Assembly: GCF_002154335.2 (NCBI RefSeq)
Contig: NZ_MTPX02000051.1
Location: 1-64,000 of the forward strand
Source of the DNA: Actinomyces ruminis
GTDB taxonomy: Bacteria; Actinomycetota; Actinomycetes; Actinomycetales; Actinomycetaceae
Reading direction: 5' to 3'
DNA length: 64,000 bases
Positions 1-64,000 of the stretch are shown here, piece by piece. Both the position numbers and the translations under genes were made by a program. Position 1 is the first letter of the stretch; every line of letters begins with the position of its first letter. The notes beneath the pieces were generated by a model that searched no databases, had not been told where the DNA came from, and was given only the letters and a program-made list of their open reading frames with translations.

Positions 1-206
1 GGCGGCGTCGTCGTCGCCCCGGAGTACCGCCTGGCGCCGGAGCACCCCGCCCCGGCCGCGGGGGAGGACTGCCTGGCCGCGCTGACCTGGGCCGCCGAGG
101 GCGCTTCGGCGGCGTCGTCGTCGCCCCGGAGTACCGCCTGGCGCCGGAGCACCCCGCCCCGGCCGCGGGGGAGGACTGCCTGGCCGCGCTGACCTGGGCC
201 GCCGAG
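1..206. repeat. Direct 99-base duplication at the window edge
   Basis: Bases 1-99 are repeated exactly at 108-206, an offset of 107. The junction bases 100-107 read naturally as the upstream codons of the second copy (ending in a Phe codon before GGVVVAPEY). The second copy therefore looks genuine and the first looks like a misjoined fragment. Because 107 is not a multiple of three, the duplication breaks the esterase frame. A contig-end assembly artefact is the simplest reading; a real tandem duplication is possible. Confidence 0.9.
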
Positions 207-848
207 CACGCCGCGGACTACGGGGCCGATCCGGGGCGCATCGTCGTCGTCGGCCCCAGCGGCGGCGGGGGACTGGCCGCCTGCCTGGCCCTGGCCGCCC
301 GGGACCGCGGCGGGCCCCGCGCACTGGGCTACCTGCTCGACTACCCGATGCTTGATGACCGCACCGGGCTGGTCGGCCCCGACGGCGCGGTGCAGCCGCC
401 GTCGGCCCGGCAGTACCCCGACGACGGGCTGTGGCCGGCGCACTGGAACGACTGGGCCTGGGAACAGATCCTGCCCGGGAGGCGCGGTGATCCTGCGGTG
501 AGCGCCCACGATGCGGCCGGCCGCGCCGTCGACCAGCCGGGCGGCCTGGTGGGGTTGCCTCCGGTCTTCCTGTCCGTGGCGGGGGCCGAGACCTTCCGCG
601 ACGAGGTGGTCGCCTTCGCCTCGGCGCTGTGGCGCGACGGCGGAGACTGCGAACTGCACGTGTGGCCGGGCGCCACCCACGCCATGGAGTACGTCAGTGC
701 CACCTGGCTGCGCGACGGCCTGGAGACGTCGCGGCTGAGCTGGCTCACCCGGCTGCTTCGACCCGAGGAACCGTGCATCAACCTGGCGCGGGTGGTGGAG
801 GAGGGGACCTTCCCGACGATCACGCTGGGCGCGGCTGGTCGCGGGTAA
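1..848 (+). CDS. Alpha/beta hydrolase (HSL-type esterase), 5' partial
   Basis: Carboxylesterase of the hormone-sensitive-lipase type. The reading frame is open from about position 101 to the TAA at 846-848 and shows the family signature YRLAPEHPAPA. It then has the nucleophile elbow GPSGGG (serine about residue 51 counted from position 108), and later an aspartate region (GAETFRDE) and the histidine region (GATHAMEY) that would complete the triad. The N-terminus with the HGGG oxyanion motif lies outside the window. The first 99 bases duplicate 108-206 in another frame, so the true upstream sequence is not visible. The 3' end overlaps the convergent regulator gene by 29 bases. The substrate is unknown. 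The location beside nan genes makes a sialate O-acetyl esterase role conceivable, but nothing in the sequence shows it. Confidence 0.75.
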   Translation, partial: RRRRRPGVPPGAGAPRPGRGGGLPGRADLGRRGRFGGVVVAPEYRLAPEHPAPAAGEDCLAALTWAAEHAADYGADPGRIVVVGPSGGGGLAACLALAARDRGGPRALGYLLDYPMLDDRTGLVGPDGAVQPPSARQYPDDGLWPAHWNDWAWEQILPGRRGDPAVSAHDAAGRAVDQPGGLVGLPPVFLSVAGAETFRDEVVAFASALWRDGGDCELHVWPGATHAMEYVSATWLRDGLETSRLSWLTRLLRPEEPCINLARVVEEGTFPTITLGAAGRG

Positions 849-1560
849 GGGCGTTTGCCAGTGGCTCGTAGTGGGCCACCACCGCCTCGCGGTAGGCCTC
901 CACGTCGCCGGAACGGGCCGCCTGGAGCATCGCTCGGTGGGCCTTGGCGGTATTGACGATGTCCTCCGGGCGGGGGGCGTCGAGCATGGGGACGGTCAGC
1001 GTGTGGACCGCCCAGAAGGCCTCCATCAGGTGGGCGAAGAGCTGGTTGGGGACCGGCGCCAGCAGCATCCGGTGAAAGCTGCGGTCCTGGTCGGTGAAGG
1101 TCTCTCCCCGCTCGGCCAACGCCTCCATCTGATCCACGACGTCGTCGATCGCAGGGTCCTCACGCCCCTGCCACGCCTCCACCACCGCCTGCGCCAGGGC
1201 GGTGTCCAGGGTGCGGCGAACCTGAACCACCTCGCGCAGGCTGCGGTAGTCGTCCCCGGGCTTGAGCAGACCCCGGAAGACGAGGGACTCGACCATGGGC
1301 CGCATGGAAACCTGCCCCACGAACATGCCGTGTCCGTGGCGCACCTCGACGATATCCAGCGCCGCCAGGGTGCGTACGGCCTCCCGCACGGAGGAGCGGG
1401 ACATGCCCAGGGTCTCGCACAGCTGCGACTCGGTCGGCAGCGGATCGCCGGGCTGGAGGTGGGACTGGAGGATGTAGTCCTTGATGGAGTTCATCGCACT
1501 GGTGGCCTGCGTCGTCGTTCCACTCGTTGAGGCGTAGGCGCCTCGCTTCATATCCACCAC
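820..1560 (-). CDS. nanR: GntR/FadR-family regulator, probable sialic acid repressor
   Basis: Transcription factor of 246 residues. An N-terminal winged helix (about residues 22-85) contains PTESQLCETLGMSRSSVREA followed by the wing HGHGMFVG. A C-terminal all-helical FCD ligand domain (about 105-230) shows the metal-binding type spacing DRSFHRML, then H and AHRAM. It is transcribed divergently from the sialic acid importer and catabolic genes, with 192 bases between the starts. This is the arrangement of nanR in Bifidobacterium breve, where the regulator represses the nan/nag cluster. ATG codons at 1558-1560 and 1549-1551 are both possible starts. Family assignment is firm; the effector (Neu5Ac or ManNAc-6-P) is inferred from context. 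Confidence 0.82.
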   Translation of the reverse strand: MVDMKRGAYASTSGTTTQATSAMNSIKDYILQSHLQPGDPLPTESQLCETLGMSRSSVREAVRTLAALDIVEVRHGHGMFVGQVSMRPMVESLVFRGLLKPGDDYRSLREVVQVRRTLDTALAQAVVEAWQGREDPAIDDVVDQMEALAERGETFTDQDRSFHRMLLAPVPNQLFAHLMEAFWAVHTLTVPMLDAPRPEDIVNTAKAHRAMLQAARSGDVEAYREAVVAHYEPLANALTRDQPRPA

Positions 1561-1676
1561 GGTTCGTTCCTCTTCAGCTTCGGTCTCGGTGTTCTGCGCG
1601 TGCGTGCGGGCCGGCCAGGGGCGGCCGGGCCGGTTCCCAGGTCATCGTTACACATAATCCACACTCCATCCGGGGA

Positions 1677-1734
1677 TTGATCAGATGTCTGATACCTGCT
1701 ACAGTCATTCTACCGACGTCAGACAACAGACGTC
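1677..1734 (+). promoter_or_regulatory. nan operon promoter with candidate NanR operators
   Basis: A -35 box TTGATC (1677-1682) and a -10 box TACAGT (1700-1705) are separated by exactly 17 bases. A perfect 14-base palindrome, ATCAGATGTCTGAT (1680-1693), overlaps the -35 and the spacer, where a bound dimer would block polymerase. Downstream, GACGTC occurs at 1715-1720 and again at 1729-1734, enclosing another TCAGAC half-site. A ribosome site AGGAG precedes the ATG at 1753. The palindrome and promoter are seen directly; the assignment to NanR is inferred from its divergent gene. Confidence 0.65.
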
Positions 1735-1752
1735 CGATCTCAGGAGACCTCA

Positions 1753-3380
1753 ATGACGATCTCGACTCCCCGCGCCTCCCGCCGCGACTTCATCCGCCTG
1801 ACCTCCACCATGGGTCTGGCTGCCGGCATGGCCGCCACCCTCGCCGCCTGCGGCGGCTCCGACTCCGCCGACGCCGGCTCGACGGCGGCTGCGGGCGACT
1901 CCGCAGCCAATGCGGCCGCCTCGAACGCTGACGGTACCATCACCGCCGGCATCTCCTACGAGCTGGGCACCAACGGCTACGACCCCATGACCACCACCGC
2001 CGCACTCACCGTGGCCGCCAACTGGCACACCATGGAGGGGCTCACCGAGCTCCACCCCGCCACCCGCGAGTGCTACGCCGCCCTCGGCGCCGACCTGCCC
2101 ACCCGGGTGGACGACACCACCTACGAGGTCACCCTGCGCGACGGCGCCGTCTTCTCCGACGGTACGCCCGTGACCGCCGACGACGTCGTATTCTCCTTCG
2201 AGCGCGTCCTGGATCCGGACAACAACTCGCTGTACTCCCAGTTCATCACCTTCGTCGACGCAGTGACGAAGAAGGACGACGCCACCGTAACCATCACCAC
2301 CAAGTACCCATACTCTCTGGTGGCTGAGCGCATCAGCGTCGTCAAGATCGTGCCCCGCGCCGCCGTCGAGGCCGACGCCGCCGCCTTCGACATGAACCCC
2401 ATCGGCACCGGCCCCTACATCATGACCGACAACGGCGCCGCCTCCCAGACCATCGTCTTCGAGCGCAACGACCACTACAACGGCCCCCACCCGGCGCTGG
2501 CCAAGTCCATGACCTGGCAGATCCTGCCCGACGACACCACCCGCACCAACGCGATCACCTCATCCGCCGTCCAGGCCATCGACGCCGTCCCCGTGGCCAA
2601 CCTCGCCACCATGCAGGCGCCCATCACCGTGGCCGCCCAGCAGGGCTTCTCCCTGCTGTTCGCCATGTTCAACAACGCCACGCTCTCCGACGTCAAGGCC
2701 CGCCAGGCGATCCTGTACGCCCTGGACTACAACAAGATCTGCGAGACCGGCATGGGCACGCTCGCCACCCCCGCCACCTGCTTCGTCCAGGAGGACCACC
2801 CCGCCTACAAGCAGGCCGGCACCGTCTACACCTACGACGCCGACAAGGCCAAGACCCTCCTCGCGGAGGCCGGCGTGACCAGCGTCAACCTGCTGTGCTC
2901 CGACCACGGCTGGTTCGCCTCCGTCCGCCCGATCATCCGTGAGAACCTCGAGACCCTGGGCATCACCGTCAACTACGAAGAGAAGAAGTCCGCGGACGTC
3001 TACGCCTTCCTGGACTCCGACCAGGGCGACTGGGACGTCGTCATCGCCCCCGGCGATCCCTCCGTCTTTGGCAATGATGCGGACCTGCTCCTGCGCTGGT
3101 GGTACGCGGGCGACATCTGGACCGACACCCGCATGCACTGGAAGGGCACCGACGCTACAACCAGGTGCAGGCCGCCCTGGACGAGGCCGTCCAGCTCGAC
3201 GGCGACGCCCAGGTGGCCAAGTGGCAGGAGATCTTCGACCTCATCGCCGCCGAGGTTCCGCTCTACCCGATCTTCCACCGCAAGTCGCCCACCGCCTACG
3301 ACACCGAGGCCCTGGTCGGCTTCCAGCCGATCGCACTGACCGGACTGTCCTTCGTCGACGTCGGCACCACTGCCGCCTGA
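1753..3380 (+). CDS. nanB: Tat-type lipoprotein, oligopeptide-family solute-binding protein (sialic acid importer); one frameshift
   Basis: Extracytoplasmic binding protein of SBP family 5 (DppA/OppA type), 542 residues once repaired. The N-terminus has a twin-arginine motif (SRRDFIRL, residues 12-19) followed by a lipobox ending in LAAC, so the protein should be Tat-exported, lipidated on Cys and anchored outside the membrane. An Ala/Ser/Asp-rich linker follows. The frame breaks near 3160, where GACGCTAC should read GACCGCTAC (one C missing); the C-terminal part then continues as RYNQVQAALDEAVQ to the stop at 3380. It is the first gene of the nan transport operon, 50 bases before the permease. 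Sialic acid as ligand is inferred from the operon. Confidence 0.85.
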
Positions 3381-3430
3381 CCGGCCGCCCCGAAGACTCC
3401 CGACGCAGATCCCGGTAAAGGAGCAACCCG

Positions 3431-4395
3431 GTGTCCAACCTCCTCCGCCTGATCGGCCGCCGCCTGCTGGCGCTGCCGATCATGGTGCTGGGCGTGACGC
3501 TGCTCGTGTTCGTCGTCATGTCGTTCTCCTCGGCCGATCCGGCGCGCCTGGCGCTGGGGGAGGCCGCCTCGGCAGACGCGCTTGAGCAGTACCGCCAGGC
3601 CCACCACCTCAACGATCCGCTGTTGCAGCGCTACTGGGACTACCTGGTGGGGCTGGCGCACGGCGACCTCGGCACGACCTTCACCGGCGTGAAGATCACC
3701 GACATGGTCGCCGCCGCCTTCCCCATCACGCTGCAACTGACCTTCATCGGCATTTTCGTGGCCGTCGTCCTGGCCACCATCCTCGGTGTCATCGCCGCCC
3801 TGTACCGCGACGCCTGGCCCGACCAGGTCATCCGGGTGATCTCCATCCTGTGCCTGGCCACCCCCTCCTTCTGGCTCGCCCTGCTGCTGATCCAGTGGTT
3901 CGGCGACATCCCCGGCGCCACCGGCACCTTCCCCTCGGTGGTCACCCAGTGGACGTCCTTCGGTGACGACCCCGGTGCCTACGCGCGGCAGATCTGCTGC
4001 CCGCACTGGCCGTGGCCGTGCCCAACACCGGCACCCTCACCCGGGTGGTGCGCACCGCCATGGTCGAGGAGCTCGACCGCGACTACGTGCGCACCGCCAT
4101 CGGCGCCGGCATCCCCAAGCACGTGGTGGTGGCACGCAACGTGCTGCGCAACGCCCTGATCACCCCGCTGACGGTGCTCGGCCTGAGACTGGGCTACGCC
4201 ATGGGCGGCGCCGTCGTCATTGAGATGATCTTCAACATCCAGGGGATGGGGCAGCTCATCTTCCAGGGGATCACCCGCAATGACATCAACATCGTCCAGG
4301 GCGTGTCCATCACGGTCGCACTGGCCTTCATCATCATCAACATCGTCGTTGACATGCTCTATGTGCTGGTCAACCCGAGGATCAGGAGCGTGTGA
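3431..4395 (+). CDS. nanC: DppB-type ABC permease (sialic acid importer); one frameshift
   Basis: Inner-membrane permease, 321 residues after repair, with the usual DppB layout: N-terminal TM helix (LLALPIMVLGVTLLVFVVMS), a periplasmic segment, then five helices. The cytoplasmic coupling loop appears as RTAIGAGIPKHVVVARNVLRN. The start is GTG at 3431, preceded by AAAGGAG. The frame breaks near 3992, where ATCTGCTG should read ATCCTGCTG. The stop TGA overlaps the ATG of the next gene by one base, indicating translational coupling. It would pair with the permease half of the next protein to form the translocation channel. Confidence 0.85.
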
Positions 4396-6537
4396 TGCCC
4401 CACCGCCGCACACTGGACAAGGTCTCCGCCCCCGGCTTGCGCTTCCAGGGCTGGCGGCGCCTGCCGCTCGGCTCCAAGATCGCCGTCGTGGTCCTGGCCG
4501 CCATCGCCCTCATGGCGATCTTCGCCCCCCTCGTGGCCCCCTACGCCCCGGGCGCCACGGGTCTGGCCTCCGCCGAGACCGTCACCCATGTGGAGGGCGT
4601 GGGCGACGTCGTCTCCTCCGACCCCGCCGTCGCCCCCTCCACCGCCCACCTGTTCGGCACCGACGCCACCGGCCGGGACATCCTCTCCCGCGCCGTGTAC
4701 GGGGCCCGGGTCTCCCTGGTGGTGGGCCTGAGCGCCACCGGGGCCGCCCTGGCGCTGGCCGCCGTGCTCGGCGCCGTGGCCGCCACCAGTCGTAAGTGGA
4801 TCGGGGAGGTGGTCATGCGCGTGCTCGATGTGCTCATGTCCTTCCCCGGGATCGCGCTCGCGGCCGTGCTGGTGCTGGCCATGTCCGCCTCCGGGCTGCC
4901 GATGGTGGCCGTGATCGTCATCGCCACCGCGATCGTCTACACCCCCCAGCTCACCCGCGTGGTGCGCGCCAACATCCTGGCCCAGTTCGGTGAGGACTAC
5001 GTGGCGGCCTCCAAGGTGATGGGCGCCCGCGTGCCCTGGATCCTGGCCAAGCACGTGGTGCGCAACTGCGTGGCCCCGATCATGGTCTACGCCACCGTGC
5101 TGGTTGCCGACGCCATCGTCTTCGAGGCCTCGCTGTCATTCATCGGTGCCGGCATCAAGCGGTCAACACCCCCACCTGGGGCAACATGCTCTCCGAGGGC
5201 AAGGCCCTGCTGCTCTCGGGGCACTGGTGGCCGACGTTCTTCCCGGGGCTGATGATCCTGATCACCACCCTGTGCCTGAACATCCTCTCCGAGGGCCTGA
5301 CCGACGCCATGGCCGCCCCGCGCATCCGCACCCAGGTGGACGTGGAGGCGGACGAGGAGGCCATGCAGACCCAGCAGGCCTGGGACGAGGCCGACACCGC
5401 CGTGCGCGCCCACGCCGAGGCGGCCGCGGACTCCGCTCCCGGCGGGCAGCTGAGCGCCCTGACCGGCGTCGTCGCCCCCGCCGCCGAAGAGGTTCCGCTC
5501 GCCGAGCGACTGGCCGCCCTGCGCACCGCCGAACGGGCCCGCCACGACCGGCTCGTCTATCCCACGCCCGAGGCCGCCCCCGTCCTGGAGGTGGAGGACC
5601 TGTCCATCGCCTTCCCCGCCCAGCACGGGGACGTCAACATCGTCGACGGCGTGTCCTTCTCCGTCCGCCCCGGCGAGACCATGGGGCTGGTGGGCGAGTC
5701 CGGCTGCGGCAAGTCGATCACCTCCATGGCAGTCATGGGGCTGCTGCCGCCCACCGCCCGCATCGCCGGACGGATCCGCTTCCAGGGCCGCGACCTGCTG
5801 GAGCTGACCCCCAAGGAGCACAACGCCCTGCGCGGCCACGAGATGAGCATGATCTACCAGGACGCCCTGTCCTCACTGAACCCCTCCATGCTCATCCGCG
5901 CCCAGATGAAGCAGCTCACCTCCCGCGGCGGCACCCGCAGCGCCGAGGAACTGCTCGAACTGGTCGGGCTCGACCCGGTGCGCACCCTGAAGAGCTACCC
6001 GCACGAGCTGTCCGGCGGGCAGCGCCAGCGCGTGCTGATCGCCATGGCGCTCACCCGCGACCCCAGCCTGGTCATCGCCGACGAGCCCACCACCGCCCTG
6101 GACGTCACCGTGCAGAAGCAGGTCATCGACCTGCTGAACCAGCTGCGCGAGAAACTCGGCTTCGCATGGTGTTCGTCAGCCACGACCTGGCCCTGGTGGC
6201 CAAGGTCGCCCACCGCATCACCGTCATGTACGCCGGGCAGGTGGTTGAGCAGGCCGCCACTGCGGAGCTGCTGGCCAACCCCGTGCATGAGTACACCCGT
6301 GGCCTGCTCGGGGCGGTGCTGTCCATCGAGGCCGGCTCCAAGCGCCTGCACCAGGTGCGCGGCACCGTCCCCAGTCCGCAGGAGTTCGTGGCCGGAGACC
6401 GCTTCGCCCCGCGCTCCAGCCACCCCGACGTCGGCCTGAACACCCGCCCGGTGCTGAAGCCCGTGGCCGGCGCCGCCGAGCACTACTACGCCACCACGCC
6501 CGAGCTCGAGGCGATCCTGGCCAAGGAGGCCCACTGA
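4395..6537 (+). CDS. nanD: Fused DppC-type permease and DppD-type ATPase (sialic acid importer); two frameshifts
   Basis: A single 714-residue protein after repair. Residues about 20-300 form a DppC-like permease, with coupling loop VAASKVMGARVPWILAKHVV. An Ala-rich linker of about 75 residues follows, then a complete ABC ATPase with Walker A (GESGCGKS), signature LSGGQRQRV and Walker B ending VIADEP, closed by an OppD-like C-terminal extension. The frame breaks near 5160 (AAGCGGTC, one G missing) and 6165 (GCATGG for GCCATGG). No stop or start separates the two halves, so the fusion is real. Permease/ATPase fusions of this kind are known in actinobacterial oligopeptide-type importers. It explains why only four genes encode a five-domain importer. 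Confidence 0.85.
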
Positions 6538-7361
6538 TGAGCGCCGACAAGCACCCCGGCTGGAACCCCGAGACCGACCCGGTCATCGAGCTGCGCCACG
6601 CCCACGTCATCCACAAGTCCCGCACCGGCAGGCTCTTCCGCCCCGACACGGTCCACGCCGTCAACGACGTCTCCCTGACGGTGCGCCGTGGCGAGACGCT
6701 GGGGCTGGTGGGCGAGTCCGGCTGCGGGAAGTCCACCACCGCCCGCGTCATGACCGGCCTGCAGCCGCTGACCCGCGGCGAGGTCTACTTCAAGGGCCGC
6801 CCGCTCGGTCACTCCGCCGCCGACCGCCGCGCCCTGGGGCGGAGCGTGTCCGTGGTCTTCCAGGACCCGGCCACCGCCCTGAACCCGCGCATGATCGTGC
6901 ACGACACGCTCATCGACCCGCTCAACGTCCACGGCATCGGCTCACCCGCCGAGCGGGAGGCGAAGGTGCGCGACCTGCTGCACCTGGTCGGCCTGCCGCC
7001 CAGCGCCCTGGACGTGCTGCCCCGGCAGATCTCCGGCGGGCAGCGCCAGCGCGTCGCCATCGCCCGGGCCCTGGCCCTGGACCCGGACATCATCGTCGCC
7101 GACGAGCCCACCAGCGCCCTGGACGTGTCCGTGCGCGCCCAGGTCCTCAACCTGCTGCAGGACCTCAAGGCCGCCCTCGGCCTGGGCCTGGTGTTCATCA
7201 GCCACGACATCAACACGGTCCGCTACGTCTCCGACCGCATCGCCGTCATGTACTTCGGGAGGATCCTGGAGACGAACACGACCGCGGAGATCTTCGCCCA
7301 CCCCCAGCAGGAGTACACGCGCACCCTGCTCGCCGCCGTGCCCTCCCTGCTCGAGGCCTGA
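6537..7361 (+). CDS. nanF: DppF-type ABC ATPase (sialic acid importer)
   Basis: Intact 274-residue ATPase of the oligopeptide/dipeptide class, cytoplasmic, energising the nan importer together with the ATPase half of the previous protein. Visible motifs are Walker A GESGCGKS, Q-loop VFQDPATALNPR, signature ISGGQRQRV, Walker B IIVADEP and the H-loop ISHDI. The C-terminus has the family tail (HPQQEYTRTLLAAVP). The ATG overlaps the preceding TGA (ATGA), so translation is coupled. It is one of few genes in the operon without a frame break. Confidence 0.88.
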   Translation: MSADKHPGWNPETDPVIELRHAHVIHKSRTGRLFRPDTVHAVNDVSLTVRRGETLGLVGESGCGKSTTARVMTGLQPLTRGEVYFKGRPLGHSAADRRALGRSVSVVFQDPATALNPRMIVHDTLIDPLNVHGIGSPAEREAKVRDLLHLVGLPPSALDVLPRQISGGQRQRVAIARALALDPDIIVADEPTSALDVSVRAQVLNLLQDLKAALGLGLVFISHDINTVRYVSDRIAVMYFGRILETNTTAEIFAHPQQEYTRTLLAAVPSLLEA

Positions 7362-7410
7362 GACCACGGCAGCCAGTTCAACCCCGCACACTCGCAAGGA
7401 AAACCATCAC

Positions 7411-8322
7411 ATGGACACCCGTTTCACCGGCGTCATCCCCCCGGTCATCACCCCGTTCAAGCACGGCGAGGTGGATCTGGACTCCCTCCGCCGCGTCGTC
7501 GAATTCCTCATCGGATCCGGCGTGCACGGCCTGTTCGTCGGCGGCTCCTCCGGGGAGGTCGCCTACCTGACCGACTCCCAGCGCGACGCCGTCATCTCCG
7601 CAGTGGTCGAATACGCCTCCGGCCGCGTGCCCGTGCTGGCCGGCGCCATCGACACCACCGCCCACCGCGTCATCGAGCAGGCACGGCGGGCCGAGGCCCT
7701 CGGCGCCGACGCCGTCGTCGCCGCCTGCCCGTTCTACGCACTCAACGACGCCGCCGAGATCGCCGACCACTTCCGCGCCATCGCGGCCGCCATCTCCGTC
7801 CCGCTGCTCGCCTACGACGTCCCCGTGCGGCTGAACGGCAAGAAGCTGGACCGCGACATGCTGGTGACCCTGGGGGTGGAGGGCGCCCTGGCCGGGGTGA
7901 AGGACTCCTCCGGCGACGACGTCGGCTTCCGCCGTCTCGTGGCCGCCAACGCCGCCGCCGGCCACCCGCTGGCCCTGCTCACCGGACACGAGTGCGTCGT
8001 CGACGGCATGCTGCTGCTCGGCGGGGACGGCTGCGTCCCCGGCTACGGCAATGTGGAGCCCGGCGCCTACGTCGAGCTGTGGGAGGCCGCCCGGGCCGGG
8101 CGGTGGGACGAGGCGCGTCGCATCCAGGACCGGCTGTGCGCCGGATTCGAGATCGTGTTCGTGCCGCGCGGCCGCTCCGGGGACGCCTCCGGCATCGGCG
8201 CCTTCAAGACCGTCATGGCCGCCCAGGGCACCATCGACGCCAACGAGATGGCCTTCCCGGTACGCGCCCTGGAGGGCGCTCCCGGGAGGGGGTACTCGCC
8301 ATCGCCCGCAGTCAGGGCCTGA
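7411..8322 (+). CDS. nanA: N-acetylneuraminate lyase (DapA/NanA family)
   Basis: Class I aldolase of 303 residues in the DHDPS/NAL family. It would split N-acetylneuraminate into ManNAc and pyruvate. The TIM barrel carries the motif GGSSGE (residues 45-50), the acid/base tyrosine in YDVP and the Schiff-base lysine in AGVKDSSGD. It lies 49 bases after the importer and directly before the ROK kinase and the epimerase, which argues for the lyase rather than dihydrodipicolinate synthase. GGSSGE differs slightly from the GSTGE of classical NanA, so another 2-keto-acid aldolase specificity is possible. Confidence 0.8.
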   Translation: MDTRFTGVIPPVITPFKHGEVDLDSLRRVVEFLIGSGVHGLFVGGSSGEVAYLTDSQRDAVISAVVEYASGRVPVLAGAIDTTAHRVIEQARRAEALGADAVVAACPFYALNDAAEIADHFRAIAAAISVPLLAYDVPVRLNGKKLDRDMLVTLGVEGALAGVKDSSGDDVGFRRLVAANAAAGHPLALLTGHECVVDGMLLLGGDGCVPGYGNVEPGAYVELWEAARAGRWDEARRIQDRLCAGFEIVFVPRGRSGDASGIGAFKTVMAAQGTIDANEMAFPVRALEGAPGRGYSPSPAVRA

Positions 8323-8328
8323 TCTGAG

Positions 8329-9369
8329 ATGACCGGCGCACCCGGAGCGCTCGACCGCCCGCCCGCGACCGCGGGGGACCTGATCGGCGTGGACGTGGGC
8401 GGCACCAAGATCGCCGCCGCCCGCGTCACCGCCGAAGGGACGCTGCGCGGACGCGTGCACGAGGTGCCCACGCCCGCGCACGCGGGTCCCGACGCCATGC
8501 TCGACGCCATCGCCGGCCTCATCCTCTCGATCTCCGTTGGGGAGGCCGCCGACGGCGCCGACGGCGTGGGGGAGGGACCGGCCGTCCCCACGGCGGTGGG
8601 CATTGGCGCGGCCGGCGTCATCGACTCCCGGCGCGGCACGGTCATCTCCGCCACCGACGCCATCACCGGCTGGGCCGGCACGGACATCGCCACCGGAGTG
8701 GCGAAGCGGCTGGGAGCCGCGGGCATGCATCGCCCGGACGGCTCCGTCCCCCCGGTGCACGTCGACAACGACGTCAACGCCTACGCCGCCGGTGAGGCCT
8801 GGCGCGGGGCCGGGACGGATGCCGCCTGCGCGCTGGTGGTCGCCGTCGGCACCGGCGTGGGCGGGGCGGTGATCCTGGACGGACGCGTCCACCACGGGGC
8901 GCACTTCCTGGCGGGGGAGATGGGGCACATGCCCGCGGCCCTGGCCGCGGGGGAGCGGTGCACCTGCGGGCGGATCGGCCACCTGGAGGCGGTCGCCGCC
9001 GGACCGCAGATCGCCCGCCGCTTCTGCGAGGCCACCGGCGCCCAGGACATAACCGGCGCGCTGGCGGTGGAGCAGCTGGCCCGCTGCGGCGACCCCGATG
9101 CGCGCCGCCTGTACCGGGAGGCCGCCACCGCGCTCGGGCAGGCCATCGCCGGCATCGTCACCGTGCTCGATCCCGACCGGGTCATCATCTCCGGCGGCCT
9201 GGCCCGCTCCGGGAGGCTGTGGTGGGGGCCGCTGCGCGAAACCCTGCGCCGCGAGCTGGTCGACCTGGTCGCCACGGACTTGCAGCTCGTCCCGGCCGCC
9301 CTGGGGACGACTGCGCCCATCATCGGCGCCGCTCACGAGGCCGCGCTGCGCCTGAACCGCCCCGAATGA
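8329..9369 (+). CDS. nanK: ROK-family kinase, probable N-acetylmannosamine kinase
   Basis: Sugar kinase of 346 residues. The N-terminal phosphate loop is GVDVGGTKIAAARV; the central ROK zinc motif is CTCGRIGHLEA, preceded by the substrate-binding GEMGHM. The protein has no N-terminal helix-turn-helix, so it is a kinase rather than a ROK repressor. Between nanA and nanE the expected reaction is ManNAc to ManNAc-6-phosphate. The gene follows nanA by six bases. The pathway role is inferred from position; the family is clear. Confidence 0.82.
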   Translation: MTGAPGALDRPPATAGDLIGVDVGGTKIAAARVTAEGTLRGRVHEVPTPAHAGPDAMLDAIAGLILSISVGEAADGADGVGEGPAVPTAVGIGAAGVIDSRRGTVISATDAITGWAGTDIATGVAKRLGAAGMHRPDGSVPPVHVDNDVNAYAAGEAWRGAGTDAACALVVAVGTGVGGAVILDGRVHHGAHFLAGEMGHMPAALAAGERCTCGRIGHLEAVAAGPQIARRFCEATGAQDITGALAVEQLARCGDPDARRLYREAATALGQAIAGIVTVLDPDRVIISGGLARSGRLWWGPLRETLRRELVDLVATDLQLVPAALGTTAPIIGAAHEAALRLNRPE

Positions 9370-9424
9370 ACCGGGGCGCCGCATACCGCCCGTCGGCACC
9401 ACACATCCGCATCAAGGAGGACCC

Positions 9425-10114
9425 ATGCCCGCCCTCAACCCCGTGCTCGAGCGCCTGCGCGGAGGACTCATCGTCTCCGCACAGGCCTACCCGGGCGAGC
9501 CCATGCGCGACCCGCGCACCATGGACCAGGTCGCGCAGGCCTGTGTGGCAGGCGGCGCCGTCGGCATCCGCGCCCAGGGCCTGGCCGACCTCGCCCTGAT
9601 CACCCAGCACCTGGACGTCCCCGTCATCGGCCTGTGGAAGGACGGGCACGACGGCGTATTCATCACCCCCACCCTCACTCACGCCGTCGCCGTGGCCGCC
9701 ACCGGTGTGCAGCTCGTCGCCCTGGACGGCACCCGCCGCCCCCGGCCCGACGGGCGCACTCTGGCGGAGACGATCGCCGAGCTCAAGGCCGCCCGCCCGG
9801 GCGTGCTGGTCATGGCCGACTGCGGCGGCCTGGACGATGCCCGGGCGGCCCAGGATGCCGGCGCCGATGTCCTCGGCACCACCCTGGCCGGCTACACCGG
9901 CGAGCGTCCCCCAACCGACGGGCCGGACCTCGAGCTCATCGACCAGGTGGCGGCGATCGCCGAGGTGCCGCTCGTCGCCGAGGGCAGGGTGCACACCCCC
10001 GCACAGGCCGCACGGGCCATGGATCACGGTGCCTTCGCCGTCGTCGTCGGCACCGCCATCACGCACCCGACCACCATCACCTCCTGGTTCGTCGATGCGG
10101 TCGCCCGCCGGTGA
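9425..10114 (+). CDS. nanE: N-acetylmannosamine-6-phosphate 2-epimerase
   Basis: NanE-family TIM-barrel protein of 229 residues converting ManNAc-6-P to GlcNAc-6-P. Diagnostic stretches are LIVSAQAYPGEPM at the N-terminus, VGIRAQG, PVIGLWKDG with the catalytic lysine, ALDGTRRPRPDG, VMADCGGLDDA and the phosphate-binding end AFAVVVGTAITHP. A strong ribosome site (AAGGAGG) lies just before the ATG. It is the last gene of the nan operon. The next steps need NagA, not in this window, and NagB, encoded at 13714. Confidence 0.9.
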   Translation: MPALNPVLERLRGGLIVSAQAYPGEPMRDPRTMDQVAQACVAGGAVGIRAQGLADLALITQHLDVPVIGLWKDGHDGVFITPTLTHAVAVAATGVQLVALDGTRRPRPDGRTLAETIAELKAARPGVLVMADCGGLDDARAAQDAGADVLGTTLAGYTGERPPTDGPDLELIDQVAAIAEVPLVAEGRVHTPAQAARAMDHGAFAVVVGTAITHPTTITSWFVDAVARR

Positions 10115-10206
10115 CGGGAACAGTGTTGCGCATGTGACCAGAGCGGTAAAAGTGTTTGGTGTGGGCCACAAATCGGTACGCCACGCCGAGGAAAACGCCG
10201 CCATAT

Positions 10207-10236
10207 CTGACAAATCGCCCCTTTTATGCATAGCGT
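10207..10236 (+). promoter_or_regulatory. Possible promoter of the HU gene
   Basis: In the 197-base gap before the HU gene, CTGACA (10207-10212) and TAGCGT (10231-10236) are spaced by 18 bases in a locally AT-richer stretch. The match to a housekeeping promoter is only moderate. Confidence 0.3.
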
Positions 10237-10311
10237 TACGGGCAGCGGCACCGCTCCGAGGTGCCCAACCGTCACCCAGACGTTCAAAACCACCAACCGA
10301 GAGGCAGATAC

Positions 10312-10596
10312 ATGTCCATCAACCGCACCGAGCTCATCGCCGCCATCGCTGAGAAGGCCGGCCTGACCAAGACCGACGCCGACGCCTTCCTCGGCGCCTT
10401 CCAGGACGTCCTCGTCGAGAACGTTGCCAAGGGCGAGGCCGTCAAGATCACGGGTCTGATGGGTGTCGAGCGTGTCGAGCGCGCCGCTCGTACCGGCCGC
10501 AACCCCCGCACCGGCGAGGAGATTCAGATTCCCGCTGGCCACGGCGTGAAGCTGACCGCCGGCTCCGCCCTGAAGAAGGCCGCCTCCGGCAAGTGA
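10312..10596 (+). CDS. hup: HU-family nucleoid protein
   Basis: Small basic histone-like protein of 94 residues. The helical N-terminus is MSINRTELIAAIAEKAGLTK; the beta arm carries the conserved GRNPRTGEEIQIPA, whose proline intercalates between base pairs; the C-terminus ends in KKAASGK. It lacks the long Lys/Ala-rich tail of mycobacterial HupB, as is usual for this family. It bends and compacts DNA as a homodimer. The start is the ATG preceded by GAGAGG. A clear terminator follows at 10660, so the gene is probably monocistronic. Confidence 0.95.
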   Translation: MSINRTELIAAIAEKAGLTKTDADAFLGAFQDVLVENVAKGEAVKITGLMGVERVERAARTGRNPRTGEEIQIPAGHGVKLTAGSALKKAASGK

Positions 10597-10659
10597 CCAT
10601 ATAGGTCCACCGGGACCGCTCGGGTCCACCGACGGTACGGCCCACGGATCCCGACTCAC

Positions 10660-10694
10660 AAGGCGCGTCGCCCACCGAACGGGCGGCGCGCCTT
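10660..10694 (+). terminator. Intrinsic terminator after hup
   Basis: AAGGCGCG followed by TCGCCC, a seven-base loop and GGGCGG then CGCGCCTT forms a hairpin of about 14 pairs with one bulge or mismatch. It lies 64 bases after the HU stop. The T-tract is short, as is common in high-GC genomes. Confidence 0.7.
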
Positions 10695-10730
10695 CGTTGT
10701 GCCCGCTCCACCATCCCTCGTCCCCGCCCC

Positions 10731-10767
10731 TCACCGAGGCCGGCACTTGTTACGTGCCGAGACCGGT
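10731..10767 (-). repeat. GTGCCGGTCTCGGCACGT repeat, copy 1
   Basis: Read on the minus strand this segment contains CCGGTCTCGGCACGT followed closely by AGTGCCGG. The same order occurs at 26262-26332, with 15 identical consecutive bases. It lies in the 263-base gap between hup and the ABC exporter and itself contains a GTGCCG/CGGCAC inverted repeat. Function is unknown. Confidence 0.6.
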
Positions 10768-10859
10768 CGACGTCACGTGCCGCGGTCGGTTGGCCGTCCG
10801 GGACCGGGTTCCTCCTGCCGGATGAGCCGAGGTCTGTGCCGGCCCGATACCTTCGGGCC

Positions 10860-11671
10860 ATGACCGCCCCGTCGCCATTCGCCCGTGCTGAAGGGCCGAG
10901 CGCCCCCGGCCCGCGCCCCGCCCTGCTCCTTGACTCTTTGGCGAAGGCCTTCGGCCAGAAGATCGCCGTCAACCTGCTGTCCCTGTCCATCCCCACCGGC
11001 GCCGTCTACGGCATCGTCGGCCCCAACGGCGCTGGTAAGACCACCACCCTGTCCATGGCCACCGGCCTGCTGCTGCCCGACGCCGGCCGCGCCCTGGTAC
11101 ACGGCGTGGACGTGTGGGCCGAACCCGCCCGCGCCAAGGCCCTGCTCGGCGTCCTGCCCGACGGGCTGCGCACCTTCGACCGCCTCAGTGGCCTGGAGCT
11201 GGTCACCTACTCCGGGCTGCTGCGCAACATGCCCCGCGACGTCGTCATCCCCCGTGCCACCCAGCTGCTGCACGTGCTGGACCTGTGGGACGCCGGCACC
11301 ACTCTGGTGGCTGACTACTCCGCGGGCATGCGCAAGAAGATCCACCTGGCCTGCGCCCTGGTCCACTCGCCCAGCGTGCTGGTGCTGGACGAGCCCTTCG
11401 AGGCGGTCGACCCCATCTCCGCCAAGACCATCCAGTCCATCCTCACCGACTTCGCCGCCGCAGGCGGAACCGTCATCATCTCCAGCCACGTCATGGTCAC
11501 CGTGCAGCGCCTGTGCACTCACGTCGCCATCATCGACCAGGGGCGCGTGGTCGCCGCCGGCACCACCGCCGAGGTGCCGCCGGCGCCGACCTGGAGGACC
11601 GCTTCGCCCAACTCGTGGGAGCGCAGACCTCGCGGGAGGAGCTGACATGGTTGCGACCCTCGTCCGCCTGA
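10860..11671 (+). CDS. ABC exporter ATP-binding protein; one frameshift near the end
   Basis: ATPase of 270 residues after repair, of the ABC-2/drug-exporter class. It shows Walker A GPNGAGKT, a signature region DYSAGMRKKIHLA, Walker B VLVLDEPFEAVDP and the H-loop SSHVM. The frame breaks near 11578, where GTGCCGCC should be GTGGCCGCC; the repaired C-terminus ends TWLRPSSA at 11671, overlapping the permease start by 25 bases. The start ATG at 10860 was chosen because the homology begins shortly after it. The signature DYSAGM departs from the usual LSGGQ but resembles EcsA-like exporters. The substrate is unknown. Confidence 0.8.
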
Positions 11672-13375
11672 GATGGCGGATCACCCTCAATGCGCTGCGC
11701 AACAACATCTGGGCCACCATCGGCCTGATCCTGGGGGCGGCGATGGCTGCGGGGATGCTGGCGCCGCTGCTGGCAGGAGCCGTTGCCCTGGGGCGCGCCG
11801 ACGCCGTCACCATCACCATGGTGCTGGGAGCGGCCGGTGCCGTTCTGAGCGTCGGCTGGATGGTGGTGCCGCTGCTGTTTACTGGTGCGGACGCCACCTT
11901 GGACCCGCGTGCCGTGGCCGTCTGGACGGCGCCCTCCCGGGCCTTGAGTACGGGACTGGCGGTCGCCGGTGCCTGCGGGGTTCCCGGTGTCATCACCGGC
12001 CTGGTGCTGCTCGTCCCCGCCCTGACGTGGGCGCCGCCGGCCAGACGGGCGCTGCCGTGCTCGCGCTGGTCCTGGCCCCCGCGGCCCTGGCCACCTGCGT
12101 GCTGCTGGGACGCAGCGTGGTCATTGGCATCGGGGCCGCATCCTCCCGGCGCGGCCGCGATCGGCTCGCCGTCGTCGGCTTCTTCACCGTCATGGCGATC
12201 TCCCTGCTGCCCTCCTTACTGAACAACCTGCTGGACATGGAGCGCCTGGACTTCGGTGGCCTGCTCGGGTTGGCTCGAATTCTGGGCCTGACGCCCTTCG
12301 GCTGGGCGCTGGCGGCTCCCGGCTACCTGGCCCAGGGGCAGACGGCAACGGCGGCGCTGCTGGCCGTGGGTGCCCTGGCGCTGCCACTGGTGCTGCTGCC
12401 GCTCTGGCACCGCGTGGTGGTTCGTGTCATGACCGGGCCCGCCCACGCGCGGGGGCACTCGCGCGCCCATGACAATGCCCGTGAGCCCGGGATCGCGGGC
12501 GGCGCTAAAGGCGCGCTTAACGTGTTGCCCTGGCAGCGGCGCCTGGCACTGGTCAGCTCCGGGCCGACGGCGGCCGTTGCCGCACGCTGCTTGCGCTACT
12601 GGCGCACCGACCCGCGCTACCTGATACAGGTGGCGGTGATCATCATGATGTCGCTGCTCTTCACCGGGATGATCGCCACCAACTACAACACCATGACGAG
12701 TACCAGCGGTGATGCGACGACTGTGACGCTCACCGGCGTCGACTTCACCCCGGGACAGGCGCCGGGAGCGTTGTTCATGGTGGGGCTGATTGTCGCGCTC
12801 CTATGCGGCTGGATGGTGCACGACGACCTGGCCTTCGACTCCACGGCCCTGTGGACCCACCTGGCCGCCGGACTGCCCGGGCGCAGTGACCGCCTGGGGC
12901 GTGTGCTGGCGGCGGCCACCTGGCAGCTGCCGCTGCTCGCCGCGCTCACCCTGGTTGCTGGTTGGCTGACCGGAAACTGGGCGCAGGTGCCCGCCTACCT
13001 CGGCGCGAGTCTGGGCGTGTACGGCGTAGCCTGGCCTGGTCGAGCCTGACCAGCGTGCTGCTGCCCTATGAGACGAATCCGCCGGGGGAGAGCCCCATGA
13101 AGTCGCGCACCTCCGGCACCGCATTCGTCGCTGCGCTCCTGCAAACGTTGGGATTCTTCGTCGTCGCCACGGTCAGTGCGCCGGTGCTGGTGTCACTGGT
13201 CGTGGTGGTGATAAACGAGGCCTGGCCCTGGGGCTGGCTACTGCTCGCCGGGGGCGCACTGTGGGGCGGGGGAGTCGCTTGGGGCGGCGTCTTACTGGGT
13301 GGACGCCAGCTCGACCAGCGCTATGTGCAAGTGCTGGCCACCATTCGCTCCTGGCCCGGCCACGACGCCGCCTGA
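11647..13375 (+). CDS. ABC exporter membrane protein; two frameshifts
   Basis: Polytopic membrane protein of 576 residues after repair, with roughly twelve hydrophobic segments, for example NNIWATIGLILGAAMAAGML near residue 25 and VVIINEA-flanked helices at the end. It overlaps its ATPase gene and is the evident partner. Frame breaks are near 12031 (TGGGCGCC for TGGGCGGCC) and 13033 (GTAGCCTGG for GTAGCCCTGG). There is a soluble Arg/His-rich loop around residues 260-285. No close functional family is recognisable; export of a peptide, lipid or drug are all possible. Confidence 0.7.
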
Positions 13376-13446
13376 GAGCCGCCGTGGGTCTGAGCCCGGG
13401 TCGTATCTCACGTACGCGTTTGCGTCTAACGCACGCGTTGGTCTCT

Positions 13447-13509
13447 CACGTACGAGTTTTGGAGATTTGCGGGTGCCTGGCGCGGGGAAAGCTCCAAAAC
13501 GCGTACGTG
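13447..13509. repeat. ACGAGTTTTGGAG palindromic element, copy A
   Basis: Left arm CACGTACGAGTTTTGGAG (13447-13464) pairs with the right arm at 13492-13509 in 17 of 18 positions, with a 27-base loop. Flanking sequence from about 13420 to 13535 repeats TCACGTACG/CGTACGTG motifs, giving an outer layer of inverted repeats. It occupies the 338-base gap between the exporter and nagB, which otherwise holds no gene I can support. It may act as a terminator in both directions. Confidence 0.75.
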
Positions 13510-13713
13510 TGGCGGGAAGCCGTACGTGTGGCGGAGACTCGGACGAGCCTCGCGCCGGCATCGTGCGTTGTGCTCCAACATCAAGGGCCCGCCTCCCGGA
13601 GCCCCGCCCCGCCAGGCCGTAGCATGGCCCTGCGACGCGGGCGCGCTGCCCGCCGACCTCACGGACGAGGTCGCTAGGTCCGCCGCCGGAAGCAAAACCT
13701 TAAGGAACCAACC

Positions 13714-14454
13714 ATGGAGCTCGTCATCCTCGACACGGCCGAAGAGATCGCCTCCCGCGCCGCCGACGTCATCGAATCCCTGCTGAACGAGAAGCCGAAC
13801 GCCGTACTAGGCACCGCCACCGGCTCCAGCCCCCTGCCCCTGTACGACGAGCTTACCCGCCGCTGCGCGGACGGCCGCCTCTCCTTCAAGGACGTCACCG
13901 GCTTCATGCTTGACGAGTACGTGGGTCTGCCAGAAGGCCACCCCGAGCGCTACGCCACCTTCATGGAGCGCAACCTGCGTTCACGGGTGGACATGGCCCC
14001 CGGTGCCCTGCACGGCCCCGACGCACTCGCCGACGACCTGGAGCAGGCCTGCGCCGACTACGAGGCGCAGATGGCGGCCGCCGGCTACTGCGACCTGCAG
14101 ATCCTGGGCATCGGCGTCGACGGACACATCGGCTTCAACGAGCCCGGCGGCCCTCTCGACTCCGCCACCCACGTCGACGTGCTCACCGAGCAGACCCGCT
14201 CGGACAACGCCCGCTTCTTCGACGGCGACATCGACGCCGTCCCCACCCACTGCCTCACCCAGGGGCTCGGCACCATCATGAAGGCCCGCAAACTGGTGCT
14301 GATCGCCACCGGCGCCAACAAGGCCGAGGCCATCGCCCACCTGGTGGAGGGCGAGATCACCCCCGACTGGCCGGCCACCGTCATGCAGAACCACCCCGAC
14401 GCGCTGGTGCTCGTCGATCACGCCGCCGCCAGCCTGCTCAAGCAGCAGCACTGA
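13714..14454 (+). CDS. nagB: Glucosamine-6-phosphate deaminase
   Basis: Intact 246-residue NagB. It converts glucosamine-6-P to fructose-6-P and ammonia, the entry of amino sugars into glycolysis. Motifs are the phosphate loop LGTATGSSPLPLY, the catalytic FMLDEYVGLP and the signature GIGVDGHIGFNEPG with its His and Glu. A TTAAGGAA ribosome site precedes the ATG. It completes the route that starts with the nan operon 3.6 kb upstream; the deacetylase NagA must be elsewhere. Confidence 0.95.
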   Translation: MELVILDTAEEIASRAADVIESLLNEKPNAVLGTATGSSPLPLYDELTRRCADGRLSFKDVTGFMLDEYVGLPEGHPERYATFMERNLRSRVDMAPGALHGPDALADDLEQACADYEAQMAAAGYCDLQILGIGVDGHIGFNEPGGPLDSATHVDVLTEQTRSDNARFFDGDIDAVPTHCLTQGLGTIMKARKLVLIATGANKAEAIAHLVEGEITPDWPATVMQNHPDALVLVDHAAASLLKQQH

Positions 14455-14640
14455 ACGAAGGCCTGTCTCCGCAGCAGCATCGGCGGCAGCCTGGACTGGT
14501 ACCGGGCGCAGGCCGCGCCGGTGACTCCTGACGCCCGGTCCGGTGCAGACCCGCTGGGATCCGCACCGGACCGGAAGGAGAGAGAGCTGCCACAGATCCG
14601 GGTCGCGTTCGCACCCGCCCGGCGGCATAGACTGGGGCAC

Positions 14641-15021
14641 ATGCGTCAGCTCACCGCCTGGCCTCAGGCCAGCACCGACCCCGCCGGCCCCGGTTCTCCC
14701 GGTACCCCGGCCGGCGAGCCCGCACAGTCCGCCGGCACCGCCGTCCTCGAACGCGAGGAGCTCAAGTCCACCGACGACGGCGATGCAGACCGCTTCGCCC
14801 ATTACGTGCGCAAGGACAAGATCGCCGCCGCGGCCGCCACCGGTCGACCCGTCGTCGCCCTGTGCGGCAAGGTGTGGACCCCCGGTCGCGACCCGTCGAA
14901 GTACCCGGTGTGCCCCACCTGCAAGGAGATTTACGAGCAGATGCGCCCCGGCGGCAATGGCGACCAGGGCGGCTCCGGCCCCAAGCGCCCGCGTTTCCCG
15001 TTCGGACGAGGCGGTCGGTGA
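14641..15021 (+). CDS. DUF3039 family protein
   Basis: Actinobacterial conserved protein of 126 residues. After a Pro/Gly/Ala-rich N-terminus comes the DUF3039 core: DADRFAHYVRKDKI, then RPVVALCGKVWTPGRDPSKYPVCPTCKEIYEQM. The cysteines ALCG and CPTC, with the histidine, suggest one bound zinc. Its stop overlaps the GTG of the next gene, an SF2 helicase, so the two are translationally coupled. Function is not established. Confidence 0.85.
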   Translation: MRQLTAWPQASTDPAGPGSPGTPAGEPAQSAGTAVLEREELKSTDDGDADRFAHYVRKDKIAAAAATGRPVVALCGKVWTPGRDPSKYPVCPTCKEIYEQMRPGGNGDQGGSGPKRPRFPFGRGGR

Positions 15022-16832
15022 GTTCCGCACCCCGCTCCAAGTCCCAGCACCATCCCACCCAGCCTTCCATCTTCGCCGCGGAGAACCTCTCCCCGGCCTA
15101 CCCACAGCGCGCCGCCTGGGGCACCACGCGGCCGCTGCGCGCCTGGCAGGCCGCCGCCCTGAAGCAGTACCTGGAGGCGATGCCGCGGGACTTCCTCGCC
15201 GTCGCCACCCCCGGCGCCGGCAAGACCACCTTCGCGCTGCGCATCGCCACCGAGCTGCTCACCGCCGGCGACGTGCACAAGGTGACCGTCGTGTGCCCCA
15301 CCGAGCACCTGAAGTACCAGTGGGCGGAGGCCGCCGCCCGGGTGGGTATTCGCATCGACCCTCCTACGCCAACTCTCAGGGCGCGCTCGGCTCCCAGTTC
15401 GACGGCGTCGCCGTCACCTACGCACAGGTGGCCGCCAACCCCAACCTGCACCGAGCGCGCACCGACCGCACCCGCACGCTGGTGATCCTCGATGAGATCC
15501 ACCACGGCGGCGACGCCCGCAGCTGGGGCGACGCCATCCGGGAGGCCTTCACCCCCGCCCGCCGGCGCCTGTCCCTCACCGGCACGCCCTTCCGCTCCGA
15601 CGAATCACCGATCCCCTTCGTCACCTACACCGAGGAGGCCGGCGGCATCAGGCGCTCCCGGGCCGACTACTCCTACGGCTATGCCGAGGCCCTGGCCGAC
15701 GGCGTGGTACGGCCGGTGATGTTCATGAGCTACTCGGGACAGATGCACTGGCGCACCAAGCCGGCGACGAGGTCGCCGCCCGGCTGGGCGAGCCGCTGAC
15801 CAAGGACATGGAAGCCCAGGCGTGGCGCACCGCCCTGGACCCGGGCGGGGAGTGGATCCCCGCCGTGCTGGCCGCGGCCGACCAACGGCTTACCGAGGTG
15901 CGCCGGCAGGTGCCCGACGCCGGCGGCCTGGTGATCGCCTCGGACCAGAACTCCGCCCGCGCCTACGCCAAGCAGCTGCGCGCCATCACCGGGCAGGCGC
16001 CCACCGTCGCACTGTCGGACGACTCGGGTGCCTCCAGCCGTATCGAGACCTTCGCCGCCTCCACCGACCGCTGGCTGGTGGCGGTGCGCATGGTCTCCGA
16101 GGGCGTGGACGTGCCGCGGCTGGCCGTGGGCGTGTACGCCACCTCCGCCTCCACCCCGCTGTTCTTCGCCCAGGCCGTGGGCCGCTTTGTGCGCTCACGC
16201 GCCCGGGGGGAGACCGCCAGCGTCTTCCTGCCCTCGGTCACCCCGCTGCTGTCGCTGGCCGGGGAGATGGAGGCCGCCCGCGATCACGTGCTCGGCAAGC
16301 GGGGCGCGGAGGAGGACTCCCGGTTCGGCTCCCCGGAGGACCGGCTGATCGCCCAGGCCAACCGCGAGGAGAATGCCTCGGACGACCTGCTGGGTGGCTT
16401 CGAGGCCATGGACTCCACCGCCGAGTTCGACCGGGTCCTGTTCGACGGCGGTGAGTTCGGCACCGGCGCATGGTGGGCAGCCCCGAGGAGCAGGAGTACC
16501 TGGGGCTGCCCGGGCTGCTGGAGCCCGAGCAGGTCACCGCCCTGCTGCGCCAGCGGCAGAATCAGCAGATCAAGCAGCAAAAGCGCCAGAACGCCGCTGC
16601 GCAGCAGCGGCGGGCCAACTCCGGGGTCGACGACGCCCGGCGGCGCGCCGCCGCCCGCAAGGAACTGTCCAAGCTGGTCGGTGCCTGGGCACGGCGCTCC
16701 GGGCAGCCCCACGGGGTGATCCACACCGAGCTGCGCCGCGTGTGCGGCGGCCCGGAGGTGGCCCAGGCGACCACCGAGCAGATCGAGGGGCGCATCGAGA
16801 CGCTGCGCCGCTGGTTCGTCGGGCGGCGCTAA
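15018..16832 (+). CDS. SF2 DEAD/DEAH-type helicase; three frameshifts
   Basis: Helicase of 605 residues after repair. Domain 1 has motif I ATPGAGKTTFA, motif II ILDEIHHGG and motif III LTGTPFRSD; domain 2 has VRMVSEGVDVPRLAVGVYAT and the motif VI region QAVGRFVRSRA. A Gln/Arg-rich coiled region follows, then a small C-terminal helical domain. Frame breaks are near 15362 (GACCCTCC, one C missing), 15762 (AAGCCGG, one G missing) and 16470 (GCATGG for GCCATGG). It starts at GTG 15018 inside the DUF3039 stop. It resembles UvrB/RecG-like duplex helicases, but its substrate is unknown. Confidence 0.82.
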
Positions 16833-16929
16833 GACCCGCTGGCCGCCGGTTGCGGCGTGGTCTCAGCCGGGGCGCGTTGACTCCGGGGCACGTCGACTCG
16901 CTCGGGGCACCGGCGGGCGGGCAACCGGC

Positions 16930-18324
16930 TCAACCCCGCAGCGGCTGACGGTCGTCGATGTCCACGTGGCGGGTCGGGATCGCCGGGTCGCCCTCGCTCA
17001 GCCGCCAGCCGTCGTAGGGCAGCTCGGCGCGCGCCACCTGGTGGCGTTCGGCGGCCGCCTTCAGCGCCTCCGGGCCGCGGTGCTCCTCCACGATGACGCC
17101 GTCGCGCACCAGATCCACCTGGAGCGGCCGGGCCCCGGCGCGCTCCAGCGCGGCCAATCCGGCGGCCTCGGAGCGGGCCGAGATGACCAGTTCCTCGGTG
17201 GCCGAGCCGGCGGCGTCGAGCACCCGGCCGGCCCACTTACGGCCGCCCACGGTCGACTTGCCGCCCGTGGAGAACTTGGCGACCTCCTGCATCTCGCCGG
17301 TGGAATCGGCGCGCTCGACGAGCTTGTACACCAGAGCCGCCGTCGGCCGGCCCGAGCCGGTGACCAGCTTGGTACCCACACCGTAGGAGTCCACCGGCGC
17401 GGCGCCCAGGGCCGCGATCGCGTACTCGTCCAGGTCGCTGGTGACGGTGATCTTCGTCGTCGTCGCCCCCAGCGCGTCCAACTGGGCGCGCACCTTGAAG
17501 GCCTCGGCCACCAGGTCGCCGGAGTCCAGGCGCACCGCGCCGAGTTCGCCCCCGCCGGCCCGGGCCGCCGCTACCGCGCGGGCCACGCCGCGCTCAATGT
17601 CGTAGGTGTCCACCAGGATGGTGGTGCCCGGCCCAAGGCTGGCCACCTGGGAGGCGAAGGCCTCCTCCTCGGTGTCGTGCAGCAGGGTGAAGGAGTGGGC
17701 GGAGGTGCCGACCGCGGGGATGCCGTAGCGCATGCCGGCCTCCAGGTCGCTGGTGCCCACGAAGCCGCCGACTACCGCCGCCCGGGCGGCGGACACGGCG
17801 GCGCGCTCGTGCGCCCGGCGCGCCCCGAACTCCACGCAGGGACGGCCGTGGGCGGCGATGGTCATGCGCGAGGCCGCCGCGGCCACCGCGCAGTCATAGT
17901 TGTAGATGGACAGGGCCAGCGTCTCCAGAATGCAGGCCTCGGCGAAGGGCCCCTCCACCGTCAGCAGGGGGGAGCCGGAGAAGTAGCACTCGCCCTCGGC
18001 ATAGCCGCGGATCGTTCCAGAGAACCGGTATGAGCGCAGGTAGTCGATGGTGTCGTCGTCGACGATGCCGGTGGCGTGGAGGTAATCGATCTGGGCATCG
18101 GTGAAGGTGAAACGCTCGATCGCGTCCAGGAGCCGGCCGACGCCGGCGACCACGCCGAAGCGGCGCGAGGCGGGCAGGGTGCGGCCGAACAGCTCGAAGA
18201 CGCAAGCGCGCTCGGCCACGCCCGCATGCAGTGCGGCCTGCAGCATGGTCAGCTCATACATATCTGTGAGCAGTGCGGTGCTGGAGGCTGCCGAGGCGGG
18301 GATCCATCGCTGGTTGGCTGTCAT
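16930..18324 (-). CDS. pncB: Nicotinate phosphoribosyltransferase
   Basis: Enzyme of NAD salvage, 464 residues, joining nicotinate to PRPP. Recognisable stretches are LLTDMYELTMLQAAL at the N-terminus, EFGARRAHERAAVSAARAA, the histidine region GTSAHSFTLLHDTEEEAF (the histidine that is phosphorylated in the family lies in such a GTSAH motif), VDTYDIERG and VRLDSGDLV. It is divergent from clpS, the usual actinobacterial arrangement. The frame is intact. Confidence 0.93.
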   Translation of the reverse strand: MTANQRWIPASAASSTALLTDMYELTMLQAALHAGVAERACVFELFGRTLPASRRFGVVAGVGRLLDAIERFTFTDAQIDYLHATGIVDDDTIDYLRSYRFSGTIRGYAEGECYFSGSPLLTVEGPFAEACILETLALSIYNYDCAVAAAASRMTIAAHGRPCVEFGARRAHERAAVSAARAAVVGGFVGTSDLEAGMRYGIPAVGTSAHSFTLLHDTEEEAFASQVASLGPGTTILVDTYDIERGVARAVAAARAGGGELGAVRLDSGDLVAEAFKVRAQLDALGATTTKITVTSDLDEYAIAALGAAPVDSYGVGTKLVTGSGRPTAALVYKLVERADSTGEMQEVAKFSTGGKSTVGGRKWAGRVLDAAGSATEELVISARSEAAGLAALERAGARPLQVDLVRDGVIVEEHRGPEALKAAAERHQVARAELPYDGWRLSEGDPAIPTRHVDIDDRQPLRG

Positions 18325-18401
18325 GACAGAAACCTACCGCAGGCGGACGCGCGACGGAACGAGCCCGCCGTCACATGGGATCCGCGGCTAGGCTGGTGCG
18401 C

Positions 18402-18758
18402 ATGCAGCCCGCAGTGCCCGTCGACACCGCCTCCGCTCCCGAGATGCAGACACTGTCGGACGCCCGCAGCGCCGCCCAGCGCCTGTGGTGCACGGTGGTG
18501 CATGACGACCCCGTCAACACGATGGACTACGTCACCTGGGTCTTCCACACCTACTTCGGCTTCCCGATCCCGCTCGCCCGCCGCCGCATGCTGCAGGTGC
18601 ACACCACCGGCCGGGCCGTCGTCTCCCGCGGCGCCCGCGAACGCATGGAGGTGGACGTCACCGCGATGCACTCCTACGGCCTGCACGCCACCATCGAGCC
18701 CCTGGCCGACGACGCCGCCGACCCGGACGGTGGCGGCCCGGCCGGAGGCGGCGTCTGA
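18402..18758 (+). CDS. clpS: ATP-dependent Clp protease adaptor ClpS
   Basis: N-end-rule adaptor that delivers substrates to the ClpC/ClpA unfoldase. The protein has 118 residues; the core WCTVVHDDPVNTMDYVTWVF contains the conserved DDPVNTMDYV. It is followed by a Met/Leu-rich binding groove (ARRRMLQVHTTGRAVV) and the ERMEVDVTAMHSYGLHATIE end. A Gly/Pro tail closes the protein. TGATG overlap couples it to the next gene. Confidence 0.93.
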   Translation: MQPAVPVDTASAPEMQTLSDARSAAQRLWCTVVHDDPVNTMDYVTWVFHTYFGFPIPLARRRMLQVHTTGRAVVSRGARERMEVDVTAMHSYGLHATIEPLADDAADPDGGGPAGGGV

Positions 18759-19414
18759 TGCGCGCCTTCCACCCCGAGGCCGAGGGCTGGTCCAGTGCCC
18801 TGGAGCCGTGGGAGCGCGAGTACTTGGCCGGGCTGTTCAAGCAGATTGCCGATCTGCTCGGCGCCGACGCTCCTGCCGCTTCGCAACGCCCCGGCCCGCG
18901 TCCGGGGGAGAGCCCACGGGACGGCAATGTGCTGGCCGCCCTCGACTTCGAGCCCGCTGCGCCCGACGCCGGAGCCTCGAGCTCGCTCCCCGCCTCCCTG
19001 GCTCCGCTGTTGGACGTGCTCCTGCCGGACGCCTCCGAGGACCCGGAAGTCGCCGTCGAGGTGGCCGCGCTGACCCGTTCCCAGCTGCGGGACGACAAGC
19101 GCTCCCGCATGGAGGACGTGGTGCACGAACTGCTCGCTCCCACGGGTCCCGGCGGGGCGGTGCTGGTGCGCGCCGGGCAGGAGGGACGCTGGTTGGGCGC
19201 CCTCAACGACGCCCGCCTGGTGCTGGCCGAGCGGCTGAGCATCGACTCCGCCGAGGTGGCCGAACAGGTGCATGCCCTGGCCTGGGATGATGCGCCCGTC
19301 GAGGAGGGGGAGCGGCAGCGCTGGAACCGGGCCATGGCGCTGTCTTACGACATGCTGTCCTGGTGGCAGGAATCACTGGTGGCCGTGCTATTGAACGGGG
19401 ATGGACCCGCATAG
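18758..19414 (+). CDS. DUF2017 family protein
   Basis: Conserved actinobacterial protein of 218 residues always found after clpS. The N-terminus [20 protein letters not shown] and the C-terminal helix region ([20 protein letters not shown]) are characteristic. A low-complexity Pro/Ala segment separates them. The stop overlaps or abuts the start of murI. Function unknown; coupling to clpS suggests a protein-turnover link, which is inference. Confidence 0.85.
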
Positions 19415-19424
19415 TCTCGGCGCT

Positions 19425-20353
19425 GTGAATGATGCGGCCATCGGGATGTTCGACTCCGGCGTCGGCGGCCTGACTGTGGCCCGTGCGGTCATCGACCAGT
19501 TGCCCGGCGAACAGGTGCTGTACATCGGTGACACCGCCAACACCCCCTACGGCCCGCGCCCGGTGCAGGAGGTGCGCCGTCTCGCCCTGAGCATCATGGA
19601 CGAGTTGGTCGACTCCGGGGTCAAGATGCTGGTGATCGCCTGCAACACCGCTTCCGCCGCCGTGCTGCACGACGCCCGCAGCCGCTACACCCGTGGCAAG
19701 GGCGTGCCCGTGGTGGAGGTCATCCACCCGGCCGCGCGTGCCGCCGCCCGCGTAACCCGCAACGGGCGCATTGGCCTGATCGCCACCCAGGGCACCGTCG
19801 ACTCCAACGCCTACGCCGATGCGCTGACCGCCGTGCCCGGCGTGCACCTGTTCTCCCAGGCATGCCCGCGGTTCGTGGAACTGGCCGAGCGGGGCATCAC
19901 CACCGGTCCGGAGGTCATGGCCACGGCGGAGGAGTATCTCGCCCCCGTCAAGGGCGCGGACGTCGACACCCTCATTCTCGGTGCACCCACTACCCGCTGC
20001 TGGCCGGCCCCATCTCCTACGTCATGGGTGAGGACGTCACCCTGGTGACCTCCAGCCAGGAGACCGCCAAGGACGTCTACCGCGAGCTCGCCCGCGGCGA
20101 CCTGCTGCGTGCCCCCGATGCTCCCGCCCCCCGCCACGAGTTCCGCGCCACCGGCGACCCGGAGTCCTTCGCGGTGCTGGCGCGCCGCTTCCTCGGCCCC
20201 GAGGTCGGCCGGGTCCGCCGCGTTGAACCGGCCCCGGCCGCCGTCGCCCCGGGATTCGAAGCCGCGCGCCCCGATACCGCCGCGCCGGCCTCGATCCCCG
20301 TCATCCCGTCAGACCCCGCCCTTGTCCCCAATTCGAGCGAGGATCCCGTATGA
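19425..20353 (+). CDS. murI: Glutamate racemase; frameshift at the second catalytic cysteine
   Basis: Cytoplasmic enzyme making D-glutamate for peptidoglycan, 309 residues after repair. [13 protein letters not shown] begins the fold; the first catalytic cysteine is in VIACNTASA and the second in GCTHYPLL. The frame breaks exactly there, near 19982, where CTCGGTGC should read CTCGGGTGC. A Pro/Ala tail of about 50 residues extends past the usual end. The GTG at 19425 is the likelier start; an ATG at 19401 would overlap the upstream gene. Essential in most bacteria, so the break is almost certainly an error. Confidence 0.88.
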
Positions 20354-21150
20354 AGCTAACCATTATCGGCTGCACCGGTTCCATGTCCGGTCCCAACGCC
20401 GTCGCCTCCTCCTACCTGGTGCAGGCCGACGACGCCGCCGGGCGCACCTGGTCGGTCGTGTTCGACCTTGGCCCGGGCGCCATGGGCCAGTTGCTGCGCT
20501 ATCTGGACCCCGCCGAGCTGGACGCCATTGCCATCTCCCACTGCCACGCCGACCACATGGTCGACCTGGTGGGCATGCACGTGTTCCGTCGCTGGAACCC
20601 GGCCGGCCGCCTGGACCCGGTGCTCACGCTCGGTCCGGGAGAGCTGCTGCCGCGCCTGAACGGCGTCGACGGCACACCCGCGCAGGAGACCTACGCCACC
20701 GAATTCTCCTTCCGCACCGTCGCGGCGGGGCAGGGCGTGCAGGTCGGCCCGCTCACCATCACTCCCTTCCCGGCGCTGCACCCGGTAGACGCCTTCGGCT
20801 ATCGGGTGGAGGGGCCGGGGAGCGACGGCCAGCCCGTCAGCCTCGCCTTCACCGGTGACACGGACCTGTGCGAGGGCATCGAGGCGATGGCGGACGGCGT
20901 CGACCTGCTGTTGTCCGAGGCCGCCTTCCTGGAGGGACGCGATGCGGTGCGCGGCATTCACCTGACCGGTCTGCGTGCCGGGGAGCTGGCCGCAGGCACC
21001 TCCGGGCGGGGTGGGCGTCGGCCCGCCGGTCGGCTCGTGCTCACCCACATTCAGCCCTGGACCGACCCGGCCGATCCGGTGGCCGAGGCCGCCGCCGTTT
21101 ACGATGGCCCGCTGGCGGTCGCCGCCTCCGGTGCCTCCTGGGAGCTCTGA
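20350..21150 (+). CDS. MBL-fold metallohydrolase, ribonuclease Z-like
   Basis: Metallo-beta-lactamase-fold hydrolase of 266 residues. The metal site is [11 protein letters not shown] (HxHxDH), with further ligands in [10 protein letters not shown] and VLTHIQPW. It belongs to the group annotated in actinobacteria as cyclic nucleotide-degrading or RNase Z-like enzymes next to murI and rph. The start ATG overlaps the murI stop. The true substrate is uncertain; the neighbouring rph would fit an RNA 3'-processing role. Confidence 0.82.
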
Positions 21151-21153
21151 ACC

Positions 21154-21687
21154 GTGTCTGAACCGCAGCGAGACGAGACCGCCCGCATCAGCTACACGCC
21201 GCCGGTGCCCGACGGGCCGGATCGTCCCTGGACACGTGGGCGTCGCACCCGCTGGTGGCTGGTGCTGCTGGCCGACACGATTTCGGTGGCGCTGGTTGCC
21301 TGCTTCGGCGCCGCAGCGGCGCACGATCTGGCTCAGGCGCCCGGCCTGCTTGCCTGCGGCGCGATAGCCGTCGTCGTCGCCTGGGTGATCACATGGATGG
21401 TGCGCCGCCCCAACGACCACCTGGAGGTGGGCTGGCCCGACGGCGGCTGGGTGATCGCGCTGACCTGGGCGGCGTGGACGGGCCTGTATGCCTGCGGTGC
21501 TGCCGCCGGCGCAATCCCCGGAGCCGGCGGGGTGGCGTCTTTCGCCGTGATGCTGGCTGCGTTCCTGGTGGTCTTCTGCGGCGGCTGGCGCAGCCTGTAC
21601 GGCTACGTCAAGGCACATGACTCGTTGGTCCCCAAGGGCGTGCAGCGGCGTCTGGACGCCCAATCCCACCGAGACCGGCACCAGTAA
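21154..21687 (+). CDS. Small integral membrane protein, unknown function
   Basis: Protein of 177 residues that I do not recognise. A cytoplasmic Arg-rich start is followed by four hydrophobic stretches (about residues 33-56, 64-86, 100-123, 128-147). The start is GTG, three bases after the preceding stop, so it probably shares that transcript. The final codons and the TAA stop (HRDRHQ-stop) lie within a copy of the GTGCCGGTCTCGG repeat, so the C-terminus may have been set by the repeat. Confidence 0.6.
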   Translation: MSEPQRDETARISYTPPVPDGPDRPWTRGRRTRWWLVLLADTISVALVACFGAAAAHDLAQAPGLLACGAIAVVVAWVITWMVRRPNDHLEVGWPDGGWVIALTWAAWTGLYACGAAAGAIPGAGGVASFAVMLAAFLVVFCGGWRSLYGYVKAHDSLVPKGVQRRLDAQSHRDRHQ

Positions 21688-21710
21688 CGCACCGAAACCG
21701 GTAGAAGTGG
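21669..21710 (-). repeat. GTGCCGGTCTCGG repeat, degenerate copy 2
   Basis: On the plus strand CGAGACCGGCACCAGTAACGC is followed by ACCGAAACCGG. The segment TAACGCACCGAAACCGG matches TAACGCACCCAAACCGG on the opposite strand of 26285-26325 with one difference. It includes the stop codon of the preceding gene. Confidence 0.45.
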
Positions 21711-21716
21711 TCGGCT

Positions 21717-22034
21717 TCAGTCGCCGGCGATCTCTCGCAGCGCGGCGATATGATCGTCAAATGCCTTCAGGCCGCGCGGGGTGAGCGACACCCAGACGAC
21801 ATCCATGGCTCGAACCACGCCGTAGTCGCGATGGCGGCGGATATAGTCCGCCTCCTCCAGCGCCTTGAGCTGTTTTGACAGACTGGCATCGGATAGGCCA
21901 ACGGCGTCACGCAGCGCGGAGAACTTCATCTCGGTGCCCGTCCACACCAGGGCGCCGTCGTTCACGGCCCCGACGGACTTGAGCGTCGCACAGATCCGCA
22001 GGCGGTTCAGCGGGTGGATGACGGGGTCAAGCAC
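21717..22034 (-). CDS. Winged-helix transcriptional regulator (MarR/ArsR-like)
   Basis: Short DNA-binding protein of 105 residues. It opens NRLRICATLKSV, continues FSALRDAVGLSDASLSKQLKALEEADYIRRH (recognition helix and wing), and ends TPRGLKAFDDHIAALREIAG. This is the transcriptional regulator type (DUF/wHTH_27-like) often paired with small membrane proteins. The GTG at 22034 was chosen because it overlaps the upstream gene's stop by eight bases. The operator-like palindromes upstream of the operon are a plausible autoregulatory site. Confidence 0.75.
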   Translation of the reverse strand: MLDPVIHPLNRLRICATLKSVGAVNDGALVWTGTEMKFSALRDAVGLSDASLSKQLKALEEADYIRRHRDYGVVRAMDVVWVSLTPRGLKAFDDHIAALREIAGD

Positions 22035-22473
22035 GACTGCCCTCCGGCCAGACCACTGCCGCGCAGTACCAGGCGTGCGCGGTGGCGAGCAGCGTGAGCA
22101 CGCCGACCAGCACCGGATGTATGGAGGCCCCCTGGAAGACGGCGCCTGCAACGAACGCCCACACGGTTAGGCTGTTGCGCTTCCACCACTGCCGGTCGGT
22201 GCCGATGAGGTCGTTCCGGGTACGGACCCCGGGACGGAAGAGCCGGTTCCGCAGCAGTACATGTATGAGCGCGAGTGCGGCGAGAGCGCCGAGCAGCACC
22301 CAGTAGTGCTCGGCGAGCAGTGCGCCGACCGAGGTCCCGAAGGCGACGGCGAAAACCGCGACGGCCCACGTTGCCGGGCGCCATCGCGCGGCCGTTTGCT
22401 CGACGGCGTCGACGTCGCGCAGATGAGTGCGTGCCTCGTCAGGGGACATGGCTGATGATGGGGAGGGTGACAC
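22027..22473 (-). CDS. Small membrane protein co-transcribed with the regulator
   Basis: Protein of 148 residues with four hydrophobic segments: about residues 33-50 and 54-72 as one hairpin, then 100-120 and 121-140. A cytoplasmic stretch with RTRNDLIGTDRQWWKRNS lies between. It starts at GTG 22473 after GAGGTG. The pair (membrane protein then MarR-like regulator) is a common small-operon form in actinobacteria. No function can be assigned. Confidence 0.62.
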   Translation of the reverse strand: MSPSPSSAMSPDEARTHLRDVDAVEQTAARWRPATWAVAVFAVAFGTSVGALLAEHYWVLLGALAALALIHVLLRNRLFRPGVRTRNDLIGTDRQWWKRNSLTVWAFVAGAVFQGASIHPVLVGVLTLLATAHAWYCAAVVWPEGSRA

Positions 22474-22496
22474 CGCTACACCTCACTTTCTGACGT

Positions 22497-22529
22497 GGAA
22501 AGTATCATGTTTTCCGCGTTGGAAATCAA
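22497..22529 (-). promoter_or_regulatory. Promoter with overlapping TTTCC/GGAAA operators
   Basis: On the minus strand TTGATT (22529-22524) and GATACT (22506-22501) are spaced by 17 bases. Two inverted repeats overlap it: TTTCC-gcgtt-GGAAA (22511-22525), and GGAAA with TTTCC around 22497-22515. The latter share half-sites, as expected for a dimeric regulator binding over the promoter of the two-gene operon. Confidence 0.55.
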
Positions 22530-22556
22530 GAGGTGCTGCGATGATGGATCGGTGGG

Positions 22557-23267
22557 TTAGGCGAGCAGGTCGCGCAGGGCAGGAGCCAAGGCGCGCAGCG
22601 CCTGGCCCCGGTGGGAGATGGCGTTCTTCTCCGCCGCGCTCATCTGCGCCGTAGTCCGCCCGGCGGCACCGGGGGCATCCTCCTGAATTGGCACGAAGAT
22701 CGGGTCGTACCCGAAGCCGCCCGCGCCAACCGGCGCGTGCAGCAGCCGGCCAACCATGGAGCGCTCCACCACCGTCACCGTCTCCGACTCGGCTTCCCTC
22801 CCCGGTACCACCAGCACCGCGGCACAGGTGAAGCGCGCCGTGCGGTGCGGGTCGGTTACGTCGGCGAGCTGCCCCAGCAGCAACTGCAGGTTGGCCTCGT
22901 CGTCGCCGTGTCGGCCCGACCAGCGGGCCGAGAAGATGCCCGGTGCGCCGCCGAGCACGTCCACGCACAGCCCGGAGTCGTCGGCAACCGCCGGCAGCCC
23001 GGTCGCCCGAGCCAGCGCGCGCGCCTTGAGGGTGGCATTGTCCGCAAAGGTCAGCCCGTCCTCCACCGGCTCGGGGGCGCCGAGGCCGGCCGAGGAGATG
23101 ATCTGCTCGGCCGCCAGCCCATCCACCAGCGGCGCCAGGATCGCGCGCAGCTCGGCCAGCTTGCCGGGATTGTGGCTGGCCAGTACCAGCCGGGCACCTG
23201 CGGGCACGGCAACCGAGCCGTCTGCCGACGGCGCCGCGGTGCCGTGCTGCTCGGGCTCAGGCGCCAC
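22557..23267 (-). CDS. rdgB: XTP/dITP pyrophosphatase (HAM1/RdgB)
   Basis: House-cleaning nucleotide pyrophosphatase of 236 residues that removes ITP and XTP from the pool. The substrate loop is VLASHNPGKLAELRAIL. Then come the metal-binding EDGLTFADNATLKARA, the signature VADDSGLCVDVLGGAPGIFSAR and GFGYDPIFVP near the C-terminus, ending SHRGQALRAL. The GTG at 23267 follows GAGGAGG inside the end of rph, two bases after its stop. The frame is intact. Confidence 0.93.
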   Translation of the reverse strand: MAPEPEQHGTAAPSADGSVAVPAGARLVLASHNPGKLAELRAILAPLVDGLAAEQIISSAGLGAPEPVEDGLTFADNATLKARALARATGLPAVADDSGLCVDVLGGAPGIFSARWSGRHGDDEANLQLLLGQLADVTDPHRTARFTCAAVLVVPGREAESETVTVVERSMVGRLLHAPVGAGGFGYDPIFVPIQEDAPGAAGRTTAQMSAAEKNAISHRGQALRALAPALRDLLA

Positions 23268-23269
23268 CG

Positions 23270-24091
23270 TCAGACCTCCTCGACGCCGGCGGCTTCGGCG
23301 GGGGACCCCGCGCCCAGGTCGCGCGCGACACGGTGAAGGGGACGTCGTCGGGACCGGCCAATACCCGGGCCTGCAACGCGGCCAGCTCGGCGTTGCCCTT
23401 GGTGGCCAGATCGAGCAGGGCGCGAGCTCGGCGCGGTCGAAGGGGGCGGTGCTCCGCGGTTCCCTGCACCTCGATGAAGCGCCGGCGCCGGTCTGGACCA
23501 CATTCATGTCGGTCTGGGCGCGCACGTCCTCCTCATAGGGCAGATCGAGCAGGGGACGCCATCGATGATCCCCACGGACACCGCGGAGACGGAGTCGGCG
23601 ATCACCGGCTGGCCGACGCGGGGCTTGACGTAACCGCGGCGCGTGCCCCAAGCGACGGCGTCGGCCAGCGCCACGTAGGCGCCGGTGACGGCGGCGGTGC
23701 GGGTGCCGCCGTCGGCCTGGAGCACGTCGCAGTCCAGGGTGATCGTGTTCTCGCCCAGCGCGGCCACGTCCACCACACCGCGCAGGGAGCGGCCGATCAA
23801 CCGCGAGATTTCGTGGGTGCGGCCGCCGATCTTGCCGCGCACGGATTCGCGTCCCGAGCGCTCGGAGCCGGCGCGCGGCAGCATCGCGTATTCGGCCGTG
23901 ACCCAGCCCTCGCCGCCGCCCTTGCGCCAGCGCGGCACGCCCTCGACGAAGGAGGCGACGCACAGCACGCGCGTGCGGCCGAATTCGACGAGGACCGAGC
24001 CTTCGCCGTTGACCTGCCAGTTGCGGGTGATGGAGATGGGGCGCAGCTCGCCGGGGGAGCGGCCGTCCTTACGGGTCTTGGTATCAGTCAC
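23270..24091 (-). CDS. rph: Ribonuclease PH; several frameshifts in the C-terminal third
   Basis: Phosphorolytic 3'-5' exoribonuclease that trims tRNA 3' ends, about 274 residues after repair. [41 protein letters not shown] and [24 protein letters not shown] are in frame. Downstream the frame changes near 23563 (GTCCCCTG, one C missing), 23487 (GGCGCTTC for GGCCGCTTC) and 23309 (a G missing in a G run). Two compensating shifts lie near 23440 and 23425, one of which would be an inserted rather than lost base. The restored end is [11 protein letters not shown] at 23270. GTG at 24091 is the start. Confidence 0.85.
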
Positions 24092-24138
24092 GCGGCCCAG
24101 GGTACCCGGGGCCGCAGGGAGGGCCGCTGGGCAGTCAG

Positions 24139-24220
24139 TGCGCGAGAAGGGACTCGAACCCTCACGCCCGAAGGCACCAGAACCTAAATCTGGGGCGTCT
24201 ACCAATTCCGCCACTCGCGC
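24139..24220 (-). tRNA. tRNA-Leu (anticodon UAG)
   Basis: On the minus strand the acceptor arm GCGCGAG pairs with CTCGCGC, with A as discriminator. The anticodon stem CCAGA/TCTGG holds the loop TTTAGGT, giving anticodon TAG. A long variable arm (GCCTTCGGGC) and the T-loop TTCGAGT are present, as for a class II tRNA. CCA is not encoded. Confidence 0.95.
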
Positions 24221-24446
24221 TTGCGGCCGTATGTGGCCGAACGTGCTGGCACCGCGCGGTGACAGCCGGCATGTTCGGCCGCCGGCCGGGCACAGCCTAG
24301 CAGTGGCCGGGAGCTGCCGGGGACACCCGCCCGCCGAGAGGGCTGGCGCACCGTCGCCGCCATCGGCCCGCGCCCGCAGCCGGTGACGCCCATCCGCGGC
24401 GGGTGTGAGTGTGGCGCTGAAACATGCCGCGGCCTAGAGTTTTGAC

Positions 24447-25571
24447 ATGGCGTCGAACAATTCCTCCCGCACGACCGACCAACTGCCCGCCGTCCCCGTT
24501 CCCATCCTCGAGGCCCTGGCCGACGCCGGTGCCTCCTTCGACCTGGCCGCTGCCGTCCCCGAGCCGCAGGACGCGCCCGCCCTGCGCTGGGGCATTCTCG
24601 GCGCGGGCGGCATCGCCTCCACCTTCGCCACCGATGTGCCCGCCTTCTCCTCGGGGCGGATCGTCGCCGTCGGCAGCCGCGACCGGGCTCGCGCACAGGC
24701 CTTCATCGACGCCCATCCCGACGCCGGCGGGGGACAAGCGGTACACGCGCACGGCTCCTACGAAGCACTCGTCAGTGACCCGGACGTGGACGCCGTCTAC
24801 ATCGCCACCCCGCACAACTTCCACTGCGAGCAGGCGCTGTTGGCGCTGGAGGCCGGCAAACCCGTCCTGGTGGAGAAGTCCTTCACCCGCAACGCCGCCG
24901 AGGCGCGTCGGGTCTTCGACGCCGCCCGGGCGGCGAACCTGTTCGCCATGGAGGCCATGTGGACGCGCTTCCTGCCCGGACAGGTGCTGCTGCGGGCGCT
25001 GGCGGGCAGCGGCGCGCTGGGGGAGCTGCGCTACGTGCGTGCCGAGCACCTCCAGTCGCTGGAGCACGTCGCCCGGTTGAATCGTCTCGAGCTGGCCGGT
25101 GGCGCGCTGCTCGACCTGGGGGTGTATTCGGTCAGCTTCGTGCACTCGCTGCTGGGAGCACCGACGGCGCTGACGGCGGTCGGGCGCCTGTCCGAGACGG
25201 GCGTGGACCTGGATGAATCGGTTTCCATGGCCTACCCGCACGCGCTGGCGGTGGCCGTCTCGAGCATGTCCGCCGCCTCGGAGACCGCCGGTGAGGTGGT
25301 CGGCACCCGCGGCGGGGTGGTGTTGCCGACGCAGTTCTACCGGCCGACGCGCCTGGAAGTCATCCTGGGGGAGCGCCCCGGCGGAGCGCAGCGCTACGAG
25401 TGGGACGCCACCGTGCCCGGGGGTTTCCAGTTCGAGGCCGCCGAGGTCGCCCGCTGTATCGCCGCGGGCAGAACCGAGTCGCAGACCATGCCGTGGAGCG
25501 AGACACTGGCGGTGCTGGAGACCATGGATGAGGTGCGCCGTCGGCTCGGCGTGACCTACCCCGGGGAGTAA
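24447..25571 (+). CDS. Gfo/Idh/MocA-family oxidoreductase
   Basis: NAD(P)-dependent dehydrogenase of 374 residues. After a 45-residue leader, the Rossmann motif is WGILGAGGIASTFA. YIATPHNFHCEQALLALEAGKPVLVEKSF contains the EKP-like catalytic lysine region, here as VEKSF. The C-terminal alpha/beta domain has GGALLDLGVYSV. Substrates in this family are sugars or inositols; this subgroup resembles dihydrodiol dehydrogenase-like members. It lies between tRNA-Leu and bcp and has no obvious partner. Confidence 0.85.
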   Translation: MASNNSSRTTDQLPAVPVPILEALADAGASFDLAAAVPEPQDAPALRWGILGAGGIASTFATDVPAFSSGRIVAVGSRDRARAQAFIDAHPDAGGGQAVHAHGSYEALVSDPDVDAVYIATPHNFHCEQALLALEAGKPVLVEKSFTRNAAEARRVFDAARAANLFAMEAMWTRFLPGQVLLRALAGSGALGELRYVRAEHLQSLEHVARLNRLELAGGALLDLGVYSVSFVHSLLGAPTALTAVGRLSETGVDLDESVSMAYPHALAVAVSSMSAASETAGEVVGTRGGVVLPTQFYRPTRLEVILGERPGGAQRYEWDATVPGGFQFEAAEVARCIAAGRTESQTMPWSETLAVLETMDEVRRRLGVTYPGE

Positions 25572-25589
25572 CCGGCGGCAGTTGGGCAC

Positions 25590-26069
25590 TCAGTCGTCCA
25601 GGCCGAGTGCGCGACGCAGGCGGTCGACGTGGCCGGTGGCGCGCACGTTGTAGCGGGCCAGGGCGACGTCGCCGTCGGAGTCCACCACCACGGTCGAGCG
25701 GATTACGCCGGTGGTGGTGCGCCCATAGTTCTTCTTCTGCCCCCATGCGCCCCAGGCCTCCATCACGGCGTGGTCGGGGTCGGAAAGCAGTGGGAAGGGC
25801 AGAGACTGCTTGTCGGCGAAGCGGGCCTGTGCGGCGGGCGGGTCGGGGGAGATGCCGACGACGGCGTAGCCGGCGCGCTTCCAGCCCTCCAGCGAGTCGC
25901 GGAAGTCGCAGGCCTCCTTGGTGCAGCCGGGGGTGCCGGCGCGCGGGTAGAAGTAGACGACCACCCCGTGCTCTGCGCCGGCGCGCAGGGCGGTCAAGGA
26001 GACCGGGGTGCCGGATTGGTCGGGGAGCGTGAAGTCTGGGGCGGTGTCGCCGACGGATAGCTGAGGCAC
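25590..26069 (-). CDS. bcp: Thiol peroxidase / peroxiredoxin, Bcp type
   Basis: Peroxiredoxin of 159 residues reducing hydroperoxides. The N-terminus VGDTAPDFTLPDQSG leads to the peroxidatic cysteine in YPRAGTPGCTKEACDF. The second cysteine of that motif, five residues later, is the resolving one in this class. ISPDPPAAQARFADK and FPLLSDPD follow. It starts at GTG 26069, with AGGAGA ten bases upstream. It is convergent with the oxidoreductase, 18 bases between stops. Confidence 0.92.
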   Translation of the reverse strand: MPQLSVGDTAPDFTLPDQSGTPVSLTALRAGAEHGVVVYFYPRAGTPGCTKEACDFRDSLEGWKRAGYAVVGISPDPPAAQARFADKQSLPFPLLSDPDHAVMEAWGAWGQKKNYGRTTTGVIRSTVVVDSDGDVALARYNVRATGHVDRLRRALGLDD

Positions 26070-26145
26070 GGCGTTCTCCTGTTGCCTGCGGAGTTGGGGC
26101 TGACCCCGCAAATGTAGTCCGGTGCCGGCGCGGCGGGCATGACGA

Positions 26146-26177
26146 GGGCCGCCACCGCAGTGTCGCGGTGGCGGCCC
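26146..26177. terminator. Perfect 13-pair hairpin upstream of bcp
   Basis: GGGCCGCCACCGC (26146-26158) pairs perfectly with 26165-26177 across a six-base loop. There is no T-tract on either side. It lies between the small gene at 26360-26524 and bcp, both on the minus strand, so it may end the small transcript or attenuate bcp. Confidence 0.45.
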
Positions 26178-26261
26178 AGGCGTATTCAACGCATACCCGA
26201 CGGCGTCCGAGGCCTCACGCCGAGTCGAACGCCGCCGGTCCTTTGGGCCGGCCCGGTGTTG

Positions 26262-26332
26262 TCACAAGTGCCGGTCTCGGCACGTGATTAGTGCCGGTTT
26301 GGGTGCGTTAGTAGTTCCGGTTTCGCGGGACT
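26262..26332 (+). repeat. GTGCCGGTCTCGGCACGT repeat, copy 3 with internal iterations
   Basis: Three imperfect units follow each other: AGTGCCGGTCTCGGCACGTG (26267), AGTGCCGGTTTGGGTGCGTT (26290) and AGTAGTTCCGGTTTCGCGGG (26310). The first shares 15 consecutive bases with the copy at 10731-10767. It lies in the gap between bcp and the 54-codon gene. Confidence 0.6.
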
Positions 26333-26359
26333 GGCGGCCCGGCCTGTCCGTGGGACGGC

Positions 26360-26524
26360 TCAGGCGGCGAGTGCCAGTGCGTCCTGCGCGGCCTGCAACC
26401 GCTCCAGTGCGCGCTCCAGGCGCGACGGCGAGGCGGTCTCGCCCAGCGACGCCAGTTCGGCACGGGCGGCGGCGAGCTCGCGCTCGGCCGCGGCGCGGGT
26501 GTTGTTGGAGTTGATCAGGTGCAT
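26360..26524 (-). CDS. Small coiled-coil protein, 54 residues
   Basis: Small open frame beginning MHLINSNNTRAAAERELAAA and ending ALALAA at a TGA. The ribosome site GGAAGGAAGAG abuts its ATG, which is a strong argument for translation. The rest is Ala/Glu/Arg/Leu-rich with a heptad-like pattern, so a single amphipathic helix or short coiled coil is expected. No signal peptide or membrane segment is visible. I do not recognise the family. Confidence 0.55.
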   Translation of the reverse strand: MHLINSNNTRAAAERELAAARAELASLGETASPSRLERALERLQAAQDALALAA

Positions 26525-26866
26525 CTCTTCCTTCCCTTCATAGCCCCTGCGGGCCCCTCTGTGCCGGGCGGATTGCAGGTGGCTCCTGCGACCCGGCGTG
26601 GTGTAGTGGTCTGTGCGACTCGCGGAAATTGCGCGTCAGCGCTACGACTTCCGCTTGGTCCGTGGTCGACGGACTTGCGCTCTCGCCGGCGGTGTGTGCC
26701 GCCTGAGGAGGCTTGTCTGTCGGCCGACGCATAAGCAACACCGAAAGCGGCGATGGGTATTCCCGCGCCCGGAGGGCGGAGTGGTAAGAACCGCGGGGAT
26801 CGTCTCGGTGGCGGGAACGATGCTCACCGGATCCGGTGCGGCGCCGCAGCTGTGTGCTGCTCTGCG
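26525..26866. other. Intergenic region without a supported gene
   Basis: Between the small gene and tRNA-Lys. Open frames here run into the tRNA and lack ribosome sites. I see no repeat or convincing hairpin. It must hold the promoter of the small gene. Confidence 0.5.
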
Positions 26867-26943
26867 TGGTACCCCCTCAGGGACTCGAACCCTGGACACC
26901 CTGATTAAGAGTCAGGTGCTCTAACCAACTGAGCTAAGGAGGC
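26867..26943 (-). tRNA. tRNA-Lys (anticodon CUU)
   Basis: Minus strand: acceptor GCCTCCT pairs with AGGGGGT (with G-U pairs at 1-72 and 4-69). The anticodon stem CCTGA/TCAGG holds CTCTTAA, giving anticodon CTT. T-arm CAGGG-TTCGAGT-CCCTG. Discriminator A is followed by an encoded CCA (26869-26867). Confidence 0.95.
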
Positions 26944-27071
26944 CTAGTCGGTCAGGCGCTTCCGCCTGGCGACGAGGAAGACTCTACGCGTCCGGGGCTG
27001 CCGAGTCCAACTGGAAAGGCTGAAAACGCCGTTGTGTGCGTGAAGTCTCAGGGGTGTCGGTTGCGTCTCGG

Positions 27072-28112
27072 CTACACGTCGTCCCCGGACGGCGGGGCGA
27101 GTAGGGTTGCGAACTGGTCGGTGGCGGTGATCAGCGTGGACAGAGTCTCCGGTTCGGCGAAGGAGTGGCCGGCGGCGGCCGAAACGTGCAGCTGGGCCTG
27201 CGGCCATGCCCGGTGCAGAGCCCAGGCGGTGGCCATCGGGCAGACGACGTCGTAGCGGCCCTGGACGATCACGCCCGGGATGTTGTGCTCCGCCAGCGTG
27301 TGGGCACCGGCAATCAGCTGCCCGTCGTCCATCCAGCCGGCATGGCGGAAGTAGTGGTTCTCGATCCGCGCGAAGGTGATGGCGAAGGCCGGATCCTGCA
27401 CCTCGTCGATGTAGGCCTGGTCGCGCAGCAGTGTGGAGGTGGCCGCCTCCCAGGTGGTCCAGGCGCGGGCGGCCGGGCCGTGCACCGCCGGGTCCGGATT
27501 GCTCAAGAGCTCGTGGTAGCGGTCGATGAAGCCGCTCGGCCCGACACCCTCGCCGGCGCCGGCCGTATAGGCCTCCCACTCGTCGGGCCAGATCATGTCC
27601 GCGCCGGCGCCCTCGTAGAACCAGTCGAGCTCGCGCTTGCGCAGTGTGAAGATGCCGCGCAGCACCAGCGCCAGCACGTGTCGCGGGTGTCGTTCGGCAT
27701 AGGCCAGCGCCAGTGTGGAGCCCCAGGAACCGCCGAATACCAGCCAGGCCTCGACGCCCAGGTGGGTGCGCAGCCGTTCCATGTCCGCCACCAGGTGCCA
27801 GGTGGTGTTCGTGCTCAGGTCGGCATTCGGCTCCCAGGCGTGCGGCAGGGAGCGGCCGCAGCCGCGCTGGTCGAACAGGATGATGCGGTAGCGCGCGGGG
27901 TCGAAGCAGCGGCGGTGCTCGGGGGAGCAGCCGCCGCCGGGCCCGCCGTGGACGAATACCGCGGGAATGCCGTCCGGGTTGCCGCAGGCCTCCCAGTAGA
28001 TGCGCTGCCCGTCGCCGACGTCGAGCAGACCCGAGTCGTAGGGCTCAATGGGCGGATAGAAGGTGCGTTGCCGGTCTGCCGTAGAGAGGGCCGGTGCGGC
28101 GGTGTCGTGCAT
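27072..28112 (-). CDS. pip: Proline iminopeptidase
   Basis: Alpha/beta-hydrolase of peptidase family S33, 346 residues, removing N-terminal proline from peptides. Diagnostic stretches are the oxyanion region VFVHGGPGGG, FDQRGCGRSLPH and the nucleophile elbow FGGSWGSTLAL. PxRHVLALVLRGIF, QGRYDVVCPM (catalytic Asp) and AAGHSFAEP (catalytic His) follow. The ATG at 28112 was preferred; an upstream ATG at 28181 would meet the start of the divergent ATP-grasp gene. The absence of a signal peptide implies a cytoplasmic enzyme. Confidence 0.92.
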   Translation of the reverse strand: MHDTAAPALSTADRQRTFYPPIEPYDSGLLDVGDGQRIYWEACGNPDGIPAVFVHGGPGGGCSPEHRRCFDPARYRIILFDQRGCGRSLPHAWEPNADLSTNTTWHLVADMERLRTHLGVEAWLVFGGSWGSTLALAYAERHPRHVLALVLRGIFTLRKRELDWFYEGAGADMIWPDEWEAYTAGAGEGVGPSGFIDRYHELLSNPDPAVHGPAARAWTTWEAATSTLLRDQAYIDEVQDPAFAITFARIENHYFRHAGWMDDGQLIAGAHTLAEHNIPGVIVQGRYDVVCPMATAWALHRAWPQAQLHVSAAAGHSFAEPETLSTLITATDQFATLLAPPSGDDV

Positions 28113-28181
28113 GGGCTCATTGTGCTTGATCGCCGTCGTGACTGTTCCACGCGGACCCTCGGCGGGCGGTACCGTAGACAC

Positions 28182-29102
28182 GTGAACGCCCCGATCGTGA
28201 CTCTTGCGACCTCAGCCGACTACGCGGACCTCGATGAAGACGACCGCGGGCTGCCCGACGCGCTGCGCGAGCGCGGCATCGAGCCCCGGATCGCGGTGTG
28301 GAACGACCCCGGCGTGAACTGGGCCGACGCCGGCGTGGTGGTGCTGCGCTCCGTGCGTGACTACGCCAAGAACCGCAACTACACGGACTTCCTCGCCTGG
28401 GCCCACTCAATCAGGCGGCTGATCAACCACGCCGACGTCGTCGACTGGAACTCGGACAAGCACTACCTCAAGCGCATGGCCGAGCTGGGTGTCCCCATGA
28501 TCCCCACCACCTGGCTGGAGCCGGACGCCGGCTACTCCAAGCACCAGGTCCACACCCGCTTCCCGGCGCACGGCGACTTCGTGGTCAAGCCCGCCATCTC
28601 CTCCGGCGGTCGCGGCACCGGCCGCTACACCGCCACCGACGCCAAGTCCCGCGCCGACGCCATCAACGACACCATGCACCACCTCGGTCGCGGCCGCAGC
28701 GTCATGGTGCAGCGCTACCTGGAGGAGGTCGACCGCAAGGGCGAGGTGTCCCTGGTGTACTTCAACGGCGTGCTGTCACACGCGGTGGAGAAGGCGCCCA
28801 TGCTGCACCCGTCCTTCCGCTCCGTGGACGAAGTGCACGAGGAGATCGTCACCGCCCGCGAGCCCAGCGAGCAGGAATGGCTGTGGGGCGAGCGGGTCCG
28901 CAAGGCCATCCACACGATCATTAAGGAGCGTTCGGGTCGGGACATTCAGCTGCTGTTCAACCGGGTCGACGTCGTCGGCGACGGACAGGGCGGCTTCTAC
29001 CTGATGGAGGTCTCCCTCATCGACGCCGGCCTCTACCTCGGTTCTGCGCCCGCCGCCCTGGACAACTTCGCCGACGCCATCGCCCAGCGCGTCTTCTGGT
29101 AG
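28182..29102 (+). CDS. ATP-grasp domain protein (RimK-like)
   Basis: Protein of 306 residues with a pre-ATP-grasp domain (IVTLATSADYADLDEDDRGLPDAL). An ATP-grasp fold then carries FVVKPAISSGGRGTGRY as the glycine-rich loop, VMVQRYLEEVDRKGEVSLVYFNG, and the metal-binding end GGFYLMEVSLIDAGLYL. The family (YheCD/RimK-like, also annotated glutathione-synthetase-like) makes amide or thioester bonds with carboxylates. It stands alone, divergent from pip with a 69-base gap, so the substrate cannot be deduced. GTG at 28182 is the start. Confidence 0.82.
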   Translation: MNAPIVTLATSADYADLDEDDRGLPDALRERGIEPRIAVWNDPGVNWADAGVVVLRSVRDYAKNRNYTDFLAWAHSIRRLINHADVVDWNSDKHYLKRMAELGVPMIPTTWLEPDAGYSKHQVHTRFPAHGDFVVKPAISSGGRGTGRYTATDAKSRADAINDTMHHLGRGRSVMVQRYLEEVDRKGEVSLVYFNGVLSHAVEKAPMLHPSFRSVDEVHEEIVTAREPSEQEWLWGERVRKAIHTIIKERSGRDIQLLFNRVDVVGDGQGGFYLMEVSLIDAGLYLGSAPAALDNFADAIAQRVFW

Positions 29103-29162
29103 GGCTGGGGCTGCCGCGCAGGTGGCTCACGGCCCATGGCCCGACGGCAATCAACTGTGTGG

Positions 29163-29195
29163 GGTTGATTGAGGTTGAATCAACCGAAAATGGTT
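29163..29195. promoter_or_regulatory. GGTTGATT inverted repeats upstream of the SatD-like gene
   Basis: GGTTGATT (29163-29170) and AATCAACC (29178-29185) form a perfect 8-base inverted repeat with a 7-base spacer. CAACC (29181-29185) again pairs with GGTTG (29191-29195). The stretch is far more AT-rich than its surroundings and lies 34 bases before the start codon: a likely operator within the promoter. Confidence 0.6.
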
Positions 29196-29228
29196 GTGTT
29201 TTGGGGATGCTGATGGGAGCATGCAGGC

Positions 29229-29867
29229 ATGTACGTGCTCACAGTGGACCAGGTTGCGAGCCGAGCGGGCGCGGATGAAATCCCGGACCTCATCCGCTTG
29301 CTCGCTGACGTTCCTGCACTGGCTCCCTTCGAGCGGACAGTCGGAGACGAGGCACAGGGGGTGCTCGAAGACGCGGCCGCGGCCGTTGCATGTGCACGTC
29401 GTCTCCTGGCGGCCGGCGGATGGCACATCGGTCTGGGGATCGGTACCGGTGCGCTAGGTGAGCACGGGTCGCGCTCGGGAGGCGGAGCAGCATTCATCGC
29501 CGCACGGCAAGCCGTGGAGGAATCCAAGTCGTCTCGTGTGTCGCTCGCAGTCCGTACCGGTGCCGCCGATCGGGAGGCACGTACGGCGACGGCCGATGCC
29601 GAGGCGGTGCTGCGGCTTCTCGGCGTGCTGATCGGTTCCCGCACCAGGGCTCAGCGCTCGGCCCTGGCCCTTCTTGACGCCGGGCTCAGCGGCAAGGACG
29701 CGGCGAAGCGGCTGGGGGTAAGCGGCCAGGCCGTCTCCAAGCATCGGGTCTCATCGCACTACGACGAGGAAGTCGCTGCCGTGCCGGCCATCGAGCGGCT
29801 CCTCGACCGGGCGCACCGGCTGTCAATGGGGCTGGAGACATCGGCAGATATGGCGGGTGACGTATGA
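29229..29867 (+). CDS. SatD-like DNA-binding protein
   Basis: Protein of 212 residues. The N-terminal half starts MYVLTVDQVASRAGAD and includes WHIGLGIGTGAL and GGAAFIAARQAVEESKSS, a pattern like the cyclase-like fold of SatD proteins. The C-terminal part has a helix-turn-helix, LSGKDAAKRLGVSGQAVSKHR. It overlaps or nearly touches a small membrane protein gene, the pairing usual for this family. Regulation by the GGTTGATT palindrome upstream is inferred. The biological role of the family in actinobacteria is not known to me. Confidence 0.62.
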   Translation: MYVLTVDQVASRAGADEIPDLIRLLADVPALAPFERTVGDEAQGVLEDAAAAVACARRLLAAGGWHIGLGIGTGALGEHGSRSGGGAAFIAARQAVEESKSSRVSLAVRTGAADREARTATADAEAVLRLLGVLIGSRTRAQRSALALLDAGLSGKDAAKRLGVSGQAVSKHRVSSHYDEEVAAVPAIERLLDRAHRLSMGLETSADMAGDV

Positions 29868-29876
29868 CTCAGGGCC

Positions 29877-30284
29877 TTGGCGAGTGTGGTTGTAGTCCTT
29901 TCCTGTTTTCTTCTCTCCATTTTCGGTGGTTGGGGGATCGTCGCACTGGTCTTGCGCTGGGCGCGCGTGCCCGAGCTGCCGCCGTCACGGGAACCTACGC
30001 CCGCAGGTTCGACTGCGCCGGTCTTGTCTCCGAGAGACGACTCCGAGTCCCCGGTTCTTCGCGGTGGCACCTGGATCGGAGTGCTTGAGCGCCTGGCGAC
30101 GACGGGTGCCCTCCTGTCCGGGCATGCGACGCTGATTGCCGTGGTCGTTGCGGTAAAGGGGCTTGGGCGCTGGGCGGATCTGAAGGACAACCCCGGGTCG
30201 ACGGAACGATTCATCATCGGCACGCTCGCCTCCCTGACATGGGCCGGCATATGCGGGATCATCGGCGCGGCGCTGCTGGGGTAG
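29877..30284 (+). CDS. Membrane protein paired with the SatD-like gene
   Basis: Protein of 135 residues starting at TTG 29877 (an ATG at 29864, overlapping the previous stop, is in another frame). One N-terminal TM helix (VVVVLSCFLLSIFGGWGIVALVLRW in outline, residues 3-27) and a Pro/Ser-rich linker precede two further hydrophobic stretches near residues 72-92 and 112-133. The position directly after the HTH protein indicates co-transcription. No recognisable function. Confidence 0.55.
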   Translation: MASVVVVLSCFLLSIFGGWGIVALVLRWARVPELPPSREPTPAGSTAPVLSPRDDSESPVLRGGTWIGVLERLATTGALLSGHATLIAVVVAVKGLGRWADLKDNPGSTERFIIGTLASLTWAGICGIIGAALLG

Positions 30285-30383
30285 CACCGGACGGGTTCCG
30301 GCGGGCACGGGTCAGGGATGACTCAGGGTCGTCTCCTGCGTGAGGATGAGGCGCCGGCGGTTTGCGTCGGGTAGACATGGCTC

Positions 30384-30767
30384 ATGCGCACACTGCTCAA
30401 CATCATCTGGGTGGTTTTCGGCGGTTTCTGGCTGTGGCTGGAGTACATGTTCTTCGGCATCATCGCGTGCCTGTTGATCGTGACGATCCCCGCCGGCATC
30501 GCCTCCTTCCGCATCGCCTCTTACGCCCTGTGGCCATTCGGCCGGGAGGTTGTGGAGATGCCGCATGCCGGGGTGATGAGCGGGTTGTCCAACGTCATTT
30601 GGTTCCTTGTCGCCGGGATCTGGCTCGCCATCGGGCACATCACCACGGCGGCCGCGCAGGCCGTCACCATCGTCGGCATCCCGCTGGCCGTCGCCAACCT
30701 GAAGATGATCCCGGTGACCTGCTTCCCCTTCGGCAAGCAGATCGTGCCCGGCCGCGGCATCATCTGA
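30384..30767 (+). CDS. YccF domain inner membrane protein
   Basis: Protein of 127 residues with two copies of the YccF module. Each copy has a TM hairpin followed by a conserved turn: IPAGIASFRIASYALWPFGREV, then GIPLAVANLKMIPVTCFPFGKQIV. The repeated WPFG/FPFG ends are the signature. It is widespread and uncharacterised, with a predicted cytoplasmic N-terminus and four TM helices. Confidence 0.88.
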   Translation: MRTLLNIIWVVFGGFWLWLEYMFFGIIACLLIVTIPAGIASFRIASYALWPFGREVVEMPHAGVMSGLSNVIWFLVAGIWLAIGHITTAAAQAVTIVGIPLAVANLKMIPVTCFPFGKQIVPGRGII

Positions 30768-30887
30768 GCCGCCCCGCCTGTTGTAGTCGCCTTGGGTGCG
30801 CGGTCCTGCCCGCCGCAGCCTTGTCCGCCGAGGACACCCAGTAGTAGCCGACTCTTCGGCGCTCGGGCCGGAGTTCTCAGGTGGGGA

Positions 30888-31547
30888 TCACGCCGGCTGG
30901 CGGCGCGGTTCGCACCGGGTGGGACTGCCTTCGATCTCTTCGAGGGCTTCTGCGCGATCACGGAGCCTGCGCAATCCGCGCAACACGGCTGTGCGATGCT
31001 TGCGGCTGACTATCCACCCCGGGAGCCGCTGCTCCATGCCCCTGCCCACGTCTGTGTCACGTTTACGGCGCAAGTCCGCCGCCAGATAGTCCATGAGGTA
31101 CTCGGCATGAGCCCGATTGGCGACCCACAGGGAATGGCCGGCGCACGAGTCTGTAAGGAAGAAGGGCAGACCGTAAAGGGCGTCGTACCCGTCGGAGACC
31201 CGAGTGGAGACGGAGACGCCGGTCAGCTCCTGACGGGCGCCGCAGGCGCAAGTGCGTGATGGGCGGGAATGGGCGGACAGCCGAATCCTTGTCTTCTCGC
31301 GCCGACCGCAGGAGGGGCAGCGCCAAAACAGGTCCGCGGGGGTCGGCTCGACAGGCAACGGCCTATCGCCCTCCCACTGTCCGCAGCAGCCGCACATCCA
31401 ACCGGATGCGGCGCCCGAGGCCTGCCAGGTACAGGCGGTGCAGAAGACCCCGCGCTTCACCACGTGCGCTGGTCCGGCGCAGCGAGGGCACACGACCCAC
31501 ACGTCCAAACGGGGCACCGCGTACAGAATCCCACCTGCCTCTGCCAT
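30888..31547 (-). CDS. Multi-zinc-ribbon protein, unknown function
   Basis: Protein of 219 residues I cannot place in a family. The N-terminal half has paired cysteines typical of successive zinc ribbons: VCPRC with CTAC, MCGCC with CPSC, and later CACG. The C-terminal half is helical and basic (DLRRKRDTD, SRKHRTAVLRGLRRLRDRAE). Nucleic-acid binding is plausible. No partner gene is evident; neighbours are YccF and a GNAT acetyltransferase on the other strand. Confidence 0.6.
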   Translation of the reverse strand: MAEAGGILYAVPRLDVWVVCPRCAGPAHVVKRGVFCTACTWQASGAASGWMCGCCGQWEGDRPLPVEPTPADLFWRCPSCGRREKTRIRLSAHSRPSRTCACGARQELTGVSVSTRVSDGYDALYGLPFFLTDSCAGHSLWVANRAHAEYLMDYLAADLRRKRDTDVGRGMEQRLPGWIVSRKHRTAVLRGLRRLRDRAEALEEIEGSPTRCEPRRQPA

Positions 31548-31657
31548 TGAAAAAGACTATCTCCCGCAGGCCCGGATTCTTGAGTTCAAGGGCGAGGGTG
31601 GCCGGGTGCGGCGGTGGCTGGGGGCGTGTACTGCTCGGGACGTGGAAGGCTGGGGAC

Positions 31658-32182
31658 ATGAACAGCACCCGCACCTCCGCCCCCGAGTACGAGCATGCGC
31701 CGACCGTCATAGAACTCGGCTTGCAGGACGCGGGCGAAATCCTGACATTGCAACGGGCCGCCTACATCACCGAGGCCACAGCACACAGCGACTTCGGTCT
31801 CCCGCCCCTGACACAGACCCTGGCCGAGCTGCAGGAGGAGCTCTCCGACCCCGCCGTAACGGCGCGCGGTATCCGAGATCGCGGCCGTCTCATCGCGGCC
31901 ATGCGCCTGCGCCACAAAGGCGACGCGGTTGAACTCGGGCGCCTCATCGTCGCTCCCGACCGCCAGGGACAGGGCCTGGGCACCCTCCTGCTGCGCCATG
32001 CCGAGGCGGTCTTCCCGGATGCGCGTGAGATACGGCTGTTCACCGGCGAGCACAGCGCCGCCAACATCCGACTCTACGAGCGGCTCGGCTACCGCGAGGC
32101 TGGGAGAACGACCGCAGGTTCCTACCAACTCGTCCACTTCACCAAGCCGCTCACCCGAGCCGGCCGGCGGAGGGCCTCCTGA
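31658..32182 (+). CDS. GNAT-family N-acetyltransferase
   Basis: Acetyl-CoA-dependent transferase of 174 residues. The acetyl-CoA loop is LIVAPDRQGQGLGTLLLRHAE (motif A Q/RxxGxG/A), followed by FTGEHSAANIRLYERLGYREAG (motif B). The N-terminal helices EILTLQRAAYITEA are typical of a RimI/PhnO-like subgroup. ATG 31658 is the first in-frame codon giving a family-length product. The substrate cannot be deduced. Confidence 0.85.
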   Translation: MNSTRTSAPEYEHAPTVIELGLQDAGEILTLQRAAYITEATAHSDFGLPPLTQTLAELQEELSDPAVTARGIRDRGRLIAAMRLRHKGDAVELGRLIVAPDRQGQGLGTLLLRHAEAVFPDAREIRLFTGEHSAANIRLYERLGYREAGRTTAGSYQLVHFTKPLTRAGRRRAS

Positions 32183-32213
32183 GCGTCCGGTGCCGCCTGG
32201 CAGCCGGCGGCGC

Positions 32214-34902
32214 TCAGCTCTGCGGGCCGACACGCAGCAGGTGCACAACGGCGGCATCGGCCTGGTCGCATTCGGCCAGGTCCACCAGGGCTGTCAGCCG
32301 CCAGTCGTGGTCGCCCGCCGAGTCCTCCAGGATCTGGGTGGCCAACCACACGCGCCGCCCCGAGCCGACCAGCGCCTCGCGCAGCCGCTCCGACACCCCG
32401 GCCGCCGCCAGGGCCGCATCATCCGGTGCCTCATCCAGGGGCGCCAGCGCCACCGCCCGGGCAGGCGTATCCGTGCTGATCCAGTCGTACTCGTCCCAGT
32501 AGCGGCCCAGCGCCTCATCCAGCGTTCCTCGCCCCAGCCGGAGGCGGCATCCAGCCGTCCCAGCCCCTCGACGTCGTCGCGCGCCATGAGCTCCACGCGG
32601 CGGAACATCTCCCGGCGCACCGCCACTCGGAAGGCGTGCAGGTTGCGGGTGAACGGCAGCTGCCGTCGGCGTCGGCCCCGAAGGCCCGCTCGGCCCCGGC
32701 CGCCCCGTCGGCGGCCTCCCGCTCCAACAGCGCCGCGCCCTCCTGGGCGTGACCGGCCTGGGCGGCACCCAGCGCCTCCCATTCGTCCAACAGGGAGGAG
32801 TCCACGGCGCGCACCAGGTCGCCCAGCCAGTCGGTCAGTTGCTCCACCTCCTCGGTGCGGTGCTCCTCGGGCACCACCTGCCGCAGCGCCCGGTAGGCGT
32901 CGGTCAGATAGCGCAGCACCACCCCCTCGCTGCGGCCCAGGTCGTAGCGGGAGATCAGGTCGGAGAAGGTCATGGCGCTCTCCACCATGTCCCGCACCAC
33001 CGACTTCGGGCTCAGCTCGTACTCGGCCGCCCACGGGTTGGACTGCTTATACATCTCCAGCGCCGGAGCCAGCAGGTCCGCCAGCGGCTGCGGCCAGGTG
33101 ATGTCCTCCAGGGCCGCCATGCGCTCCTCGTAGTCCATCCCCTCGGCCTTCATGGCGGCCACCACCTCGCCGCGGGCCTGCCGCTGCTGGGCGTACAGCA
33201 GCGGCCGTGGATCGTCCAGGGTCGACTCCACCACCGAGACCACGTCGAGCGTGTGCTCGGGCGAGTCCAGATTCAGCAGATCCATGGCCGCCAGCGCGAA
33301 CGGGGCCAGCGGCTGGTTCAGGGCGAACTCGTCGGGCAGGTCCACGGCCAGGCGCAGCCGGGGGCGGCCGTCGGCGGCGGCCTGGGCGGAGGAGACGTGC
33401 TCCAGCACCCCGGCGGTGCGCAGGGACAGGTAGATCTCAATCGCCCGGCGCACGTGCCTGCGTCGGGCCGCCTCCGGCTCGTGCACGCGCTCCAGCAGCT
33501 GCGCCATGGCCCGCACCGGATCGCCGTCGCGCTCCATCAGGTTCAGCACCATGGTGGTGGTGACCTGGAACTGGCTGGTCAGCGTCTCCGGGGCGGCGTC
33601 GCGCAGCCGCTCGAAGGTCTTGTCCGTCCAGTTGACCCGACCCTCGGGCGCCTGCTTGCGCACGATCCGGCGGCGCTTGCGCGGGTCATCGCCGGCCTTG
33701 GCCAGGGCGCGGGCGTTCTCGATCACGTGCTCGGGCGCCTGCACGATCACATACCCGTGGGTGTCGAAGCCGGCCCGCCCGGCCCGCCCGGCGATCTGGT
33801 GGAACTCTCGGGCAGTCAGGTGCCGCTCCTTGGCGCCGTCGAACTTTACCAGGCTGGTCAAAACCACCGAGCGGATGGGCACGTTGATGCCCACGCCCAG
33901 GGTGTCCGTGCCGCAGATCACCGACAACAGGCCGGTACGGGCCAGGCGCTCCACCAGCCGCCGGTAGCGGGGCAGCATGCCGGCGTGGTGCACGCCGATG
34001 CCGGAGCGCAGCAGCCGCGACAGGGTGCGCCCGAAACCGGGCCCGAAGCGGAAGTCGCCGATGGCCGCCGCCAACTCCTCCTTACGCTTCTTCACCCCCA
34101 GGTCCACACTCAGCAGCGCGGAGGCCCGCTCCACCGCCTCCTTCTGCGAGAAGTGCACCAAGTACACGGGCGCCTTGTCCTGCCCCACCAGCCGCTGCAG
34201 CAGGTCGCCGATCGGCTCAATCGCATACTCCCACTCCAAGGGCACCGGCCGCACGGCGTCGTCGACGACGGCGACCTCCCGGCCCGTGCGCTCGCGCAGG
34301 TCCCGTACGAAGAAGGACACGTCCCCGAGCGTGGCCGACATCAGCACCATTTGCGCCTGCGGCAGCTCCAGCAGCGGCACCTGCCAGGCCCAGCCGCGCT
34401 GCGGGTCGGCGTAATAATGGAACTCGTCCATCACCACCGTGTCCACGTCCAGCGCCTCGCCCTCGCGCAGGGACTGGTTGGCCAGGATCTCCGCGGTGCA
34501 GCAGATGATGGGGGCGGCCGCATTGATTGAGGTATCGCCGGTGACCATGCCGACGTTGTCCGCCCCGAACAGGCCCACCAGCTCGAAGAACTTCTCACTG
34601 ACCAGCGCCTTTAGCGGGGCCGTGTAGTAGGAGCGGCCGCCACGCGCCAGGGAGGCGGTGTGCGCGGCCAGGGCGATCATCGACTTGCCCGAGCCGGTGG
34701 GAGTGGCAGCGATGACGTGCCGACCGGACAGGATCTGGCTCAGGGCCTCGTCCTGATGCGGATACAGCGGCCGCCCGGTGGACTCGGCCCACTCGGCGAA
34801 GGCCAGGTAGACCTCCTCCGGCTCCGGGACGCGCTCCGGGTCGTCGGCGGGGATGAGGGCGTCGAGCATGACGTTGAGCGCGGGCGCGGAGGTGGCTGGC
34901 AT
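32214..34902 (-). CDS. helY: DEAD/DEAH-box RNA helicase, HelY/Ski2-like; two frameshifts
   Basis: Ski2-type helicase of 896 residues after repair. It shows motif I ATPTGSGKSM, motif II VVMDEFHYYADPQRGW, motif III LMSATLGD, VICGTDTLGVGINVPIRSVVL and motif VI QIAGRAGRAGFDTHG. A long C-terminal region of DUF3516 type follows (KRRRIVRKQAPEGRVNWT). The frame breaks near 32657 (GACGGCAG, one G missing on the coding strand) and 32530 (GAGGAACG for GAGGGAACG). Actinobacterial homologues form a group close to HelY and are thought to act in RNA turnover. It is divergent from the next gene. Confidence 0.87.
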
Positions 34903-35036
34903 GCGGCCATCGTCTCACGGTGCCCCGCCGGTTCCGGGACGGCCGCCCCGGTTGACGCTCCTTGACGGTCTCCCGGCTGACGGATACGGATGTGGCAGGC
35001 TTGCAGGACACCATCACCCACACGATTGGACCGGAT

Positions 35037-36280
35037 ATGGACCCCCGCAGCCGAGTAGAAGCATTTCTGGCGGACTATGCCGCCGCCCACGCGCGGGTGA
35101 AGCCGCTGTTCTATCCGCCGGATGACGAGGAGACGACCGCCGGCCGGCACTCCGCCGGTCCCGGGGGAGCCCGCAAGCGGAGCAGGGAAGGCGGCGAGAA
35201 GCGCTCTGAACCCGATCCCTTTGACGCCTGGAGCCAGGCTTTGCACGCCGTCGAAGCGGCCCACCGGACCGAGCGGTCCTGGGTTAAGCGCGTGCGCGGT
35301 TTCTCCTCGGAAAGCGACTACAGTCCACAGACCTGCAAGGTGGAGCGGGCCGAGGAGTACGGGAACTGGGCCCGGGTGCGGGTGGCGCGCACCGGCGGCC
35401 GGGGCTGGCCCATTGTTGAAGTCGTCCTGCGCAACGACTCGCGGGACTGGCTGATAGACAGGATCGACGAGTACCACGAGGATCCCGGCCAGCCCCTGGT
35501 GCCGCAGGAGCTTCGCGACAGCTGGCTGCACGCGCCGGACGGGACGGCACCCTATGAGGACATTAGTCTCAGCCCGGACGCGGACGGCCCCAACCCCGGC
35601 GCACTGTTCCACGACGGCTGGTCCCGCGTGCCCGTGGACACGTTCGAGCTGGCGGAACAGGTGGATGAAATCGAAGGCCCCCTGTGGCAGCAGCGATCGC
35701 CGAGGCCCAGCGCCGGGCACAGGTACTGGCGGTCAGGGTGCAGACCATCGGGGGCTTTCCACACGCGGGCGTGTTCGCGGTGGGCGACGCCGGCTCGGGC
35801 GCGAACATGATGTACGCGTGTGCGTTGCGCGTGCCGCCGGGGGATGCCACCGCCCAGGCGCTGCTGGCGACGATTGAGACCGACACCGGCTCCTACGAGC
35901 GAGTCGGCGCCGTCCGGGTGCTGCTCGCCGACGCCGAGGCCGTGCACTGGCGTGCGGCCGCGCTCCTCCCAGGGTGCGGGACCGCTGTGGGCGTGGACTC
36001 GGGCACCGCCGCGATCGTCGACGCCGCCGCATACATACGTCTGACGCGGCGGCAGTGGTGGAATGCCTGGAATCCGTTCCCGGAGCGCCGTTGGGAGGAT
36101 ATGACGATGTTCGACTATGGCGCCGGGCCCATCGGGGTCATGACGAGCTCCGGATGGGGGGACGGCACCTACGCCGTCTACTGGGGGTTCGACCGCGATG
36201 ATCGTCCGGTGCAGCTCATGATCGACTACGGAGTCGTCCGGGAGGCGGTGGCGCCGCCGCTCGCACAGTCGCAGCCCTGA
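35037..36280 (+). CDS. NTF2-like domain fused to DUF4241; one frameshift
   Basis: Protein of 414 residues after repair. The N-terminal part (about 1-150) looks like an NTF2-fold immunity-type domain: WSQALHAVEAAHRTERSWVKRV, then VRVARTGGRGWPIVEVVLRND and WLIDRIDEYHEDPG. The C-terminal half ends with the DUF4241 hallmark SSGWGDGTYAVYWGFDRDDR followed by PVQLMIDYG. The frame breaks near 35690, where TGTGGCAGC should be TGTGGGCAGC. The ATG at 35037 is the best in-frame start; an upstream TTG at 34962 is possible. Both domain types occur among immunity or resistance-like proteins of polymorphic toxin loci, but no toxin gene is adjacent. Confidence 0.65.
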
Positions 36281-36414
36281 GTCCCAAGTCGACGGCTCGA
36301 CCACCCTGGCAATGCCGACGGCGTATGAATATGCGGACGGATGTCGGGTCGCGGCGGGGTTTGTGCGATGATGCCGCGCGTTCCCGTCTCCCCACGTGGA
36401 AGGCCCGCTCGTTC

Positions 36415-37874
36415 ATGGAAGCTCTCGCCGCCAACCTGCTTTCGATCGCCGACTGGATCACCGCCCACATCACCATGTGGGTGCTGGTCGGCACCGGCCT
36501 GTTCCTGACCATCCGCACCCGCGGCGTCCAGGTGCGCCACCTGCCCGACATGTTCCGTGCCGTGGCCTCCTCCCGCGCCGGCGCTCGCGGCGGCATCTCC
36601 TCCTTCCAGGCCTTCGCCATCTCCCTGGCGGCCCGTGTGGGCGTCGGCAACGTCTTCGGGGTGGCCGCCGCCCTGCTCATGGGCGGGCCGGGCGCCGTGT
36701 TCTGGATGTGGGTGGTGGCCCTGGTGGGCATGGCCACCGCCTTCTTCGAGGCCACCCTCGCCCAGCTCTTCAAGGTCCGCGCCGCCGACGGCTCCTTCCG
36801 CGGGGCCCCGCCTACTACATGCGCGCCGGCGTGGGCAGCCCGGTGCTGGCCGGCGTCTACGCGGTCATCACCCTGGTCACCTGCGGCTTCATCATCACCT
36901 CGGTGCAGTCCAACGCCGTGGCCGGCACCCTCCTGGGCGCCATCGGCGACGACGGCTCCGCCATCGAGGGCTTCGGGGGGTTCTCGGCCGCCCAGTTGGT
37001 CATCGCCGCGCTCGTGTTCGTGTTCACCGCCATGGTGATCTTCGGCGGCATCCGGACCGTCGCCCGCGTGACCGAGTGGATGGCCCCGATCATGGCCGGC
37101 ATCTACATCATCATGGTGTTCATCATCTGCCTGATGCACCTAGGCCGGTTCGTGGAGGTGCTCGGGCTGATCATCTCCTCCGCCTTCGCCCCCCAGCCCC
37201 TGGTGGGCGGCCTGGGCGGCGGCATCCTCGCGGCCGTGGTCAACGGCACCAAGCGCGGGCTGTTCTCCAACGAGGCCGGCCAGGGCACCGCCCCCAACGC
37301 GGCCGCCACCGCCACCGTCGCCCACCCGGTGCAGCAGGGCCTGATCCAGTCCCTGGGCGTGTTCATCGACACGATCGTGGTATGCACCGCCACCGCCTTC
37401 GTCATCCTCATCGCCGGCCCCGAGGTGTGGGGGGCCGACGGCGCCAACCCCTCCACCCTGACCATCATGGCCGTCTCCCACGAGCTCGGCGGCTGGACCA
37501 TCCTGCCCATCGCCGTGCTCATCTTCGTGCTCGCCTACTCCTCGATCATCGCCGCCTACGTCTACTCCGACACCAACATGTCCTTCCTGACCGGCGGCAA
37601 GGCATGGGCCACCTGGACGGTGCGCGTGGTCTCCGTCGTCTCCGCCACCGCCGGCGCCGTGCTGTCGCTCGACGTCGTCTGGAACGCCGTCGACATCGCC
37701 ATGGCCGTGATGACCGTGACCAACCTCGTCGCCCTGATCCTGCTGTCCAAGTGGGGGGTGGGCGCCCTGCGCGACTGGGAGGCCCAGCGCCGCGCCGGGG
37801 TCGAAGAGCTCGTCTTCGTTGGACACGACAACCCCCACCTGCCCGCCGACGTGCCCGGCGACGTCTGGAACTGA
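36415..37874 (+). CDS. Alanine/glycine:cation symporter, paralogue 1; one frameshift
   Basis: AGCS-family sodium-coupled amino acid carrier, 486 residues after repair, with about ten to eleven TM helices. Family motifs are GGISSFQAFAISLAARVGVG, GGPGAVFWMWVVALVGMATA and GLFSNEAGQGTAPNAAATA, which contribute the ligand and sodium sites. The frame breaks near 36810, where a run of four G should have five (FRGGPAYYM). First of four tandem paralogues; the C-terminus ends in a DNPHLPADVPGDVWN motif shared by all four. Confidence 0.9.
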
Positions 37875-37928
37875 CCGCCTACCGCCACCCAGCCACCGCC
37901 CCTAGAGCCCCACCCGCAAGGAGCCCCG

Positions 37929-39430
37929 ATGCCTCAACCCGCCATGAGCCTCGCGAACCTGGAGAACACCCTCAACCAGGTCGACGACATCTTCTACACC
38001 TACTTCCTGGCCGCCCTGCTGATTGCCGTCGGCATCTACGTCACCATCCGCACCCGCGCCGTGCAACTGCGCCATTTCGGCTCCATGCTGCGGGCCGTGG
38101 CCTCCTCCCGGTCCGGCGCCCAGGGCGGCATCTCCTCCTTCCAGGCTTTCGCCGTCGGCCTGGCCGCCCGCGTTGGGATCGGCAACATCGCCGGGGTGGC
38201 GCTCGCCGTCGTCGCCGGTGGCCCCGGCGCCCTGTTCTGGATGTGGGTGGTGGCCCTGATCGGCATGGCCACCAGCTTCACCGAGTCAACCCTCGCCCAG
38301 ATCTTCAAGGAGCGCGGCCGCGACTTCACCTTCCGCGGCGGCCGCTACTACATCAAGAACGGGCTCGGCTCCAAGACCTGGGGCGCCATCTTCGCCGCCA
38401 TGTGCATCGTCAGCGTCGGCGTCACGGTGGTGATGGTGCAGACCAACTCCCTGGCCGGCGTCGTCTACGCCACCGTGCCCACGGTTGAGCCCTGGATGGT
38501 CGGCGTGGCCCTGGTGCTGCTGACCGGGCCGGTGGTGCTCGGCGGGCTGAAGTCCGTGGCCCGGGTAACCGAGGTCGTCGCGCCCCTGATGGCCCTGGCC
38601 TACGTGCTGGTCACCATCGTGGTGATCCTGATGAACCTCGGTGAGATTCCCACCGTCTTCGGTGAGATCTTCCGCGGCGCCTTCGGCCGGGACCAGGCCC
38701 TGTTCGGAACCGCCGGCGGCATGCTCGCGGCCGTCCTCAACGGCGTGCGCCGCGGCCTGTTCTCCAATGAGGCCGGCCTGGGTACCGTCCCCAACGCCGC
38801 CGGCACCGCCACCACCAGCCACCCCGTCCGCCAGGGCCTGATCCAGTCCTTCGGCGTGTTCGTGGACACCGGCCTGGTGTGCACCGCCACCGGCCTGCTG
38901 ATCCTGCTGGCCACCGACACCTACCAGCCCGGCAACGAGGGACTCGTCGGCGCCGTCCTCACCCAGCAGGCCGTCGCCGAGCACCTGGGGCAGTGGACCA
39001 CCTGGCCGATCGTGGTGCTGATCTTCGTGCTGGTCTTCTCCACCGTGCTCGGCTGCTACTCCTACTCCCAGGTCAACGTCAACTACCTGGCGGCGAGCGG
39101 CGCGCCGAGCAGGCCTTCGGCATTCTGCTCACCGCCGCCGCCTTTGCCGGCACCGTCCTGACCCTGCCGATCGTGTGGGCCCTGACCGACATCGCCCTGG
39201 GCCTGCTGGGCGTGATCAACCTGGTGGTGATCGTGCGCCTGTTCCCGTGGGTGCGCGGTGCCCTGCGCGACTACGAGGCCCAGCGCGCCGTCGGCGCCAT
39301 CCCCGTGTTCGTCGGTCATGGCAACCCGCTGATGCCGGGGGACACCCTGCCCGGCGTGTGGGAGGAGCCCGCCGCCACCGCCGACGGCCGGCTCGACGCC
39401 GTCGACGATGCCCGACTGATGGGGAACTGA
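37929..39430 (+). CDS. Alanine/glycine:cation symporter, paralogue 2; one frameshift
   Basis: AGCS carrier of 500 residues after repair, 54 bases after paralogue 1 and preceded by AAGGAGCCCCG. Motifs: GGISSFQAFAVGLAARVGIG, GLFSNEAGLGTVPNAAGTA. It differs from its neighbours by RDFTFRGGRYYIKNG in place of the common GGPAYYM. The frame breaks near 39096, where CTGGCGGCGAG should be CTGGCGGGCGAG. The end HGNPLMPGDTLPGVW corresponds to the shared C-terminal motif. Confidence 0.9.
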
Positions 39431-39433
39431 ACC

Positions 39434-40945
39434 ATGGACGCCCTGAACGAACTACTCACCGGTGCCTCCAACCTGCTGTTCGGCACCATCCTGATCTGGC
39501 TGCTGCTGGGGGCGGGCGCCTGGTTCACCATCTGCACCCGCGGCCTGCAACTGCGGCACCTCGGCTCCATGATGCGCTCGGTGGCCGGCTCCCGGTCCGG
39601 CGCTCGCGGCGGCATCTCCTCCTTCCAGGCCTTCGCCGTGGGGCTCGCCTGCCGCGTGGGCACCGGCAACATCGTCGGCGTCGCACTCGCCCTGGTCCTC
39701 GGCGGTCCCGGGGCCGTGTTCTGGATGTGGGTGGTGGCCCTGCTCGGCACCGCCACCGCCTTCGTGGAGGCCTCCCTGGGGCAGCTGTTCAAGGTGCGCC
39801 GCGGCGACGGCACCTACCGGGGCGGCCCCGCCTACTACATGGCCCGCGGCATGCGCCTGCCGGTGCTCGGCGGCGTGTTCGCCGTCGTCTTCATGGTGGC
39901 CAACGGCCTGGCCATGCCCATGGTGCAGGCCAACGCCATGACCGCGGCGCTGGGCGCCTCCACCGGCCTCAACCCCTGGTGGGGCGCGGCCATCGTCACC
40001 GTGCTGGTCGCCCCCGTGCTGCTGGGCGGGCTGCGCTCGGTGGTACGGGTGACCGAGTGGCTGGCCCCGATCATGGCGACCCTGTACCTGCTGCTGGTGC
40101 TGGTCATCATCATCACCCACCCGCTGCAGGCCGCCGAGGCGATAGGCGACATCTTCGCCGCCGCCTTCAACCTGCGCGCCGGCCTGGCCGGCACCGCCGG
40201 CGGCATCACCGCGGCACTGCTCAACGGCGTGCGCCGCGGCCTGTTCTCCAACGAGGCGGGCCTGGGCGGGGCCGCCTGCGCCGCCGGCTCGGCGACGGTC
40301 GCCCACCCGGCTCAGCAGGGCTTCGTGCAGGTCTTCGGCGTGCTGGTGGACACCCTGTTCGTGTGCACCGCCACCGCCCTGGCCATCCTGATCGCGGGCC
40401 GTTCCGACGGCGCCGTATACACCCCCGGCGTCACCGGCGCCGGCGACTCGGACGTCTCCGGCACCCTGACCCAGACCGCGATCGGGGCCACACTGGGGGA
40501 TTGGACCAGCTGGCCGATGACGCTGCTGGTGTTCGTGCTCGCCTACTCCACCATCCTGGGTGCCTTCTCCTACGCGGAGGTGTGCCTTGATTATCTGACC
40601 CGCACGCCCTGGGTGACGACGGCGCTGCGCGTGGCCGCCGTCGCCTGCGCCTTCATCGGCGGCGGGGCCGCCCTGACCACCGTGTGGACGCTGGCGGATG
40701 TGCTGCTGGGCATCGGCGCCGTTCTGAACCTGCTTGCCCTGGTGGCGCTGACCCCCTGGGCGGTCGGCGTGCTGCGGGACTGGGAGGACCAGCGCGCCCG
40801 GGTCGCCGCCGGGGCCCAGGCCGCCGGGGAGATCCGCTTCGTCGCCCTCGACAACCCCTACCTGCCCGGGCCGCTGCCCGGTGACGTATGGGACGACGAC
40901 GCCGTGAGATCGCCAACATTACGGGCGGATGACGCCGTGAACTAA
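39434..40945 (+). CDS. Alanine/glycine:cation symporter, paralogue 3
   Basis: Intact AGCS carrier of 503 residues, starting three bases after paralogue 2 stops, so the two are translationally coupled. It has FAVGLACRVGTGNIVGVALA, FRG-type GGPAYYMARG and GLFSNEAGLGGAACAAGSA; the last departs from PNAA in the other three, which may alter substrate choice. C-terminal motif DNPYLPGPLPGDVW. Confidence 0.92.
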   Translation: MDALNELLTGASNLLFGTILIWLLLGAGAWFTICTRGLQLRHLGSMMRSVAGSRSGARGGISSFQAFAVGLACRVGTGNIVGVALALVLGGPGAVFWMWVVALLGTATAFVEASLGQLFKVRRGDGTYRGGPAYYMARGMRLPVLGGVFAVVFMVANGLAMPMVQANAMTAALGASTGLNPWWGAAIVTVLVAPVLLGGLRSVVRVTEWLAPIMATLYLLLVLVIIITHPLQAAEAIGDIFAAAFNLRAGLAGTAGGITAALLNGVRRGLFSNEAGLGGAACAAGSATVAHPAQQGFVQVFGVLVDTLFVCTATALAILIAGRSDGAVYTPGVTGAGDSDVSGTLTQTAIGATLGDWTSWPMTLLVFVLAYSTILGAFSYAEVCLDYLTRTPWVTTALRVAAVACAFIGGGAALTTVWTLADVLLGIGAVLNLLALVALTPWAVGVLRDWEDQRARVAAGAQAAGEIRFVALDNPYLPGPLPGDVWDDDAVRSPTLRADDAVN

Positions 40946-40971
40946 ATACAGTGAGGGCAGTTCCGCCTCAT

Positions 40972-40993
40972 CCGCAGGCTTTGGCGCCTGCGG
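40972..40993 (+). terminator. Hairpin between symporter paralogues 3 and 4
   Basis: CCGCAGGC (40972-40979) pairs with GCCTGCGG (40986-40993) over a six-base loop, 27 bases after the stop of paralogue 3. Only two T follow. It may partly end the first transcript, making paralogue 4 a separate unit. Confidence 0.4.
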
Positions 40994-41083
40994 TTCTGGG
41001 ACGGCTCAAACCGTCAAGGGGCGGTCCACGCGACCAGCCCCCGCGCCCTCCCGCCGGCGCATCCCGACTACGTCCGGAGACCC

Positions 41084-42599
41084 ATGAATCCCACCGTTCT
41101 GCCGACCGCCGGCTTCTTCGACGGCCCCGCCAAGGTACTGGAGAACATCTCCGATCATCTCTACGGCGATTTGCTGGCCTGGCTGCTGATCGCCGCCGGC
41201 CTGTACTTCACCTGGCGCACGCGCGCGCTGCAGCTGCGACTGTTCGGGCAGATGCTGCGGACCATCACCTCCTCCCGGGGCGCCGTCGGTGAGGGCATGT
41301 CCTCCTTCCAGGCCTTCACCGTGGGGCTGGCCTCCCGCGTGGGCACCGGCAACATCGTCGGCGTGGCCATCGCCATCACCATGGGCGGGCCGGGCGCCGT
41401 GTTCTGGATGTGGTTGGTGGCCCTGGTGGGCATGGCTACCGGATTCGTGGAGTCTACCCTCGCCCAGCTGTTCAAGGTCGCTCACCCCGACGGCACCTTC
41501 CGCGGCGGCCCCGCCTACTACATCCACAAGGGCCTGGGCTCCAAGACCTGGGCGAGCATCTTCGCCGTGGTGATCACCTTCGTGTTCGGCTTCGCCTACG
41601 AGGCCACCCAGGCCAACGCGATCTCCAACGTGCTCAAGGGCACTTTCGACATCGAGCCCTGGGTCACGGCCATCGTGCTGGTGCTGATCACGACGCCAGT
41701 AGTCTTCAAGGGCATCAAGCGGGTTGCCGCCATCACCGAGTGGCTGGCCCCGCTCATGGCCCTGATCTACGTGATCATCGCCATAGTGATCCTGGTGCTG
41801 AACGCCGGCGCCATTCCGGGCGCCTGCTGTCCGTGTTCGAGGGCGCCTTCGGGGCGAACCAGGCATTCTGGGGGCTCAGCGGCGGCTTCATGGCGGCGGC
41901 CCTGAACGGCATTAAGCGCGGCCTGTTCTCCAACGAGGCCGGCGAGGGCTCCGTGCCGAACGCGGCCGCCACCGCCACGGTGCACCACCCGGTGCAGCAG
42001 GGCTTCATCCAGTCCATGGGCGTGTTCGTGGACACCATCGTGGTTTGCACCGCCACCGCGCTGATCATCCTGCTGTCGGGCGTCTACGACCCGGCCACCG
42101 CCGACGTTGACGCGCCGGCACGCTGACCGTCAACTCCGTCAGCAATGTGCTCGGCCCCTGGGCCCAGTACCTCATGGCCGTGGTGGTGTTCGTCTTCGCC
42201 TACTCCTCGCTGCTGGGCAACTACGCCTACGCGGAGGTCAACATGGACTTCCTGCGTGGCATGGGCCGGCGCCACTACGGGGTGCGCGCCATGATTGTGG
42301 TCGCCGCTGCGCTGGGCGCGGTCGCCTCGCTGACCTTCGTGTGGAACCTGTCCGACGTCGTCATGGGACTGATGGCGATCATCAACATCATTGCGGTCCT
42401 CAGCCTGGGCAAGTGGGCCTTCGGGGCGCTGCGCGACTGGGAGCAGCAGCAGGCGGAGCTGCAGGCCGGGCTGCGGGACAAGATCTACTTCGTGGCCACC
42501 GACAACCCCTTCCTGCCCGGGCAGCTGCCGGGCGACATCTGGACCGAGGAGTCCGCGGTCCAGCGGGATCTGGACGCGGTTGAAGTCTCCGCCGAATAA
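41084..42599 (+). CDS. Alanine/glycine:cation symporter, paralogue 4; two frameshifts
   Basis: AGCS carrier of 505 residues after repair, 138 bases after paralogue 3. It has MSSFQAFTVGLASRVGTGNI, GGPAYYIHKGLGSKTW and GLFSNEAGEGSVPNAAATA. The frame breaks near 41826 (GGCGCCTGC for GGCGCCCTGC) and 42112 (GACGCGCCGG for GACGCGGCCGG). The C-terminus again carries DNPFLPGQLPGDIW. Conserved length and motifs in all four argue that all are functional. Confidence 0.88.
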
Positions 42600-42667
42600 G
42601 CCGGCCGGCCCGCGCGACGCCGCGGCAGGCGTCCACCCGCGCGGCGGCAATCATCTAGGGTCGTGCC

Positions 42668-43495
42668 ATGAAGATCGCACGCTTTTCCACGGGAGACGAA
42701 CTCCGTTACGGCATTGTTGACGGCCTGCCCACCGATGAGGCCGCCCCCTCCGGCGAGTCCGCTGGCCGCCTACTCGTCCTCAAGGGCGACCCGCTGTACA
42801 CCGTGCCCGAGGCGACCGGCGAGGTGGTGCCCCTGAACGAGGCGCGCCTGGTCTCCCCGGTAATCCCGCGCTCCAAGGTGGTGGGCGTCGGCAAGAACTA
42901 TGCGGCCCACGCCGCCGAAATGGGCGGGGAGGCTCCGACCGAGCCCATCATCTTCCTCAAGCCCAACACGGCCGTCATCGGTCCGGACATGCCCATCGTG
43001 CTGCCCGAATGGTCGAGCGAGGTCCACTATGAGGCCGAGCTCGCCGCGGTCGTCAAAACGGTCGTCAAGGACATCTCGCCGCGCGAGGCCGCCTCCGCGA
43101 TCCTCGGCTACACGGTCGCCAACGACGTCTCCGCCCGCGACTGCCAGCGCCAAGACAGCACCTGGACGCGCGCCAAGGCCTTTGACACCTCCTGCCCGCT
43201 GGGGCCCTGGATCGAGATTCCGGAGCCCGCGGGGGAGCGGCCCGCCTTCGACCCCGCCGACGCCGTGGTGCGCGCCCGCGTGGACGGGCAGGTCGTGCAG
43301 GAGGGCCGGACCGCCGACATGATCCACTCGGTTCCCGAGCTGATCGCCTACGTCTCGCGCATCTTCACGTTGCTGCCCGGCGACGTCGTGCTCACGGGCA
43401 CGCCGGCGGGCGTCGGTGAGATCCGCGCCGGACAGCGGGTCGAGGTGGAAGTGGAGGGCATTGGCTCCTTCGGCAACCCGGTGGTGCGCCGCTGA
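42668..43495 (+). CDS. Fumarylacetoacetate hydrolase family protein
   Basis: FAH-superfamily enzyme of 275 residues. The metal site appears in VHYEAELAAVV, and the conserved core KVVGVGKNYAAHAAEMG, VANDVSARDCQ and DVVLTGTPAGVGEIRAGQ are all present. Members act as acylpyruvate hydrolases, oxaloacetate decarboxylases or isomerases. In actinobacteria this gene regularly precedes gltX, as it does here apart from the intervening convergent lyase gene. Confidence 0.9.
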   Translation: MKIARFSTGDELRYGIVDGLPTDEAAPSGESAGRLLVLKGDPLYTVPEATGEVVPLNEARLVSPVIPRSKVVGVGKNYAAHAAEMGGEAPTEPIIFLKPNTAVIGPDMPIVLPEWSSEVHYEAELAAVVKTVVKDISPREAASAILGYTVANDVSARDCQRQDSTWTRAKAFDTSCPLGPWIEIPEPAGERPAFDPADAVVRARVDGQVVQEGRTADMIHSVPELIAYVSRIFTLLPGDVVLTGTPAGVGEIRAGQRVEVEVEGIGSFGNPVVRR

Positions 43496-43580
43496 GCCCA
43501 CGCGGCTCGGCTGCAGCAACCCCTCCCGCTCAAACCGCCTGATCGCGGTCAGCTCCCCGCGGGTGTTCGGCTGCGGCGCC

Positions 43581-43616
43581 GTCGGGCCGGCCTTGATGGG
43601 ATCCGACCGGCCCGAC
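43581..43616. terminator. Bidirectional hairpin between convergent genes
   Basis: GTCGGGCCGG (43581-43590) pairs with CCGGCCCGAC (43607-43616) over a 16-base loop, midway between the FAH stop and the end of the convergent PatB-type gene. A clear T-tract is absent. Confidence 0.5.
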
Positions 43617-43640
43617 GCCCCCCGAGGCGGCGGGCCCGGC

Positions 43641-44895
43641 TCAGAGGCGCAGGCGCACGACGGCGTCGACCAGACGCTGGGCCGCCTGCTGCATGATTCC
43701 GCGCCCGGTGGCCAGGTTGAGCCGGCAGAAGCCTCGTAGCCGGCGCCGAAGGCGGCCCCGTCGTTCATGGCCACTCCGGGCTCGCGGCGGAAGTAGTCCG
43801 CCGGGGTGACGCCGTCGGGCAGGGGCAGGGCGGAGCAGTCCAGCCAGGCCAGGTAGGTGCCGGACGGGACCGTGAGCTCGACGCCGTCGACCCCGGAGAG
43901 CGCCTCGGCCACCAGCCGCCCGTTCTCACGAATGTACGCGCGCACGCAGGCGTTCCACTCCCGCCCGTCGCGCAGCGCGGCCACGGTTGCCTGGGCGCCG
44001 AGCAGCGACGCCTCATTGGCCAGGTGCTTGGACAAGGGGTGGTCATCCCAGGCCCGTCGCGCTCCGGCGGAGGCGATCAACTGCGCGCACTTGAGGCCGG
44101 GTGTGTTCCAGCCCTTGGAGGCGGCGGTGGCGGTGAAGGTCAGGTCGGGGTCGGCGCCCAGGCGTGAGGCGTAGGGAGTGTGCACGGCCTGCGGGTCCAG
44201 GATCAGCGAGCTGTGGATCTCATCGGCGAATACCGGCACCCGGTAGCGGGCGGACAGCTCGGCGACCGCGTCCAGTTCCGCGGGTGAAAGCACCCGGCCC
44301 ACCGGGTTCCAGGGGTTGCACAGCACCAATAGGCCGGCGCCGGCGGCCATCGCCGCCTCAATGCGATCCAGGTCCAGCGTCCAGGTGGCGCCCGCAGCGA
44401 CGTCGGCGGCCGCGGCGTGCAGGGCCGGCACCTGCACGCATGCGCGCCCGTACAGGCCGGGGTAGGAAAGGAACGGCATGTAGGCCGGGGTCGGCACGAT
44501 CACGGCACTGCCCGGGCGGGTGTGGTGGGCGATCACCGCGCCCAGGGCGGACAGCACGTCCGGCAGCAGGCTCACGTCCCTGGCCTCTACCCGCCAGCCG
44601 AAGGCCTCCCCCTGGAAGCGGGCGGTCTGCTCGCATACGGATTTGGCGACCTGCGGGGGCAGATAACCGTAGGAGCGTCCGTCACCGCGCGCTGGAGGAT
44701 GGCGGTAACCGAAGGCGCCGTGCCCAGGTCCATCTCCGCCACCCAGGCGCCGATCACGTCTCCGGGGTACAGGGTCCACTTCAGTGAGCCGCGTTGCCGC
44801 ATCACCTCACAGGTCAGGGCGTCGAAAGCGGCCGTGGCGGCGTCAGCACTGAAAGCGGATGTGACGGCGGCGGGAGCAGGGCTGGTGGCACTCAT
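43641..44895 (-). CDS. PLP-dependent MalY/PatB-type C-S lyase or aminotransferase; two frameshifts
   Basis: Fold type I PLP enzyme of 418 residues after repair. WVAEMDLGTAPSV is the MalY/PatB N-terminal signature. VIVPTPAYMPFLSYPGL, LLVLCNPWNPVGRV and FADEIHSSLIL (Asp for the pyridine nitrogen) follow, then the PLP lysine in TATAASKGWNTPGLKCAQ. The frame breaks near 44690 (GACGCTCC for GACGGCTCC) and 43735 (GAGGCTTC for GAGGGCTTC). The family cleaves cystathionine or cysteine conjugates, or transaminates. The exact substrate is unknown. Confidence 0.87.
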
Positions 44896-44982
44896 GCGGG
44901 CAGTCTATTGAGGCTGCCCGCCGCGGTGCGTCGGCGGGCGCGTGCGGGAGCCGGACGCGGAGGCGGCTAGGGTTGGCCCATC

Positions 44983-46553
44983 ATGAGTGACGACACTGCC
45001 AAGGCTTCCGCCTTCACCCCGCCCGCCCCCGGATCCTCGCCGATCCGCGTCCGTTTCTGCCCCTCGCCCACGGGTACGCCGCACGTAGCATGGTGCGCAC
45101 CTGCCTGTTCAACTGGGCGTATGCGCGGCACACCGGCGGCACCTTCGTGCTGCGCATCGAGGACACCGACGCCGCCCGCGACTCCGAGGAGTCCTTCGAG
45201 GCGATCCTCGACTCGCTGCGCTGGCTCGGCCTGGACTGGGACGAGGGTGTGGCCAAGGGCGGCCCCCACGCCCCCTACCGTCAGTCCCAGCGCACCGAGC
45301 TGTACCGGCAGGTCGCCGACGAGCTGCTCCAGGCCGGCTACCTGTACGAGTCCTACTCCACCCCCACCGAGATTGAGGCGCGCCATCGTGCCAAGGGTGA
45401 GGATCCCAAGCTCGGCTACGACGGCTACGACCGCGACCTGACCGAGGAGCAGAAGGCCGCCTTCCGCGCCGAGGGCCGCCAGCCGGTGCTGCGCATGCGC
45501 ATGCCGGACGAGGACATCAGCTTCAACGACCTGGTGCGCGGCCCGGTCACCTTCAAGGCCGGCTCCGTGCCCGACTACGTGGTGGTGCGCGCCGGCGGTG
45601 ACCCGCTCTACACGCTTGTCAACCCCGTCGATGACGCCGCCATGGGCATCACCCACGTACTGCGCGGGGAGGACCTGCTGTCCTCCACGCCCCGGCAGGT
45701 GGTCCTGTACCGCGCCTGATGGCGATCGGGCGCGCGCAGCGGGTGCCCGAGTTCGCCCACCTGCCCTACGTGATGGGGAGGGGAACAAGAAGCTGTCCAA
45801 GCGTGACCCCGAGTCGAATCTGCTCATCCACCGCTTCCGGGGCATGGCGCCGGAGGGACTGCTGAACTACTTGGCTCTGCTGGGTTGGTCCCTGTCCAAG
45901 GACGAGGACGTGTTCACCCCCGACCAGTTGGTGGCCGCTTTTGACATCCGCGACGTCAATCCCAACCCGGCCCGTTTCGACCCCAAGAAGTGCGAGGCCA
46001 TCAACGCCGAGCATCTGCGCCGGCTGGAGATCGACGACTTCCGCGACCGGCTGGTGCCCTACCTGGCGGACGTGTACCCCGACCCTGCCGACCCGGACTG
46101 GACGGCCCGGCCCTTGGTGAGCGCCACCGCCTTCGCCGAGTTGACGCAGCGCGAGCAGGAGATCCTCACTGCCGCGGCCCCGCTGATCCAGACCCGCATC
46201 CAGCTGCTGCGAGAGTCCCGCGACATGCTCGGCTTCCTACTGGTTGACGATGCCGATCTGGAGCTCGAGGAGCGGGCCGTGTCGCGCCTGAAGGATTCCG
46301 CCCCGCAGGTGCTGGACACGGCTATTGCCGCGCTCGAGGCGCTGCCCGGTCCGTGGTGTACTCAGGTGCTGGAGGAGACACTGCGCGCGGCGATTGTCGA
46401 CGGCATGGGGATCAAGCCGCGTCTGGCCTTCGGGCCGCTGCGCGTGGCCGTCACCGGCCGGCAGGTCTCCCCGCCGCTGTTTGAGTCCATGGAGATTCTG
46501 GGGGCCGACTCCTCCTGGCGCGTCTGCGCGCGCTGCGCGCCCGCCTGGGCTGA
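44983..46553 (+). CDS. gltX: Glutamyl-tRNA synthetase; four frameshifts
   Basis: Class I synthetase of 524 residues after repair, charging tRNA-Glu. The HIGH region is [12 protein letters not shown], the KMSKS counterpart [26 protein letters not shown] and the helical anticodon-binding end follow. One base is missing near 45091 (GTAGCATGG for GTAGGCATGG), 45717 (GCCTGATG for GCCCTGATG), 45775 (one G in a G run) and 46516 (TCCTCCTGG for TCCTCCCTGG). The true stop is the TGA at 46551-46553. It is essential, with its own tRNA-Glu genes 1.7 kb downstream. Confidence 0.93.
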
Positions 46554-46573
46554 GACGGGGCGGAGCCGACACT

Positions 46574-46670
46574 TACACGAGTTCTCGGCATTGACACGAG
46601 TTTTGGAGGTATGCGGCCGCTGCGCACACGCAAACCTCCAAAACTCGTGTACACGACGTGAACGCGTGTA
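46574..46670. repeat. ACGAGTTTTGGAG palindromic element, copy B
   Basis: Inner arms of 17 bases pair perfectly (46594-46610 with 46634-46650, ACACGAGTTTTGGAGGT). Outer arms TACACGAGTTC (46574-46584) and 46660-46670 pair in 10 of 11. It starts 21 bases after the gltX stop and could serve as its terminator. The left half (46574-46610) is repeated in the same orientation at 47869-47905 with two mismatches. Confidence 0.85.
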
Positions 46671-46682
46671 CTTGTAGGTTGC

Positions 46683-47768
46683 TCAATCCCACAGTCCCCG
46701 GCGCCGTCGGGCATTGGCGGTGATGGCGGGCGGGAACATACTTAGGACGTCCTGACAGAGCCGGGCCGCGTCACGCAGATGCTCGGCGGTGAAGCGCTTG
46801 AAGGTCCAACCGGATGACTCCTGGATGAGATCCTGCCGAACCTTCTCATCCCAGGTCGTGCCTGTAACCGCGTACTTGTCGCGGCCGTCGTACTCCGCGG
46901 CGATTCGCAGTGCGGGCCAGGCCAGGTCGAGGAAGAAGTGGCGACCCTGGCTGGGAATGTCGACCCGCTGCTGTAGCACCGCGGAGGGCAGCCCGAGGGC
47001 CTCGACCTGCCAGCGCACCACGCTTTCACCTGGGGACTCCGAGAAGGGACTGGCGATCCGGGCCACCGCCCGCGCGCGGACGGCGCCCTTCCGCCCGGCC
47101 TGTTCCTCCACCGCCTGCAGAAACCTGACGCGAACCTCCTGCCAGCGCTGCTGCGATCCAGTGAAGTCACGACGATCCGGACGGACCAGAGCGCGCATGG
47201 CCGAGTCGACGATGGTGATGGACTGGCAGGCCGGCAGATCGAAGGCACAGTCGACCGCGGTGCGCATGAGGTCGGTCACCACGATGCCCTGGATCATCAC
47301 CAGTTGCTCGTTCGGGATCGATAGTCGTCGTTTGTGCAGGCACACCGCTCGCCCGCCCGTGCTCTCCGTCGCTAGACGAGGAGTTCTTCCGCGGCGGAAC
47401 TCAACCGCAGGCAGGACAATGGTGGGCGCCGACGGGCGTTTGGGAACGGCGGTCCAAACATCTGGTTCGGCATCGCGAACCCATAGACCGTGCAACAGTG
47501 CGGCGGACTCATGGGTCAGAGCAGTGGCGGATCGCCGCGTCTCCCATGCGCCTCGACAACGCACCAGGCTGACCTCGCGCTTTTGCCGCCACACTTCAGC
47601 GGCTTCTGAGGGGTGGTAGTACACGCCACGCATGGGGCGGACGAGTTCGGGGCGGTGTGACAGATGTGGCAGGTTGCTTACCGCCGACAGGATGACCGGC
47701 GGAAGCGACGGCGGGGTCGGATAGGCATCCATGGGGCGATCCTGTGCTTCGGCCTCATTCAGCGCCAT
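46683..47768 (-). CDS. AbiEi-like / DUF559 (Vsr-like nuclease fold) protein
   Basis: Protein of 361 residues from the ATG at 47766-47768; the frame is open further upstream to 47873, but that ATG lies inside the repeat. The N-terminal half resembles the AbiEi antitoxin family: GVYYHPSEAAEVWRQKRE, ALTHESAALLHGLWV and GIVVTDLMRTAVDCAF with RxxVD-like spacing. The C-terminal half has a DUF559/Vsr-like nuclease core, FFLDLAWPALRIAAEYDG, then KVRQDLIQESSGWTFKRFTAE. Such proteins are frequent, often multicopy, in actinobacteria and of unproven function. It sits between two copies of a palindromic repeat. An ATG at 47732 is an alternative start. Confidence 0.65.
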   Translation of the reverse strand: MALNEAEAQDRPMDAYPTPPSLPPVILSAVSNLPHLSHRPELVRPMRGVYYHPSEAAEVWRQKREVSLVRCRGAWETRRSATALTHESAALLHGLWVRDAEPDVWTAVPKRPSAPTIVLPAVEFRRGRTPRLATESTGGRAVCLHKRRLSIPNEQLVMIQGIVVTDLMRTAVDCAFDLPACQSITIVDSAMRALVRPDRRDFTGSQQRWQEVRVRFLQAVEEQAGRKGAVRARAVARIASPFSESPGESVVRWQVEALGLPSAVLQQRVDIPSQGRHFFLDLAWPALRIAAEYDGRDKYAVTGTTWDEKVRQDLIQESSGWTFKRFTAEHLRDAARLCQDVLSMFPPAITANARRRRGLWD

Positions 47769-47865
47769 CGGGCACGTTGAGTCCTGTGGATTGGGGGTGC
47801 ACGAACCGCACCTGTGGACCCCGGTGAAGAGGGCGGCGGCCGACCGATGCTCCGTCCTACGGCCG

Positions 47866-47968
47866 ACATACACGAGTTCTCGGCAGTGACACGAGTTTTA
47901 GAGGTTTCCACGTGCACAGCGCCTGCAAACCTCTAAAACTCGTGCTCCTGAGCCAAACTCGTGTATGT
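47866..47968. repeat. ACGAGTTTTGGAG palindromic element, copy C
   Basis: Inner arms CACGAGTTTTAGAGGTTT (47890-47907) and 47927-47944 pair perfectly over 18 bases. Outer arms ACATACACGAGTT (47866-47878) and 47956-47968 pair perfectly over 13. Compensatory change is visible: where copy B has GGAGG/CCTCC, this copy has AGAGG/CCTCT, so pairing is preserved. Confidence 0.85.
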
Positions 47969-48058
47969 GCTGGCTGTGGCTGCCCGCGGCGCCGGTGAAC
48001 AGGTCGGGATCGGGGCATGCATGTGCGCTGGGTGTGGCTGCACTCACGGCGATCTGAC

Positions 48059-48087
48059 TTGGCGTTGGCGGGGAGGCCGTGTAAATT
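48059..48087 (+). promoter_or_regulatory. Promoter of the tRNA-Gln/Glu cluster
   Basis: TTGGCG (48059-48064) and TAAATT (48082-48087) are spaced by 17 bases, and the mature tRNA-Gln begins 46 bases after the -10 box. It is the only AT-rich hexamer pair in the preceding region. Confidence 0.5.
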
Positions 48088-48132
48088 ACCGATCGCTGCC
48101 CGGGCGTTAGCCGCGCGGGTGCACCAATCTCT

Positions 48133-48204
48133 TGGGGTATGGTGTAATTGGCAACACAGGTGATTCTGGTTCATCCATTCTAGGTTCGAGTCCTGGTACC
48201 CCAG
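48133..48204 (+). tRNA. tRNA-Gln (anticodon CUG)
   Basis: TGGGGTA pairs with TACCCCA. The anticodon stem GGTGA/TCATC holds TTCTGGT, giving CTG. T-loop TTCGAGT; discriminator G; no encoded CCA. Confidence 0.95.
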
Positions 48205-48287
48205 CCGAGTGCTGATAGCCGCAAACCGGTCCATCGTCATTGGTGGGCGGAGTACGGCCTCGGCGCCTCGAACAAGTCCATATTCGA

Positions 48288-48360
48288 GCCCCGTTCGTCT
48301 AGCGGCCCAGGACACCGCCCTCTCACGGCGGCAGCACCGGTTCAAATCCGGTACGGGGTA
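48288..48360 (+). tRNA. tRNA-Glu (anticodon CUC), copy 1
   Basis: GCCCCGT pairs with ACGGGGT. The anticodon stem CCGCC/GGCGG encloses a loop with CTC. T-arm CCGG-TTCAAAT-CCGG. CCA is not encoded. It is identical over 73 bases to copy 2, 106 bases downstream. Confidence 0.95.
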
Positions 48361-48393
48361 CGAGCCACGGTTCCTCAAGGAGCCAGTCGGCAG

Positions 48394-48469
48394 GCCCCGT
48401 TCGTCTAGCGGCCCAGGACACCGCCCTCTCACGGCGGCAGCACCGGTTCAAATCCGGTACGGGGTACCA
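48394..48469 (+). tRNA. tRNA-Glu (anticodon CUC), copy 2
   Basis: Same sequence as copy 1, with CCA encoded at 48467-48469. The spacer between the copies (48361-48393) is unrelated to the region before copy 1, so only the tRNA body is duplicated. Confidence 0.95.
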
Positions 48470-48487
48470 CTCAAGCGGCGCGCTTGC

Positions 48488-48518
48488 AAGGCCAGCTCAC
48501 CTCAGGTGAGTTGGCCTT
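48488..48518. terminator. Strong bidirectional terminator after the tRNA cluster
   Basis: AAGGCCAGCTCACCT (48488-48502) pairs with 48504-48518 with a single mismatch and almost no loop. A on one side and T on the other flank it, so it can end both the tRNA transcript and the convergent deacetylase transcript. Confidence 0.8.
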
Positions 48519-48520
48519 CG

Positions 48521-49387
48521 TCATTGTTGAGCCGCGATCAGTTCGCCGGCGCTGACCACGCGCAGCCCTCGCGACTGAATACGTTCCACCGAACGGGCCA
48601 CCTCGTCCATGAGCCCGGCGGACGGCTGGCTCCTGCCGTCGTGGCACAGGATGATCGCGCCGTCCTGTGCGCTGTCGCCCGTCTCTCTGGCGGCGGCGAC
48701 CCCCGGGGTGTGCAGGCTCCAGAGCACCAGGCTCAGGCCCCTGTCCGCCGCGGCGGCCAGTGCGACCGCGTCCACGCGCCCGTACGGCGGGCGCCAGAGG
48801 GCCGGTTCGGGTGCGCCCGCAGAGACGATCGCGTCGATCGTCCGGTCGAGATCCCGGTCGAGCTCCTCCGACGAGGCGCCGTAGACATCCGTGTGGACCC
48901 AGTTGTGAATCGCCACCTCGTGTCCCTCGGCAACCTCACGCGCGATGAGGTCGGGATGGGCGCTGGCGGCCTCGCCGAGCACGAAGAAGGTCGCCTTCGC
49001 ACCCAACCGGGAGAGCATGTCGAGCACCACCGGGGTCCAGCGGGGATCCGGGCCGTCGTCGAAGGTGAGGGCCACGGCTCCCGTGCTCGGCGCCGTGCGG
49101 AAGATCGTGGACACCATCCTCGGCCCCGTCGGCTCCACCGGGAGCGGGGCCACCCGGAAGGTGGGGGAGCGGCGCCCGTCGTACCAGTGCGTGGCCCCGG
49201 CCCCCGCGACGGCGCCGATCGTCCCCGCCGCGAGCACGCCTGCCGCCCTCAGGGCAGTACGGCGCGTTGAGTTCTCGGAGGCATCGTCGCGATCCGCCGT
49301 GGACGAGATCTCCTCCTGGAGGTCGTGACCTGCGTAGTCGCCGAGGTCCAGGGGGCCGGAGAGCCGCGGGGCCGCGGGGTTAGTCAT
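48521..49387 (-). CDS. Polysaccharide deacetylase (NodB-like, family CE4)
   Basis: Protein of 288 residues. A cytoplasmic start with a basic patch (NSTRRTALRAAG) leads to a hydrophobic segment VLAAGTIGAVAGAGATHW at about 45-63: a membrane anchor or Tat-like signal. The NodB domain follows, with TFDDGPDPRW (catalytic Asp and metal Asp), HEVAIHNWVHTD (metal His pair), WRPPYGRVD and IILCHDGR. It would deacetylate cell-wall or secreted glycans outside the membrane. Confidence 0.87.
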   Translation of the reverse strand: MTNPAAPRLSGPLDLGDYAGHDLQEEISSTADRDDASENSTRRTALRAAGVLAAGTIGAVAGAGATHWYDGRRSPTFRVAPLPVEPTGPRMVSTIFRTAPSTGAVALTFDDGPDPRWTPVVLDMLSRLGAKATFFVLGEAASAHPDLIAREVAEGHEVAIHNWVHTDVYGASSEELDRDLDRTIDAIVSAGAPEPALWRPPYGRVDAVALAAAADRGLSLVLWSLHTPGVAAARETGDSAQDGAIILCHDGRSQPSAGLMDEVARSVERIQSRGLRVVSAGELIAAQQ

Positions 49388-49525
49388 GGGGTTGAGAGTA
49401 CAACCGACGCTTCCGGGGCAGCGACCGTTGGGGCGGTACCGCCACCGCTCCTGCGAGGTTCCGCTCATCCCCGCGGCGCTTACGCAGGCGCCCGCCCCTT
49501 GGACATACTCATCTACACTGCCGCC

Positions 49526-51210
49526 GTGACCAACTTCCCCAAGCTCAGTGCCCCCGGCCCGCTCCAGGACGGAGCGATGCGCATCACCCCCCTGGGCGGC
49601 CTCGGCGAGGTCGGGCGCAACATGACCGTCTTTGAGGTCGATGGCAAGCTGCTCATCGTCGACTGCGGCGTGCTGTTCCCCGAGGAGGACCAGCCCGGCG
49701 TTGACCTGATCCTGCCCGACTTCACCTACATCGAGGACCGCCTCGACGACGTGGTTGCCATGGTGCTCACCCACGGGCATGAGGACCACATCGGCGGCGT
49801 GCCCTACCTGCTGCGCCTGCGCGAGGACATTCCCCTGATCGGTTCCGACCTCACCCTCGCCTTCGTGGCGGCCAAGCTCGCTGAGCACCACCTCCATCCG
49901 GTGCTGCGAGTGGTCTCCGAACACGAGGAGGTATCCTACGGCCCCTTCGACCTGGAGTTCGTGGCCGTTAACCACTCCATTCCGGACGCCATGGCCGCCA
50001 TGATCCGTACCGACGCCGGCTCGGTACTGATCACCGGAGACTTCAAGGTCGACTCCCTACCATCGATGGGCGCATCACCGACCTGCGCTCCTTCGCCCGC
50101 TTCGGCGACGAGGGCGTGGACCTGTTCTGTGTGGACTCCACCAACGCCGAGGTTCCCGGGATGATCGGGCATGAGAACCAGATCGGCCCGGTCCTGGACG
50201 GTGTCTTCGCCGAGTCCGAGCAGCAGATCATTGTGGCCTCCTTCGCCAGCCATGTGCATCGCGTCCAGCAGGTGCTCGACGCCGCCGCCCTGCACGGCCG
50301 CCGGGTCGCCCTGATCGGCCGCTCCATGGTGCGCAACATGGGCATCGCCGCCGAGCGCGGCTATCTGAAGGTGCCCGAGGGGGTGCTGGTCAACGCCCGC
50401 GACCTCGGCTCCCTGCCGCCCGAGGAACGCGTCCTGATGGTCACCGGCTCGCAGGGCGAGCCCATGGCGGCTCTGTCCCGCATGGTCCACGGCGAGCACC
50501 GCTCCGTCACCGTGGAGCCTGGCGACACGGTGATCTTCGCGTCCTCGCTGATCCCCGGCAACGAGAACTCCGTCTACCGAGTCATCAACCAGCTCATGCG
50601 CCTGGGGGCCCGCGTGGTCCACCAGGGCAACGCCAAGGTGCACGTGTCCGGTCACGCCTCCTCCGAGGAATTGCTGCACGTGTACAACATCGTCGGCCCC
50701 CGCAACGTCATGCCGATCCACGGTGAGATTCGCCACCTGGTGGCCAACGGGGCCCTGGCGGTCAAGACCGGCGTCGATCCCAAGCGGGTGATGCTGTGTG
50801 AGGACGGGGTGGTGGTCGACCTGGCCGACGGCAAGGCCCGCATCGCCGGCTCCGTGCCCTGCGGCTACGTGTATGTGGACGGCTCCTCGGTCGGCGAGAT
50901 TGACGAGACCGAGCTCAAGGACCGGCGCATCCTCGCCGAGGAGGGCTTCGTGTCCGTGTACGCCGTCGTCGAGACCTCCACCGGCACCATCCTGGCCGGC
51001 CCGGACATTCAGGCTCGGGGCGTGGCCGAGGACGACTCCGTTTTCGATGAGGTCCTGCCCGACGTCACCAACGCGCTCGCCGAGGCCCTGGACAAGGGCA
51101 ACGCCGACGCCCACTCCCTCCAACAGGCCATGCGCCGCACCCTGGGCCGATGGATCGGCCGTCGGCTGCGGCGTCGGCCCATGATCGTCCCGGTGGTCAT
51201 CGAAGCATGA
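49526..51210 (+). CDS. rnj: Ribonuclease J; one frameshift
   Basis: Metallo-beta-lactamase/beta-CASP ribonuclease of 561 residues after repair. It has LGGLGEVGRNMTVFE, the metal site THGHEDHIGG, LITGDFKVD, SFASHVHRVQQ, VTGSQGEPMAALSRM and MPIHGEIRHL. It processes rRNA and degrades mRNA as an endonuclease and 5'-3' exonuclease. The frame breaks near 50057, where CTACCATC should be CTACCCATC. GTG at 49526 gives the usual N-terminus. Its stop overlaps the next gene's ATG. Confidence 0.93.
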
Positions 51211-52172
51211 GCGCGCTCCGCAGCACCCTGATCAACCAGGACGACGGCCAACGGGCCATGCGCCGCCCCGCCTGCTTCATCTCCACCGGCTCCGTGTTGA
51301 TCGACCTGCCCCTGCACGTCGAGCGCGTCCCCGCACCGGGCGGCGCCGTCACCGCCACCTCGTCCGGGCCCACGGTCGGCGGCGGCTACACGGTTGTCTC
51401 GGCCGTTGCCCGCCAGGGGCTGCCCGCCGCCCTGGCCGCCACCCTGGGCACCGGCCCCAACTCCGCCCAGGTGCGCGAGACCATGATGCACGACGGCGTG
51501 GAGCTGCTCGTGGACGAGCTGGTGGGCGACATCGGCACCTGTACCACCCTGATCGAGCCCAGCGGGAGGCGCACCTTCATCACCACCGAGGGCGTGGAGG
51601 CCGAACCCCAGCTGGAGGACCTGCAACGCATCGAGCTGCGGGAGGGCGACTGGGTTTACGCCACCGGCTACGACCTGGTGCACCGCTCCAGTCGGGACGT
51701 GCTCACCTCCTGGCTGCTGCGCCTGCCCGAAGGCGTCGGTCTGGTTGTCGATCTCGGCCCCGTGCAGCCGGAGATCCCCGACCACGTGCTGCTGCCCATC
51801 CTGCGCCGCACCACCCTGCTGACCGGCAACCACTTCGAAATCACCCAGCTGACCGCCCGCCTGGGCAGCCCCGAGGCACTGCGCCGCGCCTGCCCCGACG
51901 GCCTGCTGGTGCGCCGCACCGGCGTGCACGGCTGCGTCATGTGGCCGGTGGGTGGGGACCGGATCGAGGTGCCCGGCTTCGCCCGGGACGTGGTGGACAC
52001 CACTGGCGCCGGCGACACCCACACGGGCGTGCTGGTGGTCGGCCTCATGGACGGGCTCGACGTCGTCGCCGCCGCCCGCCGGGCCAACGCCGCCGCCGCG
52101 GAGGCCGTCAGCCGGATTGGGCCGGCCCGTGCCCCTCGGCGAGACGAGATAGACGCGTTCCTGCGGGCCTAG
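51207..52172 (+). CDS. PfkB/ribokinase-family carbohydrate kinase
   Basis: Kinase of 321 residues with the ribokinase fold: SVLIDLPLHVERVPAPGGAV, GGGYTVVSAVARQGLPAAL, and the C-terminal signature DTTGAGDTHTGVLVVGL with the catalytic aspartate. The sugar or nucleoside substrate cannot be told. Coupling by ATGA to rnj and placement before ftsK is unusual company for a sugar kinase. In related genomes dapA often lies in this neighbourhood, so it may be an insertion. Confidence 0.85.
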   Translation: MSALRSTLINQDDGQRAMRRPACFISTGSVLIDLPLHVERVPAPGGAVTATSSGPTVGGGYTVVSAVARQGLPAALAATLGTGPNSAQVRETMMHDGVELLVDELVGDIGTCTTLIEPSGRRTFITTEGVEAEPQLEDLQRIELREGDWVYATGYDLVHRSSRDVLTSWLLRLPEGVGLVVDLGPVQPEIPDHVLLPILRRTTLLTGNHFEITQLTARLGSPEALRRACPDGLLVRRTGVHGCVMWPVGGDRIEVPGFARDVVDTTGAGDTHTGVLVVGLMDGLDVVAAARRANAAAAEAVSRIGPARAPRRDEIDAFLRA

Positions 52173-52226
52173 CCCGGCGTGGCAGGCCCGCCGCCGGCCG
52201 AGCGCACGGGTAGCGTTGAAGGCACC

Positions 52227-54924
52227 ATGCCAATTCTCGCACCAAGACTTCGCCGCCCCCCACTCAGTCCGCGGGCGGACGCTACCGCAGCACCGGCTGG
52301 GCGTTCGTCGTGCTCGCGCTCGCCGTCGTGATTGGACTGCGCGAGTGGTTCGGCATCTCCGGCGCCGCCGGCGGCGTGCTGCACCACCTCGCCGCCGGGC
52401 CGCTGGGGGTACTCGGAATCGCTGTGCCCGTGCTGCTCGCGGCGCTGGGCGTGGCCATGCTGCGCGCCCGCAGCTTCGCTGGCACCCCGGTGCGCGTGGC
52501 GGTCGGCTGCTTGGGTGTGCTTACCGGCGTGGCCGGCATCATCCACGTGAGTTCCGGCAACCCCGCACTGGACCATGGAATCGCCCCCCTGGAGGCGGCC
52601 GGCGGACTGCTCGGCTGGGTGGTTGGCTACCCGCTGGCCACCCTATTCAGCGCGGTCGGCGCCGTGATCCTATTCATCCTGTTGATCGTCTTCTCCGCTC
52701 TGGTCATCTCCGGCAAGACGGTCGCCGAGATTCGTGAGCGCCTGGCCGAGCGCCGCGGCCGCGACGACGCCGGCGCGTTCGCCCCCAACCTGGCCACCCG
52801 CACCCTGGGGCGGGTACGTCAGGCCGTCGCCGGTGGGGATGAGGACGCCCCCACCACCCGCTTGGACGCATACGACGGCGACGAGGCCTTCCGCAGCGCC
52901 ATCGAGACCGACAAACGGCCGCGCGGCAACGGGCGGCGCAAGCGCACCAGCGGCCCCGCCGAGTCGCCCGCCGCCGCGCCGACGTTGGCCGGCGACGACT
53001 CCGCCACCAGCGTGCTGCCCGACCCCCCGGTCGACGTGCCCCTGGACGACGACGTCCCCGCCGCCCCTGCGCGCCGCACCAAAGCGGTTAAGAGCAGCCG
53101 CAAGTCCGGCAAGCCCGCCGGCTCCAAGGCGGATGCCGCCCCGACGCCCCGGAGCGAGCCCGACGCCGTCACCCAGGAGACCCCAGCCGTCGCCGAGCAG
53201 GACTTCGCCGACGCCATCGCCCTGGGGCAGATGCAGCTGCCTGACGGCTCCACCTACCGTCTGCCCGACGAGTCCCTGCTCGAGCCCGGCCGTGGCCACG
53301 CCACCCGCACCGAGGCCAACGACGCCATCGTCAACAAGCTGCAGGACGTGTTCACCGAGTTCGGTGTGGACGCCACCGTGACTGGTTACACGCGCGGCCC
53401 CCAGGTCACCCGCTACGAGGTCCACCTGGGCCGCGGCGTGAACGTCTCCCGGGTAACCAGCCAGGCCAAGAACATCGCCTACGCGGTCGGCTCGGACGAG
53501 ATCCGCCTGCTCACCCCGATCCCGGGCAAGAGCGCGATCGGTGTGGAGATCCCCAACTCCGACCGGGAGATGGTCAAGCTCGGCGACGTGCTGCGCTCCC
53601 AGGCCGCCAAGAAGCAGACCCACCCGCTGGTGGTGGGCCTGGGCAAGGACGTCGAGGGCGACTACGTGGTCACCAACCTGGCCAAGACCCCGCACCTGCT
53701 GGTGGCCGGCCAGACCGGATCCGGTAAGTCCTCCTTTGTCAACTCCATGATCACCTCCATCATGATGCGGGCCACGCCCGAGGAGGTCCGCATGGTGCTG
53801 GTGGACCCCAAGCGCGTGGAGCTGACCATCTACGAGGGCATCCCGCACCTGATCACCCCCATCATTACCTCCCCGAAGAAGGCGGCCGAGGCCCTGGAGT
53901 GGGTGGTGCGAGAGATGGACGCCCGCTACGACGACCTGGCCTCCTTCGGCTTCAAACACATCGACGACTTCAACAAGGCGGTACGCGCCGGCGAGGTTCA
54001 GCCCCTGCCCGGCTCCCAGCGGGTGATCGCCCCCTACCCCTACCTGCTGGTGGTGGTCGACGAGTTGGCGGACCTGATGATGACCGCCCCCAAGGACGTC
54101 GAGGCCTCCATCCAGCGCATCACCCAGCTGGCCCGCGCCGCCGGCATCCACCTGGTGCTGGCCACGCAGCGGCCGGTGGCCCAGGTGGTCACCGGACTGA
54201 TCAAGTCCAACGTGCCCTCCCGCCTGGCCTTTGCCACCGCCTCCCAGCTGGACTCGCGCGTCATCCTGGACCAGAACGGCGCCGAGACCCTTACCGGCCA
54301 GGGTGACGCCCTCTACCTCGGTCCGGGCGCCTCCACCCCGGTACGCGTGCAGGGATCCTGGGTCACCGAGTCGGAGATCCGCGCGGTGGTCGACCACGTC
54401 AAGGGACAGCTGCAGCCCGACTACCGCGAGGACGTGATCGTCCCGGAGGTCAAGAAGCAGATCGACGAGGAGATCGGCGACGACATGGACCTGCTGCTGC
54501 AGGCCGCAGAGCTGATCATCACCAGCCAGTTCGGCTCCACCTCCATGCTGCAGCGCAAGCTGCGGGTCGGCTTCGCCAAGGCGGCCGACTCATGGACCTG
54601 CTGGAGACCCGCGAGGTTGTGGGCCCCTCCGAGGGCTCCAAGGCCCGCGAGGTGCTGGTCCAGCCCGAGCAGTTGGAGGAGACGCTCGCCTGGATCAAGG
54701 GCGAGGGGGCCGCTCCCGGCAGCGAGCCGGATGAGGATGCGGCTGTTCCGGGCGCCGACGGCAACGCCGACGCCGCGACGACGACGCTGCCCACCGACCG
54801 CTACGGCTCCGACCCCCTGGAGGCCGACCGGGGCCTGAGCGAGTCGGAGTCCTGGGACGACCTGGCGGCGGAGGAGGACTCCGAGGACGCCTGGAGCCTG
54901 ACCGGCCGCGGTGCCTCCTGGTGA
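52227..54924 (+). CDS. ftsK: DNA translocase FtsK/SpoIIIE; two frameshifts
   Basis: Septum-bound DNA pump of 899 residues after repair. The ATG at 52227 is followed at once by a missing G (ATGCCAATT for ATGGCCAATT), hiding the start MANSRTKTS. Four TM helices occupy about 20-150, then an Ala/Pro/Lys-rich linker. The motor domain has [15 protein letters not shown], Walker [16 protein letters not shown] and [20 protein letters not shown] second break near 54590 (GCGGCCGAC for GCGGGCCGAC) splits the DNA-reading gamma domain ([15 protein letters not shown]). An acidic tail ends the protein. Confidence 0.93.
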
Positions 54925-54957
54925 AGTGCGCGGGTGTGATCATCTAGGCTGGGAGCG

Positions 54958-55575
54958 ATGAACACCACAGCCACCGAGCCGGGCGCCACCCGGGGCGCGA
55001 GCGCACCCCCACTGCTGAACATCGCCAACGTGTTGACGGTGCTGCGGCTGATCCTGGTACCCGTCTTCATTTGGCTCATGCTCCAGCCCGGCCACGGCAT
55101 GCGGCTGGCGGCCACCATCGTGTTCGTCGTGGCGGCGATAACGGACAAGCTGGACGGTCAGCTGGCCCGTTCCCGGGGACTGATCACCAGCTTCGGGAAG
55201 ATCGCCGACCCCATCGCCGATAAGGCGTTGACTCTGTCGGCCTTCATTCTGCTGTCCGTGGCTGGACGCCTGTGGTGGTGGGTGACGATCGTCATCGTCG
55301 TGCGCGAGCTGGGCATCACCGTCATGCGTTTCGTGATGCTGCGCCGCGCCGTCATGGCCGCCTCGCGCGGCGGCAAGCTCAAAACCACGCTGCAGATGAT
55401 CGGCATCATCGGTCTGCTCGTGCCCTGGACGATGTTCCTGCCGGAGCTGTTCGCCGAGGTGTTGACGGCCATTGCCTACGCCGCCATCGGTGCCGCCCTG
55501 GTGGTCACCGTGGTCACCGGCGTGGACTACGTGCTTCAGGCCCGCCGCATCGCCCGTGGGGAGGAGACCGTATGA
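54958..55575 (+). CDS. pgsA: CDP-diacylglycerol-glycerol-3-phosphate 3-phosphatidyltransferase
   Basis: Membrane enzyme of 205 residues making phosphatidylglycerol phosphate. The CDP-alcohol phosphotransferase signature is complete: DGQLARSRGLITSFGKIAD followed by PIAD. Four or more TM helices surround it; ANVLTVLRLILVPVF is the usual start. The stop overlaps the cinA ATG by four bases. Confidence 0.92.
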   Translation: MNTTATEPGATRGASAPPLLNIANVLTVLRLILVPVFIWLMLQPGHGMRLAATIVFVVAAITDKLDGQLARSRGLITSFGKIADPIADKALTLSAFILLSVAGRLWWWVTIVIVVRELGITVMRFVMLRRAVMAASRGGKLKTTLQMIGIIGLLVPWTMFLPELFAEVLTAIAYAAIGAALVVTVVTGVDYVLQARRIARGEETV

Positions 55576-56138
55576 GCGCCACTCCCGCGGAGCAGAACCC
55601 GTCCGGTATGCCCGCTCCCGACGGCGGCCACGGCACTCTGGTGGAGGCGGCGCGCTTCCTGCTGGCCAAGGCGGAGGAGCGGGGGCTGACGCTGGCGGTC
55701 GCCGAGTCGCTGACCGGCGGCGAGGTCGCCTCCACGCTGGTGAGCGTGCCCGGGGCGTCCGCCGTTGTCGTCGGTGCCGTCGTCGCCTACGCCACCCGCA
55801 TCAAGGAGCAGGTCTTGGGCGTGGATGCCGCGCGCCTGGCCGCAACCGGGCCGGTCGACGGCGAGGTGGCCAAGCAGATGGCCACGGGCGTTGCCCGGCT
55901 CATGGGCACCGACCTGGGCCTGGCCACCACCGGGGTGGCCGGGCCGGGTGCGGCCGACGGCCACCCGGCCGGCACCGTGCATGTGGCCGTCGCCTCGCCC
56001 TGGGGGACGCTCACGCGCGAACTGCACCTGTCCGGCGGCCGGGAGGCGGTGCGCGACGGCGCCACCACCGCGGTGCTGGCCCTGGCCGGCGCGCTGCTCG
56101 AGACCGCTCCGCAGCCCGGCGGGGACGCCGTCGGGTAG
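55572..56138 (+). CDS. cinA: CinA-family nicotinamide-nucleotide amidase (PncC domain)
   Basis: Protein of 188 residues with only the C-terminal CinA domain: LTLAVAESLTGGEVASTLVSVP, VVAYATRIKEQVLGV, then ATTGVAGPGAADGHPAGTVHVA. It deamidates NMN in pyridine nucleotide recycling. It lies in the usual actinobacterial pgsA-cinA-clgR-recA block. Confidence 0.92.
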   Translation: MSATPAEQNPSGMPAPDGGHGTLVEAARFLLAKAEERGLTLAVAESLTGGEVASTLVSVPGASAVVVGAVVAYATRIKEQVLGVDAARLAATGPVDGEVAKQMATGVARLMGTDLGLATTGVAGPGAADGHPAGTVHVAVASPWGTLTRELHLSGGREAVRDGATTAVLALAGALLETAPQPGGDAVG

Positions 56139-56257
56139 ATTGAGCAACCCGGTGGCCGGACAACTTGGGTGACACCAATGCGGTCCCCAGGCTTCTTCCA
56201 GACTTCTCCGGAAGGATCATCTCAACGCCGCCGGGGGAGTACCCACCGGAGGCGGGA

Positions 56258-56713
56258 ATGAAACTGCCACACGAATGGTTGTGCCACACGATGAACAACG
56301 TGACTCACCCCCGCACCACCCGTCCCGCGCGCCCGGCGGGCCGCGCACCGATGCGGCAAGCCTCCGCGGCGGGGCACGGCACCGTTGCGGAAAACGCGAC
56401 GAACAAGCACGAGAACATCCTTCTGCGCCGCGAGATCGGCGAGGTACTGCGCTCGGTGCGCCAGCACCAGGGCCGCACCCTGCGCGAGGTCTCCAGCCAG
56501 GCCCGCGTCTCACTCGGCTATCTCTCCGAGGTCGAACGCGGTCAGAAGGAAGCCTCCTCCGAACTGCTGGCCTCGATCTGCCAGGCCCTCGACGCCCCTC
56601 TCTCCGCGGTGCTGCGTGAGGTCTCCGACCGCATTGCCGTCGCCGAGGGCGTGGCCGTGCCCGACACCGTCCCCGACGAGCTGGTCCGCCAGCAGGGTCT
56701 GACGCTGCGCTGA
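56258..56713 (+). CDS. clgR: ClgR-type XRE regulator
   Basis: Helix-turn-helix activator of Clp protease and stress genes, 151 residues from the ATG at 56258, which has GGAGG five bases upstream. MNNVTHP at 56291 is an alternative start. The HTH is [18 protein letters not shown], then [20 protein letters not shown] and [18 protein letters not shown], with the [16 protein letters not shown] signature of ClgR/Pop regulators. C-terminal residues are VRQQGLTLR. It is followed by DUF3046 and recA. Confidence 0.88.
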
Positions 56714-56915
56714 ACCCGCCCCGGCGGCGGACGCCCACGTCTTCACATCGTGCCCGGTTGTGGGTCGCTGCTGCGACCGCTCCCGGGCACGATTGCGTCC
56801 GGCGCACGGCCGTGCGCCATACTGCCCAAGCCGCCTGCGCCCGCCGGCGCACCTTGCTGCCGACCCACGGCCATCCCGGCGGCGTCAGGCCGCCTCAACC
56901 GCTTCAAGGAGCCGC

Positions 56916-57152
56916 ATGAAACACTCAGAGTTCTGGCGCGCCGTCGACACCGTGTTCGGCTCCGCCTACGGGCGCTCGCTGGCGCAGGACCTGGTGCTCT
57001 CCGACATTGGCCGCACCAGCGTGCAGGCGCTCGACGCGGGTGTGCCGCCGCGTGATGTCTGGCACGCCCTGTGCGACGACACCGACCGCAGCGAAGCGGA
57101 CCGCTGGGTATTCCGCGACGATGCGCGTCAGCGCCGCCACGACACGCGGTGA
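56916..57152 (+). CDS. DUF3046 family protein
   Basis: Actinobacterial protein of 78 residues always upstream of recA: HSEFWRAVDTVFGSAYGRSL, then DLVLSDIGRTSVQALDAGV and PPRDVWHALCD. AAGGAG lies four bases before the ATG. Function unknown; the strict linkage to recA suggests a DNA repair context, which is inference. Confidence 0.9.
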   Translation: MKHSEFWRAVDTVFGSAYGRSLAQDLVLSDIGRTSVQALDAGVPPRDVWHALCDDTDRSEADRWVFRDDARQRRHDTR

Positions 57153-57163
57153 GTGCCACTCGC

Positions 57164-57187
57164 ATTCGAACAACTGTTCGCCTACTG
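57164..57187 (+). promoter_or_regulatory. LexA SOS box, with a possible overlapping ClgR site, upstream of recA
   Basis: TCGAAC-AACT-GTTCGC (57164-57179) matches the actinobacterial LexA consensus TCGAAC-N4-GTTCGA in 11 of 12 positions. Immediately overlapping is CGCCTACTGTG (57177-57187), which fits the ClgR consensus CGCYNANRGCG in 9 of 11. The recA start is 180 bases downstream. The SOS box is convincing; the ClgR site is tentative. Confidence 0.75.
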
Positions 57188-57359
57188 TGGTCCACAGGCG
57201 ACGTTCGCGCACCCCGCGGCCACAGCGGTCGCGGAGGGGCGCTGATACATGTCGGTGGTCCGGCATAACGTCGTTCGCGAGCCCCGGCGAGGGGCACCCG
57301 CAACCAGGACCAGCCGTATCCGCCGCGGCGGCGAGCCGCACCAGAACAGAGGAATAGCA

Positions 57360-58545
<1,186 letters not shown>

Positions 58546-58546
<1 letters not shown>

Positions 58547-59036
58547 TGCCCTGGCTCACCCCGGACGCTCACACCGAGCAGGTCGAGGCGGCCAGGGACA
58601 TCGTCCTGCGCCGCCTCGACCGCTCCGCCGCCCCGCGCGCCGCCCTCGCCCGGCTGCTGGAGCGCAAGGAGGTCGACCCCGCCGTCGCCCAGGAGGTGCT
58701 GGACCGCTGGAGGCGGTCGGCGTGATCGACGACGCCGCCTATGCCGCCCGCCTGGCGCGCACCCGCTTCGCGGAGAAGGGAGCGGCCCGGCGCGCCATTG
58801 CGGACGAGCTGCGTCGCAAGGGGGTGGGGGAGGCGCACATTCGCGCCGCCCTGGAGCAGATCGATGGCGAGGACGAGGCCTGCGCCGCCCTGGTGTTGGC
58901 GCGCAAACGACTGGCCGTCAGCCGTGGGCTCGAGCCTGCCGTGCGTCGACGTCGCGCCCTGGCCGCGTTGGGGCGCAAGGGCTACTCCGCCGGCGTGGCC
59001 GCGCGCGCCGTCGAGCAGGCGCTGGCCGAGGAGTAG
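58546..59036 (+). CDS. recX: Regulatory protein RecX; one frameshift
   Basis: Modulator of RecA filaments, 163 residues after repair, all-helical with three repeats: ILRRLDRSAAPRAALARLLE (as VLRR...), VIDDAAYAARLARTRFAEKG and GYSAGVAARAVEQAL. The frame breaks near 58711, where GACCGCTGG should be GACCGCCTGG. It is translationally coupled to recA (TGATG). Confidence 0.92.
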
Positions 59037-59114
59037 GCCTTGACGCTGAGGGCAGTCACCGCCAGCCCCAGCGCCTCGACGTTGGGGCCCGCAAGTGGAC
59101 ATGCGGTTTTTCAA

Positions 59115-59133
59115 TTAAGTGAGGCAACCCTTA
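59115..59133 (+). promoter_or_regulatory. DtxR/IdeR-like iron box before ndh
   Basis: TTAAGTGAGGCAACCCTTA matches the 19-base actinobacterial iron-box consensus (TTAGGTTAGGCTAACCTAA type) in about 14 positions and lies 11 bases before the start codon. If bound, the iron-dependent repressor would block transcription or initiation. Confidence 0.45.
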
Positions 59134-59143
59134 CATTTGCGGT

Positions 59144-60675
59144 ATGAGACGTACCGTTGCCATCACCCTCGGCGCCGCCGGCCTCACCGCGGCAATCACC
59201 GCGGCCGCCCTGGCCATCACTCCGCAGCGCCGACACGTCCCTGCCGTCGCCGTCGATCAGGGGCGTCGTCGGCCGCCGCGCGTCGTCATCGCCGGCGGCG
59301 GTTATGTCGGCTTCACCGCTGCGCGGGCACTGCGCCGGCGGCTGAACACCAACGAGGTCGAGATCGCGGTCATCGACCCGCGCCCGTACATGACCTACCA
59401 GCCCTTCCTGCCGGAGGTCGCGGCCGGCTCCATCCAGCCGCGGCACGTCGTCGCCTCCCACCGGCGGGGGCTGGACGGCATCACCATCCTGACCGGTGCG
59501 GTCACCGGCATCGACCACGCCCACCGCACCATCACCATCACGCCCCCGACCCCCGAATCCACGCGCGTGTCCCCGAGCCCTACCAGCTCACCTACGACCA
59601 CCTGGTGCTGGCCCTGGGCGCCGAGGCCCGCACCCTGCCGATTCCCGGCTTGGCCGAGCAGGCACTCGGCTTCAAGCAGGTGGAGGAGGCCCTGGCCCTG
59701 CGCAACCGCGTGCTGTCCAACATCGAGGAGGCTGCCTCCACCTGGGACCATGACCGCCGTCGGCGGCTACTGACCTTCGTATTCGTGGGCGGCGGCTTCG
59801 CCGGCGTGGAGGCGATCGCCGAGCTGGAGGACATGGCCCGGGCCGCCGTCGCCAAGATTCCCAGCGTCGAGCAGAGCGACGTGCACTTCGTCCTGGTTGA
59901 GGGCACCCGCCGCATCCTGCCGGAGCTGACCGAGGAGCTGTCCGGCTACGGCCTGCAGCAGTTGCGCGAGCGCGACATCGACGTGCGCCTGTCCACCTTC
60001 TTGACCTCCTGCGTGGACGGGCACGTGGTCCTGTCCGACGGCACCGAGTTCGACGCCGACACCATCGTGTGGACCGCCGGCGTCAAGGCCGCCCCGGTGC
60101 TGGCCGACTCCGACCTGCCCATCGAGGGCCGCGGGCGCGTCACCGCCCTGCCCACCCTGCAGGTGGCCCGTGACGGAGCCGTCGTGGACGGTGCCTGGGC
60201 CGCCGGGGACTGCGCGGCGGTGCCAGACCTGACCAGCCAGGACCCGACCGCCACCTGCGCCCCCACCGCTCAGCACGCCGTCCGCCAGGCGAAGGTGCTG
60301 GCCGACAACCTGGCCGCCACCCTCGCGGCCGGTCCCGACGCGCCGGTGGAGCTGACCAGCTACCGACACGAGAACCTCGGGACCGTCGCCTCCCTGGGCA
60401 TCGGCAAGGGGGTGGCGCACATCCTGGGGCACAACCTGCGCGGTCTGCCGGCCTGGACCGCGCACCGCGGCTACCACGTGTACGCCATGCCCACCCTGAA
60501 CCGGAAGGTGCGCATCATGATGGACTGGCTGGCCGCCGCCGTCTTTCTTCGCGACCTGGCCAGCTTCGGCTCGGTGGCCGCGCCCGGCGCCGCCTTCGCG
60601 GCCGCCGCGGAGCACGACGCCCGGCTGGCCCAGCAGCGCGCTAACGGATCTGGCTCAGCCCGACAATCCGTTTGA
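59144..60675 (+). CDS. ndh: Type II NADH dehydrogenase; one frameshift
   Basis: Membrane-associated flavoprotein of 510 residues after repair, passing electrons from NADH to menaquinone. It starts with a hydrophobic segment (TVAITLGAAGLTAAITAAAL), unusual for NDH-2 and perhaps a membrane anchor. FAD motif VVIAGGGYVGFTAARAL, NAD motif FVFVGGGFAGVEAIAELE, VWTAGVKAAPV and WAAGDCA follow. The frame breaks near 59567, where CGCGTGTCCC should be CGCGTGGTCCC. A candidate iron box lies just upstream. Confidence 0.88.
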
Positions 60676-60822
60676 GTCCGCGGTCAGGAATGTCCAAATC
60701 CGGCAGAAACACCGCCGATGCCCACGTGAGCCGATACGGCAGCCGCATGATTTCAACGTTTTGTTCGCAGCTGCTGACGCGGCCCACACGGTTCGTGCCG
60801 AATTCGGACATTCCGCCGGGGC

Positions 60823-61707
60823 CTACGCCGGGGCGGGGAGATCGGCCACATCCGCCGCGGTGGCAATGCCGGTGACCGTGCTCATCTGCTCGCTGGTGCG
60901 GCGGGAGAGCCGGTCCGCCAGGCGCTGCGCCGCCCAGGACATGCCGAAGTTGAGCGCCACGAAGATGATGGCCGTCACGATCAGCGACGGGATCAGGTTC
61001 GCCTTGGCGCTGCCCAACAGGCTGCCCGCGGCCAACAGCTCGGAGTAGGTGATGATGTACCCCAGCGCCGTGTCCTTCAGGGCCACGATCAGCTGACTGA
61101 TCATGGCCGGCATCATCGCCAACAGTGCCTGCGGCAGTTCGATGAGTCGGCGTGAGCGGGACGGGGTCAGCCCGATCGCCAGGGCCGCCTCGCGTTGGCC
61201 GGAGGGCAGGGAGTGGATGCCGGAGCGGACCAGTTCGGCGACGACCGAGCCGTTGTACAGGGTCAGCGCCGTCACCACGCCCCAGAACGCGGCCGAGGTG
61301 GACGGCACGAAGGAGAGCTGGGAGAACATGAAGTAGAAGAACAGCATCAGCACCAGCACCGGCACCGCCCGGAAGAACTCCACCACCAGCGTGCTGATCC
61401 AGCGCACCGGGCGGGCGTCGGCCAGCCGCCCCAGCCCGAAGACCACACCGAAGATGAAGGCGGCCACCAGCGCGACGGCGGCGGCGCGCAGCGTCGCCCA
61501 CAATCCGGGCAGCAGGTAGTCGGTCCAGGCGGAGGCGGTCAGGAAGGGTGCCCAGCGGGCGGCCGTGAACTGGTCCTTGGCGGCCAGGGCGGCGATCACC
61601 CACACGCCCAGAGCCACCAGGACGACGACGCCGATGACGTTGCCGATGCGCTCGCGGCGCCGCGCCCGGGGGCCGGGCAGGTCGAACAGGAGGGACTGGT
61701 CATTCAT
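60823..61707 (-). CDS. gluD: Glutamate ABC transporter permease GluD
   Basis: Permease of 294 residues of the polar amino acid (HisM/GltK) family. After a 60-residue N-terminal region come the helices; the coupling motif is EAALAIGLTPSRSRRLIELPQAL. It pairs with GluC. The ATG overlaps the gluC stop (ATGA). Last gene of the gluABCD operon known from Corynebacterium as a glutamate importer; aspartate or glutamine are alternatives. Confidence 0.87.
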   Translation of the reverse strand: MNDQSLLFDLPGPRARRRERIGNVIGVVVLVALGVWVIAALAAKDQFTAARWAPFLTASAWTDYLLPGLWATLRAAAVALVAAFIFGVVFGLGRLADARPVRWISTLVVEFFRAVPVLVLMLFFYFMFSQLSFVPSTSAAFWGVVTALTLYNGSVVAELVRSGIHSLPSGQREAALAIGLTPSRSRRLIELPQALLAMMPAMISQLIVALKDTALGYIITYSELLAAGSLLGSAKANLIPSLIVTAIIFVALNFGMSWAAQRLADRLSRRTSEQMSTVTGIATAADVADLPAPA

Positions 61708-62384
61708 CGTGCCACCGCCAGTTTCCGGGACAGAGAGGTTGTGAGCAGCCCGATCGGGAGGACGATGATGGTCCAGCCGATCGCGAAGACGGCGAAGATC
61801 GCCAGCAGATGCTGCGGGGAGAACTCGAACATGTCGGACATGACCGAGGCGGCCTGGGAGACGCCGGCGGCCGAGGCGACCGTGGTGTTCTTCGCCAGGG
61901 CGATCAGGGTGTTGCCCAGCGGCGCCACCGCCCCGCGCAGGGTCTGGGGCAGGACGATCGCGCCCATGGTCTGCCCGAAGCCCAGCCCGATCGCGCGGGC
62001 GGCCTCGGCCTGCCCGGGCGGGACGGTGTTCAGGCCCGAGCGCAGCGCCTCGCACACGAAGGTAGCGGTGTACACGCTCAGGCCGATAACCGTCAGCCAG
62101 AAGGAGTTGCGCGCCAACCATTGGTCGCCCCAGCGGCCCGAGACGACGATGCCCAGCTGGCCGTACACCCCGAGCGAGCAGGCCAGGATGATCAGCGTCA
62201 GCGGGATGTTCATGACGATGTTGGTGAAGGCCGCCGCGAATCCGCGCAGCGAACCCATGGGGCACACGCGCATGATCATCAGGATGGTGCCGAGCAGGGC
62301 GGCGCCGATCGCCGAGAAGATGGTCAGTTCGATATTGACGAGGAACGCGCCGAGGACGTCGTACTGGGACAGAAGTTCACCCAA
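61704..62384 (-). CDS. gluC: Glutamate ABC transporter permease GluC
   Basis: Permease of 226 residues in the HisQM family with five TM helices. The EAA loop is AEAARAIGLGFGQTMGAIVLPQTLRG, followed by LIALAKNTTVASAAGV. The start ATG at 62384 follows GGAAAGGAAGAG. It is 36 bases after gluB and overlaps gluD. Confidence 0.88.
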   Translation of the reverse strand: MGELLSQYDVLGAFLVNIELTIFSAIGAALLGTILMIMRVCPMGSLRGFAAAFTNIVMNIPLTLIILACSLGVYGQLGIVVSGRWGDQWLARNSFWLTVIGLSVYTATFVCEALRSGLNTVPPGQAEAARAIGLGFGQTMGAIVLPQTLRGAVAPLGNTLIALAKNTTVASAAGVSQAASVMSDMFEFSPQHLLAIFAVFAIGWTIIVLPIGLLTTSLSRKLAVAR

Positions 62385-62420
62385 TGGCTCTTCCTTTCCT
62401 TCCTTCCGATTCCGGGTCGC

Positions 62421-63316
62421 CTACTGACACAGCGAGTCGTCGACCGTCGGCGGGTTGAGGGCGGCGTCGGGGTCGAAGGCGGTGCCCACGTTGTCCTGCA
62501 GCAGCCGGCTCCAGGTGCCCTCGTCGATGATCTCGGTGATGGCCCGGTTCACGGCCAGGCAGCGGTCGGAGTCCCCCTGGGGCAGCCCGACGCCGTAGTG
62601 CTCCTCGGAGAAGGCATTGCCGACCACCTGTACCTTGCCCGCGTAATTGTCTTGGGCGGCGAAGCCGGCCAGGATGATGTTGTCGGTGGTCACGGCGTCG
62701 ACGGTGCCGGCGGCCAAAAACTCCACGCACTGGGAGTAGGAGCGTACGGGGAACAGCTGCAGGGTGCCCGCGGAGTAGTCGTCGCGGATCGTCTGGGCGG
62801 AGGTGGAGCCTCCACCGAGCACAGGATGTGGCCGTCCATGTCGTCGGGGCCGGAGATGTCCGAGTCGGTGCGCACCAGCAGGTCCTGACCGGCGATGAAG
62901 TAGGGGCCGGCGAAGGTGATCTTCTCCCGGCGCGCGTCGGTGATCGAGTAGGTGCCGATGACCATGTCCACCTGCCCGTTTTGCAGCATGGTCTCCCGCT
63001 GAGCGGAAACGGCCTCCACCCACACGATCTCGTCCTCCTGGTAGCCCAGTTTGGCCGCGATGGCGCGCCCCATGTCGACGTCGAAGCCGGTGTAGCGCGA
63101 GCCGTCCTTCAGCCCCATGCCGGGCTGATCGAACTTGATGCCGATGCGGATGGTGTGCCCGGAGGCGCCGGAACCCCCGCCGGAGCAGGCGGCCAGGCCC
63201 GCGGTGCTCAGGGCCAGACCCAGGAGGACGGCGAGCAGGGCCCGGGCGCGGCGCGCCAGCCGGGGGTGGGCAGGCACGCCGCGCAGGCGGCGGCGTAGGT
63301 GATTGCGGTAGAGCAT
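62421..63316 (-). CDS. gluB: Glutamate-binding lipoprotein GluB; one frameshift
   Basis: SBP family 3 lipoprotein of 298 residues after repair. The signal peptide ARALLAVLLGLALSTAGLAAC ends in a lipobox, then GGGSG. GIKFDQPGMGLKDGSRYTGF, DVDMGRAIAAKLGY, then TYSITDARREKITFAGPYF are the ligand-domain hallmarks. The frame breaks near 62815, where GTGGAGGCTCC should be GTGGAGGGCTCC. It is anchored outside the membrane and feeds GluCD. Confidence 0.9.
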
Positions 63317-63367
63317 GCCGACCTCCTAGCGGTGGGTGGTGCAAGTGGTTGAAGCGGGCATTCGACG

Positions 63368-64000
63368 TCAGTGTGTGATCAGTTTGGACAGGAAGTCCTG
63401 GGCGCGGTCCGTGCGCGGGCTGGTGAAAAACTCGTCCGGCGTGGCCTCTTCGACGATGGCGCCGTCGGCCATGAAGACCACTCGGTCGGCGGCCTGGCGG
63501 GCGAAGCCCATTTCGTGGGTGACGATGATCATGGTCATGCCCTCCGCGGCCAGCTCCGCCATGACGTCGAGCACCTCCTTGACCATCTCCGGGTCCAGGG
63601 CGGAGGTGGGCTCGTCGAAGAGCATCACCTTGGGCCGCATCGCCAGGGCGCGGGCAATGGCGACGCGCTGCTGTTGCCCGCCCGATAGCTGGGCCGGGAA
63701 CTTGGCGGCCTGGGAGTCCACGCCCACGCGCTGGAGCAGCCGGTGCGCCTCCGCCTCGGCGTCCTGCTTGGATACGCCGCGCACCTTGATCGGGCCGAGC
63801 GTGATGTTGTCCAGGATCGTCTTGTTGGCGAACAGGTTGAAGGACTGGAAGACCATGCCCACCTCGGCGCGCAGCCGGGCGAGCTCCTTGCCCTCCTGCG
63901 GCAGCTCTTGCCCGTCGATGCGAATCGTGCCGGTGTCGATCGACTCCAGCCGGTTGATGGTGCGGCACAGGGTCGACTTGCCCGAGCCGGAGGGGCCGAG
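63368..64000 (-). CDS. gluA: Glutamate ABC transporter ATPase GluA, 5' partial
   Basis: ATPase of the polar amino acid class, at least 211 residues; the N-terminus lies beyond 64000. Visible are Walker [10 protein letters not shown] at the edge, [12 protein letters not shown] (Q-loop), signature LSGGQQQRV, Walker B KVMLFDEP and H-loop VTHEM. The end FLSKLITH is typical. It is 51 bases upstream of gluB and is the first gene of the visible operon. Confidence 0.92.

Follow-up and report, generated by a model that had tools for sequence, protein, structure and literature searches.

AbiEi-like, Vsr-type nuclease genes of Actinomyces are bracketed by private, dispersed palindromes: a possible counterpart of REP/RAYT systems

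We find that a nuclease gene of Actinomyces ruminis and its relatives in Actinomyces are associated with flanking palindromes, that the palindrome types are private to like proteins yet built on a common plan, and that the same palindromes are dispersed as solo copies; such units sit at different loci in different lineages, and a paralogue's palindrome-gene-palindrome unit is found collapsed to a solo palindrome. On balance we favour, with modest confidence, the view that gene and palindromes make up one cognate system analogous to the REPtron. The window analysed here is a 64,000-nt stretch (positions 1 to 64,000 of contig NZ_MTPX02000051.1) of a draft genome, 82.6% complete in 99 contigs and labelled G000; G010 is A. 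glycerinitolerans, G041 A. succiniciruminis and G028 A. ruminicola, and comparisons across species use one genome per species. The features of the window are as follows.

13416 to 13540, no strand: a solo palindrome belonging to the same superfamily (GTACGCG variant); missing at the A. ruminicola orthologous site
44983 to 46553, plus strand: gltX, left neighbour, frameshifted in the assembly
46569 to 46684, no strand: palindromic element a (type 1), on the gene's downstream side, directly after gltX; 110.9 bits by covariance model R1, of which it is a source copy
46683 to 47732, minus strand: AbiEi-like / Vsr-homing-type nuclease gene, 349 aa from a conserved, likely ATG
47864 to 47979, no strand: palindromic element b (type 1), on the gene's upstream side; 112.7 bits by R1, also a source copy
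48133 to 48469, plus strand: tRNA-Gln, tRNA-Glu and tRNA-Glu, right neighbours

The first-pass annotation had described a 37-base direct repeat with two mismatches that encloses exactly one gene, and direct reading of the letters bears this out: 46574-46610 and 47869-47905 run in the same direction and agree at 35 of 37 bases, and the only gene-sized ORF between them is 46683-47732, with gltX before and tRNA-Gln/Glu/Glu after the unit. These repeats are one arm each of the ~110-nt palindromes a and b, whose palindromic nature had gone unmentioned, as had the third element at 13416-13540. Each copy is a palindrome in its own right, with 50-nt arms that are 80% and 78% complementary, and the wider pair (46571-46681 and 47866-47976) is 73% identical. 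The core ACACGAGTTTT, with one mismatch allowed, occurs seven times in the window, always within a or b, against a shuffle mean of 0.10; both elements fold far better than shuffles on both strands (z -6.55 to -10.04), and changes that compensate on both sides are found at 11 of 18 pairs across 28 palindromes. The open frame of the nuclease gene reaches on to a GTG at 47873, within element b. The gene is intact, and the adjoining gltX is split by frameshifts (two pieces, with 2 TGA in one), which are probably draft-assembly errors. The suggestion that the repeats might be passive terminators does not survive, as no intrinsic terminator (GC-rich stem, short loop, T run) is found in 46400-48300 and one palindrome copy lies upstream of the gene. 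In Rfam the palindromes reach no family's gathering score, with sub-threshold microRNA matches only.

Actinobacterial genomes commonly encode proteins that carry the annotation 'AbiEi antitoxin' or 'DUF559 domain', and we know of no role assigned to them. The closest relatives of the window gene belong to Actinomyces of the rumen type, with 91% identity in A. glycerinitolerans, 89% in A. succiniciruminis and 79% in A. ruminicola, followed by eight further relatives at 28-33%. Matches of the window protein itself to Pfam-type profiles are sub-threshold; among the 12 alignment members, Pfam recognises AbiEi_4 in three, MTES_1575 in three, DUF559 in one and AbiEi_1 in one, and no transposase family at E ≤ 0.01. 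PADLOC AbiEi profiles match all 12 at E ≤ 0.1, the window protein weakly (E 0.0018). In the predicted structure (mean pLDDT 79.9, pTM 0.82), the C-terminal fold, approximately residues 231-338, is closest to the homing endonuclease I-Bth0305I (PDB 3r3p; Z 11.7, rmsd 2.4 Å over 95 residues) and also near Vsr (1cw0; Z 9.6), while the N-terminal half matches AbiEi (6y8q) with Z 8.4, but at an rmsd of 6.8 Å over 152 residues, and Rv2827c (1zel) with Z 5.7. Foldseek alone gives no match with E < 0.2 (3r3p only at E 0.79), and the PDB holds no sequence relative at E ≤ 1. Residues D269, E280 and K286 are invariant in all 12 sequences, and we read them as putative catalytic residues. Profiles and predicted structure thus support the domain assignment made at first pass, more tentatively for the AbiEi-type fold, and favour a model in which an AbiEi-like half is joined to a Vsr/homing-type nuclease half. 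With dN/dS of 0.155-0.200 against its four orthologues, and 0.155-0.243 over the ten pairs of the five, the gene is kept by purifying selection and is not decaying.

Bracketing extends across the family, for which 74 Actinomyces loci were used (72 of the 74 matches at E ≤ 1e-50 and two weaker paralogues from the window genome). With a limit of 450 nt, 43 of these genes have palindromes on both sides and 64 have one on one side or both, as scored by an ungapped detection that misses the A. ruminicola pair, which the covariance model does find; near family genes there are 115 palindromes in 65.7 kb, versus 11 in the 130.3 kb beyond 600 nt. Control gltX loci have palindromes on both sides in 1 of 29 cases and on at least one side in 15, a count that omits one short locus (L150) of 30 and retains L127, L129 and L130, the gltX loci that carry the window unit or its A. 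ruminicola form. These control hairpins are mostly short-loop, GC-rich and just downstream of gltX, unlike the family palindromes. In genome G047, where the family search gives no match at E ≤ 1e-50, the gltX locus (L144) has a strong 63-nt palindrome of different sequence 63 nt past gltX on its downstream side.

The same picture emerges when palindromes are disregarded and the two flanks of a locus are simply compared with each other (score ≥ 50). Matching flanks are present at 56 of the 72 family loci long enough to compare (two of the 74 have short flanks) and absent at 16, versus 19 of 400 cross-locus pairs, 0 of 68 distal pairs and 0 of 26 gltX loci once L127, L129, L130 and L150 are removed. 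Relatives in other genera, for which there was no control of their own, have matching flanks in seven of eight cases, the eighth offering only 120 nt upstream. The first-pass annotation had held that repeats lying equally beside many ordinary genes would speak against its cassette; they do lie beside ordinary genes, with at least 33 places in the genome, but the comparison does not settle the matter, because repeats that match across the two flanks characterise the family in a protein-specific way.

Palindrome type follows the protein. Among the 54 family loci with an extractable element, types are shared by all 33 pairs of proteins with at least 85% identity, by 17 of 21 pairs at 70-85% and by 1 of 1377 pairs below 70%. 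Common descent explains much of this tracking, and the informative part is that unlike proteins almost never share types. The four non-sharing pairs at 70-85% are those between the gene of genome G012 and the four window-clade genes, where gene and palindromes have changed together. Palindromes of unlike genes have no evident common sequence, yet they follow a common plan: in a non-redundant set of 35 palindromes, which includes two of type 2, self-match within the arms peaks at lags of 19 and 20 (z 4.5 and 6.2; the next highest of lags 8-30 has z 2.4). For 26 of the 35 the best lag is one of these two and for nine it is another, so that an approximately 10-bp motif is repeated within each arm in most of them.

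The palindromes are also dispersed through the genomes. Covariance model R1, built from 11 type-1 copies, gives at least 65 strand matches at E ≤ 0.1 in the window genome, counted as at least 33 places. R1 scored 150 of 1118 first-look candidates in G000 and, under stricter filters, 75 per genome in the search of 49 genomes; because candidates were scored only in part, these place counts are lower bounds, and zeros hold at that sensitivity. At E ≤ 1e-5, type 1 is present in 7 of 49 Actinomyces genomes, namely G000, G010, G041, G028, G012, G024 and, weakly, G034, which include all five with an orthologue; G024 and G034 have type-1 palindromes and no copy of the gene. Type 2 (GAGCTTTTG...) is found in eight of 49 genomes (7-40 arm matches in seven, one isolated match in G002), type 3 (ACTGCGTTCTCC...) in 11, and type 4 (CGYGGTTTTG...) in two (nine places in G007, one isolated match in G044), with 0 matches to each reversed-pattern control for types 2, 3 and 4. 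All four types searched are thus dispersed in genomes carrying the cognate gene, and among the matches listed there are also genomes that have the palindromes without it: G000, G024, G025 and G041 for type 2, and G018, G023, G030, G035 and G039 for type 3.

A full place list exists for 12 combinations of genome and type, and in all 12 a close pair of palindromes encloses the cognate gene. The query patterns were taken from gene-flanking copies, so bracketing at the seed loci is by construction and the 12 cases are not independent; the orthologues elsewhere are partly so. Leaving aside the type-1 places of G010, G041 and G028, 18 close pairs (≤ 1.7 kb) are counted, 12 around family genes and six not, with ~0.54 expected by chance in G000 alone. 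By a GC3 heuristic, 12 of 14 solo places in G000 overlap no likely coding frame, and the solo copies lie in convergent, tandem and divergent gaps alike. In the left flank of one G000 locus (L049, contig C20), a solo CACGACC-type palindrome adjoins, by eye, a solo type-1 palindrome.

Four genomes have the unit between gltX and tRNA-Gln, and the fifth, G012, has it after pepP. The gltX-tRNA interval of G024, G025, G034 and G012 contains no such gene and, by model R1, no palindrome, in keeping with the first impression that the unit is inserted there. In G012 the orthologue (74%) and its two palindromes follow pepP at 1.08 Mb, with gltX at 0.04 Mb. The sister genome G038 has 20 nt at this pepP site instead of the ~1,549 nt of G012, between flanks that are 92-93% identical; the edges of the G012 unit are not exact. 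Genome searches of G038 find neither gene nor palindromes, and a palindrome scan of its pepP site is likewise negative. In a gltX tree of 32 genomes, G012 joins G038 and stands away from the remaining carriers (100/100 for both clades), so the gene and type-1-like palindromes are carried by two separate lineages. Two paralogue groups keep one locus across several species. Of the solo palindromes, that at 13416 is absent in A. ruminicola between flanks 88-90% identical, and this one clean solo empty site shows no target-site duplication; the solo copy at C33:109785 is common to the window genome and A. ruminicola.

Close relatives G010 and G041 (gltX dS 0.045) differ at three loci by having palindrome-X-palindrome in one and a single palindrome in the other, with matching outer flanks. 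X is either the type-2 nuclease gene, a paralogue, or one of two unrelated ORFs that look membrane-protein-like to us and have no Pfam match (L213, 1462-2538; L217, 1429-2196), each enclosed by type-2 palindromes in G010, with a solo palindrome in its place in G041. The type-2 gene is also at that locus in G028 and G034, and the L213 ORF is also present in G000, so both differences are losses in G041. No gain was caught, and the two known directions are those losses. Type-2 pairs elsewhere enclose a RAMA-domain, restriction-methylase-associated ORF (L214, 1437-2510, in G034) and an IS1634-family transposase (L216, 1867-3447, in G024); of the ORFs fetched from between type-2 pairs, none but the known gene matches the family profile. 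Since type-2 pairs bracket unrelated genes, bracketing alone is no proof of partnership, and two of these genes differ between genomes just as the nuclease gene does, solo palindrome in one and bracketed gene in the other, so the losses need nothing beyond ordinary recombination between repeats. The proposal that the unit is a mobile or excisable cassette is borne out in part: the different locus in G012, the empty site in its sister and the paralogue unit reduced to a solo palindrome in a sister species speak for it, but the known directions are of loss only.

In A. ruminicola the gene lies in the opposite orientation between the same neighbours. Its dS is 0.70-0.77 against the window-clade genes, where gltX and pepP give 0.27-0.33 in comparable pairs, and 0.64 against the G012 gene, close to the 0.585 and 0.48 of gltX and pepP (G038 gltX rows, a wrong-strand artefact, are omitted). 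Against the window clade the nuclease-gene dS is more than twice that of gltX and pepP; a separate arrival in the same gap is therefore as likely as a simple inversion at the palindromes, which we do not claim. This gene, unlike gltX and pepP, is about equally close in dS to the G012 and window genes, which makes horizontal transfer possible. By eye, similar-looking lipoprotein-type ORFs stand either side of A. ruminicola gltX (L028, 2976-3785 and 7319-8131), the second between the nuclease unit and the tRNAs.

Other explanations were weighed against this body of evidence. It is unlikely, in our judgement, that the protein is simply an autoregulated DNA-binding protein whose AbiEi-like half uses the upstream palindrome as an operator to repress its own promoter, with the dispersed copies as regulon or decoys and nothing moved. 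AbiEi and Rv2827c do autoregulate through 23-bp inverted repeats upstream of their own genes (excerpts of PMC7319586), and the upstream palindrome lies ~150 nt before the likely start codon; yet a matching repeat stands downstream of the gene too at 56 of 72 loci, solo copies in G000 are not consistently at promoters by the GC3 heuristic, and the invariant nuclease residues are left unexplained. Homing, in which the nuclease cuts solo palindromes and repair copies the gene in to give palindrome-gene-palindrome, would suit a protein whose best structural match is a homing endonuclease domain, and there are solo and bracketed alleles whose outer flanks match. We consider it quite improbable, given that the solo state is derived wherever the direction is known, that unrelated genes show both states too, and that no palindrome waits at the gltX-tRNA interval of G024, G025, G034 and G012 (model R1) or at the G038 pepP site (palindrome scan).

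Were the palindromes independent miniature elements moved by another transposase, with family genes merely residing in palindrome-rich gaps, then solo palindromes away from family genes and type-2 pairs around unrelated genes would follow naturally, but the protein-specific types and the matching flanks at 56 of 72 family genes and seven of eight relatives in other genera would not, and we regard this as very improbable. Least credible to us is the one-gene phage-defence cassette with passive flanking repeats proposed at first pass, to which we give scant weight even though PADLOC AbiEi profiles (E ≤ 0.1) match every one of the 12 members: an AbiEii-type partner gene is missing from the gltX-tRNA interval, two paralogue groups keep to one locus across several species, and dispersed cognate palindromes have no place in it.

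For the cognate system that we favour, a mechanism can be proposed. By analogy with AbiEi and Rv2827c, the AbiEi-like half would bind the ~10-bp motif, of which a palindrome typically contains four copies, two in each arm at a spacing of 19-20 bp, and the Vsr/homing-type half may nick or cut the palindromic DNA. Repair or replication of the cut palindrome would then copy it to new intergenic sites, such that the bracketed gene would be the source copy and solo palindromes its miniature, gene-less offspring, while recombination between palindromes would delete the DNA that lies between them. The system might then be an independently arisen actinobacterial counterpart of REP/RAYT, made of AbiEi-Vsr nucleases that are each specific for their own four-site palindrome and that, by nicking or cutting, spread palindromes and thereby build and rearrange intergenic space; we put this forward tentatively, as a plausible reading short of a probable one.

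The pairing with private palindromes gives proteins annotated as AbiEi or DUF559 a concrete candidate substrate, and it explains repeated DNA in Actinomyces genomes that could otherwise be mistaken for terminators. If the nuclease does spread palindromes, it would represent a second, non-homologous solution to the presumed role of RAYTs, and the dozens of natural protein-palindrome pairs would serve directly as tests of specificity. Among the papers listed in a search of open-licence PMC literature, none couples the AbiEi/DUF559/Vsr protein family to palindromic repeats, and the partnership of this nuclease family with repeat spreading looks unrecognised so far.

Several known systems resemble parts of this one. 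According to excerpts of PMC7319586, the promoters of AbiEi and Rv2827c contain 23-bp inverted repeats that each protein binds, and these type IV antitoxins share with our family a tentative N-terminal structural match, the AbiEi profile matches and inverted repeats at the gene; the Actinomyces gene differs in having no toxin partner (there is no adjacent AbiEii nucleotidyltransferase toxin in the gltX-tRNA interval, where gltX and tRNA genes adjoin the unit), in its fused nuclease half, and in repeats that lie on both sides and are dispersed. I-Bth0305I (3r3p) and Vsr (1cw0) share the Vsr-like catalytic fold of the C-terminal part, whereas the Actinomyces gene is intergenic and palindrome-bracketed. 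TIRYT/TIRtron elements, described in excerpts of PMC3733652 as RAYT-like genes flanked by repeated terminal inverted repeats, are alike in that the flanking repeats also form a dispersed family, and differ, as described there, in encoding a tyrosine transposase and in having flanks described as terminal inverted repeats.

The closest parallel is the REPtron, in which, in the excerpted accounts, an HUH transposase gene (TnpA_REP/RAYT) has REPs at its borders, with further copies dispersed (PMC8266576, PMC3116915, PMC3733652; see also PMC2817692). Those accounts give REPs of 20-40 nt, GTAG-tagged and in more than 100 copies, whereas type-1 palindromes are ~105-110 nt with an internal motif repeat at 19-20 bp, and Actinomyces palindromes occupy 9-33 places per genome in the counted cases, with 33 as a lower bound. 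The REPtron enzyme is described as an HUH tyrosine transposase, that of Actinomyces being an unrelated AbiEi-like plus Vsr/homing-type nuclease, and neither the consensus of 11 nor that of 28 type-1-like copies carries a GTAG or CGTC end tag. With no HUH transposase and no such tag in type-1 repeats, membership is rejected; because the enzyme is unrelated and the repeats lack GTAG, it is the analogy that stands, in a palindrome-bordered gene, dispersed extragenic palindromes, a palindrome type and protein that change together and, in the Actinomyces cases looked at, one gene copy per type.
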